A DNA stretch of 39,837 nt, from NCBI GenBank assembly GCA_001914785.1, contig MNDE01000126.1:1-39837 (forward strand), read 5' to 3'. The DNA is from Acidobacteria bacterium 13_2_20CM_57_17. Its GTDB lineage: Bacteria; Acidobacteriota; Terriglobia; Acidiferrales; UBA7541. Under the pieces are notes generated by a model, which saw only the letters and a program-made list of their open reading frames with translations, was not told the origin of the DNA and ran no database searches. The translations under genes were made by a program, and so were the position numbers. Shown piece after piece: positions 1 to 39,837 of this stretch. The number at the start of each line of letters is the position of its first letter. Positions within the stretch are counted from its first letter, which is position 1.

Positions 1-298
1 TCAGCATGAAGTGCGCGCCGTAATTGAAAAAAATGTAGGCGTGGCCGGGAGCGAGATACATCGAGCGAATGCGCGGAGTAGGGCCGCGGAAATGGTGCCC
101 GGCAGCATCGCCGGGCGGATACGCTTCCGTTTCCACGATGCGGCCGCTCAGCCGCCCCGTAGGAAGATCATGGACGACGACCTTTCCAATAAGAAAGCGG
201 GCGAGCTTGATAGTGTCCGGCGGAAGTGCGGAGCGGCGAAGAGGGCGAAGAGAGAATTCCTCTGAAGAGTTTTTGAGAGCAATGCGCGCCAAGGACAT
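1..298 (-). CDS. DNA-3-methyladenine glycosylase (AAG/MPG family), partial; 3' end lies outside the window
   Basis: Not in the ORF track because it is open at the edge. Minus-strand translation from ATG at 298: MSLARIALKNSSEEFSLRPLRRSALPPDTIKLARFLIGKVVVHDLPTGRLSGRIVETEAYPPGDAAGHHFRGPTPRIRSMYLAPGHAYIFFNYGAHFML; the motifs LxGRIVETEAY, H.FRG.TPR and PGHAYIFFNYG are AAG-family hallmarks. Confidence 0.9.
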   Translation of the reverse strand, partial: MSLARIALKNSSEEFSLRPLRRSALPPDTIKLARFLIGKVVVHDLPTGRLSGRIVETEAYPPGDAAGHHFRGPTPRIRSMYLAPGHAYIFFNYGAHFML

Positions 299-309
299 GG
301 GACGCCGGC

Positions 310-681
310 TCAGCGGGACGGCAGCTTCTGCAAGTCTTCGGGAGAAACGAGATCCTGATACTCCTTGTGCTTGCGAATGAAACTGGAGGCGTAGGGACAG
401 AGCGGAACAACCCCGAGACGCTTCTCACGGGCGAAATCGAGCGCAAACCGCGTAAGTTTTGCCGCCAGCCCCTGGCCTTCGAGCGACTGTGGCACTTCGG
501 TGTGAAGCAATACGATGCGGTCGGGAGAAAGGCGATAGGTGAGCAGGGCGCGAAGTCCGTTGATGTACAGCTCGAATCGGTGCGCTTCTTCGTTGTGCGT
601 TACGGCGACGCTATTCAGGTTCACGTCCACGGATTCGCTCATTGGGCCTCCGAGTGACCGGGAAAGTCTATCAGGGAACAT
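310..681 (-). CDS. GNAT-like N-acetyltransferase (short YjdJ-type)
   Basis: 123 aa; contains VPQSLEGQGLAAKLTRFALDFAREKRLGVVPLCPYASSFIRKHKEYQDL, typical of the small GCN5-related family. Start may be internal at MSESVDV. Confidence 0.8.
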   Translation of the reverse strand: MFPDRLSRSLGGPMSESVDVNLNSVAVTHNEEAHRFELYINGLRALLTYRLSPDRIVLLHTEVPQSLEGQGLAAKLTRFALDFAREKRLGVVPLCPYASSFIRKHKEYQDLVSPEDLQKLPSR

Positions 682-686
682 GGATA

Positions 687-1133
687 CTACGGCGTAGGCG
701 AGTCGGAAGGCTCGTTGTTGAAGAGGCGGGCCAGTTCCGCGTGGTCAATGACGACCGCAGGGTCGCGCTGGATGGCGTCGAAGTATTTTTTCTGGAATGC
801 GTCGCCGGATTCCGTGGGAACAAACATTTTCCGCGCAAGAGCGATGGCGCTGCTGGTGTATTCCGGGGTGACAGGCTCCTTGGCGGTTAGCGTTTCATCG
901 ATCCGCACCACGAATTCGGAAATGTTGTGGAGCCAGGCGAACTGCGCGTGGTCGATGACCAGTTGGAAAAGCTCGCCGGTGGTGACGTGGCCGTTCTCGC
1001 GTTCGTATTCGCGCCGCTCCATGTTGAGAAGAGTCTTGTGGAGGCGGAGAAGAGCGAGTCGGAGGGTGAGCAGCTTCTCGCGGGCCGGGGAATCGTTGTT
1101 CGTGGGAAACAAATTGGAGTTTGTTGAATCCAT
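687..1133 (-). CDS. conserved hypothetical protein
   Basis: 148 aa ORF co-directional with its neighbours; no family recognised with certainty. Confidence 0.6.
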   Translation of the reverse strand: MDSTNSNLFPTNNDSPAREKLLTLRLALLRLHKTLLNMERREYERENGHVTTGELFQLVIDHAQFAWLHNISEFVVRIDETLTAKEPVTPEYTSSAIALARKMFVPTESGDAFQKKYFDAIQRDPAVVIDHAELARLFNNEPSDSPTP

Positions 1134-1249
1134 TTTTCGAATAACACCTCTATTCTCCGATAGTCAGCGCGCAATTTCAAAACGAATACAAAGACCCCTT
1201 CCACAGAGTTCGCGGAGAGCTCAGAGCACGCGCAGGAGAGGGCCGAAGG

Positions 1250-2179
1250 TTAGTTGTGGTAGCGCTGCTCGCCGACGGGAAGCGGGATGGGAAGGCGGTT
1301 GCCCGCCGGCGGGAGCGGGCACGTTGAATAGGGAGTGTAGGCGCACGGAGGGTTTTCCAGGCGATTGAAATCGAGTACAAGCTCGCCGGGTTTATCGAGG
1401 CCGTTGGTGGGAAAGCCAGTGTAGAGAAACCGGCAGGCCCCATAAGTAGTTGTTGCGCTGGTCTTATCGCGAAGAATGAAGAAAAGTTTTGCGACAGCCG
1501 GATCCTCAAGAACGGGCTCCAGCCGAAATGTCATTCCCGCGAGCTTGAATTCCGCGACGCCAGGAACGGGTTGGTCGTAGCTGGTGCCGACGAGTGTGGC
1601 GAGCGTAATCGTCTTGTGGGGGGAATAGGGAATCCATCGTGCGATGACGCGAAAAGCGATATCGGGCTCGTACCATTTGAGTCCGTGGAAACCCGTGAGG
1701 GCGGGAGAATGAGAATCCTTGATGCGAAGGGCGAAGCGCGCTTCGCGGCGAATTACGTACATGTTGAGCGTACCGATAGTGAGATGCAGAGAAACCTTGT
1801 CTTTGTTTGCTTCGGCGCGCAGAGCTTGTGGTTTTGCAGGAGTGCCGGCGACAAGGAAATCCGGAGGGAATCCCCTGGCTGGAGGATTCAGCGTGACGGT
1901 TTCGCCTTCGAGGTGAAGGACGGCGAGATGAGCGGGTCCGGAGACGAGATGGATCTTGTTGTCAGGTGCGGAGCCGACGGAATTGTCTCCAGACTGGAGC
2001 CATTCTAGACCGGCGAGAGAAAGCCAGCCGTCCGGCTTGAGAAGGTCTGCTCTATGTGCTTCGCGCCAGTTGGCGTTCTCTTTTTCCCACGGATTTTCCT
2101 GCGAGGTTGCAGTCGCGGGCAGCAGTGCGAACAGAAGAGCAATGAAAAGCCAGCAGGCCGAACGATTCCTGAAGCGCAT
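1250..2179 (-). CDS. DUF1684-like secreted protein
   Basis: 309 aa with N-terminal signal peptide; WREAHRADLLKPDGWLSLAGLEWLQSGDNSVGS and NPPCAYTPYSTCPLPPAGNRLPIPLPVGEQRY are typical of DUF1684. Confidence 0.85.
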   Translation of the reverse strand: MRFRNRSACWLFIALLFALLPATATSQENPWEKENANWREAHRADLLKPDGWLSLAGLEWLQSGDNSVGSAPDNKIHLVSGPAHLAVLHLEGETVTLNPPARGFPPDFLVAGTPAKPQALRAEANKDKVSLHLTIGTLNMYVIRREARFALRIKDSHSPALTGFHGLKWYEPDIAFRVIARWIPYSPHKTITLATLVGTSYDQPVPGVAEFKLAGMTFRLEPVLEDPAVAKLFFILRDKTSATTTYGACRFLYTGFPTNGLDKPGELVLDFNRLENPPCAYTPYSTCPLPPAGNRLPIPLPVGEQRYHN

Positions 2180-2523
2180 GAGAAAGTATACCGCGAAAGA
2201 AAAAACGCTGAAAATGAAGATAAGGAAAAGGACGTGAGTGCGCGGCAGATTACCTGGGCGCGATGTTTTTTGAACTGGAAACGGATTGGTGGGTGGCAGA
2301 AATATTCGTCCCCGGTATCACGAAGTATACCCGAGCCGCTGGAAACACGCTGGTCAGCTAAATCGATTCTCCAATGCATTCGCGCAATTCTTTGATTGCT
2401 GGAAATGTAACCTCGACGTCCTCTTCGTTATCAAATGACAGTAGTCAAATCATGCTTTCCTCAGCGGAAATGATCGTGTTGATCCGGTTCCGTGGGGCGA
2501 AGACAAAAGGAAAATAGGCCCTT

Positions 2524-2928
2524 ATGAGAAAGACAAAACTTACCGCAGGACTACTGGCATTTTCTTTGTTGCTTGCAGTCGGCGCCATCGCCGGTAATTC
2601 CAACAGGGGCACGCTGAAGGTCGACGAAACCGTTACTGTTGCTGGCAAGCAGCTCCCGGCCGGTCAGTATCAAGTGGAATGGTCTGGAAGCGGCCCGAGC
2701 GTGGAAGTCAGCATTTCCAACGGCAGAGATACGGTAGCCAAGGTCCCGGCGCAGCTTGTTCCGCTAAAGAAGGCCGAGCCCGCAGGTGGCTATTCCACCA
2801 GCACCGACCAGGCTGGTAACAAGGCCCTGACGGGAATTTTGTTCGGTGGCAAGAAGTATCAGTTGTCCATCGGCGATGCATCCGCGGCAACGGCCACACC
2901 TTCGGATAAAACGCAAGGGAGCAACTAG
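2524..2928 (+). CDS. small secreted hypothetical protein
   Basis: 134 aa, clear signal peptide MRKTKLTAGLLAFSLLLAVGAIAG, followed by a rho-independent terminator. Confidence 0.7.
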   Translation: MRKTKLTAGLLAFSLLLAVGAIAGNSNRGTLKVDETVTVAGKQLPAGQYQVEWSGSGPSVEVSISNGRDTVAKVPAQLVPLKKAEPAGGYSTSTDQAGNKALTGILFGGKKYQLSIGDASAATATPSDKTQGSN

Positions 2929-2969
2929 CCTAGTCATTTCTTCGTGAGGCTCATAGATGGAAGAAAGGA

Positions 2970-2993
2970 GGGACCAATCGGTCCCTTTTTTTT
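2970..2993 (+). terminator. rho-independent terminator
   Basis: GGGACC-AATC-GGTCCC followed by eight T residues. Confidence 0.9.
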
Positions 2994-3226
2994 CGTCTAT
3001 GTGCAATTAGGCCATAGGAACTCAAGAGCATTGTTACCCGACGCTAAGAGAGACTCCTGACTCGAACCAGCTGACGTGATCTAACAGAACCAGTTCCCAT
3101 GAGTGTATGATTTGGAGCGTTTGGCCCTTTGGGGGTTGGCCTTTTCTTGAAATGGATTGAGTCTATTGCCCTGGCGGAGCGCAATTCCCGACAGCAGTTC
3201 TGGTTTTTAGCATTGGAGGAAGCTTC

Positions 3227-4417
3227 ATGATTGTAGGTGTGCCTCGAGAGAGTTTTCCTGGAGAGCGGCGCGTTGCATTGGTGCCGGCGGTCATTCCAAA
3301 TTTGACAAAAGCGGGCCTGGAAGTGGTCGTGGAGGCTGGTGTCGGCATGGCTGCAGGCTACCCGGATGCGGACTTCGTGGCAAAGGGCGCCAAGATTGTC
3401 TCTGCTCGCGCTGAAGTCTTTCGCGCCGCTGACATCGTTGTGCAAATTCTTTGTTATGGATCGAACGACAAAACCGGCAAAGCCGACGTTCCTCTTTTTC
3501 GCAGCGGCCAAGTGCTCGTTGGGTTCTTGCGGCCGCTCGGCTCGATAGAAACCATTCGGGAAATTGCCGCGAAGGGCGTCATTTCGTTTTCCGTGGAAAT
3601 GATGCCGCGAACGACGCGCGCCCAGAGCATGGACGTGCTTTCTTCGATGGCTACAATTTGCGGCTACAAGGCAGTCGTTCTCGCTGCGGACACTTCGCCG
3701 CGTATCTTTCCGATGCTCACCACGGCAGCGGGAACGATTACTCCTGGGCGCGTTTTCGTGATTGGAGCGGGCGTTGCCGGTTTGCAGGCAATCGCTACGG
3801 CGCGGAGACTCGGCGCCGTGGCTTCGGCTTACGATCTGCGTCCCGCGGCGAAAGAACAAGTGCAGAGCCTCGGCGGGCGCTTCGTCGAACTTCCCATTGA
3901 AGCCAAGGATGCTGAGGATGCCCGCGGGTATGCGCGGCCACAGGACGAAACTTTTTACAAACGGCAGCGCGAACTCCTGGGAAAGGTCGTGGCAGAGAGT
4001 GACGTGGTGATCACCGCCGCGGTCATTCCCGGAAAGAAGCCTCCGATTCTCGTGACTAAGGAAATGGTCGGGAGCATGGCACCGGGATCAGTCATCGTCG
4101 ATCTGGCCGGAGAACGCGGCGGCAACTGCGAGCTTACTCGCCCCGGAGAAATTGCCGTGGAGCACGGAGCGACCATCATCGGATGGTTCAACCTGGCCAG
4201 CACCGTGCCGTATCACGCCAGTCAGATGTACGCGCGAAACGTGAGCGCTTTCCTCCTGCATCTCGTGAAAGACGGAAAGCTGCAAGTGGATATGGACGAC
4301 GAAATCATTCGCGAGACGATGCTGACGCGCGGCGGGGAAGTGGTCAATGCGCGTGTGCGGGAATTCTTTTCGCTCCTGCCCTTGCCCGCGCAATCCAAGG
4401 AGATGGCCAAATCATGA
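3227..4417 (+). CDS. pntAA: NAD(P) transhydrogenase subunit alpha part 1
   Basis: 396 aa; MIVGVPRESFPGERRVALVP start, VIGAGVAGLQAIATARRLGAVASAYDLRPAAKEQVQSLGG Rossmann region, and overlap with membrane subunits downstream. Confidence 0.95.
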   Translation: MIVGVPRESFPGERRVALVPAVIPNLTKAGLEVVVEAGVGMAAGYPDADFVAKGAKIVSARAEVFRAADIVVQILCYGSNDKTGKADVPLFRSGQVLVGFLRPLGSIETIREIAAKGVISFSVEMMPRTTRAQSMDVLSSMATICGYKAVVLAADTSPRIFPMLTTAAGTITPGRVFVIGAGVAGLQAIATARRLGAVASAYDLRPAAKEQVQSLGGRFVELPIEAKDAEDARGYARPQDETFYKRQRELLGKVVAESDVVITAAVIPGKKPPILVTKEMVGSMAPGSVIVDLAGERGGNCELTRPGEIAVEHGATIIGWFNLASTVPYHASQMYARNVSAFLLHLVKDGKLQVDMDDEIIRETMLTRGGEVVNARVREFFSLLPLPAQSKEMAKS

Positions 4418-4719
4418 AGCTGGATTTGCTTACGAGCCTCTACGTTTTCATGTTGGCCGCATTTATCGGATTTGAAGTGATACGGCGCGTTTCGCCTCTT
4501 CTGCACACCCCCTTGATGTCTTTGACGAACGCGCTCGATGCCATCGCGGTTGTCGGAGCCATCCTTCTTGCCGGTGAATACCATGCGCACGGGGCCATGC
4601 TTGCCAAGATTCTCGGAACCATCGCGATCGTTGCCGCTACCAGCAATATCGTCGGCGGGTTTCTGATTACTGACCGCATGCTGAGAATGTTCAAAGCGAG
4701 CGGGCCCAAGAAACCATGA
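4414..4719 (+). CDS. pntAB: NAD(P) transhydrogenase subunit alpha part 2 (membrane)
   Basis: In-frame ATG at 4414 in an ATGA overlap with pntAA; MKLDLLTSLYVFMLAAFIGFEVIRRVSPLLHTPLMSLTNALDAIAVVGAI and VGGFLITDRMLRMFK. Confidence 0.93.
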   Translation: MKLDLLTSLYVFMLAAFIGFEVIRRVSPLLHTPLMSLTNALDAIAVVGAILLAGEYHAHGAMLAKILGTIAIVAATSNIVGGFLITDRMLRMFKASGPKKP

Positions 4720-6110
4720 CCAACCTGCCTGGCATGGAAAGCATTATCGAAATCACCTATCTGATTGCCACCGCGCTTTTCATTCTTTCGCTCAAGTGGC
4801 TGAGCTCTCCGGCTACCGCTCGCCGCGGAGTTTTTGCCGGCGAACTCGGCATGCTGCTGGCGATTGCCGGCACGCTACTGCATCGCGGCATCGTCGAATA
4901 CAAATGGATCGTGATCGCTCTCGTGCTGGGAACGATCATCGGTGTGCCTCTTGGCGAAGTGGCCATGGCCGCGGTGCCGCAGCGGACCGCTCTCAGCCAC
5001 GCATTTGGCGCGCTGTGTGTGACCCTGGTTGGCGCGGCGGAATTTTATTTGCGCACGCCGGACGTGCCGCGTTTCATGATGGGCGTCCTTTCGCTGGAAG
5101 TTATCCTCGGTTCGCTGACGTTTACCGGCAGCCTTATGGCCGCGGGAAAATTGCAGGAAGTCCTGCCGCAGCGGCCCATCACGTATAAGGGACAGAACAT
5201 CGTCAACCTCGGGCTCCTGGGAGTCGCAATCGTTGTCGCCGGGATGCTGGTGGCGCATCCGGAGAAGACGCAGCTATTCCCGCTGATCGTCGGCATCCCG
5301 CTTCTGTTCGGCGTGATGATGATTATTCCCATCGGCGGAGCGGACATGCCGACAGTGATCTCTCTTTTGAATTCCTACGCGGGGCTATCGGCTGCAGCGA
5401 TGGGCTTCGTGCTCGACAGCAAACTGCTGATCATTGCGGGTGCGCTCGACGGCGCCTCCGGCTTCATTCTTTCCGTGAACATGTCAAAAGCGATGAACCG
5501 CTCGTTTTCAAACGTACTTTTTGGAGCGTTTGGACAGGAGCAGACTGCGGCAGCAACCAAGCAGGAAGCGCGGCCGGTGCGCAGCGCGACGCCCGAAGAA
5601 GCCGCGGCGATTCTCGCAGCTGCGAATAAAGTGGTCATTGTGCCCGGTTACGGAATGGCCGTAGCGCAGGCGCAACACAAAGTGCGCGAACTATACGATG
5701 CGCTCACAAAGCGTGGCGTCGACGTAAAATTTGGCATTCATCCGGTCGCCGGCCGCATGCCCGGGCACATGAATGTTCTTCTCGCCGAAGCGGACATTCC
5801 TTACGATAAGTTGCTGGACATGGACGAAATCAACGGGGAATTTCCGCAAACCGATGTGGCGCTGGTGATCGGTGCGAACGACGTGACCAATCCCGCAGCG
5901 CGCACTGACGCTTCAAGCCCGATTTTTGGCATGCCCATTCTCGATGTGGACAAGGCGCGCACGGTGATGGTGATCAAACGCAGCATGGGGGCGGGGTTTG
6001 CGGGAATTGAAAACCCGCTCTACTACCTCGACAAAACGCTCATGCTCTTCGGCGATGCAAAATCTTTCGTAGGCGCGATTGTGCGCGAGCTCGGCGGCGG
6101 CCACGAATAG
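4716..6110 (+). CDS. pntB: NAD(P) transhydrogenase subunit beta
   Basis: 464 aa; VPGYGMAVAQAQHKVRELYDALTKRGVDVKFGIHPVAGRMPGHMNVLLAEADIPYD and ANDVTNPAA motifs. Confidence 0.95.
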   Translation: MTNLPGMESIIEITYLIATALFILSLKWLSSPATARRGVFAGELGMLLAIAGTLLHRGIVEYKWIVIALVLGTIIGVPLGEVAMAAVPQRTALSHAFGALCVTLVGAAEFYLRTPDVPRFMMGVLSLEVILGSLTFTGSLMAAGKLQEVLPQRPITYKGQNIVNLGLLGVAIVVAGMLVAHPEKTQLFPLIVGIPLLFGVMMIIPIGGADMPTVISLLNSYAGLSAAAMGFVLDSKLLIIAGALDGASGFILSVNMSKAMNRSFSNVLFGAFGQEQTAAATKQEARPVRSATPEEAAAILAAANKVVIVPGYGMAVAQAQHKVRELYDALTKRGVDVKFGIHPVAGRMPGHMNVLLAEADIPYDKLLDMDEINGEFPQTDVALVIGANDVTNPAARTDASSPIFGMPILDVDKARTVMVIKRSMGAGFAGIENPLYYLDKTLMLFGDAKSFVGAIVRELGGGHE

Positions 6111-6156
6111 CTCCGCTTAATTTCAGGTCCTCTGGCGCTTTGCCAGTTCCCACCCA

Positions 6157-8675
6157 TTATTCGTAGCGCAGAGCCACGATGGGGTCGACACGCATCGCTC
6201 GGCGAGCAGGTATGGCGCACGCCGCCAGAGCCACAAAGAGCAACAGGATCGTCACTCCCGAAAACGTCAGCCAGTCGCGCGGCGTGACGCCGTAAAGCAA
6301 GCTGCTCAAGAGCCGCGTCAGCCCGAGGCCAGCGATAACGCCGATGGCCAGGCCAACCAGAGTGGCGCGGATTCCCTGACGCAGCACAATGCGCATAATA
6401 TCGCGCCGCTGCGCCCCAAGAGCCAGGCGGATGCCAATTTCCCTGGTGCGCTGCAGCACCATATGCGCAATCAACCCGTACAATCCGACGACAGCGAGAA
6501 TTACTGCCAGCGTCGCGAAGCAGCCGATCAAGTAAGAAGGATATCGCCTGAGAAAAACAGAAGGAGATTGCGCGGCAACCTCTTCCAGCGATTGTGGTTG
6601 TATCAGGGGAAGCTGAGGATCCATTTGCTGCAATGCGGCGCGGGCGGCTCCAACGAACGCGGACGGCTGCCCCGCGGTGCGCACAAGGTAACTCAAGAAA
6701 GTTGAGGGCCCTTGGTCGTTTGGCGTGTAGATGATGGCCGGGGGCGGAGCGGCGATATCAATCGATGCAGTATCAGCCGCCACGCCCACGATTTGAAGAT
6801 ATGGATTTTTCGCGCTGTAAGTAAATCGGATGCGTTTGCCTATCGGATTCTCTCCCTGCATATAGGCTTTGACGAACGCGCCGCTCACAACAACGACTCC
6901 CTCCGTATCCTTGATGTCGTTCGCGGTAAAGAATCTCCCATCGACAAGAGGGATCTTTAGCGAGGAGAAATATCCCGTGCTGACAGTCATGATTTGGCAT
7001 TCGTCTTCCTGCCCGAGGGCAGTGGGGCGGCCTTCGACCACGAAGCGGATTGTGCCGCCTCCTCCACTGGCGGGGATCGCGGATGCCTGGCCGACGTCAA
7101 CGACTCCCGGCAAACTGCGGAGCCGCGCCGTGAATTCGTGATCGAAGCGCACCGCCGCCGCGCTGTAGTAGGGAGGCGTCTTGTCGCTCGGATAGGCGGA
7201 GTCCGGCAAGTTCACATAGAAAGTCAGCACGTTGTGGACATTGAAGCCCGGGTCTTGCCCCAGCAGCACGTGCAGACTCTTGAGCAAGAGCCCGGCGCCG
7301 ACCAGCAGCACCAGCGAAATTGAAATTTCGGCGACGACCAGCGGATTTCGCAGTCGGGCGTGAGCCGTGCTCGTGCCGGCGCGCGATTCATCTTTCAAAA
7401 TGTCATTCAACGAACTTCGAGAAGCCTGCAAACCGGGCGCCAGCCCAAAAAGTATTCCAGTTAGCACCGTGACGGCGCAAAGAAATAGAAGGACCGTGGT
7501 ATTGATCCCCGCGTTCCGCAGAAAAGGCATCGCCTGCAACTGCTGCTCAGGGATTGCGGCCACCAATAAACTAACGCCCCACTGCGCTCCCAGAAGCCCA
7601 ACGCCGGCGCCGATACTCGACAGCAACAAGCTTTCCGTCAGCAGTTGGGAAAATAAGCCGCCGCGAGTTGCTCCCAGCGCGGCACGCACGGCGAATTCCT
7701 TGCGCCGCCCGATCGAGCGCGTCATCACCAGATTGGCCACGTTGGCGCAGGTGATCAGCAGCACAAATCCCACTGCTCCCAGAAGGATCAGCAGGATGGG
7801 CCGGATCTTGCCCACGATTTGTTGATTGAGAGGTTCCATCACGAAAAATACCGAAGCGTTTTCCTTCGGGTGTTCCTGGGTGAGCTGCGCGTTTACGCTT
7901 TGCATTTCCGCGCGAGCCTGCACGGAGAAAAGCCCGGAGCGAGCCGCCCTACCACAGTGAGCCAGTGCAGGCTGCGGCGCGTGATGAGATCCCCGGTTTG
8001 ATGAATCGGCACCCAGACCGGCGCGGAATTAGCGGGCGCAAACTCAAAGTCGCGCGGAAGCACGCCCACGATGTTCGCTGGTTTGCCGTCCAGCCGGACC
8101 GCGCGCCCGATAATGTTCGCATCCCCTCCAAATTCGGTGTGCCAGAATGCATTAGTCAGAATCGCAACGTGCGGCCCGTCCGACTGCATTTCGCCTTCAA
8201 GGAAGTCCCGCCCAAGCGCCGGCCTCACGCCGAGAGTCGCGAAGAAATTCGGAGTAACTTGTTCGGCGAAGATGTTTTTCGGCTCGCCGTTTCCAACCAA
8301 CGTGAAGGCGTCACCGCTGTAAGCGGCGAAGGATTGCACGCTCTTTGCCGTTTTCTTCCAATCCAGATAATCCGGATACGAAACTTGCGCGCCGTTCGCA
8401 CTGTTGTCAGACTGGCTCCGCGCTTCGCCAAGATGAAAGAGCTCGTCGGGTTCATGGTAGGGCAGCGGCCGCAGCAGCGCCGAATAGACGACGGAGAAGA
8501 TCGCCGTGTTGGCCCCGATGCCGAGAGCTAGCGTCAGCACGACGACCGTCGCGAACCCGGGACTGTTCCCCAGTGTGCGAACGGCGTAGCGCAGATTTCG
8601 CATGAATGTGCCCATCGTCTGCCTCCAAATCCAATTGGACTGCATGGGCAAGCCGTCAGCCATCGCACGGTTCAC
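6157..8675 (-). pseudogene. ADOP-type MacB/FtsX permease, reading frame split near 7925-7935
   Basis: ORFs 7893..8675 and 6157..7923 are the N- and C-terminal parts of one protein: ...VVGRLAPGFS joins VQARAEMQSVNAQLTQEHP with a one-base frame offset. Confidence 0.85.
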
Positions 8676-8801
8676 GTACGTTGCTGAGCAAGAACGACTT
8701 ATGGGGGAACGTTGGACAAGAAGGAAGTTGCCGGTGCCCGTTAATGGGACGGGGAGTGCGGATTCGGACAGCCAACCGGCGCATCAATCTCCACACGACG
8801 G

Positions 8802-9557
8802 CTACTTCGCATCGTGAAAAATAATCCCCAGCGTGTAGCGCGTGCCGCGGTGGACGCGGCTGACGCCGTGCCGCAAATTCACGCGGTAGTAGCCGCGCGA
8901 GCCTTTAACAGGCCGGTATCGCGTTGTGAAAACAATCGCCTGGCCCTGGTCGGCAAGCACCACCTGCGGCTTGGACTGCGCGCGCGGTTGCTGTTCCACG
9001 AGGATGAATTCGCCGCCTTCCCAATCGCGGCCTTGCTGGCCAAGCAAGAAAACCATTTGCAGCGGAAAGCTCACCTCACCGTAGAGATCCTGATGCAGGC
9101 AGTTGTACCCGCCGGCTTCGTAATGAAGCATCAGCGGCGTGGGTTTGGTCTGCCCGGCTTTGTGGCAAATTTTCACGAAGGCCGCATGTTCCTGAGGATA
9201 GAGAGACGTTCGGTCACCAAAAGCTTCCGCCCAGCGATTTGCAACTACAGCGAGATGCGGATACGCGCTGCTCCTGAGCTCGGCGACCAATTCCGGAAGC
9301 GGATTCGCAAAATACTTGTAGTCGCCAATCCCGAAACGATAGCGCTCCATGATGATGTGACTGCGAAAGTGGGTCGCGTCGTTATAGAGCGCGGTTAACT
9401 CGCCGCATTCCGCAGGCGAGAGAACCGGAGCCGTAACCGCGTAGCCGCGTTCCGAAAGAGATTGCTCGGCGCCGCTCCAGTCCAGCGCTCCGATTCGCTC
9501 GGTGACGGAGAGTGCGGCAAGACTATTCCTTGCTGCCTGAGCCATGCAAGCCCCCAA
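8802..9557 (-). CDS. 2OG-Fe(II) oxygenase family protein
   Basis: 251 aa; MLHYEAGGYNCLHQDLYGE and GYYRVNLRHGVSRVHRGTRYTLGIIFHDAK give an HxD...H...R jelly-roll signature. Confidence 0.85.
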   Translation of the reverse strand: MGACMAQAARNSLAALSVTERIGALDWSGAEQSLSERGYAVTAPVLSPAECGELTALYNDATHFRSHIIMERYRFGIGDYKYFANPLPELVAELRSSAYPHLAVVANRWAEAFGDRTSLYPQEHAAFVKICHKAGQTKPTPLMLHYEAGGYNCLHQDLYGEVSFPLQMVFLLGQQGRDWEGGEFILVEQQPRAQSKPQVVLADQGQAIVFTTRYRPVKGSRGYYRVNLRHGVSRVHRGTRYTLGIIFHDAK

Positions 9558-9802
9558 GTTTCTCTGCGCGCGACTGTCAAACTAGAAGCCTAGAGCGAAC
9601 GCTTAAGAAAATCTATCCGATCTTCGCCATCAAATTTTTCGTTGCCGCCATCCAAAATATCGGAGGACGCTCGCCGGCCCGTCCGTGTTGCAACTGGCTC
9701 TTAAATCCTCCATCGATTCGGTGCTATAGTGGGGCGTAAGCCGGGTGAAATAATCCGGCCGCTCTTGTTGCGGCGGAGAGCAGCAAGATTACCGGAAACG
9801 AT

Positions 9803-10998
9803 TTGCGCGTTGAGGAGGGCCGGATGAAAACCAACGAGATTCTTTCCAATGGTTCGCGGAGGACGTTTCTCCAGTTGTCGGCTGCGGCCACCGCGGCGGC
9901 AGCGTTCCGCATTACCACCGAGGCGTCTCTCGCGGCGGAAGATCGCAAAGTTTTTCACCCGGGAGCGGTGGTGATCGACGCAAACGAAAATCCGCTCGGA
10001 CCCTGCGACGCCGCGCGCAAAGCTATCGTGGATATGGCCCCGCAAGGCGGGCGCTATTCCTATTGGCTCGCGGAAGAATTCGTCAAAACTTTCACGGAAA
10101 TGGAAGGCCTCAAGCCGGAATATGTGCACGTCTTTCCCGGCTCGAGCGAGCCGCTCCATTTCTCCGTACTGGCGTTTACGTCGCCGGCGAAAAGTTACGT
10201 CACCGCCGACCCGGGATACGAAGCCGGCATGAAAGCGGCAAAAATCTCTGGGGCTCGCATCGTCAAGACTCCGCTGACCAAAACGTATGCCCACGACATC
10301 AAGGCTATGCTCGCCGCAGCTCCGGACGCCGGGCTCTTCTATGTGTGTAGCCCAAATAATCCCACGGGCACACTGACGCCGCATTCCGAAATCGAGCAGC
10401 TCTTGGCGGCGAAGCCGAAGGGCTCGGTCGTTCTCGTCGATGAAGCCTACATCCATTTCTCCGACGGCGTCAGCGCCCTCGATCTCGTCAAGGCCGACCG
10501 CGACCTGATCGTGTTGCGTACCTTCTCGAAAATTTACGGTATGGCGGGCATTCGCTGCGGGATGGCTATCGGGCGTCCCGACTTGCTGGCGAAGCTGGAT
10601 CCGCCGCAACCGCCAGCCTGAAGCACGAACATCTCGTTTCCGAGCGCAAAAAGTTGAACGCGTCAATCCGCCAAAAAACGTTTGATTGGCTCGCGAGCCG
10701 CAGCTATTCCTACGTCCCATCCGAGTCCAACTGCTTCATGCTGGACACCAAGCGCCCCGCAAAAGAAGTCATTGACGCCATGGCCGCGCGCAACGTGTTC
10801 ATCGGACGAATCTGGCCCGTTTGGCCGACCTACACGCGCATTACCGTCGGCACTCAGCAGGAAATGGAAGCCTTCCAAGCCGCCTTCGACGCTGTGATGA
10901 AAGGCTCGACCACCACGGGCTATTCCGCTCTTTCGCCGTTGTTCAGAACCCGCCGCTCGTATCCCGACGGCCAGTCCTGGCCCAACGTTTCTTCCTGA
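9803..10998 (+). pseudogene. Tat-exported class I/II aminotransferase (histidinol-phosphate aminotransferase-like), frame disrupted near 10595-10605
   Basis: ORF 9803..10621 has a Tat motif SRRTFLQL and the PLP-lysine region RTFSKIYGMAGIRCGMAIGRPDLLAKL. The remainder AATASLKHEHLVSERKKLNASIRQKTFDWLASRSYSYVPSESNCFMLDTKRP... continues in another frame from about 10603 to 10998. Confidence 0.82.
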
Positions 10999-11059
10999 GC
11001 AACTCATCTTCCGCTTGACTTTATTGGCATGACCTAAACCTGGGCATATAATTCAATCG

Positions 11060-11974
11060 ATGAGCTGCCGAATGTATTTTCGACTCGGCATTCTGGCCAT
11101 ACTCGCAATTTCGTGTTCGTCTCCCCTTTTGTTTGCGCAATCTCAACCGTGTGTTAACACCGATTCCTCGTCAAATGTCCCCACACAAAAAACAAAAATC
11201 ACCATCGTCGGCGTTGAATTTCAGAGTGAAAATCCTCTCTCCGACGCGCAAAGAGAAGAGCACGCTAAGCTTATCCAGCAACAAGATCTCTGGACCACCA
11301 CGGAAGAATCTGACTCCAGCTGGGTCAATCAAGCTCTCAACTCAATGAGAGATGCATTGCGCGAACGAGGCTACTTTAGAACGAATGTAGAAGGGACGCC
11401 GTATCTGGTCCTTGCGCAGCCTAGCGAGCGTCGTTATATGTTGGCGGTTACCATAGAAAGCGGGCCACAGTACAGGCTCGGACATGTACGGTTCGCAAGC
11501 GCCTCGAATTCCTCGTTGGTGTTCCCTGAAGCCCTACTCAGGCAGCAGGTTCAACCGCAAGAAGGCGACCTGTTCGACGTCACAAAGATTCGAGGTGGGC
11601 TCGAAGCGATAGGAAGGCTGTACGGCTCAAAGGGATATATTGATGCCACACCCGAACCTGAGACGACAATCGATGAAAAGAATTCGCTAATCGATCTTCT
11701 CATCAAGGTGGATGAGCAAAAGCCTTACCGCATTGCGAGGCTAGAATTCGTGGGCTTGCATACGAAGACGCGGAACGAGCTGACTCCTCCTCAACAAATT
11801 GGGGACTTCTTCAACCCCGCGTTATGGCGCACCTTCTTCAAAGACAATATGACTCGCCTGCCTCCAGGTTCATCTCCAGAGAGGAACATGCCAGTCTCGC
11901 GAGACGCCGTCAATGGCACTGTGGACATCATGTTGGATTTCCGCCAGTGTCCGAAGAGCGAACGGGTTGATTAA
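11060..11974 (+). CDS. secreted protein with POTRA-like domains, no beta-barrel
   Basis: 304 aa; signal peptide, then VTIESGPQYRLGHVRF...LLRQQVQPQEGDLFDVTKIRGGLEAIGRLYGSKGYIDATPEPETTIDEKNSLIDLLIKVDEQKPYRIARLEFVG, a POTRA-type repeat pattern. Confidence 0.75.
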   Translation: MSCRMYFRLGILAILAISCSSPLLFAQSQPCVNTDSSSNVPTQKTKITIVGVEFQSENPLSDAQREEHAKLIQQQDLWTTTEESDSSWVNQALNSMRDALRERGYFRTNVEGTPYLVLAQPSERRYMLAVTIESGPQYRLGHVRFASASNSSLVFPEALLRQQVQPQEGDLFDVTKIRGGLEAIGRLYGSKGYIDATPEPETTIDEKNSLIDLLIKVDEQKPYRIARLEFVGLHTKTRNELTPPQQIGDFFNPALWRTFFKDNMTRLPPGSSPERNMPVSRDAVNGTVDIMLDFRQCPKSERVD

Positions 11975-12006
11975 TAGTTATCTGAGACTTTCAGTAGGTT
12001 CGTTTA

Positions 12007-13401
12007 CTACGCGTGTGCTTCCGGCGCGTGCCCATTCGAGGGCGTGAGCGGCACCGCGCCGTGAAACTGTTCCGCCTCCGTCGACCCCGCCAGTGCCGTG
12101 GTGGAAGAATTGCCACTGGAAACCACCTGTGCGATTTCGTCGAAATAACCCGTACCGACGAAGCGCTGGTGCGTCACCGCGCGGTAGCCCAGCTCCTGCG
12201 AGGCGAATTCTTCCTGCTGCAGTTTTGAGTACGCCGTCATGCCCGCCTGCGCATAGCCGCGCGCCAGATGGAACATGGACATATTGAGCGCGTGGAATCC
12301 CGCCAGCGTGACGAACTGGAACTTGTAGCCCATCTTGCCCAGTTCTTGCTGGAAGTTCGCGATGGTCACGTCGTCGAGCTTCTTCTTCCAGTTGAACGAC
12401 GGCGAACAGTTGTACGCCAGCAGTTTGCCGGGAAATTTCGCATGGATGGCTTCTGCGAATTTCTTCGCTTCCGCGAGATCCGGCGTCGACGTTTCGCACC
12501 AGAGCATGTCGGCGTACGGGGCATAAGCCAGCCCGCGCGCGATGGCCGCATCAATGCCCCCACGATATTCGTAAAAACCTTCCGGCGTGCGTTCGCCGTA
12601 AATGAACTCGCGGTCGCGCGGGTCGGCGTCGGAAAGTAGGAGACCGGCGGAGTTGGCATCTGTCCGCGCGATCAGAATCGTCGGCACGCCGCAAACGTCG
12701 GCAGCCAGTCGCGCCGCCACCAGTTTCTCGATGAACTCCCGCGTGGGCACAACGACTTTGCCGCCCAGATGCCCGCATTTCTTTGCGGAAGAAAGTTGAT
12801 CTTCGAAGTGCACCCCCGCCGCGCCTGCTTCGATCATCGCTTTCATCAACTCGTAAGCATTCAGCGAGCCGCCAAAGCCGGCCTCCGCATCCGCGACAAT
12901 CGGCGCAAACCAATACGTGCCGGACTTCTTGCCCTCGGCGGATTCAATCTGGTCCGCACGCATTAACGCGCGATTGGTGCGCTTCACCAGGTTCGGCGCG
13001 GAGTCGCAAGGATAAAGACTCTGGTCGGGGTACACGTCGCCCGCGGTATTGCCGTCAGCGGCAACTTGCCAGCCGCTTCCATAAATCGCCTTCAGTCCTG
13101 CCTGCACCATCTCAATCGCCTGATTGCCGGTGATGGCCCCGAGCGCGGGAACGTAAGCGTCCGTGTGCATCAGATTCCAGAGCCGCTCTGCTCCCAGCCG
13201 CGCCAGCGTGTACTCGATCTGGATCGAGCCGCGCAGCCGCAGCACATCTGAGTAGGAGTAAGGACGCGTGATGCCGGACCAGCGGGGATCAGTGCTCCAA
13301 TAGTTGAGATGTTTGTTGCTTTTGGCATTCCCGTTCCCGTTTGCCCTGTTCGTTCCCTTTGTCGACATTTTGCTATTCCTTACCTTTCCTGCGGCATCCA
13401 A
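12007..13401 (-). CDS. aceA: isocitrate lyase
   Basis: 464 aa; [24 protein letters not shown] catalytic motif, [45 protein letters not shown]. Confidence 0.97.
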
Positions 13402-13423
13402 CCAAAGACTACGAAATCTCTTC

Positions 13424-15034
13424 TCACGCTGGACTAAACTCTTCGCGCCGGATCATTTCTTCACTGATCCTCCGCGCCTCGCGAAGCGTAGCTTCCCTCC
13501 GCCCATCGCTGCTCTTCTCTGATTCGCGCAACAGGCGTTCAAGCTCTTCGTCAAACAGATCGCGGATAAATTCCGGCGCATGACGAACCGGCGTGCCATT
13601 CTCATCCGCGACCTCGACAGTGTTTGAGTGCCTCATGCGCTGCGCGATCATCAGCCGGTAGATGCGATCGGTGGCGAGATCTTCCATGTAGCCGTCCAGC
13701 AGGCTAGCGCCCTTGCCATTGAGAACGCCGTTGCGATAGCGAATCACCGTGCGAACCGCCGCGCGTGTTCCTGCTAACGTGCGCTTGCCGACTCCCTTCG
13801 GCAGCGGCCGCAGATCGGGATGCGTGTTGCCATCCGCAGGGCGCGCCTGAAGTTGATTCGGGGCAGGGAATTGGCTTACCGCGATTTCGTTTTGATCGGG
13901 GTGGCCCGTCCACGCGCCGTCCATCAGCGAATTGGCTTCGTTCTTTTTGTCTTCCGCAAGGATCTTCAGTGCTCGCGTGTTCAGCTCCGCATCTTCCCGG
14001 CTGGGATAGAGAGCGGTCATGCCGCCGATGGCGAGCATCCCGTGCTTGTGGCAAATGTCCGGCATGAGATTGCGCAAGTTTTGGAAAAACGCCACATTGT
14101 GCGGAATCGTGTTGCGGTCGGGGAGTACCCACTCCGGATTTTCCAGATTGAAGTGAATCAAGCTGGCCATGTAATCCCAGCGTCCGAGGTTCAGCCCCAG
14201 GATGTGATCGCGCAAATTCCAGGAAAACTCTTCCATCTGAAACGCTAGCGGATGCGATTCCACCAGCGCCATGCACTTGATGACATTCGTAGGCAAACCC
14301 TTCAGGCGCGCAATCATTTGGAAAAGATCGCGCCACCACAGAGCTTCGTCGGCGGATTCCGACTTCGGAATGTAAATGCACAGCGGATGCTTCAGCGAGC
14401 TGAAATCCACCTGATAAGCCACCATCGCGACGTCGAACAGTGAAGCGGGAAGTAATTCCCCTTGCAGAACGCCGGCCTGGTGCACGTGCAATCCGCGGGG
14501 CCGCGTGAAAATCACCGTGGAACTGGGATTGATGCCGACGGTTTTGTCGCGCTTCCGGTCAAAATACGTGAGCCGGCCCGCCAGCGCTTCGAGAATGTTC
14601 TTGATGCCGCGCGAATTGTGCTCCCAGGTATTGGCAGTGGAGTCTTCCAGATCAAGCATCACGCCGGGCGCGCCGGAATTCAGCATCTTCACCACGAGGT
14701 CGGCGTCATCGGCAGGCCCGGTCATCTGGTTCCGCTGATCGGCGCACCACGCGGGAATCTCGACACGCCAGGAATTCGTAGTGGCCACGGACGGCGGCAG
14801 GTAATCGGGAAGTTTGCCAGCCTGCGCTTCGGCCAGGGCAAAATCACGGCGTGCGACCAAAGCGCGCTGGCGCAAGGTTAGCGCGGCGTGCAGTGGCGCA
14901 AGGAATTCGAGAAAGCCCTCGGGCAGATCGCGAGCAGCATCGAAATCCGGCGGAGCGGAATTGACCGGAACGATGCGATTTGCGAAGGGCTGCGGCTCCA
15001 TTGACGGATTCGGTTTCGTCGTAGCAGATGCCAT
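13424..15034 (-). CDS. aceB: malate synthase
   Basis: 536 aa; [68 protein letters not shown]. Confidence 0.96.
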
Positions 15035-15258
15035 GATTTACCTGATCCCCTTCCCCTAACGAAAACGGGTGAAGGCCGGCCGGAAAGAGGGTAGGGCAAT
15101 TGGGAGGCCAATTGCCGCGCCAGCCGTGTTTCTAAAACCAAGCCGTTCAGATAGATAAGAGCATTGCCGCGTGGCAATCAAGCAGACGTGTAAAATTCCC
15201 GTCACCATGTCGAGAAATTTGCACACCAGTGGCGAGTATGTTCTCAACTTAGCCACAT

Positions 15259-15276
15259 TGTTCAATATGTTGAACA
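15259..15276. promoter_or_regulatory. putative IclR-family operator, site 1
   Basis: TGTTCA-ATATGT-TGAACA, with 7-bp perfect arms TGTTCAA/TTGAACA; abuts a second palindrome TGAACATATGTTCA at 15271-15284. Confidence 0.7.
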
Positions 15277-15334
15277 TATGTTCAGTTCTCTCTGATCCTT
15301 TGATACCTAACGCCAGCGTAGGGTTGCAAGCATC

Positions 15335-15352
15335 TGTTCAACATTCTGAACA
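15335..15352. promoter_or_regulatory. putative IclR-family operator, site 2
   Basis: TGTTCA-ACATTC-TGAACA, same 6-6-6 architecture as site 1, just upstream of a TATACT -10-like hexamer at 15360-15365. Confidence 0.7.
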
Positions 15353-15398
15353 TGTATTCTATACTGTGGACATAACCGGAACCTATAGGAGTCCGTCC

Positions 15399-16187
15399 AT
15401 GCCCGCCTCAGACGCCAGTCCCGCAGTCGCGGTCGAGCGCGCCCTGAATATTCTTGAAGCCGCAGCCAACCGCCGCGACGGAATGACCAATTCGGAAATC
15501 AGCCGCAAACTGGCTATCCCCAAAAGTTCCGCCAGCTACATTTTGCGCACCCTCGAAAGACGCGGCTATTTGCGCCGCGAGGCGGAAACCGGACGCTACC
15601 GCCTCGGCCTCAAGATCCTGAGCCTTGGCGGCGACGCGCAAGCCAATCTGGACATCGCCGACGTCGCGCTGCCGTTCATGCGGATGCTCAGCGAGAAGAT
15701 TCGAATGACCGTACACCTGGCGGTGTTGGACCAGGGCGAAGCGGTGTACATCGAAAAAGTGGAAGCCCCCGGATTTTTCAAGGTGAACACCTGGGTGGGG
15801 CGGCGAATGTTTTTGCATTCCACCAGCGTCGGAAAATGTTTGCTGGCCTGGCTGCCGAAAGACGACGTGGAGACAATTGTGAAGCAGCAAGGACTGAAAA
15901 AAAGAACGCCGAAAACGATCACCTCCATCACAAAACTTCTTGCCGATCTCGAACACGCGAAGCAATCAGGTTACGCGGTGGATGATGAAGAAAACAGTTT
16001 GGGCGCGCGGTGCCTTGGCGCGCCCATTTTCGACGGCATGGGAAATGTAACCGCGGCGCTCGGCGCCAGCGGCACGCTGACGCAAATGGACGAAGATGGC
16101 ATGCCGCGAATTATCGACGCGCTCAAGGAAACGGCGCGGCGCATTTCGCGGCAGTTGCAAAGAAGCGGGAGCGCGGGCGCCGCGTAG
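15399..16187 (+). CDS. IclR family transcriptional regulator
   Basis: Start MPASDASPAVAVERALNILEAAANRRDGMTNSEISRKLAIPKSSASYILRTLERRGYLRRE (IclR winged HTH) and effector domain YIEKVEAPGFFKVNTWVGRRMFLHSTSVGKCLLAWLP. TAGGA RBS upstream. The track ORF 15171 start is probably too long. Confidence 0.93.
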   Translation: MPASDASPAVAVERALNILEAAANRRDGMTNSEISRKLAIPKSSASYILRTLERRGYLRREAETGRYRLGLKILSLGGDAQANLDIADVALPFMRMLSEKIRMTVHLAVLDQGEAVYIEKVEAPGFFKVNTWVGRRMFLHSTSVGKCLLAWLPKDDVETIVKQQGLKKRTPKTITSITKLLADLEHAKQSGYAVDDEENSLGARCLGAPIFDGMGNVTAALGASGTLTQMDEDGMPRIIDALKETARRISRQLQRSGSAGAA

Positions 16188-16265
16188 CGAGCGGCCCCGC
16201 ACTCACGAACTACTTGCCATTGCCAGCGACTACCAAGTAGCAAGCGGTCCCGCGCACGCGAACAA

Positions 16266-16841
16266 TTATTTGCCGTTGCCGACGACGATTAAATTGTTCT
16301 TCACGGAAAAAATATTGGGAACCGCGCTGGCGCGCAGGTACGCAAGATTTTTATCCGCTTCGCTATCCACCACGCCCTCCAGCGTGACGTTGCCATTCTT
16401 CACGATGATATGGATGGAAGGCACGGCTTGAATGGAGTAACGCGAGAGGCCTGAATCTCCGTAAATTGCGCGGTACACAGCACGGCGGATCTGGTCATCC
16501 ATCGGTGAGAGCGGAAGAACCTCGATGTTGTTCACCACCGAGGAGACTGCCTCGATGCTCTTCACGGCGGCTTCGGCGTCGGATTTCAACGTCGGCCGGG
16601 TGACCTGGCCGGAGAGAATGACCTTGTCACCTTCCACCTTATATTCAAGGCTATCGAACACGGAATACCACGGCAGCATGACGAGCTGGTGCCGCACCTC
16701 TTTGGCGAGTTTTTCGCGATATTTTGTTTCACTGCGCTGCTTCTTCTCTTCCTGGGGCTGAGCCGCGGGAGAGTTTGCCAAGGCCACCATGGGAATGGCG
16801 AGGAGCAGCATTACAAACAGGGATCGGAGTTCCTTTCTCAT
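16266..16841 (-). CDS. secreted BON-domain protein
   Basis: Start MRKELRSLFVMLLLAIPMVALANSPA with GGAGGAAATC RBS; KVEGDKVILSGQVTRPTLKSDAEAAVKSIEAVSSVVNNIEVLPLSPMDDQIRRAVYRAIYGD and VKNGNVTLEGVVDSEADKNLAYLRASAVPNIFSVKNNLIV are two BON repeats. Confidence 0.92.
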   Translation of the reverse strand: MRKELRSLFVMLLLAIPMVALANSPAAQPQEEKKQRSETKYREKLAKEVRHQLVMLPWYSVFDSLEYKVEGDKVILSGQVTRPTLKSDAEAAVKSIEAVSSVVNNIEVLPLSPMDDQIRRAVYRAIYGDSGLSRYSIQAVPSIHIIVKNGNVTLEGVVDSEADKNLAYLRASAVPNIFSVKNNLIVVGNGK

Positions 16842-17047
16842 GATTTCCTCCTGGACAAATGTCCTAACTTTTTTCAACCAGTTAGATTCAAGATGCAGGG
16901 CGCCTGGGTTGCCTGCACCCGTGCCGAGGGGAGGTGTTAGCATACTCCCGACAAGGACGACGGAAGCATCGGGTTCTTTCGAAGAGAGAAACTTTTTGAA
17001 AGCGGGGGTGTTGTACTTAAATTTATGGCCGCGCTGAGAGTGGCGTA

Positions 17048-17803
17048 GTGCTGGTGATTGCACATCGCGGGGCTTCGGGGAACGCGCCGGAAAACACGTT
17101 GGCGGCGTTCCGGAAAGCCGTTGCGCTTGGGGCTACGTTCATCGAAACGGATTTGCAGCTTTCGCGCGATGCGCACTTCGTGGCCATTCACGACACCACC
17201 GTGGATCGCACCACGAACGGACAGGGCGCGGTACACGACATGACGCTTGCCGATTTGCGGCGGCTGGATGCCGGATCGTGGTTCGGGAGCGAGTTCGCCG
17301 GGGAACGCATCCCCACGCTGGAAGAAATTCTGGAGTTCTCCAAAAAAAATGACGTGGTGTTCTACTTGGAAATAAAACCGGGAGGCGCGTGGGGCGGAGA
17401 GCACGCGCTGATTGGCGCGCTGCGCGATTCGGGAGAAATACCGCGGGCCGTAGTGATCTCGTTTGATGCCGCCATCGTTCTGAATTTGCGGAAAATCGAG
17501 CCCACGCTGATGACCGGACTTTTGTACGACGGACAAATCGAAAATCCGCTGGACAAAGCCGTAGAAATCGGCGCGCGGCAACTGGTCGTGCGGGGAGACC
17601 TGGTGACGCCAGCGCTGATCGCGCAAGCCAAGAAAAAAGATTTGCACGTGGTGTGCTGGACGGTGAACAATCCCGCGCACATGCGAATGCTCATCGCCGC
17701 CGGAGTGGACGGGATCATGAGCGATTATCCGGACCGGCTGGTGGCCGCCACAAAGAGAGATTCTCATGGCGCAGAATCCGGGAGCGCGGAGAGAAGAGAA
17801 TGA
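17048..17803 (+). CDS. glycerophosphodiester phosphodiesterase
   Basis: GTG start; IAHRGASGNAPENTLAAFRKAVALGATFIETDLQLSRDAHFVAIHDTTVDRTTNG and VCWTVNNPAHMRMLIAAGVDGIMSDYPDRL. Confidence 0.95.
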   Translation: MLVIAHRGASGNAPENTLAAFRKAVALGATFIETDLQLSRDAHFVAIHDTTVDRTTNGQGAVHDMTLADLRRLDAGSWFGSEFAGERIPTLEEILEFSKKNDVVFYLEIKPGGAWGGEHALIGALRDSGEIPRAVVISFDAAIVLNLRKIEPTLMTGLLYDGQIENPLDKAVEIGARQLVVRGDLVTPALIAQAKKKDLHVVCWTVNNPAHMRMLIAAGVDGIMSDYPDRLVAATKRDSHGAESGSAERRE

Positions 17804-18672
17804 AGGGCGGCGAGCTGGGCGACGGGGAGTTGCTCGGCGCGAGCGTCGGGGCGAAGTTCTAGCGCGGCAAGGGCTTCGCGCGTCCGGTCGGGCTTAGCGA
17901 GAGAGCGCAAGTTGTTGACGAGCGTTTTGCGTTTCTGCGAGAAACACAATTTCACAAAATCCAGGAAGCGAGAATCGGCATCGCGGGATGCGTGTGCCTG
18001 CTTGCCTGCGGCTAGGGGAGCGCTGGAGCCAAGAGAAAGCTTCGCGCGTTCACCGGGCAGGCGAAGCGTGACGAGGGCGGAAGTGACTTCCGGCGGCGGA
18101 TTGAAGGCATCGCGCGGAATTTCGAAGACGAATTCCGGACGCGTATAGAACTGGGTGAGGACGGAAAGATAGCCGTAATCGCGGGTGCCGGGCTGGGCGG
18201 CGAGGCGAAGGGCGACTTCGGTCTGAATGACGACGTGGATTTCATCGATGAGCCCGGCGAAGGTGAAGAGGTGATGAAGGATCGGCGACGTGATGTAGTA
18301 CGGAAGATTGCCGTAGACGCGGACGCGGCGGCCGCCCGCCATGGCGGCGATGTCCGTTTTGAGAATGTCGCCGGGGACAACGTTGAGATTTGGGAATTGT
18401 TTTGCGAGATGGCGGAGGCCCGGCAGGAACGCCGGATCGAGTTCGATGGCGTGGACTGGAGCGCCGGTGGCGAGAAGGCGCTGGGTCATTTCACCGTGCC
18501 CCGAACCAATTTCGATCCAGCAGTGCTGATCGTCCCGGGAAAGCGGGGCTTGACTTCGACCGTCGCCAGCGAGTGGCGCCAGCGAATGCGGCGAAACGCG
18601 AATGGCGCGCGCGATTTCTTCGCGCCAGTGGAGGTCGGCGAGAAAGTGTTGGCCGAGGCGTTGGCGTGCCAT
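17764..18672 (-). CDS. rsmA: 16S rRNA (adenine1518/1519-N6) dimethyltransferase
   Basis: RQRLGQHFLADLHWREEIARAI, IEIGSGHGEMTQRLL, GNLPYYITSPILHHLF; 40-bp convergent overlap with the GDPD gene. Confidence 0.95.
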   Translation of the reverse strand: MARQRLGQHFLADLHWREEIARAIRVSPHSLAPLAGDGRSQAPLSRDDQHCWIEIGSGHGEMTQRLLATGAPVHAIELDPAFLPGLRHLAKQFPNLNVVPGDILKTDIAAMAGGRRVRVYGNLPYYITSPILHHLFTFAGLIDEIHVVIQTEVALRLAAQPGTRDYGYLSVLTQFYTRPEFVFEIPRDAFNPPPEVTSALVTLRLPGERAKLSLGSSAPLAAGKQAHASRDADSRFLDFVKLCFSQKRKTLVNNLRSLAKPDRTREALAALELRPDARAEQLPVAQLAALHSLLSALPDSAP

Positions 18673-19127
18673 GGGTGGAACAGTGTAGCAAGAGGCGCGG
18701 GGAACGCTGAGCGAGGGAACGAAGCAATCCCTCCCCCACCCGGCCTGTTTTTCATGAGTGTTGATTCTGAACGCAGATAAAGTCGTTTGTTTTGAACCAC
18801 TTTTGCAAGTGTTGATTCTATAGAGGGCTTACATTGCACCAAAATTGTGCAAACTGTGGCCTGGCCAAACGCGTGTTTATTCTAAAGGGGTTTAAAGTGT
18901 TTAAAATGAACACTTCCACAAGCGTTGATTCTAGAGATGTTGCGGAAGGGAGGCATACGTCTGCTGCCGGCGGAGTCAGAAGGATCGCATGGAGGGCAAG
19001 CCTCGGTACGAAAACCGGGATGCAAAGAGCGCACATGGGGCGAAGGGCACTTCCTACGGTGGGCGGACTGAGGGAGCATGCCGGACCTACTAAACCATTA
19101 TAGCATATTGGTAACGTATGTCAAGGA

Positions 19128-19697
19128 TTACTTTAAGTGGTTTAGTTGCTGAGGGATAGCCAGTATGCGATTGACCTCACCGGAGACGAACTCCACGAAC
19201 TGCTTCGCGTCCTCTTCCAACTGGGGTGCCGTCGAGCCGGCATTCCTCAGTCGATTCTCTTTAGCAGCGTGAATGACCGCCCGCCACACGGGCGGGACGG
19301 TTCCCATCGCCCAGCCGTAGGCTTCGTCTTTGGACGCCAGAGCCCTATGATGACGGGTGAGCCTTCCAGTGTGGTGGTAGAAGCCGCAACAACGCGACGC
19401 CTTGTCGAGAAATTCGCGGTCGATGACGAAGCGCATGTCGATTCGCTTGACCCAGTGGTTCTGCTCCGCTTTCGTTTTGAACCAGCCATCCAGTTCTGAA
19501 AATTCACGGTCGTCGAGGTCTCGCCGAGTGACGCCCACGCAATCGACATTGCTGCAGATCTCATCGAATGCGTCGTAGGTCAACGAGCCCCACACGTAGA
19601 TGCCAACGAGATTGCCATGCAGAATCGCGGGGAAATCGGTGGCCATCGCTTCCAGAAGGCTGGAGAGATCCTTGGGGATATTCTTCGGTAGGCTCAT
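19128..19697 (-). CDS. nucleotidyltransferase-like protein (aminoglycoside adenylyltransferase/DUF4111-like fold)
   Basis: 189 aa; GNLVGIYVWGSLTYDAFDEICSNVDCVGVTRRDL resembles the GS...D.D NTase motif. Confidence 0.6.
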   Translation of the reverse strand: MSLPKNIPKDLSSLLEAMATDFPAILHGNLVGIYVWGSLTYDAFDEICSNVDCVGVTRRDLDDREFSELDGWFKTKAEQNHWVKRIDMRFVIDREFLDKASRCCGFYHHTGRLTRHHRALASKDEAYGWAMGTVPPVWRAVIHAAKENRLRNAGSTAPQLEEDAKQFVEFVSGEVNRILAIPQQLNHLK

Positions 19698-19843
19698 TTT
19701 TTCAAGTAAGGATATCAGCTATGGTTCGTATAAAGAATCTTCGCACGAACAGCACGAGGGGATGCGACCAAGCTACGACTGATGCTCCGGCTGCTGCCCG
19801 GAATCTCCGATATCGTGCCCCTGCGAAGGATTGGGGAAAAGGC

Positions 19844-19865
19844 GGACAGCCAGGAATGGCTGTCC
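19844..19865. repeat. perfect hairpin, possible dispersed repeat
   Basis: GGACAGCCA-GGAA-TGGCTGTCC: 9-bp perfect stem, 4-nt loop, no T tract. Confidence 0.6.
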
Positions 19866-19996
19866 CACCCGCCACGGAACGACTTCATTCATGGCTTGCT
19901 CACCGTGAGCGAGGAGCGTTTTTCCGCGAGACGGGGGTAAGAAACTACAACTAGAAATCAGAAGTTAGAAACGGAAATTGGAGAAGCGTAGGGGGA

Positions 19997-20026
19997 AAGA
20001 TGCCGCCCTAAAGGGACGGCGCTACG
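19997..20026 (+). repeat. REP-like element copy A
   Basis: AAGATGCCGCCCTAAAGGGACGGCGCTACG; 27/30 identical to copy B with a hairpin core at 20002-20020. Confidence 0.7.
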
Positions 20027-20059
20027 TGGTGGAGGAGGAGAAAGAGAAACGGGGCGGCG

Positions 20060-20314
20060 TCAGACTGGTTCGTAGTCACCCGGGGTTAGCGACCAGATTT
20101 GGTAGTCGCGGCCCAACATTCCCGCGGGGTCGGCGCCATAACGGTAGTCACGAACATGAACTACCCACTCGCCGGGATGAATACAGCTTGGCGCGACGGA
20201 ATCGACCTCAAAGATCATCCAGGAACTTCCCTGAGGAACACGCCCAGTACCCCACTCGGCGAGTTGCACGAATTCGGGCTTGGCTGGGAAATGCGCGCCC
20301 ATCGATGAGGACAT
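20060..20314 (-). CDS. small hypothetical protein
   Basis: MSSSMGAHFPAKPEFVQLAEWGTGRVPQGSSWMIFEVDSVAPSCIHPGEWVVHVRDYRYGADPAGMLGRDYQIWSLTPGDYEPV; balanced composition. Flanked by the REP-like pair. Start trimmed from track ORF 20060..20407. Confidence 0.5.
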   Translation of the reverse strand: MSSSMGAHFPAKPEFVQLAEWGTGRVPQGSSWMIFEVDSVAPSCIHPGEWVVHVRDYRYGADPAGMLGRDYQIWSLTPGDYEPV

Positions 20315-20412
20315 TCTAAGAGTGAATTTTGAGGGATGCAATTTAGAGTGCCCAATTTGGCATCGGGGAATTGCAGGCGGAAAAAGCACGTGGGCGGAGA
20401 AGGGCAAACGGC

Positions 20413-20442
20413 AAGATGGCGCCCTGAAGGGACGCCGCTACG
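20413..20442 (+). repeat. REP-like element copy B
   Basis: AAGATGGCGCCCTGAAGGGACGCCGCTACG; hairpin core 20418-20436. Confidence 0.7.
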
Positions 20443-20528
20443 AAGTGCTCCGAATCTTGACGCCCACACAGCGCTCCGATAGCGTAAAATGGCTGTGTTG
20501 TTCCCTGTAAGCCGTTGGTGAACGCACT

Positions 20529-22178
20529 GTGAGAATCTTGTTTGTGGCATCGGAGGGGCTGCCGTTTTCGAAGACGGGCGGCCTGGCGGACGTGGTGGAA
20601 GCGCTGCCGAAGGCGCTGGTGGCGCAGGGCCACGAAGTGGCGGCGGTGTTGCCGCGATACCGCGGAACGAAAGCGACGGCAGTGGTGATGCCAAGCCTGA
20701 CAATTCCGATGGGCGGAGCGCGGCTGCGTTTTCCGGCGATTGCGGATGGCGCGGCGCTGAACGGCGTGCGGTATTTTTTTGTGGAAGATGCGGCGTACTT
20801 TGACCGCGATGGATTGTATGGCGGGAGCACCGGGGATTATCCGGACAATCCGGAGCGGTATGCGGAGTTCTGCCGCGCGGCGATTGAGATCGCAAAGCAC
20901 ATCTGGCCGACGGACGTGTTTCATTGCCACGACTGGCAATCGGCGCTGGTGCCGGTGCTGCTGCGGACTTCCTACAGCGACGATCCGCTGGTGAAAGACA
21001 TTCCCGTCGTTTTCTCGATTCACAACATGGGGTATCACGGGCAGTTCACGAGGGATGTTCTGGAGCGTGTGGGACTGCCGCCGGCGCTATTTCATCCGAC
21101 GGGGATTGAGTTTTTCGGGAGCGTGAACCTGTTGAAGGGTGGATTGGTTTTTTCGGATTATTTGACGACAGTGAGCAGGAAATACGCCGAAGAAATTCAG
21201 ACACGGGAATATGGGCATGGATTGGACGGAGTGGCAAAGAGCCGCGCGGACCGGCTAGTGGGAATTTTGAACGGCGTGGATTACGGGGCGTGGAATCCGG
21301 AGACGGACAAGCTGATCGCAGCGAACTATTCTGCGAAGGATTTGGGCGGGAAGCAGGTGTGCAAAGCGAACCTGCTGGAAGTGTTTGGATTGCCACCGGA
21401 ACACCTGAGCCGGCCGGTGATTGGAATCGTGTCGCGCTTCGCGGATCAAAAGGGATTCGATTTGATCGCAGAGAAAGCGCACGAATTGATGCGCGAAGAT
21501 TTGATGTTGGCGGTGCTGGGAAGCGGCGACCGCAAATACGAAAATCTGTTCCGGGCGCTGGCCGCGGCGTATCCAGGGCGCGTGGGCGTGAAGATCGCGT
21601 ACGACAACACGCTGGCACATAAAGTCGAAGCCGGCGCCGACATGTTCCTGATGCCTTCGCGCTACGAACCTTCGGGGTTGAATCAGATGTACAGCCTGAA
21701 GTATGGTACGGTGCCGATTGTGAGAGCCACCGGCGGGCTGGACGACAGCATCGAGCCGTTCGACGTGGAGCATGGGACAGGAACCGGGTTCAAGTTCAAG
21801 GAGTACACTGGCGAGGCGCTGTTGTTCGCGGTGCGGCAGGCGCTGCATCACTACATGGATGAGAGAATCTGGAAGCGCATCCAGTTGAACGGGATGGCGA
21901 AGGATTTTTCTTGGAAGACGCCTGCGGCGGAGTATGCGAAGCTGTACGAGGCCGCGCGAGTCGCACGGGGACTTTCGGCGGCGGTGAAAAGTTCAGGAAA
22001 GGCGGCTCGGAGCAAGGGGCAACCCACGCAGCAGCCCACGAAAGAACCGGAGCAAGCCCCTCAAAGCTCGGCGCAAGCCGAGCGCAAGCCGGAGCAGACG
22101 GCGCAAGCTACGGAACAAACGCCCAAGAAGTCAGGGCAAGGCGCAAGAAACCAAAAGCGTGCTGGAACATCTAATTGA
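20529..22178 (+). CDS. glgA: glycogen synthase with low-complexity C-terminal tail
   Basis: GTG start MRILFVASEGLPFSKTGGLADVVEALPKAL; FHCHDWQSALVP; MFLMPSRYEPSGLNQMYSLKYGTVPIVRATGGLDDSI. Confidence 0.96.
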   Translation: MRILFVASEGLPFSKTGGLADVVEALPKALVAQGHEVAAVLPRYRGTKATAVVMPSLTIPMGGARLRFPAIADGAALNGVRYFFVEDAAYFDRDGLYGGSTGDYPDNPERYAEFCRAAIEIAKHIWPTDVFHCHDWQSALVPVLLRTSYSDDPLVKDIPVVFSIHNMGYHGQFTRDVLERVGLPPALFHPTGIEFFGSVNLLKGGLVFSDYLTTVSRKYAEEIQTREYGHGLDGVAKSRADRLVGILNGVDYGAWNPETDKLIAANYSAKDLGGKQVCKANLLEVFGLPPEHLSRPVIGIVSRFADQKGFDLIAEKAHELMREDLMLAVLGSGDRKYENLFRALAAAYPGRVGVKIAYDNTLAHKVEAGADMFLMPSRYEPSGLNQMYSLKYGTVPIVRATGGLDDSIEPFDVEHGTGTGFKFKEYTGEALLFAVRQALHHYMDERIWKRIQLNGMAKDFSWKTPAAEYAKLYEAARVARGLSAAVKSSGKAARSKGQPTQQPTKEPEQAPQSSAQAERKPEQTAQATEQTPKKSGQGARNQKRAGTSN

Positions 22179-22244
22179 AATGGACTGAGGAGAAGGAGAT
22201 GCGGCGGCCCGCATGCGGCGGGCAAGCTGCTGAGGACAAAGAAC

Positions 22245-22583
22245 ATGGCGGATAATACAATTCAGACAGCAGATGACAAGAATTTCGAAGCTGAGGTGCT
22301 GACGGCCAGCAATGCGCAGCCGGTGATGGTGGATTTCTGGGCAGAATGGTGCCGCCCATGCCACATGCTCGCGCCGACGGTGGCGGAGATAGCGCACGAT
22401 TATGCGGGGAAGCTGAAAGTGATGAAATTGAACGTCGATGAAGCGATGAATTCGGCGGGCCGATATCGTGTGCAGGGAATCCCGACACTGTTGCTGTTCA
22501 AGAACGGACAAGTCGTCGAGCAGATCGTGGGAGCGGTGCCTAAAGAGCAGATCACCAAGGCTCTGGAACGGCACATCGGATAA
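22245..22583 (+). CDS. trxA: thioredoxin
   Basis: 112 aa; VMVDFWAEWCRPCHMLAPTVAEIA, YRVQGIPTLLLFKNGQVVEQIVGAVPKEQI. Confidence 0.93.
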   Translation: MADNTIQTADDKNFEAEVLTASNAQPVMVDFWAEWCRPCHMLAPTVAEIAHDYAGKLKVMKLNVDEAMNSAGRYRVQGIPTLLLFKNGQVVEQIVGAVPKEQITKALERHIG

Positions 22584-22605
22584 TTTGAGGGCGAAGTTAC
22601 CGAGG

Positions 22606-22640
22606 CGCGTCGCGCGGAAAGGTGCGGCGCGTTTTTTTTT
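22606..22640 (+). terminator. rho-independent terminator after trxA
   Basis: CGCGTCGCGC-GGAAAG-GTGCGGCGCG (10-bp stem including two G-T pairs) followed by nine T residues. Confidence 0.9.
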
Positions 22641-22687
22641 GTTTGGATTCGCGTACCGCTGCGGGTGTTAGCTCTGACATAAAAACC

Positions 22688-23272
22688 ATGGCGACAAGCA
22701 AACCAATCGCGCAACTGCGTTGTACCTGGGCGGCGAATGAGCTGAACATCCCGTACCACGATGAAGAGTGGGGCGTGCCCGTTCACGACGAGAAGAAGTG
22801 GTTTGAGTTTCTGATTTTGGAGGGCGCGCAGGCGGGGCTGAGCTGGGACACGATTTTGAAGAAACGCGCGCGGTATCGCGAAGTGTTTGACGGATTCGAT
22901 CCCGCGAAAGTGGCACGCTACGACAAAAAGAAAGTGCGCGACCTGCTCCGCGACGCGGGAATCATCCGCAACCGGCTGAAGGTCGACGCGGCGATTACGA
23001 ACGCGCGGGCGTTCCTGGAAGTGCAGAAAGAATTCGGTACATTTGATGTGTATGTGTGGCGCTTCGTCGGCGGCCAGCCCAAACAAAACGCGTGGAAAAG
23101 CCACAGCGGCCTCCCTGCAAAAACGGCGGAATCGGACGCGCTTAGCAAAGACTTACAGAAACGGGGATTCCGGTTTGTCGGATCGACCATTTGCTACGCA
23201 CTCATGCAAGCGACGGGCATGGTGAACGACCACCTGGTGAGTTGCTTCCGATATCGAGAATTGTCGAAATAG
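22688..23272 (+). CDS. tag: DNA-3-methyladenine glycosylase I
   Basis: MATSKPIAQLRCTWAANELNIPYHDEEWGVPVHDEKKWFEFLILEGAQAGLSWDTILKKR and GFRFVGSTICYALMQATGMVNDHLVSCFRY. The track start at 22622 lies inside the terminator. Confidence 0.95.
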   Translation: MATSKPIAQLRCTWAANELNIPYHDEEWGVPVHDEKKWFEFLILEGAQAGLSWDTILKKRARYREVFDGFDPAKVARYDKKKVRDLLRDAGIIRNRLKVDAAITNARAFLEVQKEFGTFDVYVWRFVGGQPKQNAWKSHSGLPAKTAESDALSKDLQKRGFRFVGSTICYALMQATGMVNDHLVSCFRYRELSK

Positions 23273-23452
23273 GAGTCGGGGCACGCCTGCTTGCGTTGAA
23301 GGCGAGGCGAGCGTACGATTCTAAATTGTTGTTTCCCGCGAATTCCCGCCAGTAAATTTTCCTCTCAGGAAGTGACGGAGAGGGAAGGGTGCGGCCTCGA
23401 CCCATAGGGCAGGGCCCTGATGAGTCAAAGGGTGTGAAGAGAAAGGCGAAGA

Positions 23453-24751
23453 ATGAAATCCGTCGTGGTGGTGGGCGCGCAGTGGGGCGATGAAGGAAAA
23501 GGCAAAGTCGTCGACTATCTTTCCGGCTCGTTCGATTACATTGCCCGAGTAGCGGGCGGGCACAATGCCGGGCACACCGTCATCATCGGAAAAGACCGCT
23601 ACGTGCTGCAACTGATCCCGTGCGGAATTCTTCGCCCCAAACAACATGCGGTGATTGGCACTGGCGTGGTCGTCGATCCGGCCGCACTCGTTGCGGAGAT
23701 TGAAACGCTGTGCAAGGCGGGAGTCAACGTGGACAGCCGCCTGCATGTCAGCAATCGCGCGCACCTGATTTTTCCATATCACCGGGAGCTGGATAAAGCG
23801 GCGGAAGGCGCGCGCGGCGCAAATAAGATTGGCACGACTTCTCGGGGAATTGGCCCGGCCTATGAAGATAAGATGGCGCGGCGTGGGCTGCGGATGTGCG
23901 ACCTGTTGGAGCCCGAGTTGTTTCGAAAGAAGGCAGCGCACGTGGTGGCGGAGAAGAACTGTCTGGCGAAAGGCGCGTATGGAGCGGACATTGATTTTTC
24001 GCATGAAGTGGAAGAAACGCTGAAACTGGGCGAAAAGATCCGTGGATACATTTGCGATACGGCGGAATTGTTGAACCGCGCTTTGGACGAAGGGAAATCC
24101 GTGCTGTTCGAAGGCGCGCAGGGAACCATGCTGGATATCGACCATGGAACATATCCGTTCGTGACCTCCTCGAGCGCGACTTCAGGAGGAGCAGCGACGG
24201 GCGTGGGCGTGCCGCCGACGAAAATCAAGCACGTGCTCGGAATTTCGAAAGCCTACACGACGAGAGTAGGTGGCGGACCGTTTCCGACGGAAATGCCCGA
24301 CCTTGACGCGAAAGAAGTGCGCGAACGCGGAAAAGAATTTGGCGCGGTGACGGGGCGACCGCGGCGCTGCGGCTGGCTGGATTTGCAGGTGCTACGCTAC
24401 GCGAAAATGATCAATGGAATTGATTCGCTCGTAATTACCAAGCTGGACGTTTTTGACACACAGAAAGATATTCAGGTGTGTGTCGGATACAAGTACAAGG
24501 GAACGCAGCTGAAAGAAATGCCGGCGCTTGCAGAAGAATACGAGCAAGTCACGCCGGAATACAAGACGCTCGCTGGATGGAATGAAACCACGTACGGCGT
24601 GAAGGATGGAGAGAAACTCCCGAAAGCGGCGATCAACTATCTTAAGTTTATTTCCGATTTTCTGCAGGTGGAGATTGGGATGATTTCGACGGGACCGGAA
24701 CGCGACGCGACGATCGTGCCGGCGGGGACGCTGCTGTCGCGCTGGCTGTAG
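23453..24751 (+). CDS. purA: adenylosuccinate synthetase
   Basis: 432 aa; VGAQWGDEGKGKVVDYLS, GGHNAGHTV, GTTSRGIGPAYEDK, FEGAQGTMLDIDHGTYPFVTSSS. Confidence 0.97.
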   Translation: MKSVVVVGAQWGDEGKGKVVDYLSGSFDYIARVAGGHNAGHTVIIGKDRYVLQLIPCGILRPKQHAVIGTGVVVDPAALVAEIETLCKAGVNVDSRLHVSNRAHLIFPYHRELDKAAEGARGANKIGTTSRGIGPAYEDKMARRGLRMCDLLEPELFRKKAAHVVAEKNCLAKGAYGADIDFSHEVEETLKLGEKIRGYICDTAELLNRALDEGKSVLFEGAQGTMLDIDHGTYPFVTSSSATSGGAATGVGVPPTKIKHVLGISKAYTTRVGGGPFPTEMPDLDAKEVRERGKEFGAVTGRPRRCGWLDLQVLRYAKMINGIDSLVITKLDVFDTQKDIQVCVGYKYKGTQLKEMPALAEEYEQVTPEYKTLAGWNETTYGVKDGEKLPKAAINYLKFISDFLQVEIGMISTGPERDATIVPAGTLLSRWL

Positions 24752-24856
24752 GAAGAAATTGGACACAGAGGCACAGAGCCACTGAGTTTGGGGACGACAC
24801 AGAGTCGAGTCAGGCAAACCACGAGTTATCGCGAATTAGCTCAACAGAAAACCAGA

Positions 24857-26068
24857 ATGCTCAGCTACGAGCAAGCACGGAAGAAAGTCATCGAACAGGT
24901 TGAGAAGAGAAAAGGGCCTCGCGCGGTCGCCAGTGTGAGTGTGTGGAATGCGCTGGGATTGGTGCTGGCGCAAGAGGTGAAGACGGACCGCGAGTATCCG
25001 CCGTTTGACCGCTCGACGCGGGATGGGTATGCGGTCCGTTCGAATGAAATTTCGCCCGGCGCGCAACTTAAGTGCGCGGGGGAAATCAAAGCAGGCGATA
25101 CGGTTCGGGAATCGCTAGCCGCAGGAACGTGCTGGCAAATCATGACGGGGGCGGCGGTTCCGGCAAGCGCGGATGCCGTGGTGATGATGGAGCACACGAG
25201 CCGCGAAGGCGACCTGGTGCGATTCGAACGAGTGGTGCAGCGGGGGCAGAACATTGTCCCAAGAGGAAGCGAGGCCACGGCTGGGCAAACGATACTGAAG
25301 CCCGGCATGAGGCTCGGATATGCGGAGCTGGCGCTGGCGGCGCAAGTCGGGGCGGTGCAATTGCAGTGCGCGCAGCGGCCACGCGTCGCGATTCTTTCCA
25401 CGGGTGACGAAGTCGTTTTGATCGACGAAACGCCCGGCCCATTTCAGATTCGAAACAGCAACAGCGTTTCTCTTGCCGCACAGGTTCGTATTGCGGGTGG
25501 CGAGCCGGTAGTGCTGGGAAATGCGGCGGACCGCATCGAGGACTTGGCAGAGAAAATCGAGCACGGGTTGAAAGAAGATGCGCTGGTGCTGTCGGGCGGC
25601 GTCTCCATGGGGAAGTATGACCTGGTGGAAAGCGTGCTGAAAGCCATGGGCGCGGAGTTTTTTTTCGATGCCGTTGCAATCCGCCCCGGGAAGCCCGCGG
25701 TGTTTGGGATGTGCCAGGGCAAGCCTGTGTTCGGTTTGCCGGGCAATCCGGTTTCGACGATGGTGACGTTTGAATTGTTTGTGGTGCCTGCGATTGACTT
25801 GTTGTCCGGCGCGGAGGCGCGCGCGTTGCCGCTGGTCGAAACACGGCTTGCAGAAGCGCTAAACGAGAAGTCCGGGCTGACGCATTTCTTGCCAGCACGA
25901 GCGGAGTGGCGCGGGGGGATGCCTGAGGTGAAAGCGTTGAAGTGGCAAGGCTCGGGTGATATTACAGCGCTGGCGCAGGCGAACTGTTTCCTAGTGGTGC
26001 CGGCGGAACGAGAAAAGATCGAGCCCGGCGAGAGTGTCTCCGTGTTATTGAGGAAGGACGTAGTCTAA
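24857..26068 (+). CDS. moeA: molybdopterin molybdenumtransferase
   Basis: MLSYEQARKKVIEQV; YPPFDRSTRDGYAVRS; ILSTGDEVV; SGGVSMGKYDLVESVL; VFGLPGNPVSTMVTFELFV. Start taken at ATG 24857; the track gives 24788. Confidence 0.95.
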   Translation: MLSYEQARKKVIEQVEKRKGPRAVASVSVWNALGLVLAQEVKTDREYPPFDRSTRDGYAVRSNEISPGAQLKCAGEIKAGDTVRESLAAGTCWQIMTGAAVPASADAVVMMEHTSREGDLVRFERVVQRGQNIVPRGSEATAGQTILKPGMRLGYAELALAAQVGAVQLQCAQRPRVAILSTGDEVVLIDETPGPFQIRNSNSVSLAAQVRIAGGEPVVLGNAADRIEDLAEKIEHGLKEDALVLSGGVSMGKYDLVESVLKAMGAEFFFDAVAIRPGKPAVFGMCQGKPVFGLPGNPVSTMVTFELFVVPAIDLLSGAEARALPLVETRLAEALNEKSGLTHFLPARAEWRGGMPEVKALKWQGSGDITALAQANCFLVVPAEREKIEPGESVSVLLRKDVV

Positions 26069-26078
26069 ACGAGGCTAG

Positions 26079-26573
26079 ATGGCCAAGCTGTCGCATTACG
26101 GAAATAAAGGCGAAGTGCGCATGGTGGACGTTTCGCAGAAGGTGGTGACGACGCGAACCGCGACGGCAAGAGGTTTTGTGAAGATGAAGCCGCGCGTGGT
26201 AAGCGCTGTCCGGCGGCTGAAAAACCCGAAAGGGAATCCGCTGGAAGTGGCGCGGATTGCGGGAATTGCCGCGGCCAAGAGGACCGCGGAGTGGATACCT
26301 CTTTGTCACTCACTGCCCTTGACGCACATTGATGTGACCGCGCGGCTGTGCCAGAATGGCGTGGAAGTGCATTCCACAGTGACCACGGCCGCCCAAACGG
26401 GCGTGGAAATGGAAGCCCTGGTCGCAGTTACCGCAGCGGCCCTCACGGTCTACGACATGTGCAAAGCCCTCGATAAAGGGATGGAAATCACGGACATTGT
26501 CCTCGTCGAAAAGACAGGTGGCAAGAGCGGGGACTTCCGCCGGCGGATGGCGCCGCTGAGGCGCACGCGATGA
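26079..26573 (+). CDS. moaC: cyclic pyranopterin monophosphate synthase
   Basis: MAKLSHYGNKGEVRMVDVSQK; AAKRTAEWIPLCHSLPLTHIDV; GVEMEALVAVTAAALTVYDMCKALDKGMEI. Confidence 0.96.
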   Translation: MAKLSHYGNKGEVRMVDVSQKVVTTRTATARGFVKMKPRVVSAVRRLKNPKGNPLEVARIAGIAAAKRTAEWIPLCHSLPLTHIDVTARLCQNGVEVHSTVTTAAQTGVEMEALVAVTAAALTVYDMCKALDKGMEITDIVLVEKTGGKSGDFRRRMAPLRRTR

Positions 26574-27328
26574 CCACCGCAGGGCACAAAACCATAAAGT
26601 TGCTCCTGGCGGAGGATAATCCGCTGGTGCGCGATTTGATCGTGAAGGGACTTGAGCCGTTCTGCCTGGTGGAATCGTCCACGGACGGCGCGGACGCGCT
26701 CCTTAAGGTTGTGGATACTCCTCCTGACGTGATTTTGTGCGATTACAAGATGCCCGGCCTGGATGGCAGGCAGCTCTTTGAGAAGCTGCGCACGCGCGAG
26801 CCAACACGGCACATCCCTTTCTTATTCATGGCCAGCCGGTCGGATATCGAGGAGCGGCTGAGGCCGCTTGTGGATGGCGTCGAGGATTTTATCCCCAAGC
26901 CATTTTTGATTAAGGACCTGGTGCGCATCACGAAAAAGGTTGTCGATCGCCTGCACCTTGAGAAGCTGCAGAAAAAGGCGTCACGGCCGGGTGTCATTCA
27001 AGGTCGGCTCGAAGAGATGAGCATGATCGACCTGATGCAGTCGCTGGAGATGGGGCAGAAGTCGTGCCGGTTGATCGTGCAGAGCGGCGGCGCCCAAGGC
27101 GAACTTTATTTTGCGAGCGGGCAATGCCGCGACGCGAAAATCGGCAAACTCGAAGGTGATGATGCGGTTTATAAAGTGGTTCTGTGGACGGCGGGAGAAT
27201 TCGAGATCGATTTCAACGCCGCGAATGCCTCGACAAAGACGACCACGACGCGCAATACCACCGGCCTGTTGATGGAAGCCATGCGGCTGATGGACGAAGC
27301 CAACCGCGATACGGTCGAGACGCCGTGA
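26570..27328 (+). CDS. response regulator (CheY-like receiver) fused to a DUF4388/PATAN-like domain
   Basis: KLLLAEDNPLVRDLIVKGLEP, VILCDYKMPGLDGRQLFEKLR, PKPFLIKDLVRI; C-terminal GRLEEMSMIDLMQSLEMGQKSCRLIVQSGGAQGELYFASGQCRDAKIGKLEGDDAVYKVVLWTAGEFEIDF is PATAN-like. ATGA overlap with moaC. Confidence 0.88.
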   Translation: MTTAGHKTIKLLLAEDNPLVRDLIVKGLEPFCLVESSTDGADALLKVVDTPPDVILCDYKMPGLDGRQLFEKLRTREPTRHIPFLFMASRSDIEERLRPLVDGVEDFIPKPFLIKDLVRITKKVVDRLHLEKLQKKASRPGVIQGRLEEMSMIDLMQSLEMGQKSCRLIVQSGGAQGELYFASGQCRDAKIGKLEGDDAVYKVVLWTAGEFEIDFNAANASTKTTTTRNTTGLLMEAMRLMDEANRDTVETP

Positions 27329-27350
27329 GTCTCACGAAGAAACCTTCCCG

Positions 27351-27827
27351 ATGCGCGTTGCAGTCCTAACGATCAGCGACTCCGTGACAAAAGGCGAGCG
27401 AGAGGATTTGTCCGGCCCCGCGGTTGTTGCATTTTGCCGTGGACTGGGTTGGGAAATTGCGTCGATGCTGCACGTCTCCGACGATCCCGCAAGCATCCGC
27501 GAGCAGATGCGCGCCGTGGCGGATTCCGGCCGCGTGGACGTTCTCTTGACCACAGGTGGAACGGGGATCGGGCCACGGGATAATACGCCCGAAGCGACTC
27601 AGGCCGTAGCTGACCGCATCGTGCCCGGACTTTCCGAAGAAATGCGGCGCAAGGGATTAGAGAAAACGCCGGCGGCGGTTTTATCGCGCGGGACTGCCGC
27701 CGTGCGAACGAAGACCCTCATCGTCAATTTGCCGGGAAGCCCCAAGGGCGCAGTGGAGTCCCTAGAAGTCGTGGCACACTTGTTGCCGCACGCGGTAAAA
27801 GTTCTCCATGGAGCACGGCACGACTAG
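27351..27827 (+). CDS. molybdopterin adenylyltransferase (MogA/MoaB family)
   Basis: MRVAVLTISDSVTKGEREDLSGPAV; LLTTGGTGIGPRDNTPEAT; LIVNLPGSPKGAVESLE. Confidence 0.93.
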   Translation: MRVAVLTISDSVTKGEREDLSGPAVVAFCRGLGWEIASMLHVSDDPASIREQMRAVADSGRVDVLLTTGGTGIGPRDNTPEATQAVADRIVPGLSEEMRRKGLEKTPAAVLSRGTAAVRTKTLIVNLPGSPKGAVESLEVVAHLLPHAVKVLHGARHD

Positions 27828-28249
27828 GCCGCGTTTGGACGCCGGAACGGCAGAAGGGCGCGCAGCCGCTCCTCGCGCAAGTAAAGACCTCCCCACAACA
27901 GCACGCCCAAATACGTCGGGAACAAGACATGGCTGAATAATGGATCGCCGGCGCGTAAGTGCGTGGCAACGGCACCGCCAAGATAACCAGTCAGCAAGAT
28001 CGCGCCAAGAATCGAGGTCTTCGGAATGACATAGAGGACAGTGGACACTAACAAGATCATCCCGAGAACTGGAGCGAGGTTAAGGGGCCAACCCACGTGA
28101 GTGAATGCCTCCACTACGGGGGCCGGAGCCGGCGTTACAAATTTTAAAACGACGTCAAAAGCGAGGAACGCGACAACCAATCCGCTGATGATACGTCCGG
28201 CCCAGAGACCTTTCCTCGAGATGGGGGCAGATTGCGTGTCTGGGGGCAT
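27824..28249 (-). CDS. DoxX-like membrane protein
   Basis: 141 aa, four hydrophobic segments; GRIISGLVVAFLAFDVVLKF...LLTGYLGGAVATHLRAGDPLFSHVLFPTYLGVLLWGGLYLRE. Confidence 0.82.
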   Translation of the reverse strand: MPPDTQSAPISRKGLWAGRIISGLVVAFLAFDVVLKFVTPAPAPVVEAFTHVGWPLNLAPVLGMILLVSTVLYVIPKTSILGAILLTGYLGGAVATHLRAGDPLFSHVLFPTYLGVLLWGGLYLREERLRALLPFRRPNAA

Positions 28250-28349
28250 GAGTTTTCCTCCGTATATCCTTCAGATTGTAATACCAAAAGTTTGTGAAGG
28301 TGTTTCCTGTATTGCAGGACAGCGACAGTTCCGTTGCGATGGTCGGTCC

Positions 28350-28646
28350 TTAACCGCCGGCGATGGCCCCGATGATGAGCAGAGGCTCCGCTCCCGAGGC
28401 GACGGCATCCGGCAACGGCGTATCCGGCGGCTCAAGAGAATAGTCTTCCGCGCAAGCGAAAAATCGCAAAAACGGGCGGCGCTCCTGCGTGACATGATCC
28501 CGGATGGTGCCGCGCAGCATCGGGTATTGCGCCTCGAGGGCGTCGAGCACCGAGCGCTGCGTGACCGGGCCCTCGACATGAAGCTGAATCTCCGGACCGA
28601 CGCGCGCCAGCGCCCTCAGATGGCCCGGGAGGACAACGCGAATCAT
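28350..28646 (-). CDS. MoaD/ThiS-like ubiquitin-fold sulfur-carrier protein
   Basis: [99 protein letters not shown]-terminal GG. Start trimmed from the track ORF. Confidence 0.88.
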
Positions 28647-29827
28647 GGCAGCGTCTGGACCTCGACAGAAAGTACGGCTGGGAGGTGTTCGACGATGGGA
28701 GACCAACTGTCGCCCGCGTCGGCGGAACCGTATACCTGCCCGCCCGTCGTGCCAAAGTAGACGCCACATTTATCGAGCGAGTCGACGGCCATGGCGTCGC
28801 GCAATACGTTTACGTAGCAGTCCTTTTGCGGCAACCCCTTGGTCAGCGCTTCCCATTCGTTGCCGCCGGATTTGCTGCGGTAGACGCGCAACTTGCCCTC
28901 AAGAGGGAAATGTTCTCCGTCGCTCTTGATCGGCACAACGTAAATGGTTTCCGGTTCGTGGGCGTGGACGTCAATCACGAAGCCAAAGTCGGTCGGCAGG
29001 TTGCCACTGACCTCTTTCCACAAGTCACCCGCATTGTCGCTGCGCATCACGTCCCAGTGCTTCTGCATGAAGAGGACATTCGGGCGGGAGGGATGCATGG
29101 CGACGTGATGAACGCAGTGGCCGACCTCGGCGGTTGGCTCGGGGATGTATTGGGAATGGAGGCCCTTGTTGATGGGCTTCCAGGTCTTGCCACCGTCGTC
29201 GGTCCGAAATGCGCCCGCTGCCGAGATGGCGATATAGATACGCTTGGGATCTTTGCGATCCAAAATGATGGTGTGAAGGCACATGCCACCGGCGCCGGGT
29301 TGCCAGCGGGGGCCGGTGCCGTGGCCTCGCAGTCCGGCGAGTTCTTTCCAGTTCCTACCGCCGTCCGTCGAGCGGAATATGCCAGCGTCTTCCACTCCGG
29401 CATAAACGGTGTCTGGATCGGTCGGCGACGGTTCGAGATGCCAGACACGCTTGAATTCCCAGGGATGCTGCGTGCCGTCGTACCACATGTGGGTGGTGAG
29501 AGGTTTGCCGGTTTCCGCGGACGTGTCGTAGACGAACTTATTGCTCTCGCCTTTGGGCGGGCCCGGCTTGGCGTCCTTCTCCCCCGGCGGCGTCCCCGGC
29601 TGTATCCAAGTCTTGCCGCCGTCATCGGAGCGCCGAATGATCTGCCCGAACCAGCCGCTGGTCTGCGACGCATAGATGCGATTAGGGTCGGCTGGCGAGC
29701 CCTTGAGGTGATACATCTCCCATCCCGCAAAATGCGGACCGCTGACATCCCATTTTTGGCGCTTGCCGTCCGATGTCAGGACAAATGCGCCCTTACGCGT
29801 TCCAACCAGCACCCGTACTCCGCTCAT
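28643..29827 (-). CDS. BNR/Asp-box beta-propeller protein (sialidase-like/glycosyl-hydrolase-like)
   Basis: 394 aa; repeated Asp-box motifs [44 protein letters not shown] overlap with the MoaD-like gene. Confidence 0.9.
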
Positions 29828-29922
29828 GGCTCACTCCCTCTTGTGCTTCGTGTATGCATAAACTAGAGTGCTCGAAACTCTCCATAACAACCACTCATTG
29901 TGCACGAAACTATGCCAATCTT

Positions 29923-29939
29923 ACTTGCAAAATACAAGT
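29923..29939. promoter_or_regulatory. putative HxlR operator
   Basis: Inverted repeat ACTTG-CAAAATA-CAAGT between the divergent BNR and HxlR genes, 23 bp before the HxlR start. Confidence 0.5.
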
Positions 29940-29961
29940 TAAAATATGCTAGAGTGAAAAT

Positions 29962-30462
29962 GTGCCAAGGAAAAAGGCGGATTCCAAGCGGCGGTCGGGG
30001 TGTCCGCTGAATGCTTCGGTGGAGATCCTGGGCGACCGCTGGTCGCTGCTGATCATCCGCGACATGATGCTGCGGGGCTTCCGTACTTACAAAGAGTTCC
30101 TGGGGTCCTACGAGGGAATCGCAACGAATATTTTGGCCGATCGCCTGCGAAAGTTGATCGCTCACGGAATTATCACCACCGAGAAAAACCCATTGGACGG
30201 ACGGAAAGTAATTTACTCGCTCACGCCGAAGGGAATCGATCTAGCGCCGGTCCTTACAGAAATGGTTCTGTGGGCCGCGGCGCACGAAGACACAGCCAAT
30301 CAGGCGCTTGTCCACGAAATGCGAAAGGACAAGGAGAAATTCACATCCGCCATACGGCAACGCTGGGCCGAAACGGCCCGAGCGCCGAAGCGCTTTAGGT
30401 CACTCCGATCGCAGCGCCTCCGTGACGTCGACGCGCGCCGCGCGCGCCGCGGGCAGCACTGA
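29962..30462 (+). CDS. HxlR family transcriptional regulator
   Basis: GTG start; RSGCPLNASVEILGDRWSLLIIRDMMLRGFRTYKEFLGSYEGIATNILADRLRKLIAHGIITTEKNPLDGRKVIYSLTPKGIDLAPVL. Confidence 0.93.
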   Translation: MPRKKADSKRRSGCPLNASVEILGDRWSLLIIRDMMLRGFRTYKEFLGSYEGIATNILADRLRKLIAHGIITTEKNPLDGRKVIYSLTPKGIDLAPVLTEMVLWAAAHEDTANQALVHEMRKDKEKFTSAIRQRWAETARAPKRFRSLRSQRLRDVDARRARRGQH

Positions 30463-32916
30463 CGCGACGACAGCAGCGGCCAGCAGCACGACCACCGATA
30501 CAACCACAGGCAGGCTGCCCGGCATCTTCACATCCTCGAAAGAACTCCGCGCCAGACGCACCAGCACGTACCCACAGGCGGCGCCAGCGACGACGCCTCC
30601 TGCCGCCATCACGGCGCCTTCCGCAATGACACTCGCCAGGAGTTGCCGCGGCTGCGCTCCAATGGCCAGCCGGACGCCGAACTCGCGCGTCCGCGCGCTA
30701 ACCGAGAATGCCAGCACGCCGGCGACGCCAACCAGCGCAATCGCCAGCGCGACAGCCGCAAAGACACCGAACACCACTGTGTTGAGACGATCCGGAGTGA
30801 GAACTTCGGCGCGAACGTCCTCGAGGGTAGCGGCGCGTTCCACGGGCTGCTCCACAGACATATCGCGAATGATGCGAGTGACCGGTGTGACCAGCGAATA
30901 AGGATTTGCGCTGGTGTGGATGAAGAGGCGGCCGCCAAACATTGGACCTTCTTCAAAAGGGTTGTAAATGGTGATGATGGGCCCAGGAACGACGTGTTCG
31001 TCGTCAATATCGGCAGCGACACCGATGATGCGGTGCGGCACGATGCTAATCCCGGGAATGAATTTCATCACAGGATCCGTCCAGTAGACGTGGCGGTTAA
31101 CGGCATCCTGATTGGGGAACATGCGCTGCGCGAGAGTTTCACTGACGATAACGACGGGTTCCTTGCTTTGGCCATCGAGAGCGTTGAAATCGCGGCCCGC
31201 GATGATGGGAACTCCAAGCGCGGCAAAGAATCCGGGCGAGATGGTCCGCAACTGCGCGCGAGGATCCTCTTCGCCGGGCGCATGAACGTGGCCGTCCGCA
31301 GAGAACTGGAGACCAGGACCAAAGCTGCCGGCGTCGCGCCAGGGAACGACAATGCCGAAAGCCGTCTTGTTCACACCCGGTAGCGCTTCAATGCGGCGAA
31401 TCGCGTCCTTGTAGAAATCGACCACTTGCTGCGGCGTTTTTCCGTAGGACATAGCGGGAACGTTGATGGCCAGGACGTGGCGTATGTCGAGGCCGGTCTG
31501 CGCCGTTTGCAGCGAGAGCAGTGTCTTGACCAATGCGCTTGCGCCCGCCAGCAGCACGAAGGATGCGGCAATTTGCGTCACGGCGAAGATGCGCAACCGG
31601 CGATTCGTACTTCCCGTGATGCGCACGCTGCCGTTCGAGAGACTGATTGCATGCGAGGAGTCAGCCGACGGCAGACGCGGGACAAATGCCAGCAACACCG
31701 CCGCAATGACCGCCAGCGCCGCCCCGACCCAGAGCATACTCGAATCCACTTTCAGGTCGAGCGCGCGGACCGAGAATCGCGAGGCGTACCTCGCCATGAT
31801 ATCAACCATGGGCCGAGCGCTCAACACGCCGAGCGTCGCGCCAACACCGCAGAGCAGAAGGCTTTCCGCCAGCAGGACTCGCCGAAGCGCACCAGTGGTT
31901 GCGCCGAGCGCCGCGCGGATCGACAGCTCACCCTCGCGCCGAACGGTCCGCGAGAGGATCAGGTTGGCGACGTTCGAGCAAGCGATGACGAAGATGAGCG
32001 CCGAAGCCGCGAGCAGCACCAGCAAGACAGTCTTCGCGCGCGAGGTGATCTGGTCGCGCAATAGTCTCGCCTCGATCCGGAAATCCGCTCGCGCCGGATA
32101 CTCTGCTGGATGCGCTTTGACCATCGCTCCATGCACGGTCCGGAGTTCCGCGCGCGCCGACTCGAGAGTTGCACCGGAAGTGAGCTTGCCAAAGAGTTCC
32201 GTCATGCGATGGACGCGCCCGTTCTGCATGGTCGCGGAGAGATGATGCGGACTGGTCACAATGTTCGCAATGATTTCGGTATTTGTCGGGTATTGGACGG
32301 AGGGTTCGAGGACGCCGATGATCGTGGCCGACCTATCGCCGAAGCCAGTGCCGAGGCGAAGGACCTTACCGATGACGGAAGGATCGCTCTTGAGAGTGCC
32401 CGCCCAGAAATGATAGGTCAAAACGGCGACGCCAGCGGCTTTAGGACCGTCGTCTTCCGGGCCGATGAGGCGGCCGAGGACGGGATGGAGGCCCACAACG
32501 TCAAAATAGGAGCCGTCAACGACGCCGGCGCGAACTTCCCGAGGCTCGCCAAGGCCGATCATGGTGAAACCTACGACGGAGAACTCGCCAAACGAACTGA
32601 GTGTCTTGATGCTTGCCCGTAGGTCCTGAATTTCCGGCACGGAGAATGGGACGGCCCCGGGGCTGATACCAGGCGCGCTTTGCTGGATAAAAACGAGCCG
32701 GTCTTCGTCACGATTGACGAGCGGCCGCAGGAGCACCCCGCGCACCAGCGTGAAAATCGCCGCATTGGCGCCGATGCCGAGCGCCAGCGTGAGCACCACG
32801 GTGATTACCAGCCCTTTGCTGCGCGCCAGCGACCGAATAGCGAATTTCAGGTCGTTCACGAAGGTCAGGACGGCCTCGCGAGACGGGGAATCTTTCGTTT
32901 GGCTCTCGTTCATCAT
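30400..32916 (-). CDS. ADOP-type MacB/FtsX permease, intact
   Basis: 838 aa; MacB periplasmic region between FtsX domains: LALGIGANAAIFTLVRGVLLRPL, ACSNVANLILSRTVRREGELSIRAALGAT, C-terminal ARTREFGVRLAIGAQPRQLLASVIAEGAV and LPAARAARVDVTEALRSE. Confidence 0.92.
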   Translation of the reverse strand: MMNESQTKDSPSREAVLTFVNDLKFAIRSLARSKGLVITVVLTLALGIGANAAIFTLVRGVLLRPLVNRDEDRLVFIQQSAPGISPGAVPFSVPEIQDLRASIKTLSSFGEFSVVGFTMIGLGEPREVRAGVVDGSYFDVVGLHPVLGRLIGPEDDGPKAAGVAVLTYHFWAGTLKSDPSVIGKVLRLGTGFGDRSATIIGVLEPSVQYPTNTEIIANIVTSPHHLSATMQNGRVHRMTELFGKLTSGATLESARAELRTVHGAMVKAHPAEYPARADFRIEARLLRDQITSRAKTVLLVLLAASALIFVIACSNVANLILSRTVRREGELSIRAALGATTGALRRVLLAESLLLCGVGATLGVLSARPMVDIMARYASRFSVRALDLKVDSSMLWVGAALAVIAAVLLAFVPRLPSADSSHAISLSNGSVRITGSTNRRLRIFAVTQIAASFVLLAGASALVKTLLSLQTAQTGLDIRHVLAINVPAMSYGKTPQQVVDFYKDAIRRIEALPGVNKTAFGIVVPWRDAGSFGPGLQFSADGHVHAPGEEDPRAQLRTISPGFFAALGVPIIAGRDFNALDGQSKEPVVIVSETLAQRMFPNQDAVNRHVYWTDPVMKFIPGISIVPHRIIGVAADIDDEHVVPGPIITIYNPFEEGPMFGGRLFIHTSANPYSLVTPVTRIIRDMSVEQPVERAATLEDVRAEVLTPDRLNTVVFGVFAAVALAIALVGVAGVLAFSVSARTREFGVRLAIGAQPRQLLASVIAEGAVMAAGGVVAGAACGYVLVRLARSSFEDVKMPGSLPVVVSVVVLLAAAVVASVLPAARAARVDVTEALRSE

Positions 32917-32924
32917 CGTTACTC

Positions 32925-33087
32925 CTATGAGTGTGCCGCCAAGTAGGCCGTGAGGCGCTCTAGGCTTTGCGTCCAGCCCGCCTCCATCCCCGCCAGGTAC
33001 CGGGGGGCTTCGGGGGTTGACTTTATAACGCGCGTCCGCAGAATTTGTTTCGTCTTGCCAGCTTGCTCGGCAAAGGTCACGGTGTTA
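32925..33087 (-). pseudogene. C-terminal remnant of an SRPBCC/AHSA1-like protein gene
   Basis: Minus-strand translation ANTVTFAEQAGKTKQILRTRVIKSTPEAPRYLAGMEAGWTQSLERLTAYLAAHS*; in-frame stop TGA two codons upstream, no start. Confidence 0.75.
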
Positions 33088-33314
33088 GCACTTCAAATAT
33101 GGGGTTGCCAGCCGCCGCGGTCCCCATTGTGCCACACGCTTTGCGTCTGTCCAGACCCGTGGTTCCCGGCTGTCAAGAGTTTTGTGCTGTCCCCCAAAGG
33201 AGCGCTTTTTGGAACCTCAACCGAATTGTTCCCTGAGGGCTGGCAGTTTGAGGCGGCCGCATCCGAGATTCTTGGGTTGACCGATTACTGATTCAAGTCA
33301 AGAATGCTTGGACT

Positions 33315-34154
33315 ATGGCAAGCACTACCGCACACAAACTATCGGACAAAAAACTGGCTGTCCTGGGCACCGGAAAACTCGGCGGGATTCTTCTCCGGGC
33401 TTACCTGAAACAGGAACTCTTCTCGCCGAAGCGTGTCACGGCGACAGTAAAACACACTGAGAAGGCCTTGGCCCTGGCGAAGGAACTAGGCGTCTCTGTG
33501 ACGACAGAAAACCGCAAGGCGGTGAAAGACGCGGACATCGTGCTCCTCGGCGTGAAACCGCAAGTCGTAGGCGAAGTTCTGAAAGAAATTGCTCCGGAGC
33601 TGAACGAGAAGACCTTGGTCATTTCCGTGGCTGCATCGGTGCCGACCAGCTACATCGAGCAGCGGCTTACAGGAAAAGTCCCCGTGGTGCGCGCCATGCC
33701 CAATACGCCTGCTGCTGTCGATTGCGGCATGACGGGCCTTTGCCGCGGCGCGCATGCGGGGCCGGAGCACCTGGAGATGGCGCGCGCGATGTTCAACGCC
33801 GTGGGGCGCACGGTGGCCGTGGACGAGAAGAATATGGATGCTGTGACCGGGCTTTCCGCCAGTGGCCCCGCGTTTGCGTACATCATTCTCGAATCCCTCG
33901 CGGAAGCCGGCGTGAAAGTCGGTCTCCCGCGCGATGTGGCCACTCTGCTCGCGGCGCAGACCATGAAGGGCGCGGCGAGCGTGGTTCTGGAAACCGGCGA
34001 TCATCCCGCCCTGTTGAAGGACGCCGTGACAACCCCCGCGGGATGCACCATCGACGGAATCATGGAATTGGAAGAAGGCAAGCTCCGCGTGACGCTCATC
34101 AAAGCGGTTGTGAAAGCCACTAGCCGCGCCGGAGAGTTGCTTTTCGAAAAGTAA
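33315..34154 (+). CDS. proC: pyrroline-5-carboxylate reductase
   Basis: LAVLGTGKLGGILLRAYLKQ; VRAMPNTPAAVDCGMTGLCRG; VTGLSASGPAFAYIILESLAEAGVKVGLPRDVA; VTTPAGCTIDGIMELEEG. Confidence 0.96.
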   Translation: MASTTAHKLSDKKLAVLGTGKLGGILLRAYLKQELFSPKRVTATVKHTEKALALAKELGVSVTTENRKAVKDADIVLLGVKPQVVGEVLKEIAPELNEKTLVISVAASVPTSYIEQRLTGKVPVVRAMPNTPAAVDCGMTGLCRGAHAGPEHLEMARAMFNAVGRTVAVDEKNMDAVTGLSASGPAFAYIILESLAEAGVKVGLPRDVATLLAAQTMKGAASVVLETGDHPALLKDAVTTPAGCTIDGIMELEEGKLRVTLIKAVVKATSRAGELLFEK

Positions 34155-34199
34155 CCCTGCGCGCGATTGACAGCAGTGGTAGGATGCACCGTGTGAGGA

Positions 34200-34577
34200 G
34201 TGATGCAGAGCGCGTACATTCCTGTCTTGATTTACGCGGTGCTGGTCATCGCGTTTCCCGCCGTAACACTGATCCTGGCGAAATTCATCCGGCCCGCCTC
34301 CACCTCCGTTGGCGCGAAGCTCAAGCCTTACGAGTGCGGCATTCCTCCGGAAAGCGACTCGCGCGGACGATATTCCGTGCGGTTTTACATTGTGGCCATG
34401 CTGTTCGTGATTTTCGACGTGGAGACGATGTTCCTCATTCCTTGGGCGATCCTATACCGAGGGTGGGTCGCTGTGCACCAGGGGCTATTTGCGCTGGTCT
34501 CGATGGTACTGTTCCTCGGAATCCTCCTTGTCGGATATTTGTGGCTGTACAAAAAAGGCGCCCTTGAGTGGGTGTAA
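34200..34577 (+). CDS. nuoA: NADH-quinone oxidoreductase subunit A
   Basis: KLKPYECGIPPESDSRGRYSVRFYIVAMLFVIFDVETMFLIPWA. Start is GTG 34200 or ATG 34203. Confidence 0.95.
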   Translation: MMQSAYIPVLIYAVLVIAFPAVTLILAKFIRPASTSVGAKLKPYECGIPPESDSRGRYSVRFYIVAMLFVIFDVETMFLIPWAILYRGWVAVHQGLFALVSMVLFLGILLVGYLWLYKKGALEWV

Positions 34578-34745
34578 CGCCCAGCTCTCTTAGTCTCTCC
34601 AATCCCGCCGTCCGCTTCGCAAGTTGTTATGATTGACTCGGTTGGCGGCGTGTGTTAGAAACGCGGCGTTTGAATTTTCGGCTGCTTCTCTGTTGTAGTT
34701 TGCGAACCGCAAACGGTTCGTCGCAGCCTGTCACACCCGGGGTCC

Positions 34746-35417
34746 ATGGCTGACGAGCCCAAGGAACCTAAACCGCCTCAAGTCCCCACGGGCGAAAAGC
34801 CCGCCAGTAGCACGCCCGCTGTGTCGACTCCTCCTGCCAAGCCCGCGGATGCCGGCACGCCTGCTGCTCCTCCGAAGGCAGCGGCTCCCCCGCCTCCGAA
34901 GCCGCCAGTAGTCCTGCAAACTCCTCTCGACAATGATTTGGTCAAGCGATTTCGCGCCAAGTTCGGCACGGCGCTTCTCGAAGCGATAGAGGACCGCAAG
35001 CAAGCTATCCTCACCGTGGAGCGCGCGAAGCTGGTGGAAATTTCGCTGTATCTGCGCGACGAAGAAAAATTCGACATGCTTTCCAGCTTGACGGCCGTCG
35101 ACTGGCCGAAGCGCGAGAAGCGGTTTGACGTGGTTCTCGATCTGTACTCCTTCCCGAAGAATGAGCGGCTAAGGCTGAAGGTGCATGCCGCGGACGCGGA
35201 AGAAGTGCCCAGCGTCGTGAGTGTCTGGTCCGCGGCGAATTGGCAGGAGCGCGAAGTTTTCGACATGTTCGGAATTGTTTTTTCCGGGCATCCGGATTTG
35301 AAGCGCATTTTGCTGCCGGACGAGTGGCAAGGCTATCCCCTGCGCAAAGACTATGACATCTTGCAGCAAGACACCGCCTGGGTTCGGGAAAACCTTGGCA
35401 TTGAGAGCGGGCAATAG
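34746..35417 (+). CDS. nuoC: NADH-quinone oxidoreductase subunit C with Pro/Ala-rich N-terminal extension
   Basis: [68 protein letters not shown]. Confidence 0.93.
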
Positions 35418-35451
35418 GGCTATTTTGGCGTAAATAAGAAGGAAGACGACT

Positions 35452-36582
35452 CTGAGCGTCGACACCACAAACGATCAGAAGACGCTGCTGGGAGCGGATG
35501 AGCTGGTCATCAACATGGGGCCGCAGCATCCGTCCACGCACGGCGTGCTGCGCGTCAAGCTGAAGCTTGACGGCGAGCGCGTGATTGGCTCGGAGTGCAT
35601 CATCGGGTATTTGCACCGAGGTGTGGAAAAAATCGCGGAGAACCGCACCTATCAGCAGTTTGCTCCCTATGTCGACCGCATGGACTATGTCGCAGCCGTC
35701 AGCAGCGGCCTGGGATATTGCGAAGCCATTGAAAAATTGCTGATCGTGGAAGCGCCGCCGCGTGCCCGCGTGATTCGCACCATCTTGACGGAGCTGCAGA
35801 GAATCGCCAGCCATCTCTTGTGGCTCGGCACGCATGCCCTGGACATTGGCGCCCTTACGCCGCTCTTCTACTGCTTCCGCGAACGCGAAGAGATTCTGAA
35901 AATTTTTGAAAAGTATTGCGGGGCGCGCTTGACCACCCATGCCTTCCGCATCGGCGGGCTGCAATACGAGGCTTACGACACTTTCGAAAAGGACGTCGAG
36001 CGCTTCTGCAAGGATTTCGAATCGCGCATCGTGGAATACGAGGATTTGCTCACGCAAAACCGCATCTGGATCGGGCGGACGAAGGGCGTGGGGATTCTGA
36101 CCGCGGCGGACGCCATCGCGTTTGGCGTGACCGGACCGGTCCTGCGCGCCAGTGGCGTGAAATGGGACATCCGGAAGGCCGCTCCTTACGCGGCGTACGA
36201 TCAGTACAAATTCGAAATTCCTGTCGGCACAACCGGAGACACGTACGATCGATACCTGGTCCGCATGGAAGAGATGCGGCAATCGCGGCTGATCTGCCTG
36301 CAAGCCATCGAAAATATTCCCACCGGGCCGATCATGGCCAAAGTGGGCAAGGTGCTGAAGCCGCCGCCGGGCGAGGTCTATCACGCGATTGAAGCGCCAA
36401 AAGGTGAAATTGGTTATTACGTTGTGAGCGACGGCACCGTCATGCCCTATCGCGTGCACATCCGGCCGCCTTCCTTTATCAATTTGCAGGCGTTCGACCG
36501 CATGGTGCGGGGGCACCTCGTAGCGGATGTCGTGGCCATCATCGGTACGATCGATATCGTGTTGGGAGAAGTCGACCGATGA
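35452..36582 (+). CDS. nuoD: NADH-quinone oxidoreductase subunit D; start probably CTG 35452
   Basis: [59 protein letters not shown]...GEVDR. In-frame upstream residues [20 protein letters not shown] precede the track Met at 35515. Confidence 0.93.
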
Positions 36583-37949
36583 TGACTTCGATTTTTCAGG
36601 CGACCATCGAGTTCTTGAAAGCTTTCTGGGCGCCTCTGCTCTGCGGTGTTGCCATCGTGGCCGTTCTGCCGCTGATCGTCGGTTACATCGTACTGGTGGA
36701 ACGCAAGCTTATGGCGGACATGCAGGCGCGGCTGGGGCCCATGCGCGTGGGACCGCATGGACTGCTGCAGCCCATCGCCGACGCCGTGAAATTGCTCATC
36801 AAAGAAGACATCATCCCGGACAACGCGGACAAACTTGTCTTCTGGCTTGCGCCGGTGCTGTCCGTCGGTGCGGCCTTACTTTCGTTGGCAGGCCTTGCGA
36901 TCGGCCCGGCATTCCAAATCGCGCAGGACATCAACATTGGAATTCTCTTTGTCGTAGGTGTCAGCGCCCTGGGAATTTTCGGCATCGTGCTGGGCGGCTG
37001 GGCGTCGAACAGCCACTATTCCTTGATGGGTGCGCTGCGCAGTTCGGCGCAGTTGGTGAGCTACGAGACAGCCGCGGGCATGGCGCTGGTGAGCGCGCTT
37101 TTATTCACCGGCACGTTGAACATTAAATCGATCGTGGAAGCGCAAAATAAAGAGGGCATCTGGTTCGTGATGCTGGCGCCGGTGGCGTTTTTCACTTACC
37201 TCGTTGCCTCCATCGCCGAGACCAACCGCGCCCCATTCGATTTGCCCGAGGCGGAGTCCGAACTTGTCGCCGGATACATGACGGAGTTTAGCGGATTCCG
37301 CTGGTCACTCTACTTTCTCGCCGAATACGCCAACATGATCGTGGTGGCTTCCGTGGCCACGACTTTGTTTCTTGGAGGCTGGCTCAGGCCTTTCGCCAAG
37401 TTTCACGAGCTTCCCGGTTTTCACTGGCTGAATTTTCTGGATTTCGTTCCCCTTCTCTTAATGGTAGTGGTCGGTGTCTACTGCGTGCAGCGTGTGCCAA
37501 AGCAACCAACGCGCGTGCAGCAGTTGTTTATGCTGGTCGTCGCGGGGCTGTGTTTTGTCCTGGGCCTGGTGCTGCTCGCGCCAGTGGTTGTTCCCATCGC
37601 CAAACCGTTTTATGCCGGCATTCACGGCGGGTTCTGGTTTATTTTCAAAGTGAGCCTGTACATCTACTTTTTCATGTGGCTTCGATTCACCATACCACGG
37701 TATCGATTTGACCAGTTGATGCGCCTGGGCTGGCATTTCCTGATCCCACTGTCCATCATCAACGTTTTGCTGGTTGGCGTGGCCTTGATCGCCGGATCGT
37801 ATTTGAACTTGCACGGATGGGGACTGCTTCTGGTTACGACTCCCGCGGCCATCGTCACCCTGATCGTCGCGTTTCTGATTCTGGCGATGGAGAAAGAGCG
37901 CAACGCGCCGCAGGACCAGGCTGCTGAATCGGATTTTTATGCTGGATAA
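36579..37949 (+). CDS. nuoH: NADH-quinone oxidoreductase subunit H
   Basis: [80 protein letters not shown]. Confidence 0.96.
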
Positions 37950-38457
37950 AGCCCTATTTTATTTCTTCGCGGGGATCGCCGTGGTCAGCGCCGTGCTCAT
38001 GGTGACGCGGCGCAACGTCGTGCACAGCGCCATCTTCTTGATCACCGCGCTGCTCGCGACCGCAGGGATTTTCTTGCAGTTGCGCGCGGAGTTTTTGTTC
38101 ATCGTCCAGATCATTCTTTACGTCGGCGGCATCATGGTCCTGTTTGTCTTCGTGATCATGCTGGTCAATTTGGACGTGGCGCTTCAGCAGATCCAGTTCG
38201 CGCGGCAGAAGTGGGTGGCGCTCTTCGTCGCGCTGGCGCTCGCTGGCCAGGTTGGCCTGATGTTCTGGACTTCCGGCAAAATGCCCGGACAGGGCTTGCC
38301 GGTGCTGACTGCAGCGGCCGCCGCGAAGTTGCCGCCTAATTCCGAAACCGTGGCGCGCAGCTTGTTCGAATCGTATCTGCTGCCCTTTGAGATTGCTTCG
38401 GTCTTGTTGCTGGTGGCTATGATTGGGGCCGTGGTCATGGCCAAGAAGAGAGCGTAA
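37939..38457 (+). CDS. nuoJ: NADH-quinone oxidoreductase subunit J
   Basis: [53 protein letters not shown]. Confidence 0.95.
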
Positions 38458-38464
38458 CGCAGCG

Positions 38465-38767
38465 ATGCTTCCGATCGGACACTACTTGTTCCTCAGCCTC
38501 GCGCTCTTCATCATCGGCGTGGTCGGAGTCGTCACGCGGCGCAACGTTATCGTCGTGCTCATGTCCATCGAGCTGATTCTGAATGCCGTGAACATCAACT
38601 TGGTCGCCTTTTCCCGTTTGTACGGTGACGTAGCTGGACAGGTCTTCGCGCTTTTCATCATTGCCGATGCTGCCGCGGAGGCTGCCGTCGGCCTCGGAAT
38701 CATCATCGCTTTTTTCCGCAACCGCGAAACGGTGTTGGCGGACGAAATGGATTTGCTGAAGTGGTAG
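38465..38767 (+). CDS. nuoK: NADH-quinone oxidoreductase subunit K
   Basis: [51 protein letters not shown]...[22 protein letters not shown]. Start moved to ATG 38465. Confidence 0.95.
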
Positions 38768-38795
38768 ACGACAGGAAAGAAGAAATGAAAACGGC

Positions 38796-39837
38796 ATGAC
38801 GCCCACGGGCTACTTTCTTGACCATCTCTGGCTCATCCCGCTGTTTCCGCTGGCGAGCGCGGCGCTGATGCTTTTCTTCGGCAAGCGGCTGCCGAATACA
38901 GCTGTCAGCGTGCTGTGCGTCGGCAGCGTTGGTTTGTCTTTCGTGTACGCCCTGGGCGCCGTGTTTCAATTGCTGGCCGCCGATCCCGAGCATCGCGTCT
39001 TCCAGAAAGTGCTCTTCGAATGGCTGACGCCCGGCCCCATGCAAATGACCGGCGGCCACACCATTCGCTTTGTCGCGGACTGGGGCTACCTTCTCGATCC
39101 GCTCTCCTGCGTCATGGTTCTCGTGGTTACCGGCGTCGGCTTTCTGATTCACGTTTACTCCATCGGGTACATGGGGCACGAAGGCGGCTACTACCGCTTC
39201 TTCGGCTACATGAATCTCTTCATGTTCGCCATGCTGACGCTCGTTCTGGCGAACAACATGTTGCTTATGTTCGTGGGATGGGAAGGCGTCGGCCTTTGCA
39301 GCTACTTGCTGATCGGTTTCTATTTCCTGAAAAAGTCGGCTTCCGATGCGGGTAAAAAAGCATTCATCGTCAATCGCATCGGCGACGCCGGATTTATCCT
39401 CGGAATTCTTCTGACCGCCGTGACGCTGGGCACCATCCGGTTTACGTCGCAGGGTTTGCCCGACGCCGCGGACGCCACAGGAATTATTCAGGCGCTCAGA
39501 GCGGCTGTTGAATCGCATGCCTTGGCTTTCGGCGCGCCGGTTCTCACCGCCATCGCGCTTTTGCTCTTTATCGGAGCGATGGGCAAATCCGCGCAGATTC
39601 CGCTCTACGTTTGGCTGCCGGACGCCATGGAAGGCCCTACGCCAGTAAGCGCGCTGATCCACGCTGCCACCATGGTGACCGCTGGTGTCTACATGGTTGC
39701 CCGCATGAACGCCGTTTACCAGCTCGCCCCGTTTGCAATGAATGCCGTGGCAGTGATCGGCGCGATCACCGCCATTTTCGCGGCGTCCATGGCGCTCGTG
39801 CAGAACGACATCAAGAAAGTCCTCGCTTATTCGACCA
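38796..39837 (+). CDS. nuoL: NADH-quinone oxidoreductase subunit L, partial; runs off the window
   Basis: Not in the ORF track because it has no stop here. MTPTGYFLDHLWLIPLFPLASAALMLFFGKRLPN...LMLFVGWEGVGLCSYLLIGFYF...IGAMGKSAQIPLYVWLPDAMEGPTPVSALIHAATMVTAGVYMVAR. Confidence 0.95.
   Translation, partial: MTPTGYFLDHLWLIPLFPLASAALMLFFGKRLPNTAVSVLCVGSVGLSFVYALGAVFQLLAADPEHRVFQKVLFEWLTPGPMQMTGGHTIRFVADWGYLLDPLSCVMVLVVTGVGFLIHVYSIGYMGHEGGYYRFFGYMNLFMFAMLTLVLANNMLLMFVGWEGVGLCSYLLIGFYFLKKSASDAGKKAFIVNRIGDAGFILGILLTAVTLGTIRFTSQGLPDAADATGIIQALRAAVESHALAFGAPVLTAIALLLFIGAMGKSAQIPLYVWLPDAMEGPTPVSALIHAATMVTAGVYMVARMNAVYQLAPFAMNAVAVIGAITAIFAASMALVQNDIKKVLAYST

Follow-up and report, generated by a model that had tools for sequence, protein, structure and literature searches.

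Organization of the aceB-aceA locus

The analyzed DNA, a stretch of 39,837 nucleotides hereafter called the window, belongs to a draft genome of 4.58 Mb (191 contigs, approximately 78% complete), which was assigned to subdivision 2 (“gp2”) of the Acidobacteria on the basis of its named relatives. The window contains two genes of the glyoxylate shunt, a pathway needed for growth on acetate or fats. The malate synthase gene aceB and the isocitrate lyase gene aceA are both located on the minus strand with a gap of 22 bp, and we presume that they form an operon in which aceB is the first gene and aceA the second. A gene of an IclR-family regulator, preceded by the Shine-Dalgarno-like sequence AGGAG, lies to the right on the plus strand, and aceB is transcribed away from it. 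The region between the two divergent genes carries two palindromes, referred to below as operators 1 and 2 (Table 1). The malate synthase scored far under the cut-off of the malate synthase A equivalog and thus represents a divergent branch of that family. No aceK gene was identified adjoining aceA in the window.

Table 1. Genes and putative regulatory elements of the aceB-aceA locus, with positions in the window.
Feature	Position	Strand	Evidence or remark
aceA, isocitrate lyase	12007–13401	−	NCBIfam NF011645, 750 bits (cut-off 562); KKCGH motif present
aceB, malate synthase A-like	13424–15034	−	Pfam MS_TIM-barrel, 1e-51; TIGR01344, 317 bits (cut-off 594.5)
Operator 1, boxes 1 and 2, TGTTCA-N6-TGAACA	15259–15276	+	Exact match (TGTTCAATATGTTGAACA); orthologous loci
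Operator 1, box 3, TGTTCA	15279–15284	+	2 bp past the palindrome
Candidate aceB −10, TATCAA	15300–15305	−	Prediction
Candidate aceB −35, TTGCAA	15324–15329	−	Prediction; 5 bp from operator 2
Operator 2, boxes 1 and 2, TGTTCA-N6-TGAACA	15335–15352	+	Exact match (TGTTCAACATTCTGAACA); contains the predicted regulator −35, TTCAAC (15337–15342)
Operator 2, box 3, TATTCT (15355–15360), fused with the predicted regulator −10, TATACT (15360–15365)	15355–15365	+	
IclR-family regulator, 262 aa	15399–16187	+	Pfam HTH_IclR, 1.5e-15; IclR_C, 1.3e-51

Both palindromes named in the original prediction matched TGTTCA-N6-TGAACA exactly and were 76 bp apart. The further palindrome reported to overlap the first one, TGAACATATGTTCA at 15271–15284, was also present and yielded a run of three half-sites, TGTTCA-N6-TGAACA-TA-TGTTCA, which agrees with the three-box architecture published for sites of the IclR family. 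The −10-like element TATACT described beside operator 2 directly followed TATTCT. Each operator consists of three boxes, with the third half-site (TTC core) immediately following the palindrome in the direction of the regulator, and both operators have the same orientation. According to the consensus given in PMC8222616, they combine a group 1-type palindrome with a third box that forms a group 2 pair.

The whole-genome motif scan, a check that had been named beforehand, revealed exact TGTTCAN6TGAACA in three places of the 4.58-Mb draft genome, two of which are the operators described here, while the reversed control pattern had no matches in the same genome. Thus, the occurrence of the operator pair goes beyond chance. 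The third exact match (G000:C22:9060-9077, L031:4061-4078) was located between two divergent XRE-type genes and is perhaps the operator of one of them; as it had no TTC third box, it was set aside. A wider regulon was likewise rejected, since among the 11 places of the genome with GTTCAN6TGAAC the third box was present only at the two operators and at C66:382.

Conservation of the probable operators and their association with the regulator

A clear ortholog of the regulator was identified in 21 of the 36 genomes of the genus, in nearly all cases divergent to aceB. Subdivision 1 (“Candidatus Sulfotelmatobacter” and others) also has orthologs, as does one Pyrinomonadaceae genome. Conservation of the motif in related aceBA-iclR loci, another check named beforehand, was confirmed: paired palindromes were present in 53 of the 57 orthologous upstream regions of the regulator, mostly adjoining genes for isocitrate lyase, malate synthase, or both, with the reservation that the loci are related, so that such counts overstate the independent evidence. 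A few regulator-bearing loci had a single site (L077, L078, and L108) or a degenerate one (L110). Many of the compared genomes are metagenome assemblies, and the gp2 loci of the named set overlap in part with the G-numbered genomes. When the gp2 loci were aligned, the half-sites stood out against poorly conserved flanks.

The TTC core of the third box was found at a fixed offset in 49 of the 53 first sites and 51 of the 53 second sites of the orthologous loci. At other offsets it occurred at most five times (no more than four times at those further downstream positions that were counted), and at the mirror position on the opposite side zero times and once, respectively. All gp2 loci had GTTC as the third box of operator 1; the third box of operator 2 was TATTC, continuous with the TATACT predicted to be the −10 element of the regulator.

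The strict three-box pattern GTTCAN6TGAACN5TTC had 38 matches in the 21 regulator-bearing genomes of the genus, and 37 of them fell into this intergenic region, which argues against a wider regulon at the genus level as well. The 15 genomes of the genus without the ortholog contained six scattered matches, none of them at aceB. The 30 aceB loci were also compared for palindromes with no more than one mismatch, which were present in 19 of the 21 loci with an adjacent intact regulator vs. 1 of the 9 without it (Fisher p = 6e-5, uncorrected for relatedness).

Several rearranged loci illustrated the same association. In G009, aceBA lies on a separate contig without a site, and the regulator retains a site over its own promoter (L048 and L077). 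In G057, aceB is located elsewhere without sites, and the regulator lies beside aceA with both sites (L060 and L024). Only a C-terminal remnant of the regulator is left in G024, which lacks the sites (L045); G018 has no regulator and retains one palindrome without the strict third box (L049). At locus L108, the regulator (4001–4783) and an exact site with the third box (3343) adjoin shunt enzymes (2–3138) that are non-orthologous to those of the window (29% identity for malate synthase and 36% for isocitrate lyase), an apparent case of enzyme replacement under the same regulator. In several gp2 genomes in which aceB is not accompanied by the regulator, a TPR-repeat protein is encoded divergently next to aceB (L048:2-1375, L053:1-1320, and L054:3293-4558).

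When 396 acidobacterial genomes were scanned blindly for site pairs spaced 62–90 bp apart, eight loci were detected. Seven of them adjoined aceA or aceB; six of these seven also carried the regulator, and one was located near the end of its contig. The remaining locus had three overlapping palindromes and lay in a region of conjugation-type genes. The comparison of loci establishes, at the sequence level, the two sites, the third box, and their co-conservation with the regulator and the shunt genes, and the two palindromes are very probably operators of the divergent IclR-family regulator.

Relationship to known IclR-family regulators

E. coli IclR is the repressor of aceBAK, and the original prediction relied on this analogy. 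The regulator encoded in the window belongs to the IclR family, since both the N-terminal winged helix-turn-helix domain (PF09339) and the C-terminal effector domain (PF01614) were detected above the gathering cut-offs. However, it scored 130.3 bits against the E. coli IclR equivalog model NF008601, whose cut-off is 380. The KdgR (185 bits) and BhcR (NF045644, 180.3 bits vs. a cut-off of 350) models were nearer than IclR, and both scores were below the models' own cut-offs. In IclR, glyoxylate or pyruvate is held by the residues G160, A161, D212, S239, and S241 (PMC11323563). The window regulator has S, V, D, G, and S at these positions, so that three of the five differ, and the glycine at position 239 was shared by 52 of 53 orthologs and by none of nine relatives at a greater distance. 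On the basis of the family cut-offs and the pocket residues, we rejected the protein as an equivalog of E. coli IclR.

The two systems share an IclR-family protein over malate synthase and isocitrate lyase genes, a role that is putative for the window protein. They differ in the pocket residues, in the absence of aceK next to aceA in the window, and in the operator, which for E. coli IclR is cited as TGGAAATNATTTCCA (PMC8222616), a motif unlike the one described here. The analogy is thus weakened. For the proposed control of aceB-aceA by a local IclR-family protein through two operators, linkage of the regulator to the shunt genes and conservation of the operators were observed, and the sites follow the regulator; overall, the original prediction was partly supported. 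The effector may be other than glyoxylate. We tentatively suggest, though with somewhat less than even confidence, a widespread acidobacterial shunt regulator whose conserved pocket (F143, M154, S160, V161, A220, and G239 in E. coli IclR numbering) would sense neither glyoxylate nor pyruvate but some different metabolite; tandem three-box operators would flank the aceB promoter on both sides and let a single protein switch both the pathway and the regulator, with box 3 of operator 2 doubling as the −10 region of the regulator.

BhcR, the regulator of the beta-hydroxyaspartate cycle in Paracoccus denitrificans (PMC11323563), is also an IclR-family protein encoded divergently from a glyoxylate-assimilation operon, with an intergenic palindromic site and two predicted promoters. 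It differs from the window regulator in the pathway and pocket residues, as well as in the family score given above.

Three-box sites were predicted for 32 orthologous groups of the IclR family comprising 199 proteins (Suvorova and Gelfand, 2021, PMC8222616). That work lists PcaU, PobR, and HmgR as regulators with such sites and cites PcaU as requiring its third box. Its sites share with those of the window a palindrome with about 6-bp spacing and an outer direct half-site, and the window half-sites are close to two of its consensuses, NGTYCRAW4TYGRACN and TGRAACAN1-2TGTTYCA. Local regulation combined with autoregulation is also usual there. In contrast to the single sites or the tandem sites 18–22 bp apart described in PMC8222616, the acidobacterial operators form a tandem pair about 74 bp apart. 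The acidobacterial shunt regulator is a further difference, the phylum being absent from the main text and the taxonomic table of that paper, whose supplement may hold an entry. No description of this acidobacterial system was found in the literature searched. The operator pair very probably constitutes a genuine, though unexceptional, type of local gene switch. As three-box IclR-family sites were already known (PMC8222616), the acidobacterial operator pair appears, by its sequence, to be a well-supported addition to this group.

Predicted promoters and a model of regulation

Of the promoter registers scored in the gp2 region, that of the regulator ranked highest (z = 5.1), with the −35 element within the operator 2 palindrome and a 17-bp spacer. 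For aceB, the best minus-strand register in subdivision 1 comprised a TTGACC-like −35 near operator 2 and a TANGNT-like −10 located 17 bp further on, between the operators. The candidate aceB −10 of the window coincides in place with this well-scored promoter. In most gp2 loci, a weaker TTGC-N17-18-TANNAA was found at the equivalent place, and a second gp2 register with the −35 in site 1 had a similar score. The predicted aceB start falls immediately ahead of the third box of operator 1.

Operator 2 spans the −35 to −10 region of the regulator, so that a protein bound there would be expected to silence the regulator gene. In the direction of aceB transcription, operator 2 is closely followed by the predicted −35, and the predicted aceB start is closely followed by operator 1; the pair would thus bracket the aceB promoter. 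In the model that we consider highly probable, the divergent regulator would act through two three-box operators, repressing its own gene and aceB-aceA until an effector is present, and would regulate little else. The regulator would bind both operators and thereby govern its own expression as well as that of the neighboring aceB-aceA operon; judged by the strict motif, it would have few or no other targets in the genome. Operator 1 would cover the first transcribed bases of aceB, and operator 2 would overlie the regulator's core promoter and abut the aceB promoter from behind. With both operators occupied, both genes would be repressed, and an effector signaling growth on C2 compounds or fatty acids would release the repression. 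The binding, the sign of the regulation, the promoter positions, and the effector are inferences.

Activation of aceB is the main rival to this model, because operator 2, centered about 50 bp ahead of the predicted aceB start and behind the predicted −35, is also located where an activator could sit. The protein might then be a dual regulator that represses its own gene from operator 2 and activates aceB from the same site, with operator 1 serving as a second, repressing or tuning site. Precedents exist in BhcR, which activates its operon in vivo and has been proposed to act both ways (PMC11323563), and in PcaU-type relatives with three-box sites (PMC8222616). However, the conservation of operator 1 at the predicted aceB start suits a block better than activation, and aceB is kept in genomes without the regulator, so the regulator need not be essential for its expression; we regard a dual role as possible but rather unlikely. 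Binding of the palindromes by another regulator, or their origin as chance or structural repeats beside a coincidental IclR-family neighbor, appears very improbable. Although the exact palindrome also occurs between the two XRE-type genes on another contig, the sites are lost and retained together with the regulator and match the IclR-family consensus, including the third box, and seven of the eight double sites lie at shunt genes.

The original prediction had further suggested looping between two sites spaced by nearly seven helical turns. A tetramer bridging the two operators and closing a phased loop of 73–76 bp over the aceB promoter would be consistent with the retention of the pair in 53 of 57 loci and with the ability of IclR-family proteins to bind as tetramers (PMC8222616). 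The inter-operator spacing was 71–76 bp in most loci, with a mode of 73–74 bp, and 63, 67, 69–70, or 79–86 bp in the others; L083 and L105 both had 73 bp, L105 being outside the lineage-level test. However, the 17 lineage-level spacings, chosen by hand and ranging from 63 to 86 bp, showed no periodicity of 10–11.5 bp (Rayleigh p = 0.38 at 10.5 bp). In addition, the 224-bp interval between aceB and site 1 was as constant in gp2 as the spacing between the sites (sd of 0.96 vs. 1.08). Conserved helical phasing is therefore unsupported and was rejected: the seven-turn spacing holds for the window copy, whereas the phase varies across the phylum. We consider phased looping improbable; a loop may be tolerant of phase.

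The proposed switch provides a testable rule for how assimilation of acetate and fatty acids is switched on in an abundant, mostly uncultivated soil phylum. It also extends the three-box group of IclR-family operators by a regulator from the Acidobacteria, and the natural variants (unlinked, truncated, and enzyme-swapped loci) can be used to probe the role of the third box.

Other sequence elements were also observed. Between aceB and operator 1, the block AATTTGCACA (15216–15225) and a TTTCC block left of site 1 are conserved in gp2 and are possibly a second regulator site or a promoter element. The AATTTGCACA 10-mer was not enriched within the window; it loosely resembles the TTTGCAAA-type sites of RamB/PrpR relatives, which we mention as a lead only. 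In G051, from a more distant family, a three-box match (G051:C329:747-770) is located where another IclR-family match (766–984, 48% identity over 73 residues) begins, and this locus may encode a related autoregulated regulator.
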